DNA of 64,000 bases from Flagellimonas abyssi. Its GTDB lineage: Bacteria; Bacteroidota; Bacteroidia; Flavobacteriales; Flavobacteriaceae. Both the position numbers and the translations under genes were made by a program. Positions 1 to 64,000 of the stretch are shown one piece after another. Position 1 is the first letter of the stretch, and the number at the start of each line of letters is the position of its first letter. The notes below the pieces were generated by a model. The model did not search any database and was not told the DNA's origin. It saw nothing but the letters and a program-made list of their open reading frames with translations. The stretch covers positions 62,001 to 126,000 of the forward strand of contig NZ_JAHZSV010000003.1 in the NCBI RefSeq assembly GCF_019457905.1, read 5' to 3'.

Positions 1-68
1 AGATTGTCAAAAATGGCCTGATTGACCGTGCTTACTTCTTCTCTTTTGGGTACATTGATTGTGCTCAT
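1..68 (-). CDS. Carboxymuconolactone decarboxylase family protein, N-terminal fragment
   Basis: The first 22 codons of a gene that runs off the left edge of the window; the ATG is at 66-68 on the minus strand. The residues begin MSTINVPKREEVS and continue with NQAIFDNL, which I recognise as the usual opening of flavobacterial carboxymuconolactone-decarboxylase/AhpD-like proteins, small enzymes with a redox-active CxxC that lies outside the window. It sits 27 nt downstream of a 52-codon ORF on the same strand and both lie just beyond an AraC regulator, so a regulated two-gene operon is likely. Identification rests on a short fragment only. Confidence 0.6.
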   Translation of the reverse strand, partial: MSTINVPKREEVSTVNQAIFDN

Positions 69-95
69 AATTGAATTTTTAATATGAATAATTGA

Positions 96-254
96 TTAAT
101 ACGTCTGTATAAAGGGTTGTTCTGCATCACAATAGAAATCGTGATGATACTTTTGCTCACAGTGTTCCGCAACCGTAGCTGTTTTTACTTCGGTTTTCTG
201 TGATGTTCTAAAAATCTCAATGAGATTAAAAATTGATCTTTCTGTGGATTTCAT
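96..254 (-). CDS. Small protein of 52 residues, unknown
   Basis: A short ORF with an ATG at 252-254 and a TAA at 96-98. The product is rich in charged residues and ends with a cluster of possible metal ligands (EHCEQKYHHDFYCDAEQ). I do not recognise the family. Support for it being real: it lies on the same strand as, and 27 nt upstream of, the carboxymuconolactone-decarboxylase gene; a near-consensus -7 box (CATCTTTG on the minus strand, 282-289) lies 27 nt upstream of the ATG; and codon use looks like that of its neighbours. It may be the first gene of an AraC-controlled operon. Confidence 0.45.
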   Translation of the reverse strand: MKSTERSIFNLIEIFRTSQKTEVKTATVAEHCEQKYHHDFYCDAEQPFIQTY

Positions 255-347
255 CTTTTATCTGTTTTTTTTATTACAGGGCAAAGATGCTCCGAAAAAG
301 AGGGTGGGTGTTAGGAAGGATTTCCCGATGGCTTGACCAATTTTCCC

Positions 348-1196
348 TTAGGCCATCAAAAAGAGGTTTTCACGGTATTCTGATGGGCTCATTTGTGTCA
401 TCTTCTTAAAAAAACGGCTAAAATGCGTGGGGTCGGTGAACCCAAGCTCAAACGCAATTTCCTGATTTTGTTTATCGGTAAAATTGATGAGTCGTTTGGC
501 CTCCAATGCGATTCGTTCCAGAATAATTTGTTGTGGCGACTTCTGATTGTAAATGGCAAAAAGATTGGATAGTGTTTTGGGAGATTTGTGCAACAATTCA
601 GCATAATCGCTCACCTTTCTCTTGGTTTTGAAGTTTAGGTCCACTAAAACATTGAATTTTCGGATGGTTTCGACTTGATCGTTCCCCAATGCTTTGACCA
701 TGAGCTGTTCTTTTGCCAATCGCGTGCTCATTATAATCATTCTTTTTAGTAGCATTTGAAGCATATCGCCCTGAATATTGTCGGGTGTTGAAAACTCTTC
801 GATGAAAATATCGTGCAGCAAATTAAACTTGTTCAACTGTTCTTTTGGAATAGTGATGATAGGGATATCCTGTGTTCCAAAAAACAAAATCCCATTACAG
901 GAAACCTCGCTGTCATGATCGAATATACAGTAAAACTCCCTATTGAAAAGTATGGCTGTAAGGGGCAATTGCATTTTGGAATAGGAAACGTGTTGTAAAT
1001 ATGTAACGGTAATAATCTGATTGGGCAAAAGTTCCAAATCCATTCCATCTATTTGAACCGTCAGGGGGCAATCGTTCCGGTTCCATAAAAATTTAATGGT
1101 TTTTGAGGTTGTGGAGAATCGTTCCTCATCATTTTTGATATCATCCGAAAATCCTAAAATGGCTCCTAACTTGGAATCCTTGTATTCGTATCTCAT
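348..1196 (-). CDS. AraC-family transcriptional regulator
   Basis: A 282-residue DNA-binding regulator. The last ~100 residues form the two helix-turn-helix units of the AraC/XylS family: the first around KVSDYAELLHKSPKTLSNLF, the second with the hallmark EIAFELGFTDPTHFSRFFKK and the closing MSPSEYRE. The N-terminal ~170 residues are a sensing region with no recognised ligand. It is read towards the small ORF and the carboxymuconolactone-decarboxylase gene at 1-254, and regulators of this kind commonly control the adjacent redox gene; that target is inferred from position only. The start is the only ATG that fits the family length. Confidence 0.9.
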   Translation of the reverse strand: MRYEYKDSKLGAILGFSDDIKNDEERFSTTSKTIKFLWNRNDCPLTVQIDGMDLELLPNQIITVTYLQHVSYSKMQLPLTAILFNREFYCIFDHDSEVSCNGILFFGTQDIPIITIPKEQLNKFNLLHDIFIEEFSTPDNIQGDMLQMLLKRMIIMSTRLAKEQLMVKALGNDQVETIRKFNVLVDLNFKTKRKVSDYAELLHKSPKTLSNLFAIYNQKSPQQIILERIALEAKRLINFTDKQNQEIAFELGFTDPTHFSRFFKKMTQMSPSEYRENLFLMA

Positions 1197-1275
1197 TGGG
1201 AAGATTGTTCCGTTACAGAACGATTAGTCCTTCTATTTCATTCATACTTACAGCCCAAAAGAATTAAAATCAAAC

Positions 1276-1306
1276 AAAAAAGCGCGCATCTTTGGATGCG
1301 CGCTTT
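1276..1306 (-). terminator. Rho-independent terminator of pyk
   Basis: A perfect 12 bp stem AAAGCGCGCATC / GATGCGCGCTTT with a 4 nt loop, starting 21 nt downstream of the pyk stop codon. On the minus strand the stem is followed by a run of T, as expected for the pyk transcript; on the plus strand the tail is poorer. Confidence 0.9.
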
Positions 1307-1327
1307 CTATAAATCTGTTTTTTTATT

Positions 1328-2770
1328 TTAAAAATTACAGCTTTCTATCTCTGTTACCCTCAAGGTGTTCACCATACCTTTTTCTTTAATGGGCATGGCC
1401 GCCAAACTTACGAGCATATCGCCTACTTCCAAGAAACCTTTTTTACATGCTATCTGGTTTACATCCTCGATGGTCTGGTCAGTGGAGACAAACTTGTCGT
1501 AGTAAAATGCTTTTACTCCCCATAAAAGGTTCAATTGGGTCAATATTCTTTTGTTCGATGTAAACACAAGGATATGTGCGGCTGGTCTCCAAGCGGAAAT
1601 CTGGAAAGCCGTGTATCCACTATTGGTCAATGTGGAAATAGCTTTTGCCGAGATTTCGTTTGCCATTAACGCGGCATGGTAACAAACGGATTTGGTAATA
1701 TATCTTTTGGTACGTATGTGCGGTGGGGTTTGCGGTACCTTGATCAAACTGGAACTCTCGACACTTGAAACAATACTTGCCATTTTCTCGATAACCTGTA
1801 CCGGATAGTTCCCAACAGATGTTTCTCCCGAGAGCATTACGGCATCGGCCCCGTCCATTACGGAGTTGGCAACGTCGTTCACCTCGGCACGGGTAGGGGT
1901 TAAACTGGTAATCATGGTCTCCATCATCTGGGTAGCGATGATTACAGGAATTCTTCCCTTTTTGGCGCTCAACACCAATTGTTTCTGAACCAATGGGACC
2001 TCTTGCGCTGGAATTTCCACCCCAAGGTCGCCACGGGCCACCATAAGTCCATCGGAAGCTTTTACGATCTCATCGATGTTCTCCAGTGCTTCAGGTTTCT
2101 CAATCTTTGAAATCACGGGAATTTTGTGCTCTGTGTGCTGTTTTATCAAATCATGAAGATCGTATAGGTCCTGTGCATGACGCACAAATGACAATGCTAT
2201 CCAATCAACATCTTGTCCAATCGCAAAAATGGCATCTTTGATATCCTTTTTTGTAAGGGCGGGGAGTGAGATGTTGGTATTGGGAAGGTTTACCCCTTTT
2301 TTGGATTTAAGCGGTCCTCCTTGTATCACCTTGGCCACTACCTCGTTATCCCCATTAGTGGATTTCACTTCAAAAATAAGCTTGCCATCGTCCAAAAGAA
2401 TACGTTCCCCCGCTTTAACATCTTTGGGGAAGCTCTTGTAGTTCATGTAGACCCTTTCGGCGGTGCCCTCAAACGGTTCTCCCGTTACAAAGGTAACCTC
2501 ATCACCTGGAGCAACTACGGCTTCACCGCCCATTACCCCAACTCTTAGTTTGGGGCCTTGTAGGTCGGCAAGTATGGCTATATTGACTTCCAATTCCTCA
2601 TTAAGCTCCCTTATCATTTTAATTCGCTCGGCAACATCTTCGTAGGCGGCGTGGGAAAAGTTTATTCTAAAAACATCTACTCCTGCATGGATCATTTCCC
2701 TTAGGGTCTCCTTTGTACTGGTGGCAGGTCCTAGGGTTGCTACAATTTTAGTCTTCTTTATAGTTGGCAT
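1328..2770 (-). CDS. pyk: Pyruvate kinase
   Basis: Catalyses the last ATP-forming step of glycolysis, phosphoenolpyruvate plus ADP to pyruvate plus ATP, in the cytosol. At 480 residues it has the normal family length. Visible landmarks are the N-terminal KIVATLGPAT, the NFSHA active-site segment, the metal and substrate site VISKIEKPEAL, VARGDLGVEIP, and the signature ATQMMETM followed by PTRAEVNDVANSVMDGADA and MLSGET. The C-terminal allosteric domain of about 120 residues is present. It begins 2 nt after the IPExxxVDY gene, so the two are co-transcribed, and a strong terminator follows. In flavobacteria this pair commonly follows acpP-fabF-rnc. Confidence 0.98.
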   Translation of the reverse strand: MPTIKKTKIVATLGPATSTKETLREMIHAGVDVFRINFSHAAYEDVAERIKMIRELNEELEVNIAILADLQGPKLRVGVMGGEAVVAPGDEVTFVTGEPFEGTAERVYMNYKSFPKDVKAGERILLDDGKLIFEVKSTNGDNEVVAKVIQGGPLKSKKGVNLPNTNISLPALTKKDIKDAIFAIGQDVDWIALSFVRHAQDLYDLHDLIKQHTEHKIPVISKIEKPEALENIDEIVKASDGLMVARGDLGVEIPAQEVPLVQKQLVLSAKKGRIPVIIATQMMETMITSLTPTRAEVNDVANSVMDGADAVMLSGETSVGNYPVQVIEKMASIVSSVESSSLIKVPQTPPHIRTKRYITKSVCYHAALMANEISAKAISTLTNSGYTAFQISAWRPAAHILVFTSNKRILTQLNLLWGVKAFYYDKFVSTDQTIEDVNQIACKKGFLEVGDMLVSLAAMPIKEKGMVNTLRVTEIESCNF

Positions 2771-2772
2771 TT

Positions 2773-3243
2773 TTAAAAGATTAAATTTCTTTTTGATTTT
2801 AAATTCTGTGTATCCAAAGGATATGCTGTTATCACTTTGGCTATGGTGTTGATCGATTTGATCTTTTTGAGAAACAACGCTTCATCTATCGTATCTACCT
2901 TTAAAAAATAATCTACTTCTTTTCGTTCTTTCACCAAATAGTCTGTTCTTCGGGAAATATTGTTATCAAATAACCCCACTGAAGGCATTTCTTCCTCAAC
3001 TTCGCACTTGTTGGAAATCAGCGTCCAATACATCTCGCTCATCTCATCGTCCCAATCAAACACCGAAAAAGACATTTTTCCATCTAATTGAAGGTCTTTT
3101 TTCATCCGTTTTAGATACAGTCCACAACTGGAATTTATGGCATAGGTGATGGCATAATCTTCCAAATTACTGTGAATGGCGATGAGCGAAAAGCTTTCAT
3201 CGTACAAGTCCGCCGATATCTTATGCGTCGTTAATATGCCCAT
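2773..3243 (-). CDS. IPExxxVDY family protein
   Basis: A 156-residue protein of unknown function. It matches a small Bacteroidota family named after the motif IPExxxVDYFLKI; here the equivalent segment reads VKERKEVDYFLKVD, so the IPE part has diverged while VDYFLKV is kept. No signal peptide or membrane segment is visible, so it is probably cytosolic. The family is regularly found between rnc and pyk, as here; the stop is 2 nt before the pyk start. Its job is not known, and neither motif nor context suggests catalysis. Confidence 0.8.
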   Translation of the reverse strand: MGILTTHKISADLYDESFSLIAIHSNLEDYAITYAINSSCGLYLKRMKKDLQLDGKMSFSVFDWDDEMSEMYWTLISNKCEVEEEMPSVGLFDNNISRRTDYLVKERKEVDYFLKVDTIDEALFLKKIKSINTIAKVITAYPLDTQNLKSKRNLIF

Positions 3244-3254
3244 AACACGAACCG

Positions 3255-3262
3255 TAAATATA
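3255..3262 (-). promoter_or_regulatory. Probable -7 box for the IPExxxVDY-pyk operon
   Basis: On the minus strand the bases read TATATTTA, one mismatch from the Bacteroidota -7 consensus TAnnTTTG, 11 nt upstream of the ATG at 3243. This leaves only a very short leader and suggests that pyk can be transcribed separately from acpP-fabF-rnc. Confidence 0.4.
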
Positions 3263-3348
3263 GGCTTAATCCTATTGAATGCCTAGTCTATACAAAACAA
3301 TACACTTATAAATCAAGCGAAAACGTTTGAGTTTACCATTATTTAAAG

Positions 3349-4086
3349 TTACTTGTTATCTATCCTACTTTGCAGTGCAAAATAGGCTCTCTTGGATGCC
3401 TTTTCTTCAGCTTTTTTCTTGGATGTGGCCCTTGCCTTGGCGAGCATTCTATCTCCTATGGTCAGCTTTACCGCAAAGTGTTTGAGCTCATCGTTTCCGG
3501 TGTCCTCGTAAACATTGTAATTAAAGTGTTTCTTTTCTTTTTGGCACCATTCTATCACCAAGCTTTTATAGCTTATTACCTTGCCCTCCAACTGTTCTAT
3601 ATCGACGTAGGGCTCAATTACCCTCTCGTTGATGAATTTTTCGCAGTAATTGTACCCTCTATCCAAATAAATAGCTCCCACGAGTGCCTCGAAAACATTT
3701 CCATGTATATTGTCACCAAAATGGGCCTTGGGAATCCTGCTCTCAACATATTTGAGCAGACCGAGGTCCTTTCCCAATTCGTTCAGGTGCTTTCGGCTGA
3801 CGACCTTGGAACGCATTTTAGTCAGGTACCCCTCGTCCCCTTCGGGCACTTCGTTGTACAGATGTTTTGAAATAATGGTACCCAGCATGGAGTCTCCCAG
3901 AAATTCCAATCGCTCGTAGTTCACCGGATTGCCCTCATCGTCCTTTTTGTTCATGGAACGATGAAGAAAGGCTGTTTTGTAGATTTCAAGACTCTTGGGC
4001 TTAAATCCAAGTATTCTTTTCATTCCCAAAAAAAAATCCCCATCCGAGCTTGGATGGGAATTGAATATTTTGGAAGTAAGTTTCAT
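3349..4086 (-). CDS. rnc: Ribonuclease III
   Basis: Double-strand-specific endoribonuclease that processes rRNA precursors and structured mRNAs. The catalytic domain (about residues 10-160) carries the signature YERLEFLGDSMLG with the metal-binding Glu and Asp, and the second acidic site FEALVGAIYLDRG. A double-stranded-RNA-binding domain follows (about 175-240; SYKSLVIEWCQK and the closing KKKAEEKASKRAY). At 245 residues the length is normal. It starts 9 nt after fabF, in the acpP-fabF-rnc operon common in this phylum. Confidence 0.96.
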   Translation of the reverse strand: MKLTSKIFNSHPSSDGDFFLGMKRILGFKPKSLEIYKTAFLHRSMNKKDDEGNPVNYERLEFLGDSMLGTIISKHLYNEVPEGDEGYLTKMRSKVVSRKHLNELGKDLGLLKYVESRIPKAHFGDNIHGNVFEALVGAIYLDRGYNYCEKFINERVIEPYVDIEQLEGKVISYKSLVIEWCQKEKKHFNYNVYEDTGNDELKHFAVKLTIGDRMLAKARATSKKKAEEKASKRAYFALQSRIDNK

Positions 4087-4095
4087 GTTACAAAA

Positions 4096-5346
4096 CTACC
4101 CTATTTTTTTGAATAGTACGCAAGCGTTGTGTCCCCCAAAGCCAAATGTATTGCTCATGGCAACTTTCACTTCACGTTCTTGTGCCTTGTTCAAGGTCAA
4201 GTTAAGCGAAGGGTCTATTTGCTCGTCCACCACACTATGGTTAATAGTTGGAGGCACCAAACTATGTTCCATGGCCAGTATTGATGCGATGGCCTCGATT
4301 GCTCCGGCCGCTCCCAACAAGTGTCCTGTCATGGACTTGGTAGAATTGATGTTGATGTCCTTGGCATGATCCCCGAACACTTTGGAAATAGCTTTAAGCT
4401 CGGCCACGTCCCCAAGTGGTGTAGAGGTTCCATGCGTATTGATGGCATCAACGTCCTCTGGTTTCAATCCTGCGTTCTCCAAGCAGTTTTCCATCACTTT
4501 TATCACTCCGATGCCTTCTGGATGAGGAGCGGTCATGTGGTGGGCGTCACTTGACAATCCCCCGCCCAAAACTTCGGCATATATTTTAGCGCCACGAGCT
4601 TTGGCGTGCTCATACTCTTCAAGTATCAGTGCTCCTCCACCTTCTCCCAGTACAAACCCGTCGCGCGTGGCATCGAATGGTCTGGAAGCGGTCTCTGGAC
4701 TGTCGTTTCTGGTGGAAAGTGCATGCATGGCATTAAACCCTCCCATACCTGCAATGGTAACGGCAGCTTCACTACCACCGGTCACGATGACATCGCAATG
4801 GCCCAACCTTATATAGTTGAGCGCATCGATCATGGCATTTGCCGATGATGCACAAGCAGAAACCGTAGTATAGTTAGGCCCCATAAATCCATGTTTTATG
4901 GAAATGTTGCCCGGTGCTATATCAGCAATCATTTTAGGTATAAAGAAAGGATTGAATCGTGGTGTACCATCGCCATTGGCATAATTGATCACCTCATTTT
5001 GAAAAGTTTCCAGTCCACCAATTCCGGCCCCCCATACAACACCTACCCTAAACTTGTCCACAACGTTCAAGTCTATTCCAGAGTCTGCTATGGCTTCGTC
5101 GGAAGAGACTAAGGCATACTGGGCGAACCTATCCAACTTTCTGGCCTCTTTTCTATCAAAGAAGTCGTTTGGATCGTATCCTTTAAGCTCGCAAGCAAAC
5201 TTTGTCTTAAATTTTTCGGTATCGAAATACGTAATGGGGGCAGAACCGCTCTTACCAGTCCGTAGTCCTTCCCAATAAGCTTCTAAATTGTTACCTATGG
5301 GGGTCAATGCTCCCATTCCGGTAACTACAACTCGCTTTAACTGCAT
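4096..5346 (-). CDS. fabF: Beta-ketoacyl-ACP synthase II
   Basis: Condenses malonyl-ACP with a growing acyl chain in type II fatty acid synthesis. The thiolase-fold enzyme of 416 residues shows the nucleophile in TVSACASS, the active-site His in NTHGTSTPLGD and the second His in SMTGHLLGAAG, with the C-terminal NTFGFGGHN. I chose the ATG at 5344-5346 (MQLKRVVVTGMG) because it is the conserved FabF start; an in-frame ATG 17 codons upstream would add an AT-rich, non-family tail. It follows acpP, its carrier-protein partner, by about 100 nt. Confidence 0.97.
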   Translation of the reverse strand: MQLKRVVVTGMGALTPIGNNLEAYWEGLRTGKSGSAPITYFDTEKFKTKFACELKGYDPNDFFDRKEARKLDRFAQYALVSSDEAIADSGIDLNVVDKFRVGVVWGAGIGGLETFQNEVINYANGDGTPRFNPFFIPKMIADIAPGNISIKHGFMGPNYTTVSACASSANAMIDALNYIRLGHCDVIVTGGSEAAVTIAGMGGFNAMHALSTRNDSPETASRPFDATRDGFVLGEGGGALILEEYEHAKARGAKIYAEVLGGGLSSDAHHMTAPHPEGIGVIKVMENCLENAGLKPEDVDAINTHGTSTPLGDVAELKAISKVFGDHAKDININSTKSMTGHLLGAAGAIEAIASILAMEHSLVPPTINHSVVDEQIDPSLNLTLNKAQEREVKVAMSNTFGFGGHNACVLFKKIG

Positions 5347-5448
5347 TGAACTATTTTTTTTACCCTTTAGACCTAAATTATAAAAAAAATTATCCATGCG
5401 ATAACCACCACATGGATAATTTTAAATCTTTAGCGATATATCATATAA

Positions 5449-5682
5449 TTACTTAGCTTCTTCGATGTAGCTAATGGCCTGACCAACAGTGGCGATGTTC
5501 TCTGCTTGGTCATCTGGTATTTGGATATCAAATTCTTTCTCAAACTCCATGATAAGTTCAACAGTGTCCAAGGAATCCGCTCCTAAGTCGTTGGTAAAGC
5601 TAGCTTCAGCTACAACTTCATTCTCATCTACACCTAGTTTATCAACGATGATAGCCTTTACTCTTGATGCAATGTCTGACAT
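5449..5682 (-). CDS. acpP: Acyl carrier protein
   Basis: A 77-residue acidic carrier protein that holds fatty-acyl intermediates on 4'-phosphopantetheine. The attachment serine is in the canonical [12 protein letters not shown], and the helices around it match the family throughout ([31 protein letters not shown]). It is the first gene of acpP-fabF-rnc and is divergent from purN across a 162 bp gap. Confidence 0.98.
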
Positions 5683-5715
5683 AATTATTGTGGTTTTAAA
5701 AATTTAAATCGTTGG

Positions 5716-5723
5716 CAAAAATA
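5716..5723 (-). promoter_or_regulatory. -7 box of the acpP promoter
   Basis: Reads TATTTTTG on the minus strand, an exact match to TAnnTTTG, 33 nt upstream of the acpP ATG. I do not see a clean -33 element at the right distance. Confidence 0.55.
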
Positions 5724-5796
5724 TAAAACTTTGGATTAAATACACTATTTGTCGATAAAATGTGCTTTAAATTAATCGTCTTTAATTACTGTACCT

Positions 5797-5804
5797 TACT
5801 TTAG
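5797..5804 (+). promoter_or_regulatory. -7 box of the purN promoter
   Basis: Reads TACTTTAG, one mismatch from TAnnTTTG, 40 nt upstream of the purN ATG and divergent from the acpP box in the same intergenic gap. Confidence 0.5.
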
Positions 5805-5844
5805 CCGACGTAATTTAGTCCAAAAACCTATCAATTCCTAACGA

Positions 5845-6408
5845 ATGAAACGAATTGTAATCTTCGCTTCGGGCAGTGGGTCCAATGCAGAAAATATTAT
5901 ATCATTTTTTCGTGAAAAACCCGAGGTAGCCGTTGCTGCTGTGCTTACCAACAAACAAACGGCAACAGTTCTTGACCGCTGCGAAAGGTTGAATGTACCT
6001 GCATTTTATTTTAATAATACTGCCTTTAGGGATTCGGATGCGGTTGTACATCTTTTGCAGGGACTCAACATAGATTTAATTGTACTTGCCGGCTTTCTTT
6101 GGAAGATTCCCTCCAACCTCATCGAAGCATTTCCGGATAAAATCATCAATATTCACCCCGCCCTGTTGCCCAAATACGGAGGAAAGGGAATGTACGGGGA
6201 CAGGGTCCATCAAGCCGTAAAAGAAAACAAGGAATCCGAAACGGGCATCACCATACATTATGTAAACGAAAATTATGATGAGGGAGCCATCATCTTTCAA
6301 GCTAAAACCGATGTTGTTCCTTCAGATGATGCAAGTTCCATTGCCCAAAAAGTACATCTGCTCGAATATGAACATTTCCCGAAAGTAATAGAAAAACTAT
6401 TGTCCTAA
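5845..6408 (+). CDS. purN: Phosphoribosylglycinamide formyltransferase
   Basis: Transfers a formyl group from 10-formyl-tetrahydrofolate to GAR, the third step of purine synthesis. The 187-residue protein begins with the phosphate-binding IFASGSGSNAENI, and carries the folate-site segments NIHPALLPKYGGKGMYG (catalytic Asn and His) and SETGITIHYVNENYDEG with the catalytic Asp. Its stop overlaps the start of rnhA by one base, so the two are translated together. Divergent from acpP. Confidence 0.97.
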   Translation: MKRIVIFASGSGSNAENIISFFREKPEVAVAAVLTNKQTATVLDRCERLNVPAFYFNNTAFRDSDAVVHLLQGLNIDLIVLAGFLWKIPSNLIEAFPDKIINIHPALLPKYGGKGMYGDRVHQAVKENKESETGITIHYVNENYDEGAIIFQAKTDVVPSDDASSIAQKVHLLEYEHFPKVIEKLLS

Positions 6409-7043
6409 TGGCCAAAAAGAAAAAGTTTTATGTCGTGTGGCAGGGCAAACATCCCGGCATTTTTGAGTCTTGGAAAGATTGTAAAGCTCAGATTGAGGGG
6501 TATAAAGGCGCCCAGTACAAATCCTTCGCCACTTTTGAAGAGGCCAAAAAAGCCTATAATGGCAACTACATGGACTACAAAGGGAAATCCAAGGGCAAAA
6601 GTGAACTTACTCCAGAAGAACTTCTAAAAATTGGAGACCCCAATTATAATTCCATTGCCGTGGATGCGGCATCGAGCGGAAATCCTGGCAGAATGGAGTA
6701 TCGTGGTGTGGACACCAAAACCAAAAAGATGCTATTTCATCAAGGTCCTTTTGAACAGGGAACAAGCAACGTAGGGGAATTTCTGGCCCTAGTGCATGGA
6801 CTGGCTTTTTTACAACAGAAAAAGAGCGATCGTATTTTGTATTCCGATTCCCGTATCGCCATTGGTTGGGTACGGAAGAAAAAATGCGGTACCAAACTGG
6901 TGAAGAATGCAAAAAATGCCCAGTTGTTCGAACTTATCGAGCGCGCGGAGAACTGGTTGAAAAAGAACCGTTTCAATACCCCGATCGTAAAGTGGGAGAC
7001 CAAGGCATGGGGCGAAATCCCTGCCGATTTTGGCAGAAAATAA
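6408..7043 (+). CDS. rnhA: Ribonuclease H with N-terminal viroplasmin domain
   Basis: Degrades the RNA strand of RNA-DNA hybrids. The N-terminal 45 residues (KFYVVWQGKHPGIFESW ... FATFEEAKKAY) are the caulimovirus viroplasmin / hybrid-binding module. The RNase H1 domain follows from about residue 75: SIAVDAASSGNPG supplies the first Asp, NVGEFLALVHGL the Glu, and YSDSRIAIGWV the next Asp. At 211 residues this is the usual length of the Bacteroidota form. It overlaps purN by one base. Confidence 0.93.
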   Translation: MAKKKKFYVVWQGKHPGIFESWKDCKAQIEGYKGAQYKSFATFEEAKKAYNGNYMDYKGKSKGKSELTPEELLKIGDPNYNSIAVDAASSGNPGRMEYRGVDTKTKKMLFHQGPFEQGTSNVGEFLALVHGLAFLQQKKSDRILYSDSRIAIGWVRKKKCGTKLVKNAKNAQLFELIERAENWLKKNRFNTPIVKWETKAWGEIPADFGRK

Positions 7044-7070
7044 ACCTTTGCACGAACAAAGCACCCATTA

Positions 7071-7103
7071 TTTGATAATTGGAACATCCATACCGTATAT
7101 TTG
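7071..7103 (+). promoter_or_regulatory. Promoter of the PfkB kinase gene
   Basis: TTTG at 7071-7074, a 21 bp spacer and TATATTTG at 7096-7103, an exact Bacteroidota primary-sigma promoter. The start codon is 17 nt downstream of the -7 box. Confidence 0.8.
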
Positions 7104-7119
7104 CACCAAAAATTAGGGA

Positions 7120-8046
7120 ATGGGCAAATTACTGATCGTGGGAACCATGGCTTTTGATGCCATTGAAACACCGTTCGGGAAAACTGGAAGAATATTGGGG
7201 GGCGCCGGGACCTTTATCGGTCTGGCAGCGTCACAGTTTAGAATAGACTCCGCAATAGTATCCGTAGTGGGAGATGATTTTCCACAATCTTACATGGATA
7301 TCTTAAAAAACAAGAACATAGACCTTTCGGGTGTTGAAGTTGTAAAAGGGGGCAAAACCTTCTTTTGGGAAGGAAAGTACCATAACGACCTCAATTCCAG
7401 GGATACTTTAGCCACCGAGCTAAACACTTTGGCAGATTTTAACCCCGTTGTCCCAAAGGATTATACCGATGCCGATATCGTAATGCTCGGTAACCTTCAT
7501 CCTAATATCCAACTGAGTGTAATTAATCAGATGGAAAAACGACCAAAGCTTATAGTTTTGGATACCATGAACTTTTGGATGGACAATACCTGGGATGAAT
7601 TGATGACAGTGATTTCCAAAATCGATGTCATTACCATAAATGATGAAGAAGCCCGTCAGATGACCAACGAATATTCCTTGGTCAAGGCCGCCGCAAAGAT
7701 TCAGCAAATGGGCCCCAAATATGTGGTCATAAAAAAAGGAGAGCACGGCGCACTTTTGTTCCATAAGGACAATATTTTCTTTGCGCCTGCACTTCCACTG
7801 GAAGAAGTATTTGACCCTACCGGTGCCGGAGACACCTTTGCAGGTGGCTTTACCGGGTATTTGACCGAGTCGGAAAACATTTCTTTTGAAAGCATGAAAA
7901 ATGCCATTATCCATGGGTCCAACCTGGCATCGTTCTGTGTGGAAAAATTTGGCACGGACCGGATGGTCGATTTAAAAAAGAGTGAGGTCGAGGCCCGCTT
8001 GTTACAATTTAGAGAGTTGACGCAGTTCAATATAGAATTAACATAA
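7120..8046 (+). CDS. PfkB-family sugar/nucleoside kinase
   Basis: A 308-residue cytosolic kinase of the ribokinase superfamily. The N-terminal glycine pair is in GRILGGAGTFIGLAASQF, and the catalytic and anion-hole signature DPTGAGDTFAGGF lies at about residues 231-243. The substrate cannot be read from the sequence; candidates include ribose, adenosine and other furanosides. It is followed by a terminator and then by the PurF-like gene, a pairing I have seen in Bacteroidota, which makes a ribose or purine nucleoside substrate plausible, though only as inference. Confidence 0.9.
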   Translation: MGKLLIVGTMAFDAIETPFGKTGRILGGAGTFIGLAASQFRIDSAIVSVVGDDFPQSYMDILKNKNIDLSGVEVVKGGKTFFWEGKYHNDLNSRDTLATELNTLADFNPVVPKDYTDADIVMLGNLHPNIQLSVINQMEKRPKLIVLDTMNFWMDNTWDELMTVISKIDVITINDEEARQMTNEYSLVKAAAKIQQMGPKYVVIKKGEHGALLFHKDNIFFAPALPLEEVFDPTGAGDTFAGGFTGYLTESENISFESMKNAIIHGSNLASFCVEKFGTDRMVDLKKSEVEARLLQFRELTQFNIELT

Positions 8047-8051
8047 TGTTT

Positions 8052-8076
8052 GCCCTGAAAGTTTCGGGGCTTTTTT
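8052..8076 (+). terminator. Terminator after the PfkB kinase
   Basis: GCCCTGAAA pairs with TTTCGGGGC and is followed by TTTTTT. It ends only 12 nt before the next ATG, so it may act as an attenuator or partial terminator between the kinase and the PurF-like gene. Confidence 0.75.
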
Positions 8077-8088
8077 ATTTGTATTGTT

Positions 8089-9987
8089 ATGAGTGATCCC
8101 ATTAAGCACGAATGCGGAATATCGTTGATCCGTTTGCTTAAACCCCTGGAGTACTACAAAGAAAAGTACGGTACGGCTTTTTACGGCGTAAACAAGATGT
8201 ACCTAATGATGGAGAAGCAGCACAACCGAGGACAAGATGGTGCCGGTTTTGCAAGTATAAAAATGGACATGCAGCCCGGTGAGCGCTACATGAGCCGTGT
8301 AAGGTCGGCAGAACAGCAACCCATTCAGGATATTTTCGCCCAGATCAACAACCGTATCAATACGGCATTGACCGAAAACCCGGAACGCGAGAACGATGTT
8401 GACTGGCAAAAAAAGAACATACCTTATATTGGCGAACTTTTAATGGGGCATGTTCGCTATGGCACCTTCGGAAAAAACAGTATTGAGAGCGTACATCCAT
8501 TTTTGAGACAGAACAACTGGATGCACCGTAACCTTATTGTTGCCGGTAACTTTAACATGACGAATGTTGATGAGCTCTTCAGCAACTTGGTGGAACTGGG
8601 ACAGCACCCCAAGGAAAAGGCCGACACCGTTACCGTAATGGAAAAAATCGGTCACTTTTTGGATGATGCCGTAGCCAAGCTTTACAAGCAGATCAAAAAA
8701 GAAGGATATACGAAAAGGGAAGCCTCCGCATTGATCGCCGAGCGCTTGAACGTGGCCAAAATTTTGAGAAAAGCTTCAAAAAATTGGGACGGTGGATACG
8801 CTATGAGTGGATTGATCGGACACGGAGATGCATTTGTGATGCGTGATCCTGCTGGTATTCGGCCCGCTTATTACTATCAAGATGATGAAGTAGTGGTCGT
8901 AGCGTCGGAGCGTCCGGTAATCCAGACCGTTTTCAATGTTAATTTTGATGATGTACACGAACTGGACCCCGGACATGCCGTAATCGTGAAGAAGAGCGGT
9001 TCCATGGCCTTAAAGAAAATCTTGGAGCCGACCGAACGCAAAGCTTGTTCTTTTGAGCGCATTTATTTCTCACGAGGCAGTGACAAGGAAATCTATCAGG
9101 AAAGAAAAAAACTGGGGAAACTTGTGTTCCCCGAAATATTGAAGTCCATTGACAACGATTTGGAGAACACCGTTTTCTCCTATATCCCCAACACAGCGGA
9201 GACATCGTTCTTTGGAATGGTGAAAGAGGCCCAGAATTACCTCAACAAGAAAAAAGAGGAACAAATTTTGGCATTGGGCTCCAAGATGACGGCCGAAGAG
9301 CTTCATAACATATTGAATATTCGTCCGCGTATTGAAAAAGTGGCCATAAAAGATGCCAAACTGCGAACTTTTATCACCCAAGACAGTAGTAGGGATGATT
9401 TGGTGACCCACGTTTATGATATTTCGTATGGCTCCGTAAAGCCAACGGACAATCTGGTGATCATTGATGATAGTATTGTTCGCGGAACTACACTAAAGCG
9501 AAGCATTCTAAAAATACTGGACAGGTTATCTCCCAAGAAAATAGTTGTAGTCTCCTCTGCTCCACAAATTCGATATCCGGACTGTTACGGGATCGATATG
9601 GCCCGATTGGAGGATTTTGTAGCGTTTAGGGCAGCGCTTGCGCTCCATGAAGAGCACGGCACTTCGCATAAAATAAAGGAGATTTATGAAAAGTGTCTCA
9701 CACAGACCAATCCTTCCAATAAAAATGCGGTGAACTATGTGCAGGAGTTTTATGCCCCGTTCAGCGCTAAACAGATTTCACGTAAAATTGGCGAAATCTT
9801 AAGTCCGGAAGGCATCAATGCAGAAGTTGAGATCATATATCAAACTATTGAAGGTCTCCACAGTGCCTGCCCCAAAAATCTAGGGGATTGGTATTTCACT
9901 GGAAACTATCCAACACCAGGCGGCAACAGGGTGGTAAACAAAGCATTCGTCAACTTTTTTGAGGGTAAAAAGGAAAGAGCATATTAG
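8089..9987 (+). CDS. Amidophosphoribosyltransferase-like protein (long PurF paralogue)
   Basis: A 632-residue class II glutamine amidotransferase joined to a phosphoribosyltransferase. After an 8-residue propeptide (MSDPIKHE) comes the Cys that would become the N-terminal nucleophile (CGISLIRLL), as in PurF of the Bacillus type. GHVRYGTFG, DPAGIRPAYYY and ASERPVIQTVF are glutaminase-domain landmarks; VIIDDSIVRGTTLKRS at about residue 457 is the PRPP loop. It is over 100 residues longer than ordinary PurF, with insertions between the two halves. It probably makes phosphoribosylamine, but a paralogous role beside the PfkB kinase is possible. No purine genes adjoin it other than purN two genes upstream. 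Confidence 0.85.
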   Translation: MSDPIKHECGISLIRLLKPLEYYKEKYGTAFYGVNKMYLMMEKQHNRGQDGAGFASIKMDMQPGERYMSRVRSAEQQPIQDIFAQINNRINTALTENPERENDVDWQKKNIPYIGELLMGHVRYGTFGKNSIESVHPFLRQNNWMHRNLIVAGNFNMTNVDELFSNLVELGQHPKEKADTVTVMEKIGHFLDDAVAKLYKQIKKEGYTKREASALIAERLNVAKILRKASKNWDGGYAMSGLIGHGDAFVMRDPAGIRPAYYYQDDEVVVVASERPVIQTVFNVNFDDVHELDPGHAVIVKKSGSMALKKILEPTERKACSFERIYFSRGSDKEIYQERKKLGKLVFPEILKSIDNDLENTVFSYIPNTAETSFFGMVKEAQNYLNKKKEEQILALGSKMTAEELHNILNIRPRIEKVAIKDAKLRTFITQDSSRDDLVTHVYDISYGSVKPTDNLVIIDDSIVRGTTLKRSILKILDRLSPKKIVVVSSAPQIRYPDCYGIDMARLEDFVAFRAALALHEEHGTSHKIKEIYEKCLTQTNPSNKNAVNYVQEFYAPFSAKQISRKIGEILSPEGINAEVEIIYQTIEGLHSACPKNLGDWYFTGNYPTPGGNRVVNKAFVNFFEGKKERAY

Positions 9988-10001
9988 GACTTAACAAGAT
10001 A

Positions 10002-10025
10002 AAAGAGCACATTACCGTGCACTTT
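10002..10025 (+). terminator. Weak terminator-like hairpin after the PurF-like gene
   Basis: AAAGAGCAC and GTGCACTTT can pair around a 6 nt loop with one internal mismatch; no T run follows. It may stabilise the 3' end of the mRNA. Confidence 0.35.
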
Positions 10026-10079
10026 ATCGATGAAACTAGCAGAATAGCGGGTTTTTATACGATCAGCTGTCCGCAATCC

Positions 10080-10087
10080 TACTTTAG
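10080..10087 (+). promoter_or_regulatory. -7 box of small-RNA copy 1
   Basis: TACTTTAG, one mismatch from TAnnTTTG, 6 nt upstream of the conserved CCATAGC start of the repeat. A T-rich stretch (TTTTTAT, 10052-10058) lies about 21 bp further upstream as a possible -33 element. Confidence 0.6.
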
Positions 10088-10093
10088 TATCTG

Positions 10094-10166
10094 CCATAGC
10101 ATAAGTAGGTTAAGTTCATGGTAAGATTTGGGGCAAAAAAGGTGGAAGCTATTCCACCTTTTTTAT
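10094..10166 (+). ncRNA. Predicted small RNA, copy 1 of a tandem triplet
   Basis: A predicted transcript of about 73 nt. The first 40 nt (10094-10133) start with CCATAGCATAAGTAGG and end with GTAAGATTTGGGG, identical to copy 2 and differing by one base from copy 3. CCAT at the 5' end can pair with ATGG at 10117-10120 to close a 20 nt loop. The 3' part is a Rho-independent terminator, GGTGGAA-GCTA-TTCCACC plus TTTTTT (10141-10164), unlike that of the other copies in sequence but like them in shape. A -7 box ends 6 nt upstream. No ORF spans it. I do not recognise a described RNA family; function unknown. Confidence 0.75.
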
Positions 10167-10301
10167 TTTCTGCACACCCGTAAACCTTTCGAAATTCCCT
10201 TAGTTTTCTTGACATTTATCAATAATCGGGTCTAGTTGAACACTTCAACCCATATAAAGGAGTTTCATCTAAAAGCTTGGGCAAGAAAACATCGCTTGGC
10301 T

Positions 10302-10309
10302 TACTTTTG
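10302..10309 (+). promoter_or_regulatory. -7 box of small-RNA copy 2
   Basis: TACTTTTG, an exact match to TAnnTTTG, 5 nt upstream of the conserved CCATAGC. A TTG at the start of the upstream TTGGGC lies about 22 bp further upstream as a plausible -33 element. Confidence 0.7.
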
Positions 10310-10314
10310 GAAGA

Positions 10315-10388
10315 CCATAGCATAAGTAGGTTAAGTTCATGGTAAGATTTGGGGAAAGAAGCCGGAGCATGCTCCGGCTTCTTTATGT
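10315..10388 (+). ncRNA. Predicted small RNA, copy 2 of a tandem triplet
   Basis: The conserved 40 nt (10315-10354) are identical to copy 1. They are followed by a different terminator, a perfect 24 bp palindrome with arms GAAGCCGGAGC and GCTCCGGCTTC (10358-10381) and a T-rich tail. The 5' CCAT / ATGG pairing is kept and can extend by one A-T pair. It starts 221 nt after copy 1, and the sequence between the copies is unrelated, so this is not a simple recent duplication of the whole unit: only the transcribed 5' part and the -7 box are conserved. Confidence 0.75.
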
Positions 10389-10471
10389 TTGACTACCAAG
10401 GTTTTATCCATTTCATCGACGAACTGCACGTTTTCTTTTTCTTCCAAAAAGCAAAATATTTTTTAAAACCC

Positions 10472-10502
10472 TTTGTTATTTTACACAATACCAGTATTTT
10501 AG
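10472..10502 (+). promoter_or_regulatory. Promoter of small-RNA copy 3
   Basis: TTTG (10472-10475), a 19 bp spacer and TATTTTAG (10495-10502), one mismatch from the Bacteroidota consensus, 5 nt upstream of the conserved CCATAGC. Confidence 0.7.
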
Positions 10503-10507
10503 TCTCG

Positions 10508-10580
10508 CCATAGCATAAGTAGGTTAAGTTTATGGTAAGATTTGGGACGAAAAGGGTGAGGGCTTCCTCACCCTTTTCTA
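10508..10580 (+). ncRNA. Predicted small RNA, copy 3 of a tandem triplet
   Basis: The conserved part (10508-10546) differs from copies 1 and 2 by a C to T change in the ATGG arm; that change lets the closing helix grow to CCATA/TATGG, so it strengthens rather than breaks the pairing. The terminator is again unrelated in sequence: GGGTGAGG-GCTT-CCTCACCC flanked by AAAA and TTTT (10550-10577). It starts 193 nt after copy 2. Three independent promoters and three different hairpins around one invariant 5' segment argue that the segment is the functional part. Confidence 0.75.
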
Positions 10581-10598
10581 TTTTAAAAAATTGAACAC

Positions 10599-10632
10599 AA
10601 AAAAAGCCGAGCACTTGATGCTCGGCTTTTTT
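10599..10632 (-). terminator. Terminator of sodA, usable from both strands
   Basis: A 14 bp stem (AAAAAAGCCGAGCA / TGCTCGGCTTTTTT) with a 5 nt loop, 20 nt beyond the sodA stop. The symmetrical A and T runs allow it to stop transcripts from either side, including leakage from the small-RNA locus. Confidence 0.92.
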
Positions 10633-10652
10633 AATTATTTATCAACTAGTTC

Positions 10653-11261
10653 TTATTTGCTAGCTGCATAGTTTTCAGAAACTTTGTCCCAATTGATCAC
10701 ATTAAAAAATGCTGAAATGTAATCTGGTCTCAAGTTCTGGTAGTTTAAATAGTACGCATGTTCCCATACATCCAATCCCAAAATTGGGTAACCACCACAA
10801 CCTACTCCAGGCATAATGGGATTATCTTGGTTTGGAGTTGAGCAAATTTCCAATTTTCCACCTTTGTGCACGCACAACCAAGCCCAGCCTGATCCAAATT
10901 GGGTAGCTGCTGCAGAAGAAAATTTTTCTTTGAAAGCATCAAAGGAACCAAAAGCGGCATCAATAGCGGAAGCCAATTCACCAGATGGTTTTCCACCACC
11001 GTTTGGCGACATTACTTCCCAAAAAAGGCTGTGGTTAAAAAATCCGCCCCCGTTGTTTCTAACAGCTGCGTTGGACATGTCCAAACCAGAAAGGATATCC
11101 ACAATTCCCTTTCCCTCCAAATCCGTTCCCTCAATGGCACCATTCAATTTAGTGGTGTAGCCATTGTGGTGCTTGGTATGGTGGATTTCCATGGTCCTAG
11201 CGTCTATATGGGGTTCCAATGCATCATATGCATAAGGTAACTTAGGTAATTCAAAAGCCAT
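10653..11261 (-). CDS. sodA: Superoxide dismutase, Fe/Mn type
   Basis: Converts superoxide to hydrogen peroxide and oxygen. At 202 residues it has normal length. Metal ligands are visible: the first His in [12 protein letters not shown], the second in [10 protein letters not shown], and Asp and His in [19 protein letters not shown] and the C-terminal [12 protein letters not shown] complete the family pattern. No signal peptide, so it is cytosolic. Choice between Fe and Mn cannot be made safely from sequence. A TAAAAATA stretch at 11299-11306 (TATTTTTA on the minus strand) is a possible -7 box. Confidence 0.96.
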
Positions 11262-11383
11262 AATTATCTTGTTTTTTTAGGTTAATACTTAATTCACGTA
11301 AAAATACGAGTTTTAACATTTATATTCCGCTAAAACCATGTTAACATCAGGTAAGGAATCCTTATTTTGCAGGAAAAACATCC

Positions 11384-14300
11384 TTGAAAGGGTCTAATTT
11401 TAAAATATATAGCGCATCTGCAGGCTCGGGCAAGACCTATGCCCTTGCAAAAGCCTACCTCAAACTGTTACTTTCCAACGATGCTTCCGTAAAATTTCGT
11501 CAGATTTTGGCCATTACCTTCACCAACAAGGCAGTGGACGAAATGAAGACCCGGATTTTGGACAATCTTTATGCTTTTGGACAAGATACCGTGCCCAAAA
11601 AACAGCAGATCCTTTTTCAATCACTTTGTGATGAACTTAACTTGACCGAGGAGCAATTAAAGCAACGGTCGCAACTCATTCTAAAACGGATTCTCCACAA
11701 TTACTCTTTTTTTGAGATTTCGACCATTGACAAGTTCAACCATAAGATCATTAAAACATTTGCCCGCGATCTACACCTATCCCAAAATTTTGAGGTAGAA
11801 CTCAATCTCGACCTGTTGCTGGAAGAAGCCGTGGGTAGATTGCTGGAACGTGCGGGCAACGACGAAAAACTTACTGAGGTCCTGATTGTCTTTTCCCTCG
11901 AAAAAATAGATGATGACAAAAGTTGGAACATCACTTACGACCTCATAGAAATTGGCAAACTGCTATTTCAAGAAAATCATTCCGCACACATAGATCCTTT
12001 ACGTGATAAATCCATAGGGGATTTTCAAAAGATTCAAAAACGGATAGCATCAGAAAGCAAGACCATTGAAGAAAAGATAAAAGAACTGGCTCAAATAGTG
12101 CTTCAGGAAATGCAAAATCAAGGGTTTGACTTTGCAGACTTTCCCAGACAAACCTTGCCCAATCATTTTAAAAAGATGATTGACGGAGAACTCGACCCAA
12201 AAAAATTATACGCCGCCAAAACCCTGGAACCCAATCTGACGGAAGGGAAATTACTCAAAGCCAGTGACAAAAGGGACGTCACACAATTGGCCGCGACCAT
12301 TTTGGAAAAATATCTAATCATAAAACGACTTGTGTATCGACACAGCTATCTCCAGAATATTTATGGCAATATCGTACCGATGACGGTCTTGAACGAAATC
12401 GCCAAGGAAATCAAGAATATTGAGCTGGACAGGGACATCATTCCCATTTCCTCCCTGAACGCGATTCTCTCCAAAGAAATCAAGAATCAGCCTGTACCGT
12501 TTATTTATGAACGGATGGGCGAAAAATACCGCCATTATTTTATCGATGAATTCCAGGACACCTCCAAAATGCAATGGGAAAACTTGGTGCCGCTCATTGG
12601 CAACGCCTTGGAAAGCGAGAACGAAAAGCACGAACGGGGTTCCCTATTTTTGGTGGGCGATGCAAAGCAGGCCATTTATCGCTGGCGTGGTGGCAGGGCG
12701 GAGCAATTCCTAAATCTGATCAATAAAAAATCGCACCCCTTCGTAGTGGAGCCCAGCGTTCATTCGTTGGACACCAACTGGCGGAGTTCTGATGAAATCG
12801 TACACTTCAACAACCTTTTTTTTACCGAGGTCGCAACTGTGCTCGCCAATGAAGATTATCAAAACCTCTTTTTGAACGACTCCCATCAAAAAACCAACAA
12901 CAAACCTGGGGGATACATCCAAATGTCCTTTTTGGATGCCGATGTGGAAGACAAGGACGAGGTCTATTGCGAAGAAACCTTGAAGGCCATACAGCAAATC
13001 CTTTCTGAAAACTACAACTTTGCGGATATCTGCGTATTGGTTCGCGATAATAAGAAGGGAATGTTGTTGGCAGATTTTTTAGCGCAGCAGAACATTCCCA
13101 TCATTTCTTCGGATGCCCTTTTACTGGCAAAGAATGAGAAAGTCATCTTTCTGGTGTCCCTGCTTCGGATTTTTGAAAATGCAAAGGATCGGGAAGCGGC
13201 ATACCATATATTAATGTATCTGTCCCCCGATGAAAACGGCAAACACGACTTCATCAGTAAAAACCTAGAAAATATTGAAGCCTTCTTGGCCTCCGAATAC
13301 CATTTCAATGTAAATGAATTAAAAGGCGAACCTGTGCTTACCATTTTGGAAACCGCCATTGTTCAGTTTGAACTTTACGAGGGTTCCGTGGCCCATATTT
13401 CCTTTTTGATGGACGAGGTGCTCGATTTGGAAAAAAGGGAAGGGCCGAGCGTGTATGCCTTCCTTAATTATTGGGAGGTAAAAAAAGATTCCCTTTCCAT
13501 CGCAGCACCCGATGGAGTGGATGCCGTAAAAATTATGACCATCCATAAGGCCAAAGGCCTTGAGTTTTCTTTTGTGATTTTCCCTTTTGCCAATGCGGTT
13601 CTGGACGATAAACGCAAGAAGAAGAAAGCTTGGGTACCGGCCACCACGGATGATGAAGCTTTAGGGTTGAACGAATTCCTGATCAACAACAATAAAGATA
13701 TGTTGGAATACAATGATGTAGCCCAACAAAAATATGTTGCGGAAGAGCAAAAGACCTTGTTGGATTCGATGAATGTGCTCTACGTGGCCCTTACCCGTCC
13801 CGTAAAAGGATTGGTTGTAATCACGGAAAATGGCAAAAAAGATGTTGCTTCGGTTGAAGCTGCTACATCGTATTCGGAACTTTTTCAATGGTATGTGCAG
13901 CAAGCGAACATTTCCGAAAAAGAAACTGGCGTTTACACCATCGGAACATTTCCATCAAAAGAGGTGGAGACTTCTTCGGAATCCACAGAAAACTATATTT
14001 CCTACGTTACAAGACCGAAAGATGATGCTGGATTTACCATTTCCACCAAATCGGGCCGTATGTGGGACGATGAACGGATGGAAGCCATCGAGATGGGGAA
14101 TGTGATTCACTTTGCCTTGAGCCAGATTGAAACAATAAATGATGTTGATGCTGTTTTGGAACGCTTGGAGATAGAGGGACATTTTCCAAAAGAAGCGGCA
14201 GGTGACATCAAACAAAAAATAATGGCCGTTGTGAACCATCCAAAATTGAAGGATTTGTTCGTGGAGAACCTTCAAATATTGAACGAGCAAGAAATCTTGA

Positions 14301-14506
14301 CCACGGATGGGCTTTCCCTTCGTCCGGATAGAATTATCATCAATGGTGACCAAGCTACCATCGTTGATTATAAAACAGGTAAACCATCGCCAAAGCACAA
14401 GGAACAAATCGCAAACTATGCCGATATTTTAAAAGCGATGGATTATAAAATCAAACAATCCATTATTGTTTATATTGACCAAGAAATAGACCCTATTTTT
14501 GTATAA
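11384..14506 (+). CDS. UvrD-family helicase/nuclease, AddA-like
   Basis: A 1040-residue ATP-dependent helicase with a C-terminal nuclease, resembling AddA of the AddAB double-strand-break repair complex. Walker A is SASAGSGKTYALAK (residues 10-23), Walker B FIDEFQDTSKMQW (about 387-399), motif V IHKAKGLEFSFVIF (about 718) and motif VI YVALTRP (about 799). The final domain has the PD-(D/E)XK pattern: RPDRIII, then IVDYKTGKPS (about 992) and the Gln and Tyr of EQIANYA. The start is a TTG; no ATG lies near and the Walker A would be cut by any later start. Its partner is probably the gene at 17259, three genes downstream. Confidence 0.9.
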   Translation: MKGSNFKIYSASAGSGKTYALAKAYLKLLLSNDASVKFRQILAITFTNKAVDEMKTRILDNLYAFGQDTVPKKQQILFQSLCDELNLTEEQLKQRSQLILKRILHNYSFFEISTIDKFNHKIIKTFARDLHLSQNFEVELNLDLLLEEAVGRLLERAGNDEKLTEVLIVFSLEKIDDDKSWNITYDLIEIGKLLFQENHSAHIDPLRDKSIGDFQKIQKRIASESKTIEEKIKELAQIVLQEMQNQGFDFADFPRQTLPNHFKKMIDGELDPKKLYAAKTLEPNLTEGKLLKASDKRDVTQLAATILEKYLIIKRLVYRHSYLQNIYGNIVPMTVLNEIAKEIKNIELDRDIIPISSLNAILSKEIKNQPVPFIYERMGEKYRHYFIDEFQDTSKMQWENLVPLIGNALESENEKHERGSLFLVGDAKQAIYRWRGGRAEQFLNLINKKSHPFVVEPSVHSLDTNWRSSDEIVHFNNLFFTEVATVLANEDYQNLFLNDSHQKTNNKPGGYIQMSFLDADVEDKDEVYCEETLKAIQQILSENYNFADICVLVRDNKKGMLLADFLAQQNIPIISSDALLLAKNEKVIFLVSLLRIFENAKDREAAYHILMYLSPDENGKHDFISKNLENIEAFLASEYHFNVNELKGEPVLTILETAIVQFELYEGSVAHISFLMDEVLDLEKREGPSVYAFLNYWEVKKDSLSIAAPDGVDAVKIMTIHKAKGLEFSFVIFPFANAVLDDKRKKKKAWVPATTDDEALGLNEFLINNNKDMLEYNDVAQQKYVAEEQKTLLDSMNVLYVALTRPVKGLVVITENGKKDVASVEAATSYSELFQWYVQQANISEKETGVYTIGTFPSKEVETSSESTENYISYVTRPKDDAGFTISTKSGRMWDDERMEAIEMGNVIHFALSQIETINDVDAVLERLEIEGHFPKEAAGDIKQKIMAVVNHPKLKDLFVENLQILNEQEILTTDGLSLRPDRIIINGDQATIVDYKTGKPSPKHKEQIANYADILKAMDYKIKQSIIVYIDQEIDPIFV

Positions 14507-14520
14507 ATTGAATTAAAGAT

Positions 14521-15714
14521 ATGTACGGAAAAATAAAAGAACATTTGGCCAAAGAATTGAAGGAAATTGAAGAAGCTGGCCTATTTAAAAAAGAACGAAT
14601 CATCACTTCACCGCAGGACGCTGTGATAAAAATTTCCACAGGGGAAGAAGTCATCAATTTTTGTGCGAACAATTATTTGGGGCTTTCCTCCCATCCAGAG
14701 GTTATCCAAGCCGCTAAGGATGCGATGGACACCCACGGTTTTGGAATGTCATCGGTACGCTTTATTTGCGGAACGCAGGACATCCATAAAGAACTGGAAC
14801 AAAAAATCGCCGATTTCTATGGCACGGAGGATACCATATTATATGCCGCTGCTTTTGATGCCAATGGAGGCGTATTCGAGCCTTTGCTCACCGCAGAGGA
14901 CGCCATTATCTCCGATTCGTTGAACCATGCGTCGATTATTGATGGAGTGCGCCTGTGCAAGGCCATGAGGTACCGCTACACCAATAACGACATGGCCGAT
15001 TTGGAAGAAAAGCTGAAACAAAGTAATGCCGATGGTGCCCGTTTTAAAATAATCGTGACCGATGGGGTGTTCTCCATGGACGGTTTGTTGGCCCCGTTGG
15101 ACAAAATATGTGACCTAGCGGAAAAATATGACGCCATGGTGATGATAGATGAATGCCACGCCGCAGGATTTATTGGGGAAACAGGTCGTGGTACCTTGGA
15201 AGAAAAAGGTGTTTTGGACCGAATCGACATTATCACCGGAACTCTGGGCAAGGCCTTGGGCGGTGCCATGGGCGGTTATACCACGGGCAAAAAAGAAATC
15301 ATAGAAATGTTACGCCAACGTTCCAGACCTTATTTGTTCTCCAACTCCTTGGCTCCTGCCATTGTTGGGGCATCCATCAAGGTTTTTGAGATGTTGGATA
15401 CCGATACCACACTAAGAGATAAGCTCCAAAGTAACACGGAATACTTTAAAAAAGGAATGAAAGAAGCTGGATTCGATATTATTGATGGCGATTCGGCGAT
15501 TGTTCCAGTAATGTTGTACGATGCCAAACTTTCCCAAGACATGGCCGATATGCTTTTAAAAGAGGGCATCTATGTAATCGGCTTCTTTTACCCCGTTGTC
15601 CCAAAAGACAAGGCCAGGATAAGGGTACAGCTCTCCGCAGCCCATGAAAAAGAGCATTTGGACCATGCAATTAATGCTTTTATTAAGGTAGGAAAGTCGT
15701 TAAAGGTTATCTAA
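14521..15714 (+). CDS. kbl: Glycine C-acetyltransferase (2-amino-3-ketobutyrate CoA ligase)
   Basis: A 397-residue PLP enzyme of the alpha-oxoamine synthase group that joins glycine and acetyl-CoA or cleaves 2-amino-3-ketobutyrate in threonine breakdown. Seen: [16 protein letters not shown], the PLP-stacking region [14 protein letters not shown], the [15 protein letters not shown] aspartate site, and the PLP lysine in [15 protein letters not shown]. It starts 14 nt after the addA-like gene. No threonine dehydrogenase gene is adjacent. Related enzymes (BioF, HemA, Spt) share the fold, but length and the motifs fit Kbl best. Confidence 0.93.
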
Positions 15715-15772
15715 ATTCGACGAAATGCAACAATTCTGACAGCAAATGAGTCAAAAAAAAAGAAATTTAGAT

Positions 15773-15803
15773 TTTGTTAATAAGTCTTAACAACTTACAT
15801 TTG
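15773..15803 (+). promoter_or_regulatory. Promoter of the OmpA gene
   Basis: TTTG (15773-15776), a 19 bp spacer and TACATTTG (15796-15803), exact consensus for the Bacteroidota primary sigma factor, giving a leader of roughly 28 nt. It fits strong expression of an abundant outer-membrane protein. Confidence 0.8.
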
Positions 15804-15837
15804 CTGCTGATAAACACTTAAACTTAAAATTTTGAGC

Positions 15838-17196
15838 ATGAAACATCTTAGCAAATTATTGGTTGTTGCTCTTGTATTTGTAGGGATCAACAGCATACAA
15901 GCGCAAGACGAAAATAATCCCTGGCAAGTTAGCATTGGGGTGAATGCGATAGACACTTATCCTACTAACGACGAGAACAATCCTTTTTCCAGTACAACAT
16001 TGTTCGATGAGTACTTTAATGTATCCGATCACTGGAACATTTTGCCTTCCGTTTCTTATGTAGCCGTTTCCAAGTATGTTGGTGATGGTTTCTCTGTTGG
16101 AGCAAGAGGTTCCTTGAACAGAATCGAAAAATTGGGAGATTTTGAAGTTGATGATCTATCTCACTATGCTATAGATGGTACTATTAAGTACAACTTCCTA
16201 AAAAACACTACCATCGATCCTTTCGTAGAAGTAGGTGGTGGTTATACTTGGGTTGACGAGATTGGTGCAGGTACCGTAAATGGTGGTGTTGGTGTTAACT
16301 TTTGGTTTTCTGATAACCTAGGTTTGACACTTCAAACACAATACAAGCACGCTTTCGAAGATTACTTGGTTAAGCATTTCCAACACATGGCTGGTATCAG
16401 CATCAAATTTGGTGGAACTGATACAGACGGTGATGGCATCTATGACAAAGACGATGCTTGTCCAGAAGTTGCTGGTCTAGCTGCTTTCAACGGATGTCCT
16501 GATTCTGATGGTGACGGTATCGAAGATTCTAAAGATGCTTGTCCTAACGAAGCTGGTTCCAAAGAAATGAACGGATGTCCTGATTCTGACGGTGACGGTG
16601 TTGCCGATAAAGATGATGCTTGTCCTAACGAAGCTGGTCTTCCTGCTCTAGCTGGTTGCCCTGATGCTGACGGTGACGGTGTTGCCGATAAAGATGACGA
16701 GTGTCCTAACGAAGCTGGTCCTGCTGCAAACAACGGATGCCCTTGGCCTGATACTGATGGCGATGGTGTTCTTGACAAAGACGACCAATGTCCAGAAGTT
16801 GCTGGTACAGTAGCTAACAAAGGATGTCCAGAAGTAACTGAAGAAGTTCAAAAACAATTGAACGACTACGCTAGAACTATCTTGTTCGATACTGGTAAAT
16901 CTTCTATCAAAGCAGAATCTACTTCTGTAATGGTTGACATTATCCAAATCTTGAACGAGTACCCAACTGCTAAATTTACAGTTGAAGGTCACACTGATAG
17001 TGTAGGTAGCGACAAATTGAACCAGAAACTTTCTGAAGAAAGAGCTAACTCTGTTAGAGATTTCTTAATCGACAAAGGAATCGATTCTTCTAGATTGAGT
17101 GCAATTGGTTACGGTGAAGAAAAACCAATCGCTACTAACAATACAAGAGCTGGTAGAGCACAAAACAGACGAGTTGAAATCAACTTGGTAAAATAA
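15838..17196 (+). CDS. OmpA-family outer-membrane protein with thrombospondin type 3 repeats
   Basis: An abundant outer-membrane protein that anchors the membrane to peptidoglycan. Order: signal peptide ([16 protein letters not shown], cleavage near QAQ), an N-terminal beta-barrel of about 170 residues, about five calcium-binding thrombospondin-3 repeats ([15 protein letters not shown] type, roughly 198-330), and a C-terminal OmpA domain with [26 protein letters not shown] and [11 protein letters not shown] chose the ATG at 15838 over a TTG two codons upstream because it gives the standard signal peptide. Codon use is strongly biased (GGT, GCT, AAC), as in highly expressed genes. It splits the addA-like and addB-like genes. 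Confidence 0.95.
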
Positions 17197-17216
17197 TTAG
17201 AAACAAAGTTTTCTAG

Positions 17217-17248
17217 AAAAAGGCTCCGCAAATGCGGGGCCTTTTTTA
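17217..17248 (+). terminator. Terminator of the OmpA gene
   Basis: AAAAGGCTCCGC pairs with GCGGGGCCTTTT around a 4 nt loop and is followed by T6. It ends about 12 nt before the next ATG, so the following gene is read through it or has its own weak promoter. Confidence 0.9.
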
Positions 17249-17258
17249 TTTTTAATCC

Positions 17259-19991
17259 ATGCATCATACTTTCCTCGAATATGTACTGGATGACCTCCAC
17301 AATAAACAGTTGGATATAACCAATTGTATTTATGTACTCCCCAGTAAAAGGTCGGGAACCTTCTTAAAAAAACACATCTCCAATAGACTGGAGAAGAATA
17401 CATTCAGCCCGGAAGTATTATCTATTCAGGAGTTTATCGGAAACCTCTCCAACTTAAACCAAGCTTCAAATATTGATTTGTTGCTCCTTCTTTTTAGGGT
17501 ATACAAACAATCTCAAATTGACGAATCGGATGACTTTGCCTCCTTCATGAATTGGGGACAGACCCTTTTACAGGATTTTAATGAGATTGATGGTTACCTT
17601 ATCCCTGCTACAGATATTCTGAATTATCTCTCCGCCATCAAAGAAATCAACCATTGGTCTGCCAGTAAAGAGAAAACAGAACTGGTCGAGAATTATTTAC
17701 AGCTCTGGAAGAATCTTGAAACCATCTACAACAATTTTTATGAAGCCCTGCTTGAACAAAAAAAAGGCTACCAAGGATTGATTCAACGAGAAGCCGTTAA
17801 GGCGATTCAAAATGCCCACTATAAAGAAACTCGCAAAAATCCCATTGTATTTGTAGGTTTTAATGCCTTGAATGCAGCTGAGTCGACCATTATCCAGTAT
17901 TATCTGGAACAAGGCAATTCACATATTTATTGGGATATCGATTCCTATTTTTTGGACGACCCAATTCACGATGCCGGCTTGTTCGTCAGGGATTACCAAT
18001 ACAATTGGCCATATTATAAGCACAGCCATAAAATAGAGCCACAGAACAATTTTCTACAGAATAAGAACATCAGAATCACCGGAGTTCCCAAAAGTATCTC
18101 CCAAACCAAATATGTAGGTCAACTGTTACAGGAAATCGGAGACAAAGAATCCATTGACCTCTCCAGAACGGCCTTGGTATTGGCGGATGAAACTTTACTC
18201 AACCCAATGCTCAATGCAATACCTAGCAGCATCCCAGAAGTCAACATAACCATGGGGATGCCATTGAACAAAACTGTGCTCTATTGCTTTTTTGTAAATT
18301 TTTTAGAGCTACACCTCAACGTTTCTGAACGGGGATGGTTCTTTAAACGTGTCTTGGAATTCATTTCCAACCCCTACACTTTAACACTGTCCTCGGAAAA
18401 GCAAGGGAACTTCGCGCAACAATTGTCCAAGGACATCAAAGAGAACAACCTACTTTACATCAACACGGAAACGCTCGAAAAATATCCGAAGGCAAAGGAG
18501 TTGTTAGCCATCATTTTTCCAGAGGAAGCATTCTCGCCAATGCGTTGGATAAACAACTGTCTAATGCTCATAGATCGTTTGAAGAATATCTACCAACAAG
18601 AAAAAAATGCACTGGAGCTGGAATATCTGTATCGCTTCTATGCCCTTTTCAATCAATTAGGACAATATTTGGACAAGGTGGAGTTTATGGATGAGCTGAA
18701 ATCCATCAAAAATCTGTTCAAACAATTGGCCAACATGGAAACCTTGGATTTTATCGGCCAGCCCTTAACGGGATTTCAAATTATGGGGATGTTGGAGAGC
18801 CGAAACCTCGATTTTGAAACTGTGATCATTACTTCTGTGAACGAGGGCATCCTCCCTTCCGGAAAATCGAACAATTCCTTTATCCCTTTTGATGTAAAAC
18901 GGGATTACGGTCTTCCCACCTACAAAGAAAAGGATGCCATCTATGTATATCACTTTTACCGATTGATTCAACGCGCAAAGAATATATACATCACCTACAA
19001 CACAGAACCTGATGTGCTTGAAGGTGGAGAAAAAAGCCGATTGATAACCCAATTACTGACGGATAAAAATCTAAAAAAACACATTACGCATACCATTGCA
19101 ACCCCAAAAATTTCCATTGATCCGAAACCACTGATACAAATCGAAAAGGATGACAAGTTCATGGAGGACTTGAAGGCATTTGCCCAAAATGGCTTTTCAC
19201 CTACCTCATTGACCAATTACATCAGAAACCCTATTGATTTTTACACGAGAAATATTCTAAAAATCAATGATTTGGAAGAAGTAGAGGAAAATATTGCGGC
19301 CAACACCTTTGGAACCATCATTCATGATAGTTTGGAGCAGCTCTACACCCCACTAATTAATCAGGAATTAACGGAGGTAAGCATCAAGAAACTAAAAACA
19401 CAAGTGCAAGAGGTTGTACTGCATCATTTTGAAAAGAACCTTTCTGGAGTAGATGTTTCCAAAGGAAAATTTCTTTTGGTGTACAATGTCATCTTAAAAT
19501 ATCTGAACAACTTTTTGGATGATGAGCTACAACAGCTCAAACGCCATGAAATCAATATATTGGCACTCGAGGAACGCTACGAAGAACTTATTACGGTTCC
19601 CGGGCTTGATTTTCACATCAAACTAAAAGGAACTTTAGATCGTGTAGATGAATTTGACGGCACCGTTCGCATTATTGACTACAAAACGGGCAAGGTAGAG
19701 GCAAAAAACGTAAAAATTACGGATTGGGTAACATTGATTACCGATTATGATAAAAGCAAGGCGTTCCAATTGCTTTGTTACGCTTACCTGTATTCCAAAA
19801 AACACAGTATAAGCGATGTTCAGGCAGGAATCATTTCCTTTAAGAAATTGAGCCAGGGACTATTCCCGTTTTCAGAGGACAAGGATGCCCGAATAAATTC
19901 GGACACCCTTGCCACCTTTGAAAATTATCTGTTCCAATTGATACGTGAAATCTGCAATGCCACAGTGCCCCTTACCGAGAAAATAGATTAA
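17259..19991 (+). CDS. PD-(D/E)XK nuclease family protein, AddB-like
   Basis: A 910-residue protein that looks like the inactivated-helicase/nuclease partner of AddA. The N-terminus has LPSKRSGTFLKKHI in place of a perfect Walker A, and the C-terminal nuclease has GTIIHDSLEQLY (about 685), LKGTLDRVDEFDG and IIDYKTGKVEAKN (about 804) with a following Gln. I do not see the four Cys that hold an iron-sulfur cluster in Firmicute AddB. Middle parts (ESRNLDFETVIITSVNEG) match helicase motif remnants. It probably acts with the gene at 11384 in double-strand-break resection. It ends exactly where the convergent SDR gene ends. Confidence 0.85.
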   Translation: MHHTFLEYVLDDLHNKQLDITNCIYVLPSKRSGTFLKKHISNRLEKNTFSPEVLSIQEFIGNLSNLNQASNIDLLLLLFRVYKQSQIDESDDFASFMNWGQTLLQDFNEIDGYLIPATDILNYLSAIKEINHWSASKEKTELVENYLQLWKNLETIYNNFYEALLEQKKGYQGLIQREAVKAIQNAHYKETRKNPIVFVGFNALNAAESTIIQYYLEQGNSHIYWDIDSYFLDDPIHDAGLFVRDYQYNWPYYKHSHKIEPQNNFLQNKNIRITGVPKSISQTKYVGQLLQEIGDKESIDLSRTALVLADETLLNPMLNAIPSSIPEVNITMGMPLNKTVLYCFFVNFLELHLNVSERGWFFKRVLEFISNPYTLTLSSEKQGNFAQQLSKDIKENNLLYINTETLEKYPKAKELLAIIFPEEAFSPMRWINNCLMLIDRLKNIYQQEKNALELEYLYRFYALFNQLGQYLDKVEFMDELKSIKNLFKQLANMETLDFIGQPLTGFQIMGMLESRNLDFETVIITSVNEGILPSGKSNNSFIPFDVKRDYGLPTYKEKDAIYVYHFYRLIQRAKNIYITYNTEPDVLEGGEKSRLITQLLTDKNLKKHITHTIATPKISIDPKPLIQIEKDDKFMEDLKAFAQNGFSPTSLTNYIRNPIDFYTRNILKINDLEEVEENIAANTFGTIIHDSLEQLYTPLINQELTEVSIKKLKTQVQEVVLHHFEKNLSGVDVSKGKFLLVYNVILKYLNNFLDDELQQLKRHEINILALEERYEELITVPGLDFHIKLKGTLDRVDEFDGTVRIIDYKTGKVEAKNVKITDWVTLITDYDKSKAFQLLCYAYLYSKKHSISDVQAGIISFKKLSQGLFPFSEDKDARINSDTLATFENYLFQLIREICNATVPLTEKID

Positions 19992-20702
19992 TTACTTTAA
20001 ATCGGGACGTGTGGGACGTACCTCAATTTTACTGGGCAAGGTGCGTGGATGCATCGTGAGCAAATCCACGACCAATTTACCGATATCCTCGGGTTGAATC
20101 TTCCAAGCATCTTTCTCCGATGGTTCGTGATTGTTAAAATGGCTTGCCACCGAACCTGGCATAATCGTGGTTACTTTAATGTTGTACTGTCTCAAGTCCA
20201 GCATCGCGGCCTGTGTAAATCCGACCACCCCAAATTTTGTGGCATTGTAACCCGCTGCCGTGGCAAAGAAATTGGTCCCTGCCAAACTCGCCAATGTCAT
20301 GTAATAGCCTTCAGATTTTTTCAAGGCATCAACGGATGCTTTTAGCGTATGGTATACCCCGTTCAGGTTGGTATTGATCATCTGGTGCCATTTCTCGTCT
20401 TCCAGTTCATCGATTGGGGCAAAATGTCCTACGCCTGCATTGGCCATTACCACATCCAATTGCCCCCATTTATCTAGAATGGCGGTCACAGCCTTTTTCT
20501 CATCGTCCAATTTTGATACGTCAGATGACAATCCCAATACCTTATCTGGTTTGTTTAAGCTCTTTACAGCGGCATCGGCACTTTCTTGGCTGCGTCCGCT
20601 AATGGCGACCTTCATGCCCTGCTCCAACAAGCTTTCGGCGATACCGTACCCGATACCTTTGGTTCCTCCTGTGATGTATGCTACTTTTCCTTCTAATTTC
20701 AT
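19992..20702 (-). CDS. Short-chain dehydrogenase/reductase
   Basis: A 236-residue NAD(P)-dependent oxidoreductase of the classical SDR family. The cofactor loop is TGGTKGIGYGIAESL, NAG is in MANAGVGHF, the catalytic Ser is in LASLAGT and the YxxxK pair is in YNATKFG. Arg in AISGRSQES suggests NADP(H). The substrate is not deducible. The gene is convergent with the addB-like gene, with no base between the two stop codons. Confidence 0.92.
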   Translation of the reverse strand: MKLEGKVAYITGGTKGIGYGIAESLLEQGMKVAISGRSQESADAAVKSLNKPDKVLGLSSDVSKLDDEKKAVTAILDKWGQLDVVMANAGVGHFAPIDELEDEKWHQMINTNLNGVYHTLKASVDALKKSEGYYMTLASLAGTNFFATAAGYNATKFGVVGFTQAAMLDLRQYNIKVTTIMPGSVASHFNNHEPSEKDAWKIQPEDIGKLVVDLLTMHPRTLPSKIEVRPTRPDLK

Positions 20703-20862
20703 GTTGATTTTGTTTTGTAGTAAAGTTCAAAAAAGCACAGGGCAAATACAAAAAATAGCTATTAAAAGGATGGTAAAGTTTGATGCGATAAAGAGGAAGG
20801 GACAAAATCGTGATGTAAAATATGGTACATTTACCGCTGGTGAAACGATTTATAGATAATCC

Positions 20863-21801
20863 ATGATGAAAAACAGGTTGATGATTTTACTGGCGCTGTG
20901 TCTGAACCAAGTAATCGCACAAAATCAAGGCGAGATTACGCAATTCAACAGTGCTCTGAACAAATTCCTGAACGTTCGGGATTTATGTATCTCAGAAAAC
21001 GGTAACGAGGCATTTTTCACCATTCAGAGCCCATTACAGGATATTTCCCAGATTGCATATATCAAAAAGGAGGATAACGGATGGACGGAGCCAGAACTGA
21101 TGTCCTTTTCAACTTCATACATGGACTTGGAACCATTTCTCTCACCCGATGGAAAGCGATTGTTCTTTGTTTCCGACAGACCCTTGGATGATTCCTCTAA
21201 GCAGAAAAAAGATTTTGATATTTGGTATGTGGAACGAAGCGGTCCCGAAAAAGATTGGTCAAGTCCTAAAAACATGGGTACTCCCGTTAATTCTGACCTT
21301 AATGAGTTTTATCCTTCAATAAGTAAAAACAACAACATGTACTTTACCTTGGAGTCGCCCAACGGACTTGGAAAAGACGATATTTACATTTCCCGCTGGG
21401 AAAATGGTTCATATTCTACCCCGCAATTATTGGATGAAAACGTCAATAGCTCCGGATATGAATTCAATGCCTTTGTCTCCAAGAATGAGGATTTTATTCT
21501 TTTTTCAAGGTATAACGAAGCCGATGGTATAGGAAGTGGCGACCTCTATATTTCCCTGAAGAATGACAAGGGCAGCTGGGAAAAGGCAAAAAACATTGGA
21601 ACTCCCATCAATACAAAATATATGGAGTATTGTCCGTTCTACGACGAGACTAACCAAACACTCTATTTTACCAGCCGACGGAACAATTTATCCCCCAAGA
21701 AATTTGATTCTGTGTCGGATTTCCAAGAATACATCAACCAAAGCAATAATGGCTTAAGTAAAATTTATAAGACTCATTTTGAAATTAACGGACTTGAATA
21801 A
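20863..21801 (+). CDS. Exported PD40-repeat (WD40-like beta-propeller) protein
   Basis: A 312-residue exported protein. The N-terminus (MMKNRLMILLALCLNQVIAQ) is a signal peptide. The body has repeated PD40 blades such as PFLSPDGKRLFFVSDR and CPFYDETNQTLYFTSRR, which form a TolB-like propeller. Such proteins sit in the periplasm or outer membrane and bind other proteins; no enzymatic motif is seen. A TACATTTA box at 20828-20835 may be its -7 element. The stop codon overlaps the reading frame that leads into the next gene. Confidence 0.82.
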   Translation: MMKNRLMILLALCLNQVIAQNQGEITQFNSALNKFLNVRDLCISENGNEAFFTIQSPLQDISQIAYIKKEDNGWTEPELMSFSTSYMDLEPFLSPDGKRLFFVSDRPLDDSSKQKKDFDIWYVERSGPEKDWSSPKNMGTPVNSDLNEFYPSISKNNNMYFTLESPNGLGKDDIYISRWENGSYSTPQLLDENVNSSGYEFNAFVSKNEDFILFSRYNEADGIGSGDLYISLKNDKGSWEKAKNIGTPINTKYMEYCPFYDETNQTLYFTSRRNNLSPKKFDSVSDFQEYINQSNNGLSKIYKTHFEINGLE

Positions 21802-21896
21802 AAAATAGAAGTATCAATAGCCATATAGAAGAACATATCGCTCCCGATATTCCCGAACCCCAGCGGCTACAGGAGTACGGAGTAGGTATTTTTAAA

Positions 21897-22685
21897 ATGG
21901 TCCCTACCAAATCTGCACTTAAAAAAGCTTTAAAAAAAGGCTACATCACCGTAAACGGTTTCATTGCCTCGACCGCTACCATAATCAATGGTGGCGAACG
22001 TATTGTTTTGACCATTCCAGAAGATCCTACACCTAATAAACGACTCATATTCCCCCTCAAAGTATGGTTTGAAGATGAACATTTGGCTGCCATCCACAAA
22101 CCCGCGGGAATCGAAGTGAGCGGCAATAAGTTTAAGACCATTACCAATGCATTGCCGCAAAACCTTAAAGCCAGTTCGCTTCCAGATGCCACTACCCCTC
22201 AACCCGTCCACCGTTTGGATTTTGCCACTACGGGTATTGTTTTGGTTGGAAAAACCAATAGCAGCATCCGGGTCTTGAACAAAATGTTCGAGGACAAACT
22301 AATATCCAAAACCTATTATGCCGTGGCCATTGGCAAAATGAAGCCCCATGGTACAATAACCACAGAAATCGATGGTAAACCTTCACAATCCCATTACAAG
22401 GTTATGGAGTCTGTTCCTTCGAAGCGTTTCGGCACCCTCAACCTAGTGAAGTTGTGTCCAAAAACAGGCAGAAGGCACCAATTGCGGAAACATTTGTACA
22501 GTTTGGGGAATCCCATCCTCGGAGACAAGGAATACGCCTTGGAGGGCTTAATTTTGAAAAGCAAAGGGCTGTATTTGCATGCCTACGCGTTGGAATTTGA
22601 GCATCCCTTTACCAACGAAATCATTCGTATTACTGATGAGCTTCCGGAGAAGTTTAGAAAGTTATTTGGTTCTGATACACGATAA
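21897..22685 (+). CDS. RluA-family RNA pseudouridine synthase with uncertain start
   Basis: Isomerises uridine to pseudouridine in rRNA or tRNA. The catalytic Asp is in VHRLDFATTGIVLVGK and the C-terminal landmark is CPKTGRRHQLRKHL. The annotated ATG gives 262 residues but cuts an S4-like RNA-binding segment: the same frame is open from 21798, and its translation (RLQEYGVGIFK before the ATG, then KSALKKALKKGYITVNG) reads as one continuous S4 domain. No ATG, GTG, TTG or CTG exists in that 33-codon extension, only ATA, ATC and ATT. Either translation starts at a rare codon, perhaps coupled to the stop of the gene upstream, or the protein is truncated. Confidence 0.85.
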   Translation: MVPTKSALKKALKKGYITVNGFIASTATIINGGERIVLTIPEDPTPNKRLIFPLKVWFEDEHLAAIHKPAGIEVSGNKFKTITNALPQNLKASSLPDATTPQPVHRLDFATTGIVLVGKTNSSIRVLNKMFEDKLISKTYYAVAIGKMKPHGTITTEIDGKPSQSHYKVMESVPSKRFGTLNLVKLCPKTGRRHQLRKHLYSLGNPILGDKEYALEGLILKSKGLYLHAYALEFEHPFTNEIIRITDELPEKFRKLFGSDTR

Positions 22686-22715
22686 AAAAAGCACCCCATT
22701 TGAGGTGCTTTTTCA
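22683..22715 (+). terminator. Terminator of the pseudouridine synthase gene
   Basis: AAAAAGCACC and GGTGCTTTTT form a stem around a short loop, directly at the stop codon, with a T run. It is the last chromosomal feature before the integrated element. Confidence 0.88.
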
Positions 22716-22721
22716 ATTTTC

Positions 22722-22764
22722 GTGGAGAATACCGGATTCGAACCGGTGACCTCTTGCCTGCCAG
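22722..22764 (-). repeat. attL: 43 bp partial copy of the tRNA-Ala 3' end
   Basis: Identical over 43 bp to 41941-41983. On the minus strand it runs from base 32 of the anticodon loop to the end of the acceptor stem. The sequence beyond (22765 on) no longer matches the tRNA, so this copy is not a functional gene. Confidence 0.93.
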
Positions 22765-22868
22765 CAAGAGGATTACCATATCAATCCAATACAAATAAAT
22801 ACATAATAAATTGTTTTTCAGTATTTTAAATAATTTCGTATTCATTTAATTTCAAATAAAATCACCCA

Positions 22869-22892
22869 TTTGCGTGCAAATTGCGTGCAAAT
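22869..22892 (+). repeat. Left arm-type repeat pair (integrase or excisionase binding)
   Basis: Two tandem copies of TTGCGTGCAAA, each nearly palindromic (TTTGC-GT-GCAAA). The same double unit occurs in the same orientation at 41871-41894 near the right end. The position between attL and the integrase start, overlapping the integrase promoter, fits arm sites for the recombinase. Confidence 0.75.
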
Positions 22893-22898
22893 TTTTTT

Positions 22899-22906
22899 TA
22901 CCTTTG
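22899..22906 (+). promoter_or_regulatory. -7 box of the integrase promoter
   Basis: TACCTTTG, exact TAnnTTTG. Only 6 nt separate it from the ATG at 22913, so the mRNA would be leaderless or nearly so, and the -33 region falls inside the arm repeats, which suggests autorepression by the integrase. Confidence 0.65.
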
Positions 22907-22912
22907 ATTAGG

Positions 22913-24130
22913 ATGAATACCAATATAAAACTTTCTTTAGATACGCGTAGGAAGAAAAAAGATGACTCCTATCCTATTATTTTACGGTTAACCCATTTTC
23001 GAAAAACAACTTCCATAAGCTTAGGGCAATCAATAAAAAAGGAATTTTGGGATAATAAAAACGAGAAAGTTAAAAGAGCATTCAAAGGAACTTCATCAGT
23101 TAGTAAACTCAATAATCAACTCTTAAAAGAAAAGACCAGAGCGGTCGACATAATTAATGACCTGAACGAAAAGGACGAGCTTAACTTTTTATCCATTTTG
23201 CAGCTGAAGAAGAAGATTGTAAAAACCGCATCATTGGATTCATTTTTTAAGTTTAGCGAGGATATTGTCGATGAGTTAAAAGCAGCTGAACGTTATGGTA
23301 ATGCAAACACATACTACGCGGTAATTAAGGTATTGGAGAAATTCGCTGATGGAAATGATATCAAATTCAACGAAATCAATTATGATTTTCTCAAAAGATT
23401 TGAGAACTGGCACTTTTCCAAAGGTAATTCTGTTAACAGTCTATCGACGTATATGAGAACAATCAAAGCGGTCTTTAACAAGGCCATTAAGTCTGATGTT
23501 GTTTCTAGAGATGCTTATCCTTTTACACATTATAAGATTAAAACTACTCCTACAGAAAAAAGAGCGCTTGACATTAAAAGCATCAAATCAATTATGCTTT
23601 TAAAACTGGAAGAAACGGATAGTCTGTTTCACTATAGAAATTACTTCCTTGCCTCTTACATGCTTTATGGTATTTCCTTTATGGACTTGGCTTTTTTAAG
23701 GGTTCAAAATATCATTGACAACCGAATTAAATTCCAAAGAAAAAAAACGTCAAAGCCTTATGATATTAACATCACGCCTCAGTTAAAGGAAATCCTCTCG
23801 TTTTATCTTAAGGATAAAGAGAGGTCTGAATTTATATTTCCAATCATTAAAAGAGCCACATTTGAACTTCAATATAAAGACGTCTTATGGGCACGGAAGA
23901 GATATAATAAAGGGCTTAAAGAAATTGCAAAAAAATGCAAGATAGAGCAGCGGTTGACCTCATATGTATCTCGTCATAGTTTTGCAACCCAAGCTATGCT
24001 GCAGGACGTTCCCTTACAAGCTATTTCTTCCATGCTTGGCCATAATCGACTATCAACTACTCAAATATATCTGAAGTCCCTGCCGAATAATATACTAGAC
24101 AATTATAATCAGAAATTGGTTAAACTGTAA
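22913..24130 (+). CDS. Tyrosine recombinase (integrase) of the element
   Basis: Site-specific recombinase that integrates and excises the island. From the ATG at 22913 it has 405 residues: an N-terminal arm-binding domain of the Bacteroidota type (NIKLSLDTRRKKKDDSYPI), a SAM-like core-binding domain (about 110-210), and the catalytic domain. HxxR is in SYVSRHSFATQ (about 353-360), then LGHNRLSTTQIYLK with the nucleophilic Tyr near 385. The first catalytic Arg is not obvious: the usual RGM/GLR box reads MLYGISFMDLAFLR. I prefer the ATG at 22913 to a start 13 codons upstream because the -7 box and arm repeats lie between them. It faces into the element. Confidence 0.92.
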   Translation: MNTNIKLSLDTRRKKKDDSYPIILRLTHFRKTTSISLGQSIKKEFWDNKNEKVKRAFKGTSSVSKLNNQLLKEKTRAVDIINDLNEKDELNFLSILQLKKKIVKTASLDSFFKFSEDIVDELKAAERYGNANTYYAVIKVLEKFADGNDIKFNEINYDFLKRFENWHFSKGNSVNSLSTYMRTIKAVFNKAIKSDVVSRDAYPFTHYKIKTTPTEKRALDIKSIKSIMLLKLEETDSLFHYRNYFLASYMLYGISFMDLAFLRVQNIIDNRIKFQRKKTSKPYDINITPQLKEILSFYLKDKERSEFIFPIIKRATFELQYKDVLWARKRYNKGLKEIAKKCKIEQRLTSYVSRHSFATQAMLQDVPLQAISSMLGHNRLSTTQIYLKSLPNNILDNYNQKLVKL

Positions 24131-24186
24131 CCTTAACCCTTCCTAGTCCCAAATCCTTACTCACAACTTCAGCGCATGGATCCTGG

Positions 24187-24232
24187 CCTATTTTTGCAGT
24201 GTTTGGGAAGATAAGCGTAAAGCAAAAATAGG
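24187..24232. repeat. 11 bp inverted repeat between integrase and mobilization genes
   Basis: CCTATTTTTGC (24187-24197) and GCAAAAATAGG (24222-24232) are perfectly complementary with a 24 nt loop. It lies between the convergent integrase and mobilization operons and could end transcription from both, or be a protein site. No long T run follows. Confidence 0.5.
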
Positions 24233-24245
24233 ATAGGGCGCTGTC

Positions 24246-24701
24246 CTACTTTTGGCCATTATCCTCCAGCCATTTTTGATATAGTTCCTTTGCCTCTGGG
24301 CTTTCTTCAAAGAATGTCCTGTAGTGTTCAATTGCATCATCTTGACCTTCTACATATGCAACCTGTTCTTTCTTGGATATCCTTGACACCTTGTAGATTG
24401 AAAAACCAAGGACCAAAAGGACCGTGACCAACAACCCCCAAGTAAGTTTTATGGCCCAACTGGGCAAGAGAACGGACCGCTCTACTTTATGAAGAATCCT
24501 TTCCATCAGTCTTTGTTGTTCCTTAATGTCGTTTTTTTGTTTGTTGCCATACTCTTTTAGAAGAGCATTTAATTCGCTGGTATCTGGCCTTAATGGAAGG
24601 TTTTTGAAATCCTCATGAACCTTTTCCAATCGGCCGATACTCTTTTCAAATCCGTTGATCTCCTCAGTCAACAGTTCCGCTATCTCGTCCAGTTTTGCCA
24701 T
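24246..24701 (-). CDS. Small membrane-anchored coiled-coil protein of the mobilization operon
   Basis: A 151-residue protein with a long N-terminal helical, coiled-coil-prone region (residues 1-80; EEINGFEKSIGRLEKVHEDF), one transmembrane helix (about 86-106; LTWGLLVTVLLVLGFSIY) and an acidic cytosolic tail. It resembles flavobacterial proteins that accompany MobA/MobC (I believe the DUF6730 group, not certain). It is the last gene of mobC-mobA-this gene, 10 nt after the relaxase, so a role in bringing the relaxosome to a coupling protein is plausible but not shown. Confidence 0.6.
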   Translation of the reverse strand: MAKLDEIAELLTEEINGFEKSIGRLEKVHEDFKNLPLRPDTSELNALLKEYGNKQKNDIKEQQRLMERILHKVERSVLLPSWAIKLTWGLLVTVLLVLGFSIYKVSRISKKEQVAYVEGQDDAIEHYRTFFEESPEAKELYQKWLEDNGQK

Positions 24702-24711
24702 ATTGTTTTGT

Positions 24712-25581
24712 TTAGATTCCTATTCCAGTGTCCCTGACCACTTTGATGGCCAGTTTGATGGTCTTTTTTATGATGGTCTGGGTCAAACTTTTTGGGACAT
24801 TCACTGTCCTCCCCAAAAGCTGCATGCTCTTGTCCTTGGCAATCCGCTGTGCCATGTTCCTTTCAAAGTTCATTTGACGGGCGATCCTGCCCATGGACAT
24901 GGACCGGTGCACCTCGCTTCCCTTTAGGTTCGTTCCCTTATGCTCAAAACGGAAGCCCTGCAACTGGTTCTGCCTGTTGATGCTCGGGATGACTTTTACA
25001 TTGTTCTGCTCCATCGATTTGATATACTGGTCAAAATCCCTTGGCCGTTCCTTGGCCATGACCTTTTCATGGATCTTCTGTATTTCCGATCGGACATATT
25101 GCATCCGGTACAGTTTTTCCTGCTGAACTTCCCTTACCGTGGTCAGGTCCATTTGTTTGGCCACCCTTTCCGCCACTTGTTGGCTCCGCTTGCCGATGAA
25201 GCTGTCGTTATAGGCCTTCCCCTGAAAGTTTATCCGGTTGGCATACAGGTGGACGTGCACGTGCTCTTTGTCCCTATGGACAAAGGCAATGGCCTGGTGC
25301 TGCTTGAGGTTCATTTCCTTGAGGAACCGTTCGGTCATTTCCTTGAGTCGTTCGCTTTCCAGTTTCCTGCCGTCCTCGATGGTGGGGCTCAGCACAAAGC
25401 TGAGCGTGTTCTTCCGGCAGAGTTCATTCTGTTCTTGGATGACCTTGAACTCCTCGGTGATCTCCCTCGGGGTCTCCCCGGCCAGATATTGGCTGTGGAT
25501 AATCTCCGATCCCTTCTCCTGGTTCATCCCGTAGCTCATGGAGGCCGATGTGTGCGATATGGATTTGCCCATGCCTATCAT
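24712..25581 (-). CDS. mobA: Relaxase / mobilization nuclease (MobA type)
   Basis: Nicks the transfer origin and attaches to the 5' end for conjugal transfer. The 289-residue protein has the three relaxase motifs: an N-terminal Tyr in SASMSYGMN, a middle region, and the metal-binding histidines in HRDKEHVHVHLYANRI (about 104-119), then NFQGKAYNDS. The C-terminal half is basic and helical. It overlaps mobC by 4 nt (ATGA) and shares its operon. It is shorter than many MobA proteins but complete through the nuclease domain. GC content is higher than in the chromosomal neighbours. Confidence 0.9.
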   Translation of the reverse strand: MIGMGKSISHTSASMSYGMNQEKGSEIIHSQYLAGETPREITEEFKVIQEQNELCRKNTLSFVLSPTIEDGRKLESERLKEMTERFLKEMNLKQHQAIAFVHRDKEHVHVHLYANRINFQGKAYNDSFIGKRSQQVAERVAKQMDLTTVREVQQEKLYRMQYVRSEIQKIHEKVMAKERPRDFDQYIKSMEQNNVKVIPSINRQNQLQGFRFEHKGTNLKGSEVHRSMSMGRIARQMNFERNMAQRIAKDKSMQLLGRTVNVPKSLTQTIIKKTIKLAIKVVRDTGIGI

Positions 25582-25880
25582 TTCTTGAAATTTAAAAAGT
25601 GTTGTCGTATCTCTTTGGCCAACTGGGCCGTTTCCTCGGCCAATCTAGGGTTACGCTTGCGGAACATGTTGGTGATCAGCTTGAAGTTCCGTTGGTATTT
25701 GACCAATAGCTTATAGGCCTCTATCTGTTCGTCCGTCATCCTTTCAACTATCCTATCATCGAATGCGGCACGGCGGCAGTACTCACTGATGGAAAGACCG
25801 CTCTTCCGGGCCTTGATCCTCAGCAGTTTCTTCTCGTAGACCGAGCACCGGAACTGTACGAACTCTTTCTTCATTTTCAC
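25578..25880 (-). CDS. mobC: Mobilization accessory protein (MobC type)
   Basis: A 100-residue basic protein of the MobC/relaxosome accessory type: an N-terminal ribbon-helix-helix-like start (KKEFVQFRCSVYEKKLLRIKA), SGLSISEYCRRAAF, and a helical C-terminus. Such proteins bind near oriT and help the relaxase open the strands. It is the first gene of the operon and a candidate oriT lies in the 39 bp just upstream. Confidence 0.85.
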   Translation of the reverse strand: MKMKKEFVQFRCSVYEKKLLRIKARKSGLSISEYCRRAAFDDRIVERMTDEQIEAYKLLVKYQRNFKLITNMFRKRNPRLAEETAQLAKEIRQHFLNFKK

Positions 25881-25885
25881 ATCAT

Positions 25886-25927
25886 CTTTTGCGACCTACG
25901 GGAGCAAAAGCAAGATTTGTCATGACA
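25886..25927. other. Candidate origin of transfer (oriT)
   Basis: In the 39 bp between mobC and the primase-like gene there is a 7 bp inverted repeat, CTTTTGC (25886-25892) and GCAAAAG (25904-25910), with an 11 nt spacer GACCTACGGGA, followed by the perfect palindrome TGTCATGACA (25918-25927). An inverted repeat with an asymmetric spacer directly upstream of mobC-mobA is the usual layout of an oriT in Bacteroidota mobilizable elements. The nic site itself cannot be assigned. Confidence 0.5.
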
Positions 25928-26822
25928 ATGACACATCTTGAATTCGTTTCCGAACTTCATCCTTCGCGCTTTTTACCTTCCATTCGTTTATATCTTTAAA
26001 ACCTTCATAGAGGAAGGATATATCCCTACTGTTCGGGCACTTTTCCAGTAACAGTTCCGTCATCCCCAATCCCGTTTTGTCCCTATCAAGAAACAGTTTT
26101 ACATTTTCATAATCCTCTATTTCTTTTATCATCCGTTTTACAAAGGCAGTTGTGTTCAATACCAGAAGGTCATGGCTGTTTACGATATCCGCCATCAGCT
26201 CAATTAGGGTGAGCATATCGAACATGCCTTCTGTAATCGCCAATTTCTTTGATTTGTTCCCCATCATCGAAACATCCTTTGGCGAGGTGGAGCCTTTCCA
26301 ATAGCTGTTCCGCAGTTCCCAGCCTCCAGACCTGTTTTGGAGTCCGATGCCAAAGTATGTCCGTCCTCCTATTCGATAATGGATTTCCTTGCAAAGTATT
26401 CTTGCGGTTTTGATCGAGATACTTCTGGAGCTTAGATAGTTTTGCAGGGCCCTGTGCTCGATTTCCTTTTCCTCGATGATTTCAATCGGGTTGACTCTAT
26501 GTTCCGCTTTGGTTGGATTCGGCCGCCGGTGAAAAGAAAAATGGTCCATGTTCCCGGACAATCGTTCCAATGCCTCCTTTACGGAACAGTTCTCCATTTT
26601 CATGACCAGGTCTATGGTACTTCCCCCCTCAAAGGTTCCGAAGTCTATCCAATAGTTCTGTTTCAATGATACCTTGAAAGAGGCTTGGGTCTCGATCCGG
26701 AACGGGCTGAGGAACCAAGCTTCTTTTTCCGTTTTCCGGACTGGAAAGTGCCCCAACTTGGCCAGCGTGGAAACGATGTCAATGTTGCGGGCTTTTTCGC
26801 AGTCCATTCTTTTTTCTTTCAT
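25920..26822 (-). CDS. Primase-like protein with degenerate zinc-finger and Toprim domain
   Basis: About 300 residues from the chosen ATG at 26820-26822. The N-terminal part (IDIVSTLAKLGHFPVRKTEKEAW ... NYWIDFGTFEGGSTIDLVMK) has the fold pattern of a CHC2 primase zinc finger, but the metal-binding Cys/His are not visible. The C-terminal part has Toprim-like motifs: LAITEGMFDML with the catalytic Glu, and VKLFLDRDKTGLGM with the DxD-type acids. It probably primes replication or transfer of the excised element. An in-frame ATG 28 codons upstream is possible but yields a tail running into the TGATGACA repeats. Confidence 0.75.
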   Translation of the reverse strand: MKEKRMDCEKARNIDIVSTLAKLGHFPVRKTEKEAWFLSPFRIETQASFKVSLKQNYWIDFGTFEGGSTIDLVMKMENCSVKEALERLSGNMDHFSFHRRPNPTKAEHRVNPIEIIEEKEIEHRALQNYLSSRSISIKTARILCKEIHYRIGGRTYFGIGLQNRSGGWELRNSYWKGSTSPKDVSMMGNKSKKLAITEGMFDMLTLIELMADIVNSHDLLVLNTTAFVKRMIKEIEDYENVKLFLDRDKTGLGMTELLLEKCPNSRDISFLYEGFKDINEWKVKSAKDEVRKRIQDVSLS

Positions 26823-26852
26823 GGTTCTGTTTTTAATCGATTTTTGATGATT

Positions 26853-27041
26853 TGATGACAAACCTCTGGGAGGCCCTTTAAATACTGGTAGTTTCCCCGT
26901 CATCATTTTGTCATCGTTTCATCGTTTTTGTTTTTTTCTTCATAGTACCTGTCATCATTTTTTATTTTGATGTCAGAATGATGACAAAGTGATGACAGCC
27001 TAAACCCTTATAAATACTGGGCTTATATCAATCTGTCATCA
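26853..27041. repeat. Iteron-like cluster of TGATGACA elements
   Basis: Five exact copies of TGATGACA in either orientation (26853-26860, 26950-26957, 26979-26986, 26990-26997, 27034-27041) and three with one mismatch (26899-26906, 26909-26916, 26968-26975) within 190 bp. They lie around the start of the primase-like gene and the end of the helicase gene. Their density suggests a replication origin or an operator array for an initiator. Confidence 0.6.
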
Positions 27042-28233
27042 AATCATCAAAATTTTGGACCAAAAAATTCTTTTTTATGGTAAAGTACCTCCCTTTTGCG
27101 TCCTCGGTGTTGATCTCACCGTTGTTCCAGATGGTGATCTTTTGGTACTTGTTGGAATTGGGCTGGTTGTCCAGTTTCCAATCATTTTTCAGCAACCGCC
27201 TCAATTGGGTCAGGTCGGTCTTGACCCTTGTGCGGTTGAGCATGTGCAGGGCATCGATGGGACAAAGGTCCACGGAGTCCATCTCGAACTTTTCCATGGC
27301 ACTGAGCAGTAGACTGGCCAGTTCCTTCTCCACCCTGTTCCGGTTATTGTTTACCAGTTTCTTCAGCGCTGGTGTATGCACCTGTTTTGGAGTGAACCAC
27401 ATTCGTGTTCTTTGCTTGGTACTGTATTCCCTTTTTGAAAGGAAATCCAAAAAAGCGGGCACCTCCCGGGCCAGTTGGTCCAAGAAATCGGTGTCCTCCC
27501 TTTTAAGGGATGGGATCTTCCTCACCCAGAACCGTGTCTCATGGGCATCGATCTTGATAAAACTGTCCTCGTTGTTGCTGCAGAGAATAAATTTTCCGAA
27601 GAATTCCACTTCCCGTTTGTCCTTGCCCTTGGCCTCAAGCTTGTTCCGGTTGGTGGTGCTCAGGTACTTGATTCGCTCGGTGAGTTCCTCCTTGTTGAAC
27701 AGTACCTCGTCGACGCATATCAGCAACTTGTTGGCCCAGTCCGCATTGAACTGGCTTGCAAAGCTGTCGTTGGTCAGATAGGTCAGGTTGTTGCCAAAGA
27801 TTTCCTTGAGCCATTTGAGAAAGGTGCTTTTCCCGGTGTTTCTTTCGGTGGATACCAGACAGAGGATGGGGAGCACCTGCACCGGTCTTTGGTACAGGAG
27901 TTTCAGATAGTCCAGTCCCAGCTCCAGTTGATTTCCGAAGATATGCTTCAAAAAGCCCCGTGTCCTTATTATACATCCCTCTTTCGGTTCATGCGTCAAA
28001 GGGGAATAGGTATTGTAGAAACCATGGTGTTCCTTTTTAAAATTCACATGGCAAGGAATACAGGCGAACCCGTCATATTTGGGCACCTTGCCCAGATAGT
28101 CCTTGCCATGGTCCTGCTTGATGATATGCTCGTTCCACGGAACCAGCTGCTCGTTGAAATGTCCCGAAATGGTAGGATACTTTACAATTTTATAGAAAGA
28201 CGTGCCCACCCTTATATAAGGTACTATTTTCAT
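27028..28233 (-). CDS. Primase-helicase family protein (SF3-like ATPase)
   Basis: An ATPase of about 400 residues resembling phage/plasmid D5-like (SF3) helicases. The Walker A is in STERNTGKSTFLKWL, followed by the Walker B in KLLICVDEVLFNKEEL and the sensor-like FILCSNNEDSF. I chose the ATG at 28231-28233 (MKIVPYIRVG), which matches family starts better than the one 18 codons upstream. It lies between the excisionase-type gene and the primase-like gene on the same strand and presumably unwinds DNA for replication of the circular form. Confidence 0.8.
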   Translation of the reverse strand: MKIVPYIRVGTSFYKIVKYPTISGHFNEQLVPWNEHIIKQDHGKDYLGKVPKYDGFACIPCHVNFKKEHHGFYNTYSPLTHEPKEGCIIRTRGFLKHIFGNQLELGLDYLKLLYQRPVQVLPILCLVSTERNTGKSTFLKWLKEIFGNNLTYLTNDSFASQFNADWANKLLICVDEVLFNKEELTERIKYLSTTNRNKLEAKGKDKREVEFFGKFILCSNNEDSFIKIDAHETRFWVRKIPSLKREDTDFLDQLAREVPAFLDFLSKREYSTKQRTRMWFTPKQVHTPALKKLVNNNRNRVEKELASLLLSAMEKFEMDSVDLCPIDALHMLNRTRVKTDLTQLRRLLKNDWKLDNQPNSNKYQKITIWNNGEINTEDAKGRYFTIKKNFLVQNFDDLMTD

Positions 28234-28308
28234 ATTTTGAAATTTTTGAAATCTTAGGGTTTCTATGAAATTATCGTGAGTCCACAAATAATTTAAAGAG
28301 GAATTCGA

Positions 28309-28578
28309 CTAGGGAATCGAATCCCCGATCGTTTTGCTTTCCGGTAAAGGCTTCTGTTGGTTCTGCAGCAGCCAACGCACTATCTTTTTCCTTTCGAAGA
28401 AAATCAGTTTTCCATTGGGCTTGGAGTGCGGGATATGCCCCGCAGCGGTAAGCTTGTACAGATAGCTTCTTGATATGCCGGTATAGTCACAGGTCTCATC
28501 GAAGGTCAGCACTTCTTTATTGGCGATCAATAGCCTTTCCAAACGGTCGAGCCGTTCCAGTATTAAAAAATTGTCCAT
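28309..28578 (-). CDS. Helix-turn-helix protein, excisionase/MerR-like
   Basis: An 89-residue DNA-binding protein. A short coiled-coil start (ILERLDRLERLLIANK) is followed by a winged helix of the HTH_17 excisionase type: LTFDETCDYTGISRSYLYKL, then a wing ending in GKLIFFERKKIVRWL. Proteins of this kind act as recombination directionality factors or as activators of the replication/mobilization genes. It begins the minus-strand gene block, and an 18 bp palindrome lies 28 bp upstream of its start, a likely operator. Confidence 0.8.
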   Translation of the reverse strand: MDNFLILERLDRLERLLIANKEVLTFDETCDYTGISRSYLYKLTAAGHIPHSKPNGKLIFFERKKIVRWLLQNQQKPLPESKTIGDSIP

Positions 28579-28605
28579 TTTATTTCTTTTTAAAGATTAG
28601 AAATG

Positions 28606-28623
28606 AACAAAAGCGCTTTTGTT
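28606..28623. promoter_or_regulatory. 18 bp perfect palindrome upstream of the HTH gene
   Basis: AACAAAAGC followed by its exact reverse complement GCTTTTGTT, 28 bp upstream of the excisionase-type gene. Likely operator for that protein or for another element regulator. Confidence 0.6.
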
Positions 28624-29054
28624 TTCTTTTGAAGAATTCTTTGGATAAAGATAAAAATAAGGAGGAGGGAAAGTAAGATTGACCGATTGATTTTATTCAC
28701 AAATAATTGATATACAGTTTTTTATGTTAAAATAGTTCAAATATAATGGTATTGATAAACCCTTAGTTTTATTTGGTTTCATTTGATACCAAATGGAACT
28801 GTTCTTATTTTGGGCAAATAGGTGGTTTAATGGAAGAAAGCAGAGTTATCAACAATTAAGACTAGGGGAGTTAGAAAATAGGCACTTTAAAAAAGCATGT
28901 TTTAATCTTTGGATTGTCTTAATGAAGTCTGATACTTTGATACTACTTTAAGAAAGTCTAGTGCTTTTTTGAAAAATACTGTCTTGAAAATCGTTCCTTT
29001 TAAAAAACTACGCTCAAAGCCATTCTTTGCAACCCAATTGCACTATAATTCTTT

Positions 29055-29062
29055 TACCTTTG
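29055..29062 (+). promoter_or_regulatory. -7 box for the metal-cargo operon
   Basis: TACCTTTG, exact consensus, ending 4 nt before the GTG start of the Cys/His-rich gene. The transcript would be leaderless. Confidence 0.6.
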
Positions 29063-29066
29063 CAAG

Positions 29067-29375
29067 GTGAAATTTTTTGCGATTATATTATCCATCTACT
29101 TTCTGGCACTCAATTTCGTGCCTTGTAGCGATGCCAGCAGTGTTGATGAAGGCACACAGGTCGTTTCTGTAATGGATTTCGATGGCGAACACGGACAAGA
29201 CTGTGAACTGTGTTCCCCATTCTGCCAGTGCCAATGCTGTCATTCACATACCATCGATTTCCGTTTGGCTATTTTTGAACCCATCGAGCCTATCGTTTCG
29301 CTAGAAAATTTTATCCACTTCGATAGTTTGGGCAAGGATATTTCACTTTCCCTTTTACAGCCACCTCGGGCATAA
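29067..29375 (+). CDS. Exported Cys/His-rich small protein, probable metal-binding (DUF6660-like)
   Basis: A 102-residue protein with a signal peptide (MKFFAIILSIYFLALNF) and a dense metal-ligand patch, DCELCSPFCQCQCCHSH, at about residues 50-66. I think it is the DUF6660 group found in front of flavobacterial RND metal pumps, though I cannot verify that. The start is GTG and the -7 box lies 4 nt upstream. It opens the metal operon and probably acts in the periplasm as a metal chaperone or sensor. Confidence 0.7.
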   Translation: MKFFAIILSIYFLALNFVPCSDASSVDEGTQVVSVMDFDGEHGQDCELCSPFCQCQCCHSHTIDFRLAIFEPIEPIVSLENFIHFDSLGKDISLSLLQPPRA

Positions 29376-29500
29376 TCCAGTTTTCATAGGATAGCTATAT
29401 CCTGTTTTGACGTGTCCATCTATTGGATTCGTCAACATTGTGCATTGCTTTTTATTCAATGTGCTCAACAAGAATTTCAACTGAATTAACATCCTTATCT

Positions 29501-32500
29501 ATGATTAACAAAATCATTGATTTTTCAATCAATAACAAATTTATAATCGGTCTGTTTACATTGACTCTTATAGGTGTCGGTATCTGGTCAATGGCAACGG
29601 TAAATCTTGGGTCTGTGCCAGATATTACCAATAATCAAGTGCAAGTCATCACACAATCGCCCAATTTGGGAACGGAAGATATTGAACAGTTCGTAACCTA
29701 TCCCGTAGAACTATCTATGGGTAATTTACCAGGCGTTACAGAAATAAGATCTATCTCACGCTTTGGCCTTTCCGTAGTTACTATCGTTTTTGAAGACGAT
29801 ATGGGAACCTATCTTCCTCGACAGCTGGTACAGGAAAAACTAAACGAACTGGGCGAATCTATCCCTGAAAAATTTGGAAGTCCATCTATGGGTCCCATCT
29901 CTACTGGTTTAGGTCAGATCTATGAATACACTATAAAGCCAGAGGAGGGTTTTGAAAACAAGTATTCGCCTATGGAACTGCGCACCGTGCAAGATTGGGT
30001 TATCAAACGACAACTCACATTACTGGAAGGCGTGGTAGAGGTCAACTCTTATGGAGGCAGTATTAAACAGTATGAGGTCGCTGTCAACCCAGATAAGTTG
30101 AATAGTTTGGGTATTAGTATTTCACAAGTGTATGAGGCTCTCGCTCGGAACAATGTGAATACAGGCGGTGCTTACATAGAAAAAAATAAAATGTCAAATT
30201 TCATAAGAGGTGAAGGTCTTATTCGCTCTTTGGAAGACATTAAAGATATTTCGATTATTAACGAGGGCAACATTCCCGTAACTATTGGAGATGTTGCAAC
30301 ACGCGTCCATTTTGGGAATCAGGTACGTTATGGTGCTTTTACGCAAGACGGTAAGGAAGCCGTGGGAGGAATAATAATGATGCTAAAAGGTTCAAACCCT
30401 AATGCGGTTATTCAAAATGTTAAGAATCGTATGGCAGAAATTGAAAAATCCCTGCCAGAAGGTCTCACTATCGCCCCTATCATTGATCGTAGTGAGCTAA
30501 TTGCCAGAACGACCGATACCGTTAAAACCAATTTACTGGAAGGTGCCCTAATCGTGATATTTGCCCTTGTTTTATTGTTGGGTAGTTTAAGAGGTGGCAT
30601 CATAACGGCCACGACCATACCGTTGTCCTTGCTTTTTGCCTTTATCTTAATGAAGCAATTTAATGTATGGGCAAACTTAATGAGCTTGGGAGCTATAGAC
30701 TTTGGGATTATTATAGATGGTGCCGTGATTATTATAGAAGGAACGGTGTATGAGATCCAAAAACGGATTAGGTCTGGAAAGCTAAAATTCAATCAAGGCG
30801 TAATGGATAAAGTAGCCTATGATGCCGGAACCACGATGATGGGTTCTGCTTTTTTCGGGCAGATCATTATACTTATAGTTTTTACACCTATACTTTTCCT
30901 TACAGGTGTAGAGGGTAAAATGTTCAAACCGATGGCATACACCTTTGGTTTTGCTATGATAGGTGCAATTATTCTGTGTCTTACGTATGTCCCAATGATG
31001 TCTGCGCTTTTTATGAAACCAGTTCAAAACACCAAAAGCTGGTTTGGCAAATTTGAGCGTTGGCTTGAAAAGATAAGTGATAAAATTATTGGTGCTATAC
31101 ATAATGCTTATAAGCCATTATTAAAAGGCGCACTACGGCTTAAGCTTATCGTGTTATCATCTGCTGCTGTTCTGCTTATTATTGCTGGATTTATATTTTC
31201 TAATATGGGTGGAGAATTTGTGCCGCAGCTCGATGAAGGAGATATAGCAATGCAGGCGTTTATAAGACCAGGAAGCTCGCTCACAGAATCCATTGAAGTT
31301 TCAAAGAAAATAGAAACTATCCTATTAGAAAATTTTCCTGAAATTAAAACGGTAACAGCACGTATGGGTGTGGCAGATATACCTACAGATCCTATGCCTA
31401 TGGATATTGCAGATATGTATATCATCCTTAATAAGGATATGGACGAGTGGACAACTGCTTCTACTAAAGAAGGTTTGATTGAAGCCATAAGGGATAAACT
31501 GGATGATGAACTCGTCGGGGTTAATTTATCATTTACCCAACCGGTCGAATTAAGATTTAATGAGCTTTTAGAAGGCGTAAGAGAGGATATTGCAGTAAAG
31601 CTATATGGCGAAGATTTAGAGGTGTTATCAGACAAGGTTCAGGAAATGGCAGCTATTATAAAGACCGTTCCTGGCGCGGGCGATGTGAGTGCAGAACGTA
31701 CAGCTGGACTACCACAAATGACCGTAAAGTTCAGACGAGATAAAATGGCGCAATATGGACTGGATATTCAAAAAGTAAATGATTACATAAGTACTGCTTT
31801 TGCAGGTGGTACCGCTGGCGTCATTTTTGAAGGCGAGAAACGATTTGATCTGGTGGTACGATTTGATGAAAGCCATAGAAAAAGTATTGATGACCTGCGC
31901 ACGATGTACATCGATCTTAAGGATGGAAGCCAGGTACCCATTATTGAAATAGCAGAGATTGAATACGTGCCTGGACCTATGCAAATCTCACGTGACAATA
32001 CGTATAGAAGAACCTATGTAGGTGTAAATGCACGAGGCAGAGATGTGGAGTCTGTTGTAAAAGATATACAACAAAAGTTAGATGAAGAACTGGACTTGCC
32101 ATCAGGATATTATATTACCTATGGTGGAGAGTTTGAAAACCTACAAAGCGCTAAGGATCGTTTAACAATTGTTGTGCCCATCGCCCTGTTCTTGATATTT
32201 GTACTGTTATACTTTGCCTTAAAATCCTTTTCACAATCGCTAATGATTTACATCGCGATTCCCTTGGCGGCCATTGGTGGTGTGTTTGCTTTATGGCTTC
32301 GAGATATGCCATTTAGTATTTCGGCAGGTGTAGGATTTATTGTGCTATTTGGTGTCGCAGTTCTTAACGGGCTGGTACTTATTAACCGATTTAATTCTTT
32401 AAAGGAAGAAGGTGTTACAAGCATAAAGGATAGAATATTTCAAGGGACTAAAGAACGTATTCGCCCCATTATGCTCACGGCTACCACAGATATTTTTGGG

Positions 32501-33922
32501 TTTTTACCTATGGCATTTTCCACATCAGCCGGTGCAGAGGTGCAACAACCGCTCGCTACGGTAGTTATTGGTGGGATGCTTACGGCCACCCTACTCACGT
32601 TGATAGTACTTCCTGTACTCTATATCTTTATAGAAAAGCGACGTGAGCGCAAAGACCAGAACAAGATTGGTTCGTTTAATCCGCAAGCATTGACCACGAT
32701 TTTAATACTTGGTTTTATGTTAGGTGGTACCGCTTTGGCGAAAGCGCAACAAACACAAGCACCTGTGCCAGACCTCATTGTTCAGGATAGCATTACACCC
32801 ATTACCTTATCTCGGGCTGTAGAAATTGCCAAAGAGAATTATCCAGCACTCAAGACGAGCCAACTCGAAATAGAAAGACAGAGCGCACTCACGGGCAATG
32901 CCTATGACTTCGGTAATACTAAAGTATTTACAGGTGGCGAAGAAGTGGCAGATGGTCAGGGCATTTATACCTTGATAGGTATCGGGCAACAAAATATTGA
33001 TCTATTGGGAATAGGTGCCAAAAAACGCTTGCAACAACAACGCATCCAGTTAGCCGAAACAGCTTTTGACCTATCTGAAATCCAGATAGAACTGGAAGTC
33101 AAAAAAGCCTGGTCAGAAGCTTTTCAGGCAAAGAAGAAATTTGTTCTTTATCGAGAACTGGACAGCATTTATGGTCAATTTGCACAATCTGTAGAACTCA
33201 ATTTTGAAGTCGAAGCCATTTCGAGACTGGAATATGCTGCTGCGCGCAATCAAGCGTTACAGATAACCAACAGGTTTCAGCAGGCAGAAACAGATTATTT
33301 AATCGCATTACAAAAACTCAATCTTTGGTTGACACCAGATACGATGTACACCGTAGCTGATGAATTTGAAGCTACCGAAATTTCGGTGTTAGAGACTGAT
33401 GATACATTGGATGAACATCCCGAGTTATCGCTTTCGCGAAAGCGTATAGACGAAGCACAAGCAAGCTATGATGCAGCAAGGGCAAGCTTACTGCCCCAGT
33501 TTAATCTGCAAGGTGGCCTGCAACGTGTAAATGGCGATAGTGGTTTCTACACCTATCAGGCAGGGATTTCCATACCGCTGTTTTCTGGCCCAGACCGCAG
33601 CCGCGCAAAAGCTGCTAAACTGGATGCACAGATTGCAGAAACCAATGCCGCATTCAAACAACGCGAGCTGCAATCCCAATATACACAAGCACAGCAAAAT
33701 TATACACGATGGCGAGATACTTGGTTTTTCTATAAAACCGAAGCTCTGCCACTTGCCATAGACCAGCGCAAAGGCGCATTGCTCGCCTACAAAGAAGGTG
33801 CGCTTGATTATGCAGCATTCACGCAAATTATACGTGATGCCATACAGACCGAAATGGATGCGCTGGACGCACTCGATAATTATTTAGAAGCCTTGTTTAA
33901 ACTACAATATTTCCAAAACTAA
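29501..33922 (+). CDS. CusA/CzcA-family RND metal efflux pump fused to TolC-like outer-membrane channel
   Basis: A 1473-residue fusion. Residues 1 to about 1040 are a heavy-metal RND pump: first helix FIIGLFTLTLIGVG, periplasmic domains, and the proton-relay helix AIDFGIIIDGAVIIIEG (near 400), whose DFG...DG...E pattern is that of divalent-metal (Co/Zn/Cd, Ni) pumps. After a linker with one more hydrophobic segment (about 1065-1080) comes a TolC-family domain (1090-1473; ITLSRAVEIAKENYPALK). The ATG at 29501 (MINKIIDFSINNKF) is the family start; the frame opens 26 codons earlier. The adaptor gene follows 6 nt downstream. Pump and channel in one chain span inner membrane to outer membrane. Confidence 0.93.
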   Translation: MINKIIDFSINNKFIIGLFTLTLIGVGIWSMATVNLGSVPDITNNQVQVITQSPNLGTEDIEQFVTYPVELSMGNLPGVTEIRSISRFGLSVVTIVFEDDMGTYLPRQLVQEKLNELGESIPEKFGSPSMGPISTGLGQIYEYTIKPEEGFENKYSPMELRTVQDWVIKRQLTLLEGVVEVNSYGGSIKQYEVAVNPDKLNSLGISISQVYEALARNNVNTGGAYIEKNKMSNFIRGEGLIRSLEDIKDISIINEGNIPVTIGDVATRVHFGNQVRYGAFTQDGKEAVGGIIMMLKGSNPNAVIQNVKNRMAEIEKSLPEGLTIAPIIDRSELIARTTDTVKTNLLEGALIVIFALVLLLGSLRGGIITATTIPLSLLFAFILMKQFNVWANLMSLGAIDFGIIIDGAVIIIEGTVYEIQKRIRSGKLKFNQGVMDKVAYDAGTTMMGSAFFGQIIILIVFTPILFLTGVEGKMFKPMAYTFGFAMIGAIILCLTYVPMMSALFMKPVQNTKSWFGKFERWLEKISDKIIGAIHNAYKPLLKGALRLKLIVLSSAAVLLIIAGFIFSNMGGEFVPQLDEGDIAMQAFIRPGSSLTESIEVSKKIETILLENFPEIKTVTARMGVADIPTDPMPMDIADMYIILNKDMDEWTTASTKEGLIEAIRDKLDDELVGVNLSFTQPVELRFNELLEGVREDIAVKLYGEDLEVLSDKVQEMAAIIKTVPGAGDVSAERTAGLPQMTVKFRRDKMAQYGLDIQKVNDYISTAFAGGTAGVIFEGEKRFDLVVRFDESHRKSIDDLRTMYIDLKDGSQVPIIEIAEIEYVPGPMQISRDNTYRRTYVGVNARGRDVESVVKDIQQKLDEELDLPSGYYITYGGEFENLQSAKDRLTIVVPIALFLIFVLLYFALKSFSQSLMIYIAIPLAAIGGVFALWLRDMPFSISAGVGFIVLFGVAVLNGLVLINRFNSLKEEGVTSIKDRIFQGTKERIRPIMLTATTDIFGFLPMAFSTSAGAEVQQPLATVVIGGMLTATLLTLIVLPVLYIFIEKRRERKDQNKIGSFNPQALTTILILGFMLGGTALAKAQQTQAPVPDLIVQDSITPITLSRAVEIAKENYPALKTSQLEIERQSALTGNAYDFGNTKVFTGGEEVADGQGIYTLIGIGQQNIDLLGIGAKKRLQQQRIQLAETAFDLSEIQIELEVKKAWSEAFQAKKKFVLYRELDSIYGQFAQSVELNFEVEAISRLEYAAARNQALQITNRFQQAETDYLIALQKLNLWLTPDTMYTVADEFEATEISVLETDDTLDEHPELSLSRKRIDEAQASYDAARASLLPQFNLQGGLQRVNGDSGFYTYQAGISIPLFSGPDRSRAKAAKLDAQIAETNAAFKQRELQSQYTQAQQNYTRWRDTWFFYKTEALPLAIDQRKGALLAYKEGALDYAAFTQIIRDAIQTEMDALDALDNYLEALFKLQYFQN

Positions 33923-33928
33923 AAAAAG

Positions 33929-35158
33929 ATGAAAAAATTAAAATATATACCGATTACCACAATGCTTATGGCATTGACATTATTCAGCTGTGGCGAGTCA
34001 AAAACTGAAGATGGCCACGATGAAGCCACCCATTCTGAAACAGAAGAAAATCACTCTGAAGGGGAAGATGAAGAAGATAATATGGAAGGCGAAACTAAGG
34101 AAGTAATGCTCACGGCACAGCAGTTTGAAGCCTTACAGATGGAAATTGACACGCTCTCACAACGTTATATGAGCGGTTATGTAGAAGCAAATGGCACGCT
34201 GGAAGTACCACCCCAAAACGAAGCATCCATTACCGCCATAACAGGAGCAAATGTGGCATCCATAGAAGTAATAGAAGGTGATGAAGTGAAAAAAAATCAA
34301 GCGGTTGCCTATCTCTCACATCCCAGCATCATACAGATACAGAGCGATTACTTAAATGCACACAGCAACAGTCGGTTTTTAAAACAAGAATACGAACGTC
34401 AAAAAAGGCTTTATGAAGCTGGTGTGGCATCTGGTATGAATTTCCAAAAGGCAACGGCAGACTATCAGTCATCTACCGCAATGGTAAACGGGCTGGAAGC
34501 ACAATTGCGACAGTACAACATCAATGTGAATGGCGTGCGCAATGGCACTATCTACCAGCGTGTTGCATTGCGCAGTCCCATTGCAGGGGTTGTAGAAAAA
34601 GTTTTTATAAAAACTGGACAATATGTGGAGCCACAGACCAACCTAATGGAAATAGTAGATACAGACCACGTACACGCAGATTTAATGGTTTTCGAAAAAG
34701 ATGTTGATAGGGTAAAGAAAGGTCAACAAGTACGATTTAGCGTTCAATCAAGACCAGGAACGGAACTCGTTGCCGAAATTTATTCAGTAGGAAAAACCTT
34801 CGAGCAAGATCCTAAAGCGGTGCACGTACACGCAGAAATTGAGAACAAAGGTGGTGGTCTTATCTCAGGAATGTACATTAAAGGTAGGATTGAAGTTGAT
34901 AACGATGAAACCGCTGAAACCGCATTACCAGAAAGTGCCATTATTACAGAAGGTGGTAGGGATTATGTGTTTAAAGCGCAAAGGGAAGGCAACACTTGGA
35001 GTTTTATACCAGTAGAAGTCACTACGGGCGAGAAGGATGGTGACTGGATAGCCATACGTTTTTTTGAAACCCCAGACCCAAATACTCATTTTGCCTTTAA
35101 TAATGCCTATTACCTTATGGGAGAGATGAAAAAAGGGGAACTTGGTGACGATGATTAA
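33929..35158 (+). CDS. Efflux RND periplasmic adaptor subunit (lipoprotein)
   Basis: A 409-residue membrane-fusion protein (HlyD/CusB family) that links the RND pump to the outer-membrane channel. The N-terminus is a lipoprotein signal with the lipobox LTLFSCGES, followed by a His/Asp/Glu-rich stretch (DGHDEATHSETEENHSEGED) likely to bind metal. The lipoyl and barrel segments (SITAITGANVASIEVIEGD; ALRSPIAGVVEKVFIKTGQY) and coiled-coil hairpin are present. Spacing of 6 nt to the pump gene shows one operon. Confidence 0.93.
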   Translation: MKKLKYIPITTMLMALTLFSCGESKTEDGHDEATHSETEENHSEGEDEEDNMEGETKEVMLTAQQFEALQMEIDTLSQRYMSGYVEANGTLEVPPQNEASITAITGANVASIEVIEGDEVKKNQAVAYLSHPSIIQIQSDYLNAHSNSRFLKQEYERQKRLYEAGVASGMNFQKATADYQSSTAMVNGLEAQLRQYNINVNGVRNGTIYQRVALRSPIAGVVEKVFIKTGQYVEPQTNLMEIVDTDHVHADLMVFEKDVDRVKKGQQVRFSVQSRPGTELVAEIYSVGKTFEQDPKAVHVHAEIENKGGGLISGMYIKGRIEVDNDETAETALPESAIITEGGRDYVFKAQREGNTWSFIPVEVTTGEKDGDWIAIRFFETPDPNTHFAFNNAYYLMGEMKKGELGDDD

Positions 35159-35164
35159 AATGGA

Positions 35165-35806
35165 ATGAAAGAAAAAAGAAAGAAAAACTTAAAAGTAGCA
35201 AGAACCTTACAGATTTGGAACGTCATCTACGATGTTATTGAAGTTGCGGTCTCGCTTATTGCTGGATTTACAGCAAATAGTTCGGCTCTGATAGGTTGGG
35301 GATTGGACAGCACGATTGAAGTGGTTAGTGCGGGAACATTAGGCTGGCGACTACACGGCGAGATTAAAGGTATCGATGAAGAAAAAGTAAAACGAAGACA
35401 AAAAATCACGTTAAACGTAATTGCAGTTTCCTTTACGCTCATCTGTATTTTCATTTCCTACGATTCCATTACAAAGCTTATAAATAAAGAAACCGCAAAC
35501 TGGAGCACGATGGGACTGATTATATTATTGGTTTCCCTGGTTGTAAATCCTATCCTGATCTATTTCAAAAGAAAGTATGGAAAGAAATTAGACAGTCCAG
35601 CCTTGCTGGCTGATGCTAAAGACACCTTTATTTGCTTATACCAAACCGTGGTCGTACTTATAGGATTGCTATTGGTCAACTGGTTAGGCTGGTGGTGGGC
35701 AGATCCTGTGGCGGCATTACTTATCGTTCCGTACGCTGCAAAAGAAGGCTATGAAGCCTACAATAAAGCTAAAAATATCAATTATAACACCGCACAAAAT
35801 GACTGA
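35165..35806 (+). CDS. Cation transporter, CDF-like, short form
   Basis: A 213-residue inner-membrane protein with about five hydrophobic helices. It resembles the membrane part of cation-diffusion-facilitator transporters: Asp residues in GWGLDSTIEVVS and ALLADAKDTFI match the paired metal-site acids, and WWADPVAALLIV is a CDF helix. The C-terminal cytosolic domain of standard CDF proteins is missing. It starts 6 nt after the adaptor gene, and its last codons overlap the fur start by 8 nt. Confidence 0.8.
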   Translation: MKEKRKKNLKVARTLQIWNVIYDVIEVAVSLIAGFTANSSALIGWGLDSTIEVVSAGTLGWRLHGEIKGIDEEKVKRRQKITLNVIAVSFTLICIFISYDSITKLINKETANWSTMGLIILLVSLVVNPILIYFKRKYGKKLDSPALLADAKDTFICLYQTVVVLIGLLLVNWLGWWWADPVAALLIVPYAAKEGYEAYNKAKNINYNTAQND

Positions 35807-36221
35807 AATTGAAAAAACATTAAATGACCATAACGTGCGTCCCACCGCAATGCGCATCTTGATTTATAAGTATATGGCCGATAGGGATGCCGCCATCGCC
35901 CTGACTGATATTGAGAATGCTTTCGCAAAAGCGGATAGAACCACATTGTACCGAACCCTAAAAACGTTTGAAGAAAAAAACGTGGTGCATCACATAGATG
36001 ACGGAACTGGAATCTCTAAATACGCACTTTGTGAAGAAGGCTGTAATTGTGAAATAGAACAGGATTTGCATTTACATTTTCATTGCACTAACTGTGACGA
36101 AACAGTTTGTTTAACGGAACTAAAAATCCCGCATATCAATTTGCCAGATGGATATTTGGCAGAGGATGTTAATCTCGTGGTTACGGGAATATGCGAAAAA
36201 TGCAGCAGTAATTTACTTTAA
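35799..36221 (+). CDS. Fur-family transcriptional repressor
   Basis: A 140-residue metal-dependent regulator (Fur/Zur group). The winged helix covers RPTAMRILIYKYM through DRTTLYRTLKTFEEKNVVHHI; metal ligands are HLHFHCTNC (His-rich regulatory site plus first CxxC) and GICEKCSSN (second CxxC). The ATG at 35799 (MTEIEKTL) is preferred to a start 16 codons upstream, and overlaps the transporter stop. The sensed metal is unclear; zinc is reasonable from the flanking Zn/Cd-type pumps. Confidence 0.88.
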   Translation: MTEIEKTLNDHNVRPTAMRILIYKYMADRDAAIALTDIENAFAKADRTTLYRTLKTFEEKNVVHHIDDGTGISKYALCEEGCNCEIEQDLHLHFHCTNCDETVCLTELKIPHINLPDGYLAEDVNLVVTGICEKCSSNLL

Positions 36222-36248
36222 TAAACAAACGAACAAATTAGATTGATT

Positions 36249-37040
36249 TTGAAAAAAAGCACTTTTATAATAACTAAAATGGACTGCCCTTCAGAAGAGC
36301 AGATGATTCGGATGAAGTTAGAGTCTTATGCTCAAGTAAAACACTTGGATTTTGATATTCCAAACAGAAAATTGGAAGTATATCACGTGGACGACGTCAA
36401 GGCGATAAAAACGTCTATAGCCAGCTTAAAACTTGGGGATTCCTTAGAAGGAACCACAGAAGCCGAACCACCCGTAATGGAAGACCAATCCAAACAAAAA
36501 AGAATCCTATGGTGGGTCTTGGGCATCAACTTTGGCTTTTTCGTTATCGAAATGACCACCGGTTGGATTTCTTCTTCGATGGGTCTTGTGGCAGACTCAT
36601 TAGATATGCTGGCAGATTCCATCGTATATGCATTAAGCCTATTTGCGGTAGGCGGTGCCATTTCAAGAAAAAAGAAGGTTGCGAAATACAGCGGATACTT
36701 TCAGATGGCATTGGCAACACTTGGGTTTGCAGAGGTCTTGAGAAGGTTTTTTAGCAATACCGAAACACCCTTGTTTCAATGGATGATTATCGTTTCAATT
36801 TTCGCATTGGCAGGTAATTTGATATCGCTCTGGCTCATCAACAAGGCAAAGAGTCAAGAGGCTCATATGCAGGCAAGTGCCATTTTTACATCCAATGATA
36901 TTATTGTTAATGGTGGTGTTATAGTAGCTGGGGTGCTGGTTTATTTTCTGAATAGTAAATGGCCCGATTTAGTGATTGGCGGCATCGTTTTCACTTTTGT
37001 AATGCGCGGTGCATTGAGAATATTGAAATTATCGAAGTAG
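36249..37040 (+). CDS. Cation transporter with N-terminal MDCPSEE metal-binding domain
   Basis: A protein of about 263 residues: a heavy-metal-associated-like domain with the motif KMDCPSEEQM (about 10-20), then a CDF-type membrane region with GLVADSLDMLADSIVYALSLF, whose DxxxD pattern is the metal site. No ATG fits; the start is a TTG, either 36249 (MKKSTFI) or 36243. This is the second transporter of the CDF type in the operon. Likely exports Zn, Cd or Co from the cytosol to the periplasm. Confidence 0.85.
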   Translation: MKKSTFIITKMDCPSEEQMIRMKLESYAQVKHLDFDIPNRKLEVYHVDDVKAIKTSIASLKLGDSLEGTTEAEPPVMEDQSKQKRILWWVLGINFGFFVIEMTTGWISSSMGLVADSLDMLADSIVYALSLFAVGGAISRKKKVAKYSGYFQMALATLGFAEVLRRFFSNTETPLFQWMIIVSIFALAGNLISLWLINKAKSQEAHMQASAIFTSNDIIVNGGVIVAGVLVYFLNSKWPDLVIGGIVFTFVMRGALRILKLSK

Positions 37041-37073
37041 TTTTTAAAATGATATCAAACTTGATTAGAACAT

Positions 37074-39038
37074 ATGAAAAAGAAAAAAATAAACTTACGT
37101 GACTTAGAACCAAAAAAACAACAAGGCGAGCACAGTCACGACGATGGCCATAACCATAGCAGCCCTGAAGAAATTTCAAATTTCAGAACCTATCTACCGG
37201 CTATTTTCAGCTTCGTAATGTTGATAGCCGGAATTGCTATTGATTACTTTGATGCGTTTCCTTTCTTCAAAGGATGGATTCGCGTAGTATGGTACACGGT
37301 AGCCTATATCCCTGTGGGATTCCCTGTAATAAAGGAAGGCTGGGAAAGTATTAAAAAGGGGGATTTCTTTACTGAATTCTTCTTAATGTCCATTGCAACC
37401 CTCGGTGCTTTTGCCATAGGCGAATACCCTGAAGGTGTAGCCGTTATGCTATTTTATGCCGTGGGCGAACTCTTCCAAAATGCGGCCGTTAACCGTGCTA
37501 AGGGAAATATAAAAGCCTTACTCGATGTAAGACCCAATGAGGCTTTGGTTTATCGTGATGATGATTTTGTTTCAGTAAATCCCGAGACTGTTGAGATTGG
37601 CGAAAAGATACAGGTGCGTGTAGGCGAAAAAGTTCCGCTTGATGGCATTCTGCTTTCTGAAAAGGGTTCTTTTAATACTGCTGCCTTGACAGGCGAAAGC
37701 AAACCTGATACTATTGCTAAAGGTGATACTGTTTTTGCAGGAAGCATAAATCTTGATGGCGTAATCGAGATTGAAACCACAAAAGAATTTAAAGACAGTT
37801 CCATTGCACGAATTTTGGATATGGTGCAGAATGCAACCGCCAGAAAATCAAAGACCGAATTGTTCATTAGAAAATTTGCACGGATTTATACACCAATCGT
37901 GGTATTCCTCGCTATCGGACTTACTTTTCTGCCTTACTTTTTTATAGATGATTATGTATTTAGGGATTGGCTCTATCGAGCATTGATATTCCTCGTAATT
38001 TCCTGCCCTTGTGCGCTGGTCATTTCCATTCCTCTGGGCTATTTTGGCGGATTGGGTGCGGCATCGCGAAACGGTATTCTATTCAAGGGTGCATCCTTTT
38101 TGGATGCAATGACCCAAGTAAACACGGTCGTAATGGACAAAACAGGAACCGTTACCAAAGGCGTTTTTAAAATCAAGGAAATCAATTCCATCACATTTGA
38201 GGAAGCCGAATTTATGAAATACCTGATGGCGATGGAAGAACAATCTACTCATCCCATCGCAAAAGCAATTCTCGAATACAAAGCGGACGGGTCAGATTAT
38301 GAAGCGACAGATGTATCGGAAGTTGCCGGAAAGGGATTGAAAGGAAAGGTCAACGGGAAAACGGTATTGGTAGGTAACAAAGCCTTGATGACCTCAAACA
38401 GCATAGAAGTCCCTTCGGAAACAGATGGTATTGTAGAATCAATCGTTATGGTGTCCATAGATGGAACATTTGCAGGTTATGTTACCATTGCAGATGAATT
38501 AAAGGATGATGCGCACCAAGCCATTAAACAAATTAGGGATGCAGGAATTTCCAAAATTATAATGCTATCGGGTGACAAAGACTCAATTACACAACAGGTT
38601 GCAAAAGAGTTGAAAATCGATTGGGCAAAAGGCGGACTGTTGCCTGAAGATAAACTCAATGAGGTTGAAGAGCTCAAAAAGCAACCCGAAACCAAAGTAG
38701 CATTTATTGGCGATGGTATTAACGATGCACCCGTTTTGGCAGCAAGTGGTGTAGGTATTGCAATGGGTGGTTTGGGTAGCGACGTTGCTATAGAAACAGC
38801 CGATGTTATCATACAGACCGACCAACCCAGTAAGATTGCAAGAGCGATTAAAATTGGTCGTTCAACGCGACGAATTGTCTGGCAAAATATTGCGCTTGCA
38901 TTTGGTGTCAAGGTCATAGTCCTCATTCTCGGTGCAGGTGGATTAGCGACAATGTGGGAAGCTGTTTTTGCTGATGTGGGTGTGGCGTTTTTGGCTATAT
39001 TGAATGCGATACGATTGCAGAAGATGGAATGGAATTAG
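37074..39038 (+). CDS. Heavy-metal P-type ATPase (ZntA/CadA type)
   Basis: A 654-residue P1B ATPase that pumps metal ions out of the cytosol. The His-rich N-terminus (EHSHDDGHNHS) replaces an HMA domain. LTGES (about 206), the membrane metal site SCPCALVISIPL (CPC near 310), the phosphorylated Asp in MDKTGTVTKG (about 355), STHP and GDGINDAPVLAA (about 546) are all present, so it should be active. CPC alone does not separate Zn/Cd/Pb from Cu/Ag, but the neighbours favour Zn/Cd/Co. It follows the CDF gene by 33 nt. Confidence 0.95.
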   Translation: MKKKKINLRDLEPKKQQGEHSHDDGHNHSSPEEISNFRTYLPAIFSFVMLIAGIAIDYFDAFPFFKGWIRVVWYTVAYIPVGFPVIKEGWESIKKGDFFTEFFLMSIATLGAFAIGEYPEGVAVMLFYAVGELFQNAAVNRAKGNIKALLDVRPNEALVYRDDDFVSVNPETVEIGEKIQVRVGEKVPLDGILLSEKGSFNTAALTGESKPDTIAKGDTVFAGSINLDGVIEIETTKEFKDSSIARILDMVQNATARKSKTELFIRKFARIYTPIVVFLAIGLTFLPYFFIDDYVFRDWLYRALIFLVISCPCALVISIPLGYFGGLGAASRNGILFKGASFLDAMTQVNTVVMDKTGTVTKGVFKIKEINSITFEEAEFMKYLMAMEEQSTHPIAKAILEYKADGSDYEATDVSEVAGKGLKGKVNGKTVLVGNKALMTSNSIEVPSETDGIVESIVMVSIDGTFAGYVTIADELKDDAHQAIKQIRDAGISKIIMLSGDKDSITQQVAKELKIDWAKGGLLPEDKLNEVEELKKQPETKVAFIGDGINDAPVLAASGVGIAMGGLGSDVAIETADVIIQTDQPSKIARAIKIGRSTRRIVWQNIALAFGVKVIVLILGAGGLATMWEAVFADVGVAFLAILNAIRLQKMEWN

Positions 39039-39067
39039 TACATTCATGAAAATTCATTATTTCATGT

Positions 39068-40192
39068 ATGGCTAAAAACGAACCCATCAAGCAACAATAC
39101 ATACCACGGTCTTACCTGAAAAATTTTGGTGTTGAAGGTAATAACGGCAACTATTTTGTTGATGCTTACAGATTGGAAGATGATTTGCTTCTTGAACAGA
39201 TTAGTACAAAAAGTATTTGCTTTCAGAAAAATCTTTATACGATTCCGAATGCCGAGATTGATAGGAAATACGATTTGGAATATCATTATGCCGAACACGT
39301 CGATTCTGAATTCCCTAAGATTTATAAACTACTTGTCGATGAAAATGTGAAGATATTGACCTCTGAGCAAAAAAGGCAAGTACTATACGTCTGCCTATCC
39401 CTTTATTTTAGAACCCCGAGGTTTCTTAATCATCAGAACGCATTTACCGACCAAATTTTAGATAGAATGTTATTGTACGCCGACGAAAACGGCGATGTGA
39501 AATTTACATTTGAAGAAGAAAAGCACGAATTCAATATTAAGGATATTGGTAAAGTTAGACACGAATTTAAAGAGCGTAACAGGATTAAATTCTTGGTTCA
39601 ACATTTGGAAAAATGGAAAGAATTTGTGGATTTCAAATATGATTGTACTATAAATGTCCACCGAATCAATGATGAGGATGCACCATTAATTACTTGCGAT
39701 AATCCGGTATCAATACGCGGCGTAAAATCAACTCGATTTGAAGGCCTTTTTAATCCTGACTCAGTAATAACTTTGCCTTTAGATACCAAATACTACTTAG
39801 AAATCTTTCCAAACAGTATTGCTGATGGTCAAACCAGAATTAATAGGATGGTTCACGATAGGGACTATGTTTTTACTACAAATGGAATCGTTCAGATTAA
39901 TGCTGAGAAATTGATAATTGGAAAACCGGGTACGATAGAACGACATTTTGAAATTCAATCGAGTTACGAGGATTCTGAAAATGGGGAACAATTTGTTGAA
40001 AAGGCAAAGTACAAGTTAGAGCAACTTCAGAAATTTACCGAACTTTTTGAAAAAAAGGGATTAACTTCAAAAGAAACCGTTGGTCAACTGAGAAAAATGC
40101 TAAGTCATGAATATTTCAAAGATGAAGACCAACTTATTCAAATGAAAAGGCTACTTATTGCTGCCGGACATTGGAATCAGAATCCGAAATAG
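39068..40192 (+). CDS. DUF4238 domain-containing protein
   Basis: A 374-residue soluble protein whose N-terminus KQQYIPRSYLKNFG and central LITCDNPVSI are the hallmarks of DUF4238. The function of the family is not established. No signal peptide or membrane segment is seen. It sits between two metal-resistance units with no functional link to metals that I can see, so it may be a passenger gene, possibly a defence or stress gene of the island. It is AT-richer than the flanking ATPase. Confidence 0.8.
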   Translation: MAKNEPIKQQYIPRSYLKNFGVEGNNGNYFVDAYRLEDDLLLEQISTKSICFQKNLYTIPNAEIDRKYDLEYHYAEHVDSEFPKIYKLLVDENVKILTSEQKRQVLYVCLSLYFRTPRFLNHQNAFTDQILDRMLLYADENGDVKFTFEEEKHEFNIKDIGKVRHEFKERNRIKFLVQHLEKWKEFVDFKYDCTINVHRINDEDAPLITCDNPVSIRGVKSTRFEGLFNPDSVITLPLDTKYYLEIFPNSIADGQTRINRMVHDRDYVFTTNGIVQINAEKLIIGKPGTIERHFEIQSSYEDSENGEQFVEKAKYKLEQLQKFTELFEKKGLTSKETVGQLRKMLSHEYFKDEDQLIQMKRLLIAAGHWNQNPK

Positions 40193-40314
40193 AAATATCA
40201 TAGTCCCCTATTTTTTTCACTGGTGCTACAAAAACTCGGTAGGCATTCGTCTATAAAAACTAAAACAAAGAACCAATCCAACTTCCTAAATAATATGTCT
40301 ACAGTTTTAGTATA

Positions 40315-40344
40315 TAAGTATTTGCTTAAATAATGATATATTTG
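40315..40344 (+). promoter_or_regulatory. Promoter and possible ArsR operator of the mercury-type operon
   Basis: A -7 box TATATTTG (40337-40344), exact consensus, lies 22 nt upstream of the arsR ATG. Just before it TAAG-TATTTG-CTTA (40315-40328) forms a short inverted repeat in the place where ArsR/SmtB repressors normally bind their own promoter. Confidence 0.5.
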
Positions 40345-40366
40345 TAGACGCGTTAAGTTAAAATTG

Positions 40367-40738
40367 ATGAGCTTGGAAATAACCTGTACCCGGAATGAAG
40401 CCGACCATAAACAAATATCACGGTGCAAGAGGACAATAGAAAATTCTTCCGATAGTTTTAAGGCCATGAGCAAAATTTTGGCCCTTGCCGGAAGTGAGGT
40501 ACGACTGAAAATCCTATTTCTTTTGAACATAGAAAATGAATTGTGTCCTTGCGATATTGCTGACATTCTTGAAATGAGTGTCCCCGCGGTATCCCAACAT
40601 ATCCGTAAAATGAAGGATGCAGGAATTATCACATCGAGACGTGAAGGTCAAACATTATATTATTCGTTGGTAAAGAGTGAGGATAATGTTTTAAATGGAA
40701 TTTTCAGTTCAATTTCGATAAGAAAGAAAACAGCTTAG
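40367..40738 (+). CDS. ArsR/SmtB-family metal-responsive repressor, CadC-like
   Basis: A 123-residue winged-helix repressor. The recognition region is DIADILEMSVPAVSQHIRKM. Metal ligands resemble those of CadC: two N-terminal Cys (EITCTRNE and SRCKRT) and the pair in ENELCPCDIAD, the counterpart of ELCVCD. This points to a soft metal such as Cd, Pb or Hg as inducer. The ATG at 40367 is chosen over the TTG one codon earlier. It heads the operon with merTP and the GDCCVxC gene and probably represses all three. Confidence 0.9.
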   Translation: MSLEITCTRNEADHKQISRCKRTIENSSDSFKAMSKILALAGSEVRLKILFLLNIENELCPCDIADILEMSVPAVSQHIRKMKDAGIITSRREGQTLYYSLVKSEDNVLNGIFSSISIRKKTA

Positions 40739-40750
40739 AAAGTTTAAATT

Positions 40751-41353
40751 ATGGCATCGAATAATACTTCAAACACCGCGGCCTATACCAGTATTTTTAC
40801 CGCAGTTGCAGCATCAATATGCTGTATTACCCCTGTCTTGGCACTGATTGCTGGAACAAGCGGCATTGCATCTACCTTTTCCTGGGTCGAGCCGTTTAGA
40901 CCCTATTTTATCGGCTTGACCATTATTGTTTTGGTATTTGCATGGTATCAGAAATTACGGCCAAAAACAAAGGAAGAAATAGATTGTGCCTGTGACGATG
41001 ATGCGAAACCTACATTTTGGCAATCCAAACAATTTTTGTTCATCGTAACCGTATTTTCGGGATTGATGCTGGCCTTCCCGTACTATTCCAACTTATTTTA
41101 TGCACAGCCCACAAAGGACATCGTCTATGTCTCTCAATCCAATATCGAAAAGCACACGTTTTATGTTGAGGGAATGACTTGTGTGGGTTGTGAGGCACAC
41201 GTAGAAAGTGAAGTCAATAAGTTGGATGGAATTATTTCGGTAAAAACCAGCTACGAAAATGCCAACACCATAGTGGAATTTGACAAGACCAAAACCGATT
41301 TGCCCGCAATCAAAAAAGCCATAAACAGTACAGCTTATAAAGTAGTCAAATAA
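40751..41353 (+). CDS. merTP: Mercuric transport protein, MerT-MerP fusion (MerTP)
   Basis: A 200-residue fusion. The N-terminal MerT-like part has three membrane helices, with the metal-accepting pair of Cys in the first helix (ASICCITPVLALIAG) and a second pair in the loop (IDCACDD). The C-terminal MerP-like domain is a heavy-metal-associated fold with GMTCVGCEAHVESE (about 141-154). Together they carry a soft metal from the periplasm to the cytosol. No mercuric reductase (MerA) is present in the window, so the destination of imported metal is unclear. Confidence 0.9.
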   Translation: MASNNTSNTAAYTSIFTAVAASICCITPVLALIAGTSGIASTFSWVEPFRPYFIGLTIIVLVFAWYQKLRPKTKEEIDCACDDDAKPTFWQSKQFLFIVTVFSGLMLAFPYYSNLFYAQPTKDIVYVSQSNIEKHTFYVEGMTCVGCEAHVESEVNKLDGIISVKTSYENANTIVEFDKTKTDLPAIKKAINSTAYKVVK

Positions 41354-41559
41354 TGAGACCTCAGTTAATATCAACAATTACTTGCCCAAATTGCGGGCTT
41401 GAAAAAGAAGAGGAAATGCCAACAACGGCCTGTCAATTCTTTTATGAATGTGACAATTGCAAAAAAGTCCTTAAGCCAAAAGAAGGGGATTGTTGTGTCT
41501 TTTGTTCCTACGGTACTGTCGCTTGTCCACCTATTCAGAATAACGAAGATTGTTGCTGA
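41353..41559 (+). CDS. GDCCVxC domain-containing protein
   Basis: A 68-residue Cys-rich protein with TCPNCG, ECDNCKK, the naming motif GDCCVFCSYG and a terminal EDCC. Proteins of this family accompany MerTP in Bacteroidota and Proteobacteria and are thought to bind heavy metal. Ten Cys in 68 residues. It overlaps the stop of merTP by one base, so the two are coupled. Confidence 0.88.
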   Translation: MRPQLISTITCPNCGLEKEEEMPTTACQFFYECDNCKKVLKPKEGDCCVFCSYGTVACPPIQNNEDCC

Positions 41560-41940
41560 TTGATTGCCTACACAGTTCTCTAGTAAAAGAAAACTTTTTC
41601 GGTGCATTTAAAAACAGTTCATTTTAACGGCCCTTTTTTTGAACTTCTTTTCTATTTCAAAAATTCTGTTGTCATTCGGTCACATTTGTGGTCTCTTTTA
41701 TTTGTTTCGTTAATTGACCTTTTATGGGACTTAGATTCATAAATCTAATACTGAAGCTAACGCATGTAATAAATGTGATACTTTTTCAAAAAATTATGCT
41801 ATAAAGGATTAAAAAGCATAGAAATAGCCCAATTTGAATCAAATAATACCGAGCTTAATTTAAAACCAGTTTTGCGTGCAAATTGCGTGCAAATGAAAAA
41901 AGCTCCAAAAGTTAAAAACTCTTGAAGCCTTACTGTTACT
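41560..41940. other. 381 bp non-coding right end of the element
   Basis: AT-rich; I see no gene. It holds the right arm-type repeat pair at 41871-41894. The only ORF reading from it is the antisense translation of the tRNA, a known artefact. Confidence 0.7.
41871..41894 (+). repeat. Right arm-type repeat pair
   Basis: The same double TTGCGTGCAAA unit as at 22869-22892, same orientation, 47 bp inside attR. Matching elements at both ends are a strong sign of integrase or excisionase arm sites. Confidence 0.75.
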
Positions 41941-41983
41941 GTGGAGAATACCGGATTCGAACCGGTGACCTCTTGCCTGCCAG
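41941..41983 (-). repeat. attR: 43 bp repeat within the intact tRNA-Ala
   Basis: Perfect copy of 22722-22764. Here it forms the 3' part of a full tRNA gene, so integration restored the tRNA while displacing the original 3' end to attL. The shared block starts in the anticodon loop, the usual crossover region. Confidence 0.93.
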
Positions 41984-42015
41984 GCAAGCGCTCTAGCCAA
42001 CTGAGCTAATCCCCC
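41942..42015 (-). tRNA. tRNA-Ala (anticodon GGC)
   Basis: A 74 nt cloverleaf. The 7 bp acceptor stem GGGGGAT / ATTCTCC contains two G-U pairs; the D arm is GCTCAGTTGGCTAGAGC, the anticodon arm CTTGC-CTGGCAG-GCAAG with GGC at 34-36, and the T arm ACCGG-TTCGAAT-CCGGT. CCA is not encoded. It is the integration target of the island on its left side; the gene is kept intact by the element's copy of the 3' half. Confidence 0.95.
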
Positions 42016-42072
42016 AAAGAGAGCGCAAAGGAAATACTTTTTTCCCAAAGTATCAAAAATTGAGCCCTTTCC

Positions 42073-42870
42073 TTAATCTTTTTTAACGCTGAGTACCAAT
42101 ACCGGTATCTTTACGAAGAACTCCGACTTCTGAATCGTGTTCTTTTCCCATAGTTTTTTAAAGAATCCACGCTTTCTGCGGAACACGCACAACATGTCCG
42201 GATGCTCTTTTTGGAAATACTCCGTCACCCCTAAATACGTGGTACCGTTTTCTGTAATCGTCAATTGTGAGCTCAAATCCATCAAAGCTGTGTTCACTTT
42301 AAGATCGTCCTCGGTATAGCCGGGTCTCTTTACCAACAAGAGACTGACTTCTGATCTAAACTTGTTCTTGATCATGATCAATGGGGTCAAAATACTGCTC
42401 CGTTTTAAAATTCCCGACCCAAAAGCCGTCAATATTTTCTTGACAGGTTTAAACGTTGTTCCTTTAGGAACGATCAAGGTTGGGATTTCCGTCTGCTTTA
42501 TTATTCTACCGGAGGTGTTGCCCAAGTAAAGTTCCTCCTGTATATCGTTACTTTTTGGAGCTATAATGATCAAGTCAATACCAAGTTCTTTATTGATGCT
42601 CTTTAATCCATCGATGATGTCACCATTGTAAGTGGCCAATTTTATTTCGACCCCTTTCGTGTCTACCTGATCAATAACTTCCTTTAAATGTTCCTTACTG
42701 CTTTTGGCTACTTTTTCTTCCACATTGGCCAAACTTCCTACGGCTGTGGTTACATTAAATACGTCCATTACATAGATTTGAGCCCCAAAATTGGATGCAA
42801 AATCAACGGCGTATTGCAATGTTTGATGAGAATCTGGAGAAGTTCCAATAGGTACAAGTATATTGTTCAT
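42073..42870 (-). CDS. Universal stress protein family
   Basis: A 265-residue protein with an N-terminal Usp fold (MNNILVPIGTSPDSHQTLQYAVDFA) and a second, degenerate Usp half ending in KIPVLVLSV. The nucleotide-binding GxxGRI-like loop appears as LGNTSGRIIKQTEIPTLIVPKG. The ATG at 42868-42870 is chosen because it gives the standard Usp start; the open frame continues 23 codons upstream. Function is general stress survival; it is divergent from the GNAT gene. Confidence 0.88.
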   Translation of the reverse strand: MNNILVPIGTSPDSHQTLQYAVDFASNFGAQIYVMDVFNVTTAVGSLANVEEKVAKSSKEHLKEVIDQVDTKGVEIKLATYNGDIIDGLKSINKELGIDLIIIAPKSNDIQEELYLGNTSGRIIKQTEIPTLIVPKGTTFKPVKKILTAFGSGILKRSSILTPLIMIKNKFRSEVSLLLVKRPGYTEDDLKVNTALMDLSSQLTITENGTTYLGVTEYFQKEHPDMLCVFRRKRGFFKKLWEKNTIQKSEFFVKIPVLVLSVKKD

Positions 42871-42923
42871 GGTTTGGTGATTACGATTAAACCTTAAATT
42901 TACAATTAAATTGAAACGAATCA

Positions 42924-43424
42924 ATGATAAGACGCGCAAAGATATCTGAAATCCCCGATATCTTGACCATTACCCAAGCCTGTGCCAAAAAAATGCAAGA
43001 GAACGGCATTTTTCAATGGAACGAACACTATCCTTCCAGATTGGCTTTCGAAAAAGATATAGAGCGCAACGAGCTATTCGTGATCGAAGAAAGCCATGTC
43101 ATCCAGGGCACTATCGTCATATCCACATTAATGGATGAGGAATACAAACCCATAAAATGGCTGACCCCCAACGGAAATAGCACGTACATTCATCGGCTTT
43201 CCGTCCATCCAGAACTTCAAGGAAAGGGCTTGGCCCAAGAAATGATGGATTTTGCAGAAAATTATTCCAGGAAAAATAATTTCGAGTCGGTGCGGCTGGA
43301 TACTTTTTCACTGAATAAAAGAAACCAGCGTTTTTACGAGCAAAGAGGGTATCAAAAACTTGGTGATATCTATTTCCCCAAACAAAGCCAGCATCCTTTT
43401 CATTGTTATGAATTAGTGCTGTAA
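42924..43424 (+). CDS. GNAT-family N-acetyltransferase
   Basis: A 166-residue acetyl-CoA-dependent transferase. The acetyl-CoA loop is LSVHPELQGKGLAQEMMDFAE, and the C-terminal RNQRFYEQRGYQKLGDIYF is the usual last motif. The acceptor is unknown. Close upstream of a MATE exporter (12 nt gap), so the two are co-transcribed. Confidence 0.9.
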   Translation: MIRRAKISEIPDILTITQACAKKMQENGIFQWNEHYPSRLAFEKDIERNELFVIEESHVIQGTIVISTLMDEEYKPIKWLTPNGNSTYIHRLSVHPELQGKGLAQEMMDFAENYSRKNNFESVRLDTFSLNKRNQRFYEQRGYQKLGDIYFPKQSQHPFHCYELVL

Positions 43425-43436
43425 CTTGCGCCCGAT

Positions 43437-44771
43437 TTGAGCACGCAGGTAAATTTTAAGAGCATCAACCAACTGGCCATTCCCGCCACTATCTCGGGAA
43501 TTGCGGAACCTATTCTCTCCATAACGGATACCGCCATCGTGGGCAACATTCCCGTGGACGGGTTGGAGTCGTTGGCAGCAGCGGGAATCGTGGGTTCCTT
43601 TTTGTCCATGCTCATTTGGGTGCTCGGTCAAACACGAAGCTCCATTTCCGCCATCATTTCCCAGTACTTGGGCGCCGGACGGTTAACAGAGGTAAAAGAT
43701 TTGCCGGCACAGGCTATTTTCTTCAACATTCTGCTCAGTATCGTGGTCCTTTTATCCACTGTTTTCCTTATAGAAGAAATCTTTGCCCTGTTCAACGCAT
43801 CCGGTAAAATTCTAGAGTACTGTATATCCTATTATGCCATTAGGGTGTGGGGCTTTCCGCTTACACTTTTCACCTTTGCTGTTTTCGGGATATTTCGTGG
43901 ATTGCAGAATACTTTTTACCCCATGGTCATTGCCATGTTGGGTGCAGGCCTCAACATTTTACTGGATTTTGTTCTTGTTTATGGTATCGATGGATGGGTG
44001 CCCGCCCTTTACTTGGAAGGAGCCGCTTGGGCAAGCTTGATATCGCAAGCTATCATGGCCATTATCGCCCTTGTCCTATTATTGAAAAAGACGGAAATCA
44101 GCATGAAACTGGTTTTTCCGCTCAATAAAGAAATGAAGCGTGTGGTATTTATGAGCCTAAACCTCTTTGTGCGCACGCTTGCCCTCAACGCCGCACTCAT
44201 GCTTGCCGTACGCGAGGCCACCACCTTGGGCGACCAGTTCATAGGGGCACATACCATTGCCATCAACCTTTGGTTGTTCTCCGCTTTCTTTATTGATGGA
44301 TTTGCCGCCGCAGGAAACAGTATGGGCGGAAGACTGCTCGGTGCCCAAGACTATAACGGTCTTTGGGAATTGGCCAAAAAAATAATGAAGTATGGCACGA
44401 TTGTAAGCCTTGGACTTATGGCGTTCGGATTTATTTTTTATAGGCCCATTGGCCGGATTTTTTCCAACGAAACCGTGGTACTGGACACCTTCTACAACAT
44501 TTTTTACATTGTAATCATCGGTTTGCCGATGAATACGTTGGCCTTTGTTTTTGATGGGCTTTTCAAGGGAATGGGCGAAATGAAGTATTTAAGGAACGTA
44601 CTGTTGGCCGCCACCTTATTGGGGTTCATTCCATGCCTCTATCTGGGCATTTATCTAGGTTGGGGGCTATATGCCATTTGGATTGCATTTGTGGTCTGGA
44701 TGATGATTCGTGGATTTTCCCTGGTCTGGAAATTTAGGATAAAATTCCAACCCTTGGTACAAAACCCTTAA
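43437..44771 (+). CDS. MATE-family efflux transporter
   Basis: A 444-residue inner-membrane protein with twelve predicted helices that exports cationic drugs or metabolites using a Na+ or H+ gradient. Landmarks are ISGIAEPILSITDTAIVGN near the start and the second MatE repeat from about residue 225. The start is TTG; the next ATG would remove the first helix. Follows the GNAT gene with a 12 nt gap. Confidence 0.9.
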   Translation: MSTQVNFKSINQLAIPATISGIAEPILSITDTAIVGNIPVDGLESLAAAGIVGSFLSMLIWVLGQTRSSISAIISQYLGAGRLTEVKDLPAQAIFFNILLSIVVLLSTVFLIEEIFALFNASGKILEYCISYYAIRVWGFPLTLFTFAVFGIFRGLQNTFYPMVIAMLGAGLNILLDFVLVYGIDGWVPALYLEGAAWASLISQAIMAIIALVLLLKKTEISMKLVFPLNKEMKRVVFMSLNLFVRTLALNAALMLAVREATTLGDQFIGAHTIAINLWLFSAFFIDGFAAAGNSMGGRLLGAQDYNGLWELAKKIMKYGTIVSLGLMAFGFIFYRPIGRIFSNETVVLDTFYNIFYIVIIGLPMNTLAFVFDGLFKGMGEMKYLRNVLLAATLLGFIPCLYLGIYLGWGLYAIWIAFVVWMMIRGFSLVWKFRIKFQPLVQNP

Positions 44772-44820
44772 TTTAGTGCTCACGGAATACAGGTTTACAA
44801 CAACTGATAACTGAAAATAA

Positions 44821-45588
44821 ATGTCCACCCATAGAATCAACGGCAGCCTATACACCAAAATTGAAAACAAGGTAGCGACCATAGAATTTGGTCACCCTGC
44901 AAGCAATTCCTTTGTTTCCGAACTTTTGGTGCGGCTTACGAAGGAGTTTGATAAAGTGGGCAAAAACGATGACGTTTCTGTAATCGTGTTAAAGTCCGAA
45001 GGAGAACGGGCTTTTTGTGCCGGAGCCTCTTTTGATGAATTAGTGGCAGTTTCCAATCTGGAAGAGGGGAAGGCGTTTTTTAGTGGTTTTGCAAACATCA
45101 TCAATGCCATGCGCAAGTGTCCCAAGCCGATTATTGGACGAGTACAGGGCAAAACTGTTGGTGGCGGTGTCGGCTTGGCATCGGCCTGCGATTATGTGCA
45201 TGCAACGGTAGAAGCAGCCATCAAATTATCGGAAATATCCATAGGAATAGGCCCGTTCGTCATTGCCCCGACCGTAGAGCGCAAAATGGGCAAAGCCGCT
45301 TTGGCCGAGCTCACTTTGTATCCCACCGAGTGGAAAAATGCCTATTGGGCCAAAGAACAAGGCTTATATGCCAAAGTGTACGATTCCATTGCCGAAATGG
45401 ACAGGGAACTGGAAATCCATGTTCAAAAACTGGCCACCTATAACCCCGAAGCTCTGGAAAAAATGAAGAAAGTTCTTTGGGAAGGAACCGAGCATTGGGA
45501 CGACCTATTGTTGGAACGTGCTGAAGCATCCGGAAAGTTGGCACTATCGCCAAATACCAAAAAAGCATTGGAGAAGTTTAAAAAATAA
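44821..45588 (+). CDS. Enoyl-CoA hydratase/isomerase family protein
   Basis: A 255-residue crotonase-fold enzyme. The CoA/oxyanion segments are ERAFCAGASFDEL and GKTVGGGVGLASACDYVHAT. The usual second catalytic Glu position reads ISIGIGPFVIAPTV, so hydration versus isomerisation cannot be decided. The substrate is unknown; fatty-acid or phenylacetate breakdown are possible. A 30-codon membrane ORF follows. Confidence 0.88.
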   Translation: MSTHRINGSLYTKIENKVATIEFGHPASNSFVSELLVRLTKEFDKVGKNDDVSVIVLKSEGERAFCAGASFDELVAVSNLEEGKAFFSGFANIINAMRKCPKPIIGRVQGKTVGGGVGLASACDYVHATVEAAIKLSEISIGIGPFVIAPTVERKMGKAALAELTLYPTEWKNAYWAKEQGLYAKVYDSIAEMDRELEIHVQKLATYNPEALEKMKKVLWEGTEHWDDLLLERAEASGKLALSPNTKKALEKFKK

Positions 45589-45596
45589 AAGCAGTT

Positions 45597-45689
45597 ATGA
45601 ATGATTTGATTTTTCCCATATTGGCCCTTTTTGTAGTCGTGGTGTATGTAGTCAATAGAATACGTAGCAATCGTCGTTACAAAAAATAA
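45597..45689 (+). CDS. 30-residue single-pass membrane protein
   Basis: A tiny ORF 8 nt after the enoyl-CoA hydratase stop. The product starts MNDLIFPILALFVVVVYVV, one membrane helix, and ends with a strongly basic tail (NRIRSNRRYKK), the layout of a real inner-membrane micropeptide with the positive end in the cytosol. No relative is recognised. Its stop codon overlaps the first bases of the palindrome that precedes the toxin-antitoxin genes. Confidence 0.5.
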   Translation: MNDLIFPILALFVVVVYVVNRIRSNRRYKK

Positions 45690-45717
45690 TATATAAAATA
45701 TATATTTTATATATTTG
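45688..45717 (+). promoter_or_regulatory. 28 bp palindromic operator overlapping the toxin-antitoxin promoter
   Basis: A perfect 28 bp inverted repeat (45688-45715; half-site AATATATAAAATAT). The exact -7 box TATATTTG (45710-45717) overlaps its right arm, so a bound antitoxin or toxin-antitoxin complex would block the polymerase. The antitoxin ATG is 30 nt downstream. Confidence 0.75.
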
Positions 45718-45746
45718 CTGGTATATAATTTGAGAGACCACGTTTT

Positions 45747-46007
45747 ATGGAACATGTCAAAAAACTCATTGAAGTCGATAAGTCACTGGTAGTAAAACTC
45801 AAAGTGCTTTCCGCTTTTGAAAACTTGAGCGTTAAGGCCTTGATGGAAAAGGCCGTGGTCGAGTATGTGAAAAACAAGGAGCTGGAGCGTTTTGAAAAGC
45901 TATCAGAAGAAGAGAAGGAAGACCTTGGTCTTCTACTTTTGATGCAGCAAACAGACAAAGAAGACTTTGTCAGTGAGGAAGTTGTCTTTAAAATTCTTGA
46001 TGAATGA
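45747..46007 (+). CDS. Antitoxin of a type II toxin-antitoxin pair
   Basis: An 86-residue acidic, mainly helical protein (KKLIEVDKSLVVKLKVLSAFENLSV, then a helix rich in Glu and Leu). The N-terminal part resembles ribbon-helix-helix antitoxins. It overlaps the toxin start by 4 nt (ATGA), the usual coupling of antitoxin and RelE/ParE-type toxin. The palindrome upstream is its likely operator. Family not identified with certainty. Confidence 0.75.
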   Translation: MEHVKKLIEVDKSLVVKLKVLSAFENLSVKALMEKAVVEYVKNKELERFEKLSEEEKEDLGLLLLMQQTDKEDFVSEEVVFKILDE

Positions 46008-46270
46008 AAATCAAATATCATAAATCACTTGAAAAAGATTTAAGAAAGATTAATGATAAAAAGATAAAGCAAAAATTGAAGCTCATCATTCTCGAAATCA
46101 AAGAAGCTGAGGTTTTGGACGAGCTTAAGTCCGTCAAGAAGTTAGCAGGACACCCGAATGCCTTCAGAATAAGAGTCGGTACATACCGACTTGGTTTTTA
46201 TTACGAAAACAATACCTTAATATTGTCTCGTTTTGTAAAACGAAATGACATATATAAACTTTTTCCTTAG
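46004..46270 (+). CDS. RelE/ParE-family toxin
   Basis: An 88-residue basic protein with the RelE/ParE superfamily pattern: YHKSLEKDLRKINDKKIKQKLK, then LAGHPNAFRIRVGTYRLGFYYEN, then a terminal HxR-like KRNDIYKLF in place of HRxxxY. RelE types cleave mRNA at the ribosome, ParE types poison gyrase; the sequence does not settle which. It ends 5 nt before the lpxH-like gene. Confidence 0.85.
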   Translation: MKIKYHKSLEKDLRKINDKKIKQKLKLIILEIKEAEVLDELKSVKKLAGHPNAFRIRVGTYRLGFYYENNTLILSRFVKRNDIYKLFP

Positions 46271-46275
46271 ACCCA

Positions 46276-47043
46276 TTGGACAATATTTCACTTCCTAAAG
46301 GCAAAAAAATCTATTTCGCGAGCGATAACCACCTAGGGGCTCCCACCCGAAAGGACAGTCTGCCCCGTGAGAAAAAATTTGTGGCCTGGCTGGATTCCAT
46401 TAAGAAGGATGCTGCGGCCATTTTTTTAATGGGCGACCTTTTTGATTTTTGGTTCGAGTATAAAACCGTGGTGCCCAAAGGCTTTACACGAACGCTTGGC
46501 AAACTGGCCGAACTATCGGATATGGGCATTCCCATTACTTATTTTGTGGGCAACCACGATCTTTGGATGAACGGATATTTTGAAAAGGAACTGAATATCC
46601 CGGTGTACCATAAACCGCAGCAGTTCCTCATCAATGACACTTCCTTTTTTATTGGGCACGGTGATGGATTGGGTCCACATGACAAGGGTTTTAAACGGAT
46701 GAAAAAGGTATTTACCAATCCCGTGGCCCAGTGGTTTTTTAAATGGCTTCACCCCGATTTAGGTGTTCGTTTGGGACAGCATCTGTCCGTAAACAACAAA
46801 ATTATTTCTGGCGAAGCGGACGCTAAATTTTTAGGAGAGGATAAGGAATGGCTCATTCTGTATGCCAAGCGCAAGTTGGAAGAGCAACATTTTGACCATT
46901 TTATATTTGGTCATCGTCATTTACCGTTGGAAATCAAACTGAACGATACCTCGACCTATACCAATCTCGGGGATTGGATTTCCTTTTTTACCTACGCTGT
47001 TTTTGATGGAGAAAAATTGACTTTGGAGAAACTGGAAGATTAG
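46276..47043 (+). CDS. UDP-2,3-diacylglucosamine diphosphatase (LpxH-like)
   Basis: A 255-residue calcineurin-type phosphoesterase that removes UMP from UDP-diacylglucosamine in lipid A synthesis. All metal motifs are seen: SDNHLG, MGDLFDFWF, GNHDLW, HGDG and FGHRHLP. The start is TTG, 5 nt after the toxin stop; the later residues GKKIYFASDNHLG need it. It overlaps the convergent MFS gene by 4 nt at their stops. Confidence 0.87.
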   Translation: MDNISLPKGKKIYFASDNHLGAPTRKDSLPREKKFVAWLDSIKKDAAAIFLMGDLFDFWFEYKTVVPKGFTRTLGKLAELSDMGIPITYFVGNHDLWMNGYFEKELNIPVYHKPQQFLINDTSFFIGHGDGLGPHDKGFKRMKKVFTNPVAQWFFKWLHPDLGVRLGQHLSVNNKIISGEADAKFLGEDKEWLILYAKRKLEEQHFDHFIFGHRHLPLEIKLNDTSTYTNLGDWISFFTYAVFDGEKLTLEKLED

Positions 47044-48299
47044 TCTTCCTTTTCGTGCTCTTCAATGTCTTTTTGAAGGTCCAATCGCCTAAATGTGGGG
47101 GAAGCAATTGCTGTTGCACTTACGGTGAGCAACGTCATGCATCCACCAAAGACCACCGCTGTTACAGTTCCCATTAGTTTGGCCGTCAACCCACTTTCAA
47201 AAGCGCCCAACTCGTTGGAAGAACCTACGAACATAGAATTTACCGAAGCTACCCTACCGCGCATATTGTCCGGTGTTTTTATTTGCAAAATGGTCTGTCG
47301 AATGATCATCGAGATACCATCCACTGCCCCACTTACAAACAAAGCGATCACGGATAACCAAAAAAGTTCCGACAACCCGAAGACGATAATACAGATTCCA
47401 AAGGCAAAGACCGCCATCAATAACTTTTTACCAGCATTTTTATGCATGGGAAACCTAGTTGAGCCCAACATGGTAATAGATGCCCCTACCGCGGGGGCAG
47501 CCCGTAAAATCCCGAAGCCTTCGGAACCCACGTGCAAAATATCTTGAGCATAAACAGGCAAAAGCGCCACGGCCCCACCAAAAAGTACGGCGATCATGTC
47601 CAAAGTAAGTGCCCCAAAAATGGCCTTGTTCCCAAAAACAAACTTGAGTCCATCCTTCAAACTTTGAAAAACAGGCTCCCCGATTTTAGGATTCATAATG
47701 GGTTTTGGGGGGATTTGGAAGAGGAAAATCAACGCCATCAACGAGAAACCAAAAATGACGCACATGCTCCAATGCACTCCGATCCAACTAATGGAAAAAC
47801 CGGCCAAGGCAGGGCCCAAAACCGATGCCAACTGCCAAGTGGAACTGCTCCAAGTGACCGCATTCGGATATATTTTCTTCGGAACGATCAAAGCAATCAA
47901 CGAAAATATGGTCGGGCCCAAAAACGAGCGTACAAATCCGCCCAAAAATACCAGGGCATAAATGGAGTACAGTATGGTGGTGGATTCCCATGAATCTTCC
48001 AATCCGGGCCAGCTCAATACAAACAATCCGAAGCTTATCACCGAGAACCCGGCGATACAGACCACCAAAAGGTTCCGTTTTTCCTTTTGGTCCACAATGT
48101 GACCTGCGAAGAGGGCCATGCTCACGGCAGGTACCACCTCCATCAAACCGATTATACCCAAAGAAAGCGGGTCCTTGGTCAAGGAATATACTTGCCATTC
48201 AATTACGATAAACTGCATGGACCATGCGAAAACCATGGCAAAACGCACCAATAAAAATATGTTGAATTCCTTATAGCGAAGTGCTGCGTAGGGGTCCAT
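47040..48299 (-). CDS. MFS transporter
   Basis: A 419-residue twelve-helix major-facilitator protein of the MFS_3/EntS-like group: RFAMVFAWSMQFIVIEWQVY in helix 1 and GHIVDQKEKRNLL as the loop 2-3 motif. The substrate is unknown. It starts 6 nt after recJ on the same strand. Confidence 0.88.
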   Translation of the reverse strand: MDPYAALRYKEFNIFLLVRFAMVFAWSMQFIVIEWQVYSLTKDPLSLGIIGLMEVVPAVSMALFAGHIVDQKEKRNLLVVCIAGFSVISFGLFVLSWPGLEDSWESTTILYSIYALVFLGGFVRSFLGPTIFSLIALIVPKKIYPNAVTWSSSTWQLASVLGPALAGFSISWIGVHWSMCVIFGFSLMALIFLFQIPPKPIMNPKIGEPVFQSLKDGLKFVFGNKAIFGALTLDMIAVLFGGAVALLPVYAQDILHVGSEGFGILRAAPAVGASITMLGSTRFPMHKNAGKKLLMAVFAFGICIIVFGLSELFWLSVIALFVSGAVDGISMIIRQTILQIKTPDNMRGRVASVNSMFVGSSNELGAFESGLTAKLMGTVTAVVFGGCMTLLTVSATAIASPTFRRLDLQKDIEEHEKED

Positions 48300-48305
48300 A
48301 AATAG

Positions 48306-49994
48306 CTAGCGAATATCTCTTAATTTTAGTTGAAGGCTTACCGTTCCGTTCCATTCATTTTCATCCAACGAAAATACGGCATCGAATGGTTTTATTCGCT
48401 TAACCACATCCAATTTATCGCCCAAATTAAATCCTATGCCACCAATAGGTTCCGAACCTAGTTGATAGAGGCTGCATTTTAAGTGTTTCTCGCCTTCGCC
48501 AACTCCACGGGCATACCCCGTATCCTTTAATCCTTCGGCCATAAAAACGGGGGTCATGTTGCCGGGACCAAATGGTGCAAATTGTTTTAGAATACGCATC
48601 AGTTTTGGGGTAATCTGGTCCATTTGAATTTTGGCATCAATGGAAATTTCGGGCTGCAAGAGTTTTGGGTCGATGGTTTCAGAAACCACCCTTTCAAACT
48701 GGCTCTTGAACGTTTCATACTGCTCTTCCAACAACGTGAGTCCCGCTGCATACATGTGACCGCCGAACTGCTCTAAACAATCTGAACATCCCTCCAGGGC
48801 ATTGTAGATATCAAACCCTTTGACCGATCTTGCGGAAGCTGCCAATTTATCCCCGCTTTTGGTGAAGACCAAAGTTGGCCGGTAATATGTTTCTGTCAAT
48901 CGTGATGCTACAATACCGATTACACCTTTGTGCCAGTTTTCGTTATAGACCACTGAGGTAAACTTCTCCTCCTCTTTATTTTCTTGGATTTGCACTAAAG
49001 CTTCCTGTGTGATTTCTTGGTCCAAACTTCTCCGTTCTGTGTTGAACAGTTCAATTTCAGAAGCAAACTGTTGTGCCTGGGCAAAGTTGGTTTCGGTGAG
49101 TAAGTTTACGGCATGTTGTCCATGCTTCATGCGTCCGGCCGCATTGATTCGTGGGGCAATGATAAAAACCACATCCGTGATGGTAAGCTCCCTTTTTTTG
49201 GTCTGATCAATTAATGCCTTGATTCCTGTTCTTGGATTTTCGTTGATGACCATTAACCCGTAATAAGCGAGCACACGATTCTCCCCGGTAATAGGAACAA
49301 TATCGGCAGCAATGGCAGTTGCCACTAAATCCAAATAAAGCAAAATATCATCGATGGTATTTCCCCACTTGGTACTCAACGCTTGAATCAATTTAAAGCC
49401 AACGCCACAACCGCAAAGTTCCTTGTAAGGATAGTCGCAATCGTGCTGTTTGGGATCTAACACCGCAATTGCATCTGGAAGTTCTGCTCCTGGTCGGTGG
49501 TGATCGCAAACGATAACATCGATGCCTTTTTCCTTGGCATATTTTATCTGGTCAATGGCCTTGATGCCGCAATCCAGCGCTATAATCAAAGACATGTCGT
49601 TGTCCGAGGCAAAATCAATGCCTTTTAAGGAAATGCCGTAACCTTCCAAATAACGGTCGGGAATGTAGGTGGCCACATTGGGGTAGGTTTCCATCAAATA
49701 GGCGCTCATTAGCGCAACGGATGTGGTCCCATCTACATCGTAATCTCCATAGACCAAAATGTTCTCTCCTTTGTTGATGGCTTCTTCAATCCGTTCCACT
49801 GCTTTGCGCATGTCCTTCATCAAAAAAGGATCGTGCAGATGATTCAACTCGGGCCGGAAGAATGCTTTCGCCTCTTCGTAATTGGTTATTCCCCTTTGAA
49901 TTAGGAGCTGCGCTACCAAATCATCAACGCCCAATGCTTTGGACAATTGGTCAATGAATTCTTGTTCCGGTTTTGGCTTTATGGTCCAGCGCAT
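48306..49994 (-). CDS. recJ: Single-stranded-DNA-specific exonuclease RecJ
   Basis: A 5' to 3' exonuclease for recombination and mismatch repair. The DHH domain shows VYGDYDVDGTTS (about 82-93), DCGIKAIDQI and DHHRPGAELPDA; the DHHA1 domain has HKGVIGIVASRL, and GGHMYAAGLTL follows. At 562 residues it is full length. Confidence 0.96.
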   Translation of the reverse strand: MRWTIKPKPEQEFIDQLSKALGVDDLVAQLLIQRGITNYEEAKAFFRPELNHLHDPFLMKDMRKAVERIEEAINKGENILVYGDYDVDGTTSVALMSAYLMETYPNVATYIPDRYLEGYGISLKGIDFASDNDMSLIIALDCGIKAIDQIKYAKEKGIDVIVCDHHRPGAELPDAIAVLDPKQHDCDYPYKELCGCGVGFKLIQALSTKWGNTIDDILLYLDLVATAIAADIVPITGENRVLAYYGLMVINENPRTGIKALIDQTKKRELTITDVVFIIAPRINAAGRMKHGQHAVNLLTETNFAQAQQFASEIELFNTERRSLDQEITQEALVQIQENKEEEKFTSVVYNENWHKGVIGIVASRLTETYYRPTLVFTKSGDKLAASARSVKGFDIYNALEGCSDCLEQFGGHMYAAGLTLLEEQYETFKSQFERVVSETIDPKLLQPEISIDAKIQMDQITPKLMRILKQFAPFGPGNMTPVFMAEGLKDTGYARGVGEGEKHLKCSLYQLGSEPIGGIGFNLGDKLDVVKRIKPFDAVFSLDENEWNGTVSLQLKLRDIR

Positions 49995-50043
49995 AGTTTT
50001 AAAAGTTCAAGTGCAAAATTCAAGCTTAAGCTCAAATTTCCAG

Positions 50044-50394
50044 TTACTTCTTCCTTTTGATTACGGTAGCAGTGATTTTAATCAATTGTTCAATTTCATC
50101 CAATAAACCAATGCAAACTCCTTCATTGCCATAGTTTATCTTTTTCAGAATCTTTAGGCTTACCCTCGATTCTTTCAATTCCCTTAATGTAATGGTAGCC
50201 CTATAAACAAAATCTTTGTTGGTGTTTGTTCCTTGAGCCTATCCAAAGTTCAAAGCAGCACTTCCAGCGGAACGAAGTAATTGATTTCCGTAATATTGTC
50301 CTGTAAAATCGTTGGATAAATCGTGGCAAAAAGTAGCGATACTGGCTGCCAAATCCACAAATCGTTCCTCTAGATCGAATTTCTTTTCGTTCAT
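50044..50394 (-). pseudogene. Four-helix bundle protein (S23 / rRNA intervening-sequence family) broken by a stop codon
   Basis: On the minus strand an ATG at 50392-50394 opens MNEKKFDLEERFVDLA ... RSAGSAALNFG, then a TAG (50239-50241) stands where the family has NYGEA, and the frame continues as AQGTNTNKDFVYR ... LKILKKINYG to a TAA at 50044-50046. Total 116 codons, the usual length. A single G to T change (GAG to TAG) would explain it, and the reading frame after the stop is still clean, so the loss is recent or the stop is read through. The function of the family is unknown. Confidence 0.85.
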
Positions 50395-50497
50395 ATTTTA
50401 AAAATTGATCTTGAGGTTGACCTAATTCTTAAATATAATTGATTATTTGGTAATTGAACTTGTGTTTTGTTCTTGAGCCTGTTCCTTTGTTTGCCTC

Positions 50498-50920
50498 CTA
50501 TTTATGATGAAAAATGGTCTTGATGTCCAATTCGGCAAATTTTCTGAACATTTCCATAACGCCGCAATATTTTTCAACGGAAAGGTCTACCGCTTTTTTA
50601 AGCTTGTCCTCGTTTAAGTTGGCACCGGTAAAATGATACTCGATTACTACGGAATTATAATATTTCGGATGTTCGTCGGTAAGGTTGGCTATGGTCTCTA
50701 TCTTAAAGTCGTCCACTTCCAATTTCATCTTTTTAATGAGCGAGGCCACATCCAAACCCGAACAACCTGCCAAAGATGACAACATTAGGGCCTTGGGACG
50801 CAACCCTGCTCCCGACCCGCCACTATCTTCACCGGCATCGATTCGTACAGTATGTCCAGATGGATTGTTGCTCTCAAAAGCCATCTCTCCCAACCATTTG
50901 GTAGTTATGTGATTTGTCAT
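50498..50920 (-). CDS. OsmC-family protein
   Basis: A 140-residue peroxide-reducing protein of the OsmC/Ohr superfamily. The second half has the conserved redox Cys in SSLAGCSGLDVASLI and later EKYCGVMEMF. The ATG at 50918-50920 (MTNHITTKWLGE) is chosen, as the frame upstream has no family resemblance. Divergent from the AhpD-like gene, which suggests a shared oxidative-stress role. Confidence 0.88.
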   Translation of the reverse strand: MTNHITTKWLGEMAFESNNPSGHTVRIDAGEDSGGSGAGLRPKALMLSSLAGCSGLDVASLIKKMKLEVDDFKIETIANLTDEHPKYYNSVVIEYHFTGANLNEDKLKKAVDLSVEKYCGVMEMFRKFAELDIKTIFHHK

Positions 50921-50975
50921 GACGTTTAATTTTTGTTTCTTGTAGAGTCCAAAAATACAATTTATAATCGCAATC

Positions 50976-51578
50976 ATGCCCTTAGTCAATCCCCTATCGC
51001 CCAATCACGATCCCCAGACGAAAGAACTGGCCGAGTTCTTTAATGAAACGCTTGGGTTTTGTCCAAATTCCGTGCTGACCATGCAGCATAGACCGGCCAT
51101 ATCCAAGGCTTTCATTAACCTTAACAAGGCGGTAATGGCCAATGAGGGCCGAGTATCTTCTGCCTTAAAACGAATGATTGCGTGGGTAAGCAGCAATGCC
51201 ACGGGCTGCCGGTATTGCCAGGCACATGCCATCCGGGCTGCGGAGCGTTACGGTGCCAAACAGGAACAATTGGACAACATTTGGGAATACCGGACACATA
51301 ACGCTTTCTCAGAAGCAGAAAAGGCTGCTTTGGATTTTGCCTTGGCCGCTTCCCAAGTGCCAAATACAGTGAATGCCGACATTAAAAAGGAATTGCACAA
51401 ACATTGGAACGATGGCGAAATTGTAGAAATGATGGGGGTCATTTCACTTTTTGGGTACCTCAACCGCTGGAACGATTCCATGGGCACGGATATCGAAGAT
51501 GGAGCCGTGGAAAGTGCGGAAAAATATTTGGGGGAAGTGGGCTGGCAAAAAGGGAAGCATGATGGGTCCAAATATTAA
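50976..51578 (+). CDS. Carboxymuconolactone decarboxylase / AhpD-like peroxidase-related protein
   Basis: A 200-residue protein of the CMD family. The redox motif CRYCQAHAIRAAERYG (CxxC plus His) is at about residue 73; SEAEKAALDFALAAS and the C-terminal FGYLNRWNDSMGT fit peroxidase-related enzymes. It lies head to head with the OsmC gene. It belongs to the same family as the fragment at 1-68. Confidence 0.9.
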   Translation: MPLVNPLSPNHDPQTKELAEFFNETLGFCPNSVLTMQHRPAISKAFINLNKAVMANEGRVSSALKRMIAWVSSNATGCRYCQAHAIRAAERYGAKQEQLDNIWEYRTHNAFSEAEKAALDFALAASQVPNTVNADIKKELHKHWNDGEIVEMMGVISLFGYLNRWNDSMGTDIEDGAVESAEKYLGEVGWQKGKHDGSKY

Positions 51579-51584
51579 ATAGAT

Positions 51585-52160
51585 TCAATAATCCAGCCTG
51601 CCGGAAACCTTTTCTCGCAAATCTGATAAAACTTCTTCCTCAAACCAAGGATTTTTGCTCAACCAAAACCGATTTCTTGGCGATGGATGCGGCAACACAA
51701 AATAATCGGGCAAATATTCTTGGTAGTGTTTCACTGTTTCCGTCAAATTTCGCTTCATCGTATTGCCCAAATAGTAGTTTTGCGCATATTGACCTATCAA
51801 GACAGTCAGTGTCAAGTTTGGCATTTGATTTATCAGCGACTCATGCCATAAGGGGGCACACTCGGGACGTGGTGGTAAATCCCCGGATTTTCCTTTGCCC
51901 GGATAACAGAATCCCATTGGGAGAAGGGCCAAAAGTTGTTCATTATAAAATTGTTCATCCGTTACGCCCAGCCATTTTCTTAGCTGCCTTCCGCTAGGGT
52001 CATCCCAAGGAACCTCTGTTTGATGGACTTTGGTACCGGGCGCCTGCCCAATAATCGCAATTCTTGATTCTGGATGGGCAGCAACAATGGGTCTGGGCCC
52101 TAAGGGCAAATGCTCCTCGCAATGTATGCAGTTCCGTATTTGGGATAGTAGTTCGTCCAT
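51585..52160 (-). CDS. Uracil-DNA glycosylase family protein
   Basis: A 191-residue protein with the family-4/5-like motifs GQAPGTKVHQTEVPWDDPSG (N-terminal catalytic box) and LPHPSPRNRFWL (the HPSP box). It starts with CIHCEEHL, but the remaining iron-sulfur Cys are absent, so it belongs to the small cluster-free branch. It probably removes damaged bases, but enzymes of this branch are poorly studied. Convergent with the AhpD-like gene. Confidence 0.85.
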   Translation of the reverse strand: MDELLSQIRNCIHCEEHLPLGPRPIVAAHPESRIAIIGQAPGTKVHQTEVPWDDPSGRQLRKWLGVTDEQFYNEQLLALLPMGFCYPGKGKSGDLPPRPECAPLWHESLINQMPNLTLTVLIGQYAQNYYLGNTMKRNLTETVKHYQEYLPDYFVLPHPSPRNRFWLSKNPWFEEEVLSDLREKVSGRLDY

Positions 52161-52199
52161 CTAATGTACTGGGTCGTAAAGTTGTGTTGAAGTTAACAA

Positions 52200-52871
52200 C
52201 TATTTCTTCCCGCCGACCACAATCACAAATTCTCCTTTGGGTGCTTTATTGTTGAAGTGTTCCAGTACTTCAGCAACGGTTCCGCGAACGGTCTCTTCGT
52301 ATAATTTGGTCAATTCCCTGGAAACGGAAATAGGCCGGTCTTCTCCAAAATACTCGGCGAAATGCGCCAAAGTTTTGAGTACCTTATGGGGCGATTCGTA
52401 AAAAACCATGGTTCTGGTTTCTTCGGCAAGTTCCAAAAGTCGGGTCTGGCGGCCTTTTTTCACAGGTAAAAATCCTTCAAAAATAAATCGGTCGTTGGGC
52501 AATCCACTGTTCACTATAGCTGGAACAAAGGCCGTTGCTCCCGGCAAACACTCTACTTCAATGTCGTTTTCAATGCAAGCACGGGTCAGTAAAAATCCAG
52601 GGTCGGAAATTGCCGGTGTACCTGCGTCCGAAATGAGGGCGTAATTAGTTCCTTCTTTCATTTTTTGCACTAAACCATCAACCTGTTTGTGCTCGTTGTG
52701 CATGTGATGGCTCTGTAGATGCGTGTTGATCTCAAAATGCTTCAGCAATTTACCGCTGGTTCGGGTATCTTCCGCCAAAACCACATCCACCTCTTTGAGC
52801 ACTTTAATGGCTCGGAGAGTAATGTCCTCAAGATTTCCTATTGGCGTCGGAACCAGATATAGCTTTCCCAT
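52200..52871 (-). CDS. rsmI: 16S rRNA (cytidine(1402)-2'-O)-methyltransferase
   Basis: Methylates the ribose of C1402 in 16S rRNA with SAM. The 223-residue protein begins GKLYLVPTPIGNLEDITLRAI and has EDTRTSGKLLKHF, SDAGTPAISDPG and LPGATAFVPAIVNSGLP, all diagnostic for RsmI. Length is slightly short: the C-terminal domain of larger RsmI proteins is missing, as is common in Bacteroidota. Confidence 0.95.
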   Translation of the reverse strand: MGKLYLVPTPIGNLEDITLRAIKVLKEVDVVLAEDTRTSGKLLKHFEINTHLQSHHMHNEHKQVDGLVQKMKEGTNYALISDAGTPAISDPGFLLTRACIENDIEVECLPGATAFVPAIVNSGLPNDRFIFEGFLPVKKGRQTRLLELAEETRTMVFYESPHKVLKTLAHFAEYFGEDRPISVSRELTKLYEETVRGTVAEVLEHFNNKAPKGEFVIVVGGKK

Positions 52872-52919
52872 GGACCAAAGTTACGGTCTTACAATCAAAA
52901 TAAAATTGAAAAAATGGAT

Positions 52920-53612
52920 TTATGCGAACCTACGTTCAATTAGGGCAATAAAGCGAGCCTCATACTCCTCTTTACCTTCCCAATTATTGTACTCGGGTTT
53001 CACCATATTGTTTATAAAAGCAACAGAGCGTTCTTCAGAGTCAATTGTTGTAAGCTGGGAAAGCACACGGGTATAATCCTCCATGTCATTATTGAACAAG
53101 TGCTTCACAAAGGCCAGTTTATCGTTAAGGCCAATCTGGAAGTCTTTGGCCAAACGGTCGTTTAACGATTTTGGCTTTATCGATTTTGAAGCTGCGCTGA
53201 AATTCTCATCGGGCGTTACCTCATCTTTGTCGTTCTTCATCAAATTGGGCTTTGCCACGAACTCGGCAAACACCTTTTCCAAATCCATATTGGAAGGCAT
53301 TTCGGAAACAATATCCTTGATCGTATCCATAGAAGGTGTCGTAATGATATCTTCCTGGTGCGGATTGCTCTCCGGAACTGATGTGTTTCCGCTTAAAACG
53401 GCATTGGCCATTTTCTCGAACCTTGAGGCTATGACGTTTTGGGACACATCTACCTCAACATCGTTCAATTTTTCATCTATGAATTTCAATACGGCCAACT
53501 TTTCATAAATCTTTCTTGATTTTTCGTACAATGCCGCAAGATCGGTGTCCTCCCGTGCAGTTATTATCTCTGTGGACAACTTGATCAACTCTTCCCTCAA
53601 TTTCCGTATCAT
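52920..53612 (-). CDS. Conserved protein of unknown function
   Basis: A 230-residue soluble acidic protein that I recognise only as a type of flavobacterial hypothetical next to tdk. The N-terminus is a helical, coiled-coil-like region (KLREELIKLSTEIITAREDTD), the middle is low in complexity, and the end (DKLAFVKHLFNNDMEDYTRVLSQL) is helical again. No enzymatic motif, signal peptide or membrane segment is seen. Divergent from tdk. Confidence 0.75.
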   Translation of the reverse strand: MIRKLREELIKLSTEIITAREDTDLAALYEKSRKIYEKLAVLKFIDEKLNDVEVDVSQNVIASRFEKMANAVLSGNTSVPESNPHQEDIITTPSMDTIKDIVSEMPSNMDLEKVFAEFVAKPNLMKNDKDEVTPDENFSAASKSIKPKSLNDRLAKDFQIGLNDKLAFVKHLFNNDMEDYTRVLSQLTTIDSEERSVAFINNMVKPEYNNWEGKEEYEARFIALIERRFA

Positions 53613-53708
53613 AGCTTTTCTTCTTTACTATAAAAATATAACGATTTTGCAAATACCCTATCAACAAAAGGTTAAAATCTTATTGAAAACAGGGGTGCAT
53701 TTTTTTAG

Positions 53709-53716
53709 TAGCTTTG
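53709..53716 (+). promoter_or_regulatory. -7 box of the tdk promoter
   Basis: TAGCTTTG, exact TAnnTTTG. It lies downstream of the first possible start codon of the open frame, so translation must begin at the later ATG at 53768. Confidence 0.6.
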
Positions 53717-53767
53717 TGGTCGTCCCAAAATAACGGGAAAACAAACAATTTCTTTCAAAAATACGGT

Positions 53768-54412
53768 ATGTTTCTCGAAAACACAGTCAACCCTAAGGAA
53801 CAGTTTGGATGGATCGAGGTGATTTGCGGTTCCATGTTTTCCGGAAAGACCGAAGAACTGATCCGAAGACTGAAGCGCGCCCAGTTTGCCAAGCAAAAAG
53901 TGGAAATATTCAAGCCCATTGTGGATACGCGTTATCATGAAGAAATGGTGGTATCCCACGATTCCAACGAAATTCGTTCAACACCTGTTCCGGCCGCGGC
54001 CAATATTCGACTTTTGGCGGACGACTGTGATGTGATCGGTATTGACGAAGCTCAATTTTTTGATGATGAAATCGTAACCGTTTGCAATGATTTGGCCAAT
54101 AGGGGCATACGTGTGGTAGTTGCAGGACTTGACATGGATTTTAAGGGCAATCCTTTTGGCCCCATGCCAGCCTTGATGGCCACAGCGGAATATGTGACCA
54201 AAGTACACGCCGTGTGCACGCGCACCGGAAACTTGGCCAACTATAGCTTTAGGAAATCCCTCAACGATAATTTGGTGCTCCTTGGTGAAACCGAGGAGTA
54301 TGAGCCCTTGAGCCGTGCCGCATTTTATAAAGCCATGCTTCGCGAAAAAATTAAGGAAATGGACGTAAGTTCGGAAGAGGTCACCTCCAAAAAAGACAAA
54401 TCCAATGCGTAA
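53768..54412 (+). CDS. tdk: Thymidine kinase
   Basis: Salvage enzyme that makes dTMP from thymidine. The type II TdK motifs are [15 protein letters not shown] (P-loop), [20 protein letters not shown] (Walker B) and [12 protein letters not shown]. Two zinc-site Cys are in HAVCTRTG, but the second half of the lasso ([13 protein letters not shown]) lacks the usual CxxC, so the zinc site may be reduced. Start at 53768 is fixed by the promoter position. It overlaps alr by 8 nt. Confidence 0.94.
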
Positions 54413-55514
54413 GGTAGGGGAAACTACGTTAATCTTGGATCTTGCATCCTTGGAACACAATTACAACTACTTGCGCTCCAAAATAGACTTTGAAACCAAA
54501 TTTTTAGGGGTAGTAAAGGCCTTTGCCTACGGTAGCGATATGGTCACTATTGCCCATAAACTGGAACAATTGGGTGCCGATTATTTGGCTGTTGCCTATG
54601 TGAGCGAAGGAATCCTGTTACGGGAAGCCGGAATTCAACTTCCTATTTTGGTATTGCACCCTTTGGCTTCCAATTTTGAGGATTTGATCGAGCATCATTT
54701 GGAGCCGAGCCTTTATTCGAGAAACATCCTGAACCAGTTCCTTGAAGCTGCGAACGCCAAGAAACAAAAGGATTATCCGGTCCACATTAAATTCAATACC
54801 GGATTGAACCGTTTGGGTTTCTCAGAGGCCGATGTAAATTTTATCGCGGAAGAAACCAAGCGTAACGAATGCATCAAAATAGTTTCTTGCTTTTCGCACT
54901 TGGCGGCGTCGGAAGATAAAAACGAGCGTGATTTTAGTATTGATCAAATCAATTCATTCAAAAATTTGAGCAGCAATCTCATGGATAAGTTGGGATATGC
55001 GCCCATGCGACACATGCTGAACACTTCGGGTATCATCAACTATCCAGAGGCACAGTTTGAAATGGTTCGTAGTGGAATAGGACTTTATGGCTACGGCAAC
55101 CAAGCTGAAATTGATGCAGAATTAAAGGCCGTGGCTACCCTAAAAACCATTATTTCTCAGATACATGAGATCGGGGCCAATCAATCCGTAGGGTACAACC
55201 GAGCATTCAGATCGAGCCACAATATAAAAAGTGCCACGTTGCCCATTGGACATGCCGATGGTATTGGCCGACAGTACGGAAAGGGCAAAGGCGTTGTGAC
55301 CATCAATAATAAAAAAGCACCTATTTTGGGCAATGTTTGTATGGATATGATCATGGTGGATGTGACTGAAATCGACTGTAAAGAAGGTGATGAGGCCATT
55401 GTGTTCGGCACGGAAAAATCTGCGGAAAAATTTGCCTCCAACGCGGGCACCATTTCCTACGAAATTCTCACGGCCATATCGCAACGGGTAAAAAGAGTGG
55501 TTACGGGAGCTTGA
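54405..55514 (+). CDS. alr: Alanine racemase
   Basis: Supplies D-alanine for peptidoglycan. The 369-residue PLP enzyme has the catalytic Lys in [12 protein letters not shown] (usually KANAYGHG), [13 protein letters not shown], and the opposite-face Tyr in [21 protein letters not shown] and GDEAIVFG close the C-terminal domain. Overlap with tdk means coupled translation. KAFAYG is a common Bacteroidota variant and does not imply loss of function. Confidence 0.94.
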
Positions 55515-55568
55515 CTATTACCTTTGATTTACTTAATTTGTATTGGATTAACCAATACTCAACTATAA

Positions 55569-55979
55569 ATGGGATTTTTAAAAGAATTTAAGGACTTTGC
55601 CATGAAAGGAAACCTGGTGGATATCGCCGTAGGTTTCGTTATGGGTGCCGCATTCAACAAAGTGGTGTCTTCGTTCACGGGAGGAATAGTTTCCCCCTTG
55701 ATCGGTTTGTTGTTCAAAGCAGATTTCAACGATTTGAAATATGTCATTACCGAAGGAACGGTGAACGATGCCGGGGAAACGGTCGGGGAAATCGCTGTGC
55801 TGTACGGTGCCTTCCTTACCAATGTAATCGACTTCCTGATAGTGGCCTTTGTGATGTTTGCCATCGTAAAAAGTGTGAACAAAATGAAGAAAAAGGAAGA
55901 ACCAGCTCCTGCAGCTCCAAAAGGTCCGACCCAAGAGGAACTGTTGGCAGAAATACGCGATTTATTGAAAAAACAATAA
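55569..55979 (+). CDS. mscL: Large-conductance mechanosensitive channel
   Basis: Inner-membrane emergency valve that opens under osmotic downshock. The 136-residue subunit begins GFLKEFKDFAMKGNLVDIAVG, the MscL signature, with helix 1 through GGIVSPLIGLL, a periplasmic loop and helix 2 (DFLIVAFVMFAIVKSVNKM), then an acidic/basic C-terminal bundle. Only 54 nt after alr. Confidence 0.97.
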   Translation: MGFLKEFKDFAMKGNLVDIAVGFVMGAAFNKVVSSFTGGIVSPLIGLLFKADFNDLKYVITEGTVNDAGETVGEIAVLYGAFLTNVIDFLIVAFVMFAIVKSVNKMKKKEEPAPAAPKGPTQEELLAEIRDLLKKQ

Positions 55980-56026
55980 GTACTGAAGTTTTTCGGTACG
56001 ACCGCTACATCACAATAACCTTTAAA

Positions 56027-56070
56027 AACCGTCAATCTGTTTTCGCTAACATGTTGACGGTTGTTTTATT
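56027..56070 (+). terminator. Terminator of mscL
   Basis: AACCGTCAA and TTGACGGTT form a 9 bp stem around an 18 nt loop, followed by TGTTTTATT. Confidence 0.75.
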
Positions 56071-56112
56071 CATAACATTTTGTTATTTTTTATTGATTGG
56101 AGATAAAAAAAG

Positions 56113-56143
56113 CTTGTTTAACTCGCTGACTAAAGTACCTTTG
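56113..56143 (+). promoter_or_regulatory. Promoter of asd
   Basis: CTTG (56113-56116), 19 bp spacer, TACCTTTG (56136-56143). It predicts a 5' leader of about 115 nt before the asd ATG, long for this genome. A 7-codon ORF (MKPTWLK, 56164-56187) lies in the leader. Confidence 0.7.
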
Positions 56144-56265
56144 CGGCAAGAAATATTTTTATAATGAAACCGACATGGTTAAAATAATCATTACATATTG
56201 CTGGAATGACTATTTTAATTATCAAAGGTTACATCTGACCAATAAAAAAGAATAAAGATATACAG

Positions 56266-57279
56266 ATGAAAGTAGCAGTTGTTGGTGCCACCGGAATGGT
56301 AGGCGAGGTAATGTTGAAAGTATTGGAAGAACGTAACTTCCCTATTTCAGAATTGTTGTTGGTAGCCTCGGAGCGCTCCGTGGGCAAAAAACTCACCTAT
56401 AAAAATGAGGAATATACCGTAATCGGTCTGGCGGACGCTGTAGCCGCTCAACCAGACATTGCCATTTTCTCCGCAGGAGGGGAAACCTCTTTGGAGTGGG
56501 CCCCAAAATTTGCCGAGGTGGGTACCACTGTAATCGATAATTCATCGGCTTGGCGTATGGACCCGACCAAAAAATTAGTGGTTCCCGAAATCAATGCGAG
56601 TGCATTGACCGTTGAAGATAAAATCATTGCGAATCCCAACTGCTCCACCATACAAATGGTTTTGGCCTTGGACCCGCTGCATAAAAAATATCAGATGAAA
56701 CGAGTGGTGGTTTCCACCTACCAGTCCGTTTCGGGTACTGGCGTAAAAGCTGTGCAACAAATGGAGAACGAAGCGGCTGGAATCGAAGGCGAAATGGCCT
56801 ATCCTTACCCCATCAACCGAAACGCATTGCCACATTGCGATGTATTCTTGGAAAACGGATATACCAAAGAAGAGATGAAATTGGCCCGTGAGCCTCAAAA
56901 AATATTGGACGACCGTTCATTTTCGGTTACCGCAACCGCTGTGCGTATTCCTACCGCAGGTGGTCACTCGGAATCCGTAAACGTGGAGTTCCACAACGAT
57001 TTTGATTTGGCGGAAGTGCGACAATTGCTCAGCGAAACCCCAGGAATCGTGGTGCAGGACAATCCTGAAACCAACACCTACCCCATGCCCGTTTTTGCCA
57101 ATGGCAAGGACGATGTTTTTGTGGGCAGGCTCCGTAGGGACGAAACCCAGCCCAACACCTTGAACATGTGGATTGTTGCGGACAACCTAAGAAAAGGAGC
57201 TGCTACCAATGCTGTACAGATTGCAGAGTATTTGGTGGAGAACAGTTTAGTTTCAAATACTTCTGAAGCTATTTCATAA
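56266..57279 (+). CDS. asd: Aspartate-semialdehyde dehydrogenase
   Basis: Reduces aspartyl phosphate to the semialdehyde, the branch point to lysine, threonine and methionine. The 337-residue enzyme starts with the NADP site VAVVGATGMVGEVML; the catalytic Cys is in ANPNCSTIQMVLAL and the His in RIPTAGGHSESVNVEF. STYQSVSGTG matches the family. It has its own promoter and a long leader. Confidence 0.97.
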   Translation: MKVAVVGATGMVGEVMLKVLEERNFPISELLLVASERSVGKKLTYKNEEYTVIGLADAVAAQPDIAIFSAGGETSLEWAPKFAEVGTTVIDNSSAWRMDPTKKLVVPEINASALTVEDKIIANPNCSTIQMVLALDPLHKKYQMKRVVVSTYQSVSGTGVKAVQQMENEAAGIEGEMAYPYPINRNALPHCDVFLENGYTKEEMKLAREPQKILDDRSFSVTATAVRIPTAGGHSESVNVEFHNDFDLAEVRQLLSETPGIVVQDNPETNTYPMPVFANGKDDVFVGRLRRDETQPNTLNMWIVADNLRKGAATNAVQIAEYLVENSLVSNTSEAIS

Positions 57280-57355
57280 AATTCGTTAAAGCATTAACCG
57301 TGGCCAATAGGTTTGTGTGTTTTATGTACTTTTATCGGAATCAATCCGAGAAAAC

Positions 57356-59512
57356 ATGAAAAACATAAGTCTGTTGGCTGCTTTGGTTTTATTTGCGGCC
57401 TGCAAAGAAGAATCTAAAACCAGAGAACCTATTACTGTGAACTATCCCACTACCAAAAAAGTTGATACTGTAGATAATTATTTTGGAACAGAGGTCCCAG
57501 ATCCATACCGCTGGCTGGAGGACGACCGCAGCGAGGAGACCGAAGCCTGGGTAAAAAAGCAGAATGCGGCCACCTTCGGATATTTGGAAAAAATCCCTTT
57601 TCGCGAAGACCTAAAAAACCGATTGGAAAAACTCTGGAACTACGAAAAAGTCGGTTCCCCTTTTAAAGAAGGTGATTACACCTATTACTACAAAAACAAC
57701 GGGCTACAGAACCAATATGTGGTCTACCGCAAAAAGGATAATGGCGAAGAAGAGGTGTTTTTGGATCCCAATACGTTTTCCGAGGATGGCACCACCTCTT
57801 TGATGGGACTTAGCTTCACCAAAGACGGTTCCAAAGCTGCATACCTTATTTCCGAGGGCGGAAGCGATTGGCGCAAGGGCATTGTTATCGATGCGGAATC
57901 CAAAGAAATTGTAGAGGACACCCTGGTGGATATCAAGTTCAGTGGTATCTCTTGGAAAGGCAACGAAGGTTTCTACTACTCCAGCTATGATAAGCCCGAG
58001 GGCAGCGAGTTGTCGGCAAAAACGGACCAGCATAAATTATACTATCACAAATTGGGCACTCCACAGTCCGAAGATAAGATCATCTTTGGAGGCACACCCG
58101 AAGAAAAACACCGCTACGTAGGCGGTTCCGTTTCCGAAGACCAAAAATATCTTTTTATAACAGCTTCTATATCCACTTCCGGCAACAAGCTGTTTATGAT
58201 GGATCTTTCCAAAGAAAACCCTGAACTGGTTACCATTTTGGATGATACCGATTCTGACACCTACCCCATAGAAAATGAAGGCTCCAAGCTTTATTTGGTA
58301 ACCGACAGGGATGCGCCGAATAAAAAGGTAGTGACCGTGGACGCTTCCAACCCAACCCCGGACAATTGGAAAGATCTGATTCCTGAAACGGAAAATGTAT
58401 TGACTGCCGCAACCGGAGGAGGTTATTTCTTCGCGGAATACATGGTGGATGCCATTTCCAAAGTACTTCAATATGATTATGATGGTAACTTGGTCCGAGA
58501 AGTGAAACTGCCCGGAGTGGGAAGCGCAGGAGGTTTTGGCGGCAAAAAAGAGGACAAAGAATTCTATTTCTCATTTACCAATTACAATACCCCGGGCTCC
58601 TTGTACAAATACAATGTGGACACTGGCGAGTACGAACAATATTGGAAACCTCAAATCGATTTTAACCCAGGTGACTACGAGTCCAAACAGGTGTTCTACA
58701 ACTCTAAGGATGGCACAAAAGTGCCGATGATCATCACCTATAAAAAAGGAACGGAGCTTAACGGAAAAAACCCGACCATTCTTTATGGTTATGGAGGCTT
58801 TAATGTAAGTTTAACGCCTTCTTTCAGTATTGTGAATGCCGTTTGGATGGAACAAGGCGGTGTATATGCCGTTCCCAACCTTCGCGGTGGTGGCGAATAC
58901 GGTAAAAAATGGCACATTGCCGGAACAAAGCTCAATAAACAGAATGTATTTGATGACTTTATCGCGGCTGCCGAATACCTCATCGAAAACAAATACACCT
59001 CAAAAGAGTATCTCGCCATTCGTGGGGGTTCCAACGGAGGCTTGCTGGTTGGCGCCACTATGACCCAACGTCCGGACCTAATGCAAGTGGCATTACCGGC
59101 CGTAGGTGTAATGGACATGCTCCGTTACCACACCTTTACCGCCGGAGCCGGATGGGCCTATGATTATGGAACTTCCGAGGACAGCGAGGAAATGTTCAAC
59201 TACATTAAGGGCTATTCCCCTGTACACAACGTAAAAGAAGGTACGGAATATCCGGCCACCTTGGTGACCACAGGAGATCATGATGATCGTGTGGTCCCAG
59301 CGCACAGCTTTAAGTTTGCTGCGGAACTACAGGAAAAACAAGCTGGGGAACAGCCAACCCTTATCCGAATCGAGACCAATGCAGGTCACGGAGCGGGCAC
59401 ACCGGTGAGTAAAACCATAGAGCAATATGCCGACATTTTCGGGTTCACTTTTTATAATATGGGATACGAGGAACTTCCCAACCAAGCCGTGCTCAAGGAG
59501 TTTAAAGATTAA
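57356..59512 (+). CDS. Prolyl oligopeptidase family serine peptidase (lipoprotein)
   Basis: A 718-residue S9A peptidase that cleaves short peptides after proline. The N-terminus ([14 protein letters not shown]) is a lipoprotein signal, so it is probably anchored outside the cytosol. [17 protein letters not shown] opens the propeller; the catalytic Ser is in [13 protein letters not shown] (about 556), Asp in [11 protein letters not shown] (about 640) and His in [10 protein letters not shown] (about 676). The ATG at 57356 is chosen because the lipobox needs it. Confidence 0.93.
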
Positions 59513-59533
59513 TCGAATCCGTCGAAAACCATT

Positions 59534-59609
59534 TATGTCAGTTCGAGCGCAGTCGAGAACAAAACACTTGTAAATCTTATACGATTTCGGCTGTGCTCGA
59601 ACTGACATA
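59534..59609. repeat. 15 bp inverted repeat in the intergenic gap (dispersed-repeat type)
   Basis: TATGTCAGTTCGAGC (59534-59548) and GCTCGAACTGACATA (59595-59609) are exact complements 46 nt apart. Sequences of the form GTCAGTTCGAGC..GTCGAGAA are familiar as short dispersed intergenic repeats in flavobacterial genomes. It may also terminate the peptidase transcript. Confidence 0.7.
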
Positions 59610-59636
59610 TTTTAGACAGATGAGCCACTTATATTT

Positions 59637-60632
59637 ATGCTAAAAGTCCAAGTAGATTCTTTCGGTTATCAAGATAAAGCCATTTTAAAAGACATTTCTT
59701 TTCAAGTGGCCCCTGGGGAACATGTGGCATTGATGGGCGAAAGCGGCTCTGGAAAAAGCACCTTGCTAAAGATTGTCTATGGCCTGCTTCATGTGGAGGA
59801 TGGCTCCATTTTTTGGGGCGATACAGAAGCGCTCGGACCCAATTTTAATCTGGTTCCCGGAGAGCCTTATATGAAGTATTTGGCCCAGGATTTTGATTTG
59901 ATGCCTTTTATTTCCGTAGAAGAGAACATAGGTCAGTTTCTTTCGGTTTTTGAACGCGACACCCATCAAGAACGCATTGATGAACTCCTAGACCTCATCG
60001 AAATGAAACCGTTCGCGAAAACCAAAGTAAAATACCTCAGCGGTGGTCAACAACAACGAGTAGCACTTGCACGTGTATTGGCTCAAGAGCCGGAGATTTT
60101 GCTTTTGGACGAACCCTTCGGCCATATTGACAACTTTAAGCGGATATCCTTAAGAAGAAATCTGTTCCTATATCTAAAAAAGCAGGGAATTACCGTGCTT
60201 ACTGCAAGCCACGACCCTAGCGATGTGCTCCCTTTCGCAGAGCGTACCTTAATATTACAGCAAGGGCGTGTCATTGCAGACAAAAATACCCAAGACCTCT
60301 ACAAAAATCCTCCTGATTATTACACGGCATCATTGTTCGGGCAAGTAAACCAAATCCCGATGAAGTTGCTAAAATCCTATTCTGAAATTGAAAGGTCGAT
60401 TCTGGTCTATCCCCATGAGTTCAAGTTTTCCGATTCGTCCGGGCTAAAGGTAGCGGTTATGAATTCTTTTTTTAAGGGAACCCACTACCTCAATGAAGGT
60501 ATGGCGGAAGATGGCACCTTGGTTTTTTTCAACTCGGAGAAAGAACAGGAAAAAGGAGCCACCATTTTTCTTAATGTATCTTTGAATACCATTAATAAGA
60601 GGCTTCAGGTTGGACAAAAAGCAAATACATAG
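59637..60632 (+). CDS. ABC transporter ATP-binding protein
   Basis: A 331-residue ATPase. Walker A GESGSGKST (about 35-43), signature LSGGQQQRVALARVL (about 132) and Walker B ILLLDEPFGHID are intact. Order and Q-loop fit an importer-like or lipoprotein-release-like ATPase. The last ~100 residues form a domain of unknown role after YTASLFGQVN. No permease gene is adjacent, so the partner lies elsewhere. It overlaps the ArfB-like gene by 23 nt. Confidence 0.9.
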   Translation: MLKVQVDSFGYQDKAILKDISFQVAPGEHVALMGESGSGKSTLLKIVYGLLHVEDGSIFWGDTEALGPNFNLVPGEPYMKYLAQDFDLMPFISVEENIGQFLSVFERDTHQERIDELLDLIEMKPFAKTKVKYLSGGQQQRVALARVLAQEPEILLLDEPFGHIDNFKRISLRRNLFLYLKKQGITVLTASHDPSDVLPFAERTLILQQGRVIADKNTQDLYKNPPDYYTASLFGQVNQIPMKLLKSYSEIERSILVYPHEFKFSDSSGLKVAVMNSFFKGTHYLNEGMAEDGTLVFFNSEKEQEKGATIFLNVSLNTINKRLQVGQKANT

Positions 60633-61017
60633 GGAACTTCAGTTCAAGGCCATGCGCAGTAGTGGGGCGGGAGGCCAACATGTGAACAAGGTTTCCTCCA
60701 AAGTAGAACTCACTTTTAACATTAGTGAATCAGAAGGGCTTTCGGATAGGGAAAAAGGTCGGATTTTCCTTAAACTACAATCCCGATTGACCAATGATGG
60801 AACTCTGGTTCTTCAATGTGATGAAGCAAGGAGCCAACACCGAAACAAAGACCTTGTCGTGAAGCGGTTTTTTGATATTCTAAAAAATGCGCTCGTAGTC
60901 CCAAAAAAAAGAAAGCCTACCAAACCCACTAAATCCTCAAAAGAAAAAAGATTGAAATCCAAAAAAATTACGGCCGAAAAAAAAGCCGCTCGTAAAAAAC
61001 CAGATTTGGGCAAATAA
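60610..61017 (+). CDS. arfB: Alternative ribosome-rescue peptidyl-tRNA hydrolase, ArfB-like
   Basis: A 135-residue release-factor-like protein with the catalytic GGQ in SSGAGGQHVNKVSSKV and CDEARSQHRNKDL. The C-terminal tail is strongly basic (KKRKPTKPTKSSKEKRLKS), which lets ArfB enter the empty mRNA channel of stalled ribosomes. The start is a TTG inside the ABC gene; no other start keeps the GGQ domain complete. Confidence 0.93.
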   Translation: MDKKQIHRELQFKAMRSSGAGGQHVNKVSSKVELTFNISESEGLSDREKGRIFLKLQSRLTNDGTLVLQCDEARSQHRNKDLVVKRFFDILKNALVVPKKRKPTKPTKSSKEKRLKSKKITAEKKAARKKPDLGK

Positions 61018-61092
61018 GAATTTGATGATTTTCAATCTATCAGATTATAAACCCATCAAAAAAAAACAAATACACGACAATTCCGACCCGTC

Positions 61093-61100
61093 TAATTTAG
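61093..61100 (+). promoter_or_regulatory. -7 box of the M14 peptidase promoter
   Basis: TAATTTAG, one mismatch from TAnnTTTG, 53 nt upstream of the ATG at 61154. Confidence 0.4.
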
Positions 61101-61153
61101 TATCCTCGACACAAATGCTTAATTTTCAGTCAAATTATAACTAATTCAAAAAA

Positions 61154-63769
61154 ATGATTTCTAAAAATGCAAACCTCAAGGCATGGTTGCTCTCCGTTGC
61201 CATGTTTTTGTCTTGTGCAGCGTTTTCCGTGGCACAAAGTGTTCCCTCCCCCGAGGACGTTTACGGATTTAGGGTGGGAGCCGATTACAAATTGGCCGAT
61301 TATTCCCAAATTGAAGACTATTTGTCCAAATTGGACGCTGCTTCCAATAGGGTCAAAAAAATTGAGATCGGAGAAACGGTACTTGGCCGTAAAATGTACC
61401 TGATGTTCATCTCTACGGAAGAAAACCTTGCCCAGCTGGATAAGTGGAAGGACATCAGTACCAAGCTTGCCCGTGTTCAAGTGAGCGATGACGAAGCCAT
61501 GAAACTTTCCCAAGAAGGAAAAGCCATCGTCTGGATCGATGGCGGCATGCACTCCACCGAGTTGGCGCATGGCCAAATGACTTCCGAACTGGCCTATACC
61601 TTGGCTACTTCAGAAACCCTGGAAATGCAAAAGATCAGGGAAAACGTTATCACCCTTTTAATGCCGGTAATGAATCCGGATGGATTGGACATAGTTGTTG
61701 ATTGGTATCGCAAGAATATGGGAACCGCCTATGAAACTTCGCGTCCTCCGATTCTATACCATTATTATATGGGACATGACAACAATAGGGATTGGTTTAT
61801 GAACATTATGCCCGAAACTTATAATGTTACCAAAATATTGTACAATGAATGGTATCCACAAATCGTTTACAATCACCACCAATCGTCCCCATCTTGGACC
61901 AAGATTTCCATTCCACCCTATGCAGATCCTGTAAACCCAAAAATTCACCCGGCAATAACTGCCGCAGTGAGCGAAGTAGGTTCCGCAATGTCCAAGCGTT
62001 TTTCTTTGGAAAATATGCCCGGCGCCATTGCCGATAATTTTTACACCATGTTCTGGAACGGTGGTGGGCGCACCGTGCCATATTACCATAATATGATCGG
62101 TATTCTGACCGAAACGGGACATACCACACCAACCCCTCGATTCTATGACCCCGAAAAACTGCCAAAAACTGTAGCGGGTGGCACCCCTACGGACGGAACG
62201 GACATTATGTACCCGGACCCATGGAAAGGTGGTGAATCCCATTTTAGGGATGCCGTGGATTACATGCTTACCGCCACTTGGGCCACTTTGGACCTTGCTG
62301 CCGACCGCAAGAGCAATTACCTGTACAACATCTATAAAATGGGTAAATCCGCTGTTGAAAAAGGAAAGAGCGAAGGGTTGTTCGCCTATATCATAAGCAA
62401 GGAACAATGGGATTCCTTTGAAGCCGTAAATCTTGTCAACGTGTTGCTCCAAGGAGGAATCGAGGTCGAAAAAGCCACAAAAGATTTTACCGTCAATGGT
62501 AAGGAATACGAAGAAGGTTCCTATATAATCTACACAGCACAAGCCTTTAGACCTTACCTGATGGACCTTATGGAAAAACAAAATTATCCAACACGTTTCC
62601 AATATCCCGGCGGTCCTCCCGATACCCCATACGATTTGGCAGGATGGACATTGCCAATGCAAATGGGCATCGATGTTGATAAAATTGAAGAATCATTCAA
62701 AGCTCCGACGGAGAAAGTCAATGGTCTCGTATCGTATTACGATGGCCAAGTAAACAGGAACGGTTCCTTTGGATATGCCCTTAGTGCAAACACCAATGCT
62801 TCCGTGGCGGCAACCAACAAGGTTTTGAAGGCAGGAGGCACGGCATACAAGAGCATGGGCGAATTCAAAGCAGGAAAAGAAACGTTGCCCGCTGGGTCTT
62901 ATATTGTTGCCGGGGACAAAGAAATGATAGAATCCCTTGCAGACGAGTACGGTCTTGAATTCACAGGTTTAGCAGCTAAACCAGAGGTGCAATTGAAGAA
63001 AATCCATCTGCCCAAAGTAGGTCTGTACAAATCCTGGGTGGCCAATATGGACGAAGGATGGACCCGTTTTGTAATGGATGAGTACGAATTTGATATGGAT
63101 ACTTTGCACGATGCGGACATCAAGACCAAAGACCTCTCGCAGTATGATGCCATTATCATTCCATCGCAAAGACCAAGTTCCATTTTACATGGACATAGCA
63201 ATTTGAGCATGCCCGAAAAATTCACAGGAGGCATTGGCCTAAAAGGGTCCATGGCGCTTAGCGACTATGTGGATGCAGGTGGAACCTTGATTGCTTTTGA
63301 TGAAGCAAGTGACTTTGTAATAGAACAATTCGGGTTGCCATTGCGCGATGCTGTTGAAGGTGCTGATAGCAAAGATTTCTTTATTCCAGGATCTTTGATC
63401 AAGGCTGGTGTGGACACGTCCCATCCATTGGCCTTTGGTATGAAGGATACCGTTGCCGTTTCATTTAACCGAAGTAGGGCCTTTACCATTGATAAACAAC
63501 GGAAAACAGGTGAAGGAGGCACGGAGGACATCAAAGATGCTCCAGCACCCGATGTTGAGGTAATAGCCACCTATGCCGCCAAAGACCTATTGATGAGTGG
63601 TTGGGCCATGGGCGAAGACCGGTACATTGCCAAAAAGCCAGCCATGGTAAAAGCAAAGTATGGAAAAGGTTCCGCCATTTTGTTCGCGTTCCGGCCACAA
63701 TTTAGGGCGCAGCCTCGCGGCACTTACAAATTGATTTTTAACGCGATTTACGAAGGCGCTTCGGAATAG
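61154..63769 (+). CDS. M14-family zinc carboxypeptidase, large exported form
   Basis: An 871-residue exported metallopeptidase. The signal peptide (LLSVAMFLSCAAFSVAQ) is followed by the M14 catalytic domain: HxxE zinc site in DGGMHSTELAHG (about 129-140), the Arg/Asn substrate residues in PVMNPDGLD, and the third ligand His in QIVYNHHQSS (about 238). The remaining ~500 residues include a GATase1/DUF-like fold (QYDAIIIPSQRPSS) and a C-terminal region typical of large Bacteroidota M14 proteins. No T9SS tail signal is seen. Periplasmic or surface peptide digestion is likely. Confidence 0.9.
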   Translation: MISKNANLKAWLLSVAMFLSCAAFSVAQSVPSPEDVYGFRVGADYKLADYSQIEDYLSKLDAASNRVKKIEIGETVLGRKMYLMFISTEENLAQLDKWKDISTKLARVQVSDDEAMKLSQEGKAIVWIDGGMHSTELAHGQMTSELAYTLATSETLEMQKIRENVITLLMPVMNPDGLDIVVDWYRKNMGTAYETSRPPILYHYYMGHDNNRDWFMNIMPETYNVTKILYNEWYPQIVYNHHQSSPSWTKISIPPYADPVNPKIHPAITAAVSEVGSAMSKRFSLENMPGAIADNFYTMFWNGGGRTVPYYHNMIGILTETGHTTPTPRFYDPEKLPKTVAGGTPTDGTDIMYPDPWKGGESHFRDAVDYMLTATWATLDLAADRKSNYLYNIYKMGKSAVEKGKSEGLFAYIISKEQWDSFEAVNLVNVLLQGGIEVEKATKDFTVNGKEYEEGSYIIYTAQAFRPYLMDLMEKQNYPTRFQYPGGPPDTPYDLAGWTLPMQMGIDVDKIEESFKAPTEKVNGLVSYYDGQVNRNGSFGYALSANTNASVAATNKVLKAGGTAYKSMGEFKAGKETLPAGSYIVAGDKEMIESLADEYGLEFTGLAAKPEVQLKKIHLPKVGLYKSWVANMDEGWTRFVMDEYEFDMDTLHDADIKTKDLSQYDAIIIPSQRPSSILHGHSNLSMPEKFTGGIGLKGSMALSDYVDAGGTLIAFDEASDFVIEQFGLPLRDAVEGADSKDFFIPGSLIKAGVDTSHPLAFGMKDTVAVSFNRSRAFTIDKQRKTGEGGTEDIKDAPAPDVEVIATYAAKDLLMSGWAMGEDRYIAKKPAMVKAKYGKGSAILFAFRPQFRAQPRGTYKLIFNAIYEGASE

Positions 63770-63793
63770 CAGAAAGCATATGAGTATATAAGG

Positions 63794-63827
63794 AAAGGCC
63801 GCATCAAAATTGATGCGGCCTTTTTTT
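63794..63827 (+). terminator. Terminator of the M14 peptidase gene
   Basis: AAAGGCCGCATCA and TGATGCGGCCTTT form a 13 bp stem with a 4 nt loop, followed by T7. Confidence 0.93.
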
Positions 63828-63949
63828 GTGTTCGTCTTGTGCGAAATTTAAATAAAATAATCACTGCACCAAAGTGCTTGTAATTTTTTCATCAGTAAAA
63901 CATTCAAAACCCAAGTATCAAATAATATTGGCTAAAAGCTCTGACTAAA

Positions 63950-64000
63950 CTATGAATGGCTTTCGCCCTCCAGTTCCCTTGCAATCCACGCAAAACTGTC
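63950..64000 (-). CDS. Possible 3' end of a minus-strand gene
   Basis: The last 16 codons and TAG stop of an open frame that enters from the right edge (product ends DSFAWIARELEGESHS). Composition looks coding, but the piece is too short to identify. Confidence 0.35.
   Translation of the reverse strand, partial: DSFAWIARELEGESHS

Follow-up and report, generated by a model that had tools for sequence, protein, structure and literature searches.

What are three short, almost identical stretches of DNA doing in tandem between two convergent genes of Flagellimonas abyssi? Few regulatory RNAs of the Flavobacteriaceae have been studied, and a sequence-only reading of the region had proposed that the stretches are RNA genes. 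We analysed the window, that is the whole stretch of 64,000 nucleotides to which all coordinates below refer, together with related genomes. Judging from what is observed, namely the sequence and number of the copies, their promoter-like boxes and terminators, the constancy of the core and the synteny, the array probably makes regulatory RNA. We put at about 0.6 the probability that its units are three paralogous genes of a multicopy, probably base-pairing, stand-alone small RNA (sRNA) family.

Anatomy of the array

All three units lie on the + strand and share a 39-nt core, CCATAGCATAAGTAGGTTAAGTT(C/T)ATGGTAAGATTTGGG, which begins at 10094, 10315 and 10508 and varies at a single site, with T in unit 3 only. 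Unit 1 (10094..10164) consists of a core at 10094-10132 and a terminator at 10135-10164, and unit 2 (10315..10386) of a core at 10315-10353 and a terminator at 10355-10384. Unit 3 (10508..10580; terminator 10549-10578) is of what we call the last-copy type, marked by the T at core position 24 and by GGGACG. The units are about 71-73 nt long. We scored them with two models: R1, which includes the terminator, and R2, a covariance model of the core alone (40 positions, no terminator). Units 1 to 3 reach 95.6, 81.7 and 90.8 bits with R1 and 58.8, 55.2 and 59.3 bits with R2. The window genome has three core matches, all in the array, and the next model match has an E value of 0.04.

Each core is preceded on the same strand by a -7 box: TACTTTAG at 10080..10087, 6 nt before the CCAT of unit 1, TACTTTTG at 10302..10309, 5 nt before that of unit 2, and TATTTTAG at 10495..10502, 5 nt before that of unit 3. 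The three terminators are perfect hairpins of differing sequence with arms of 13-15 nt, each followed by a T-run. The sequence-only reading had described three units sharing 39-40 nt with one C/T change, and its coordinates proved exact when the window sequence was read again; the -7 box that it placed 5-6 nt upstream of each unit and the Rho-independent hairpin of unrelated sequence in each were confirmed as well. Indeed, what marks a stand-alone sRNA gene is found here, namely an own promoter-like box, an own intrinsic terminator, no conserved ORF and conservation across genera.

Folding of the window copies predicts two hairpins per unit, with MFE z-scores of -2.7, -4.7 and -4.4 for units 1 to 3, and the terminators hold most of the paired bases. 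The predicted 5' hairpin is plausible as a structure; two divergent members are predicted to fold otherwise, and covariation in the 5' helix did not exceed that of shuffles (0 pairs among 16 cores; 1 pair among 30 and 1 pair among 31 distinct cores). The suggestion that the C/T change strengthens the closing helix is thus a prediction that gained nothing from the comparison, double changes being no commoner than in shuffles.

Distribution across the Flavobacteriaceae

With R2 at E<=0.001 the core was found in 312 of 397 Flavobacteriaceae genomes, with 278 of 330 good assemblies and 193 of 237 genera positive, a recurrence far beyond chance. A first DNA search had given matches in 193 of 199 family genomes at the loose limit of E<=1. 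The separately promoted and terminated multicopy genes that had been proposed from the window thus appear, by sequence, to belong to a family kept across the Flavobacteriaceae, and conservation in one strain only, which would have spoken against them, is not what the genera reveal. Among 395 genomes of the class, all R2 matches below E 0.001 were from Flavobacteriaceae; outside this family the best R2 match had an E value of 0.009, under strict filters that lose weak matches. The two best R1 matches in other families of the order (G228 and G214) were rejected, the core being absent on reading.

We looked for purF in thirty genomes that have no convincing copy, 13 of them Flavobacteriaceae and 17 from other families. 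It was located in 28, and an intact unit was not seen in the 450 nt after purF in those 28 loci. One of them (L172) seems to carry a decayed copy after purF. A diverged unit lies within the purF-sodA gap of L077. A contig of a metagenome-assembled genome labelled Lentimicrobium (L292) carries two units and shows purF and/or sodA; it is possibly a misbinned Flavobacteriaceae contig. Carriage by mobile elements was looked for in viral contigs with two patterns, one omitting the linker TAAGATTT and the other covering both linker types, and in plasmids and phages, and there was no match.

A fixed address between purF and sodA

Upstream of the array and on its strand lies an ORF (8089..9987) which, from its protein, we take to be purF. 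Downstream, on the - strand and convergent, is an ORF at 10653..11261 that is presumably a sodA-like superoxide dismutase gene, again by recognition of its protein. The gap between unit 3 and sodA contains a perfect hairpin with T/A runs, an inverted repeat at 10600..10632, which is probably the sodA terminator. By eye, an interrupted hairpin, AAAGAGCAC..GTGCACTTT, is visible at 10002-10025, 3' of purF, where it overlaps the first half-repeat of unit 1; it may be the purF terminator. No same-strand ORF of at least 60 aa lies between the array and the convergent sodA in the window, and the array is therefore not an obvious leader.

We asked how widely this address is shared. A pattern scan of genome contigs gave at least 118 named loci; since the pattern omits the window-type linker TAAGATTT, the 118 loci lean to other clades. 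R2 found 225 units at E<=0.001 in the 118 named loci listed. Both neighbours are visible in 84 of these, and every one of the 180 units there sits in the purF-sodA gap with the orientation of purF; the remaining 34 show purF only (16), sodA only (9) or neither (9). Counting the best 150 of 157 matches in 54 other loci, both neighbours are visible in 49, and 141 of 141 units lie between them, again on the purF strand. Multicopy arrays between the same two genes, which the sequence-only reading had suggested looking for, are thus present across the family. The synteny itself it had missed, together with the direct repeats of 20-bp period and the distinct last copy described below. Both the synteny and the constancy of the array are of an unusual degree.

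Departures from this arrangement were also seen. Four dispersed copies (L217, L219, L222 and L223) have the core, a terminator and a promoter-like box, and in some relatives (L159, L161, L163 and L171) purF and sodA are adjacent without an array. On one contig (G007:C24; L226 and L227) one copy adjoins purF and another, 18 kb away and oppositely oriented, adjoins sodA; an inversion of about 18 kb appears to have divided this array.

Constant and variable parts of the unit

Profiles were first drawn from 369 units chosen by the motif AGTAGGTTAA or AGTAGGTAAA plus TTTGGG. In these contexts the stem letters, the loop flanks and the linker are 93-99% conserved, except where clades differ (for instance AGC/AAC, C/T at 24 and TAAG/TAG). 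The TAnnTTT(G) columns of the -7 box are conserved too, and their distance is fixed. In 368 of the 369 the terminator has a T-run and a stem that is uninterrupted when G-U is allowed; the stems comprise 118 different strings, so that function rather than sequence is kept in the terminator. The linker differs in length by 1 nt between clades (TAAGATTT versus TAGATTT), which breaks any frame from the ATG of the core.

Because the units had been picked by the loop and linker motif itself, we repeated the count on 375 model-found units, comprising all 225 in the 118 listed named loci and the best 150 of 157 in the 54 other loci. The linker TTTGGG occurs in 375 of 375 of these. The loop is AGTAGGTTAA in 345 and AGTAGGTTAG in 20, and takes other forms in 10, of which two (L306 and L334) have CACGGTTAAG. 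An invariant loop, the impression given by the motif-picked units, was accordingly given up; linker and loop are both very constant, and the loop is not invariant. Many of the non-standard loops are in inner copies of Flavobacterium arrays. The loop that is one A shorter, AGTAGGTTAG, was noted in L241, L261, L295, L302, L313, L314, L323, L059 and L070, usually beside a standard unit, and these units are possibly a sub-type with its own pairing range. The recount leaves the odds of the sRNA reading unchanged, with loop invariance slightly weaker and synteny stronger.

Direct repeats upstream and a distinct last copy

The DNA between the units had been called unconserved. This does not hold for the elements upstream of the promoters, which are conserved across genomes. 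Alignment of 330 upstream regions on the -7 box revealed two direct repeats, about TTTnATCnAAA, at -57 and -37. For statistics we used one unit per listed named locus, 107 of which were usable. Identity at lag 20 is 0.548 versus 0.317 (SD 0.010) in shuffles, and the next highest lag, 25, reaches 0.425. Both half-sites are present at 8/10 or better and at the fixed place in 60 of the 107 loci, at least one in 86 and neither in 21; at six shifted places both were found in at most 1 and at least one in at most 10 of the 107. The half-site consensus was drawn partly from the units on which these counts were made, and the lag-20 statistic is independent of it.

In the window, unit 2 has the complete element, TTCAACCCA / TTCATCTAAAA, at 10243..10274 on the + strand, 20 bp from start to start and with 19.9 bits on the motif matrix. 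Unit 1 has the upstream half-site, TTTATCGATGAAA, on the + strand at 10023..10035, position -57 of the aligned element; its second half-site, at about 10043, is degenerate, and the unit stays below 10 bits. Unit 3 has a different element, ..TTTGTTATTT..CACAATACCAG, at 10453..10494 (+ strand), named from the consensus of the 27 last-type contexts, which agree in this promoter region (..CACAATACCAGTAATTTAG). Of the 54 arrays compared, 27 have the unit-3 type, and within the part of each locus in view it is the last copy in all 27; its last position is the same on model-found units. In another 22 of the 54 the motif picks out one or two copies, none of them of the unit-3 type.

Published LytTR-type sites, as given in the excerpts compared, consist of two imperfect direct repeats of 8-13 bp, about 11-13 bp apart and just upstream of the -35 region, and the AlgR half-site is CCGTTCGTC. 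The direct-repeat geometry upstream of the sRNA units is compatible with such sites, here with a 20-bp period and a fixed place, and from this we infer that a LytTR-type regulator may act on the repeats. A further match to the direct-repeat matrix, TTTTATCGACAAATAGTGTATTTAATCCAAAG with 18.4 bits, lies on the - strand of the window at 5726-5760, in the promoter region of what we take to be acpP-fabF, with its repeats nearer the -7 box than those of the sRNA units. The acpP promoter region in 18 relatives gave best scores of 5.0-16.1, and like scores also occur in coding DNA; acpP may be regarded as a lead to a co-regulated promoter.

Relation to known RNAs

Several near-identical regulatory RNA genes also make up the Qrr and LhrC sets, which belong to other phyla and have other sequences than the array. 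The array RNA is unnamed as far as we searched, and its kind, the multicopy sRNA, is already known. No family of Rfam 15 matched the array region at the gathering score, which agrees with the earlier failure to recognise a named RNA there; 67 matches were sub-threshold and, from their coordinates as read, mostly cover the terminator hairpins. A search for the core letters in the full texts of a literature library gave no paper, and none of the results listed by word searches of the literature was recognisably on this RNA. Our comparison drew on excerpts of PMC9723704, PMC11697453, PMC6193735, PMC4064291 and PMC2864571; in that of PMC11697453, Qrr and LhrC are mentioned as multicopy sRNA sets. 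Rfp18 is a conserved sRNA of Flavobacterium psychrophilum whose deletion lowers two metalloprotease mRNAs (PMC9723704, in the part seen). Compared by its description there, it has a third stem-loop and pairs through it, whereas two hairpins are predicted in the array units.

The closest likeness is to FopS (BTncRNA_FopS, RF04319), a multicopy sRNA family of the Bacteroidaceae according to the excerpt of PMC11697453. FopS and the array agree in size, in multiple copies, in a Bacteroidota-type promoter just upstream and in a constant 5' part followed by a varying hairpin terminator. The FopS criterion of several paralogous copies, each with its own promoter and terminator, describes the array too. 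The FopS sequences and the array core also have CATA..AT.AG..AGGTTAA and a GATT(T)GG linker in common. FopS is further marked by its partner RbpB, an RRM-1 protein, and by its repression of SusC-like mRNAs close to the start codon. In contrast, FopS genes are mostly scattered over the genome and the array RNA is a syntenic tandem. The FopS 5' tail GTGTTTTTCAT is absent from the array units, and the constant 5' seed GTGTTTTTCATAGTATTAGATTTAAGGTTAAC was not found in them, as they begin at CCAT. For GibS, a Bacteroides sRNA related to FopS (PMC11697453, excerpt), the Rfam model (RF04182, 142 positions, cut-off 115 bits) scored 21.9 bits at a place outside the units and on the opposite strand. Two sub-threshold FopS matches in other genomes (L120 in G216 and L121 in G522) are, by eye, antisense to apparent gene starts, ATGAAAAAC..., and so resemble targets of FopS more than genes for it; both lie outside the high-scoring FopS genomes.

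Searches for targets

In the start regions of 337 genes (a 0.40 Mb sample plus the window), words complementary to the core were not enriched as a whole. Single words exceeded expectation (CCTACTT, 4 versus 0.7; CCTACT, 6 versus 1.9; TTACCAT, 4 versus 1.4), which we attribute to chance, some 70 words having been compared. In the genome the loop complement is about as frequent as expected by chance, with 4 non-array sites against a Markov expectation of about 5. The impression that the genome avoids it, gained from a count of 45 for the reversed pattern, was dropped, as it disappears against the Markov expectation. In the 5' regions of SusC genes (20 of 28 full-scoring genes), exact core complements were sparse, with few 9-10-mers and nothing convincing.

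Some individual sites caught our attention. At L136 (G000:C38:390305, - strand), downstream of what is presumably an hflX-like gene, CTTAACCTACTTAGACCATGG is complementary to most of the sRNA's initial 21 nt and stands before a terminator. Partial core-like stretches that have no usual promoter and terminator were seen in L228 (2459-2491) and L081 (1188-1258). Read on the opposite strand, each is extensively complementary to the sRNA, a little ahead of an ATG in L228 and with the terminator loop TAACCTAC in L081, and these stretches could be either decayed copies or target or sponge sites. We do not claim L228, L081 or L136 as targets or sponges, since they could just as well be decayed dispersed copies.

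Weighing the explanations

Could the array act in cis, as a bank of terminators or an insulator between convergent purF and sodA with no role in trans? It is rich in terminators and lies between the two genes wherever both are visible, in 84 of the listed named loci and 49 of the others. A terminator, however, needs no constant 39-nt core, no promoter and no activator-like upstream element, copies are dispersed elsewhere, and purF and sodA can adjoin without an array; we consider a purely cis-acting element very unlikely. A family of small peptide genes starting at ATGGTA is hardly credible, for although the core contains an ATG, the linker indel and the unrelated terminator sequences lead to differing frames and peptides. 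Another possibility is that the units are true orthologues of FopS and GibS from the Bacteroidales and share both their seed and their SusC-type targets. This would account for the shared size, the multiple copies and the layout of promoter, about 40 nt plus linker and terminator. It would also fit the score of the window core against one FopS form, which was reached in 36 of 4000 dinucleotide shuffles and in 19 of 20000 random 41-mers of the window. When nine pairs of forms are compared, however, the shuffle counts run up to 2714 of 4000, and the other 41-mer controls gave 64 and 256 of 20000. The Rfam FopS model scores the array at 20.6 bits against a cut-off of 56, and the array is absent from the genome matches of that model at E<=10 (150 of 560 candidates scored). 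Conversely, R2 missed FopS in 16 loci where it is present. A partner of the RbpB type was also sought: no RRM_1 match (PF00076) was found in the window genome at E<=0.001, while the control, Bacteroides ihuae, was positive. Orthology with FopS thus seems rather improbable, and we treat the array RNA as analogous to FopS in outline.

The failed target searches make a protein-binding role a serious rival. The stem-loop and linker would then be a platform, and copy number would set how much of an RNA-binding protein or polymerase is sequestered. That stem, loop and linker vary so little across many genera fits such a decoy, the negative search for target enrichment suits a protein ligand, and multiple copies suit titration. 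Each short RNA, however, has one such hairpin and no motif repeated within the unit, and the missing RRM_1 match leaves the window genome with no detected counterpart of the Bacteroides RNA-binding protein. On balance we hold the decoy to be unlikely, although less so than the other rivals.

How the probable sRNA genes might work

In a base-pairing sRNA family, for which FopS of Bacteroides sets a precedent, each gene would be read from its own Bacteroidota-type promoter, with the start at or next to CCAUAG, and each transcript would end at the intrinsic terminator of its gene. Pairing in trans with mRNAs, and thereby their tuning, would involve the constant loop (mostly AGUAGGUUAA), the linker GAUUUGGGG or both. 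Having several copies could increase the dose and bring different inputs together in one output: most promoters would be activated through the LytTR-like direct repeats, whereas in some arrays the last copy would depend on another element. A bolder and doubtful extension is a family-wide post-transcriptional hub, in which many mRNAs, or one RNA-binding protein, would read the constant loop and linker with no RRM chaperone, and several promoters of a LytTR-type regulon plus a differently wired last copy would feed the same RNA output.

An RNA in about four fifths of the sampled genomes, mainly at one fixed address and with a very constant core, would, if the sRNA reading is true, be a regulator relevant to most of the Flavobacteriaceae. 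It offers a natural case for how multicopy sRNAs are kept and for sRNA use by bacteria said to lack classical sRNA chaperones, and it is a clean candidate for a new Rfam entry. A possible further small RNA was met at L132 (G000:C31:17360), in a gap near what we take to be a guaA-like gene, where a TAcATTTTGG box is followed by CCATAG, a hairpin TTGAG-TAGGTTAA-CTCAA and a terminator.
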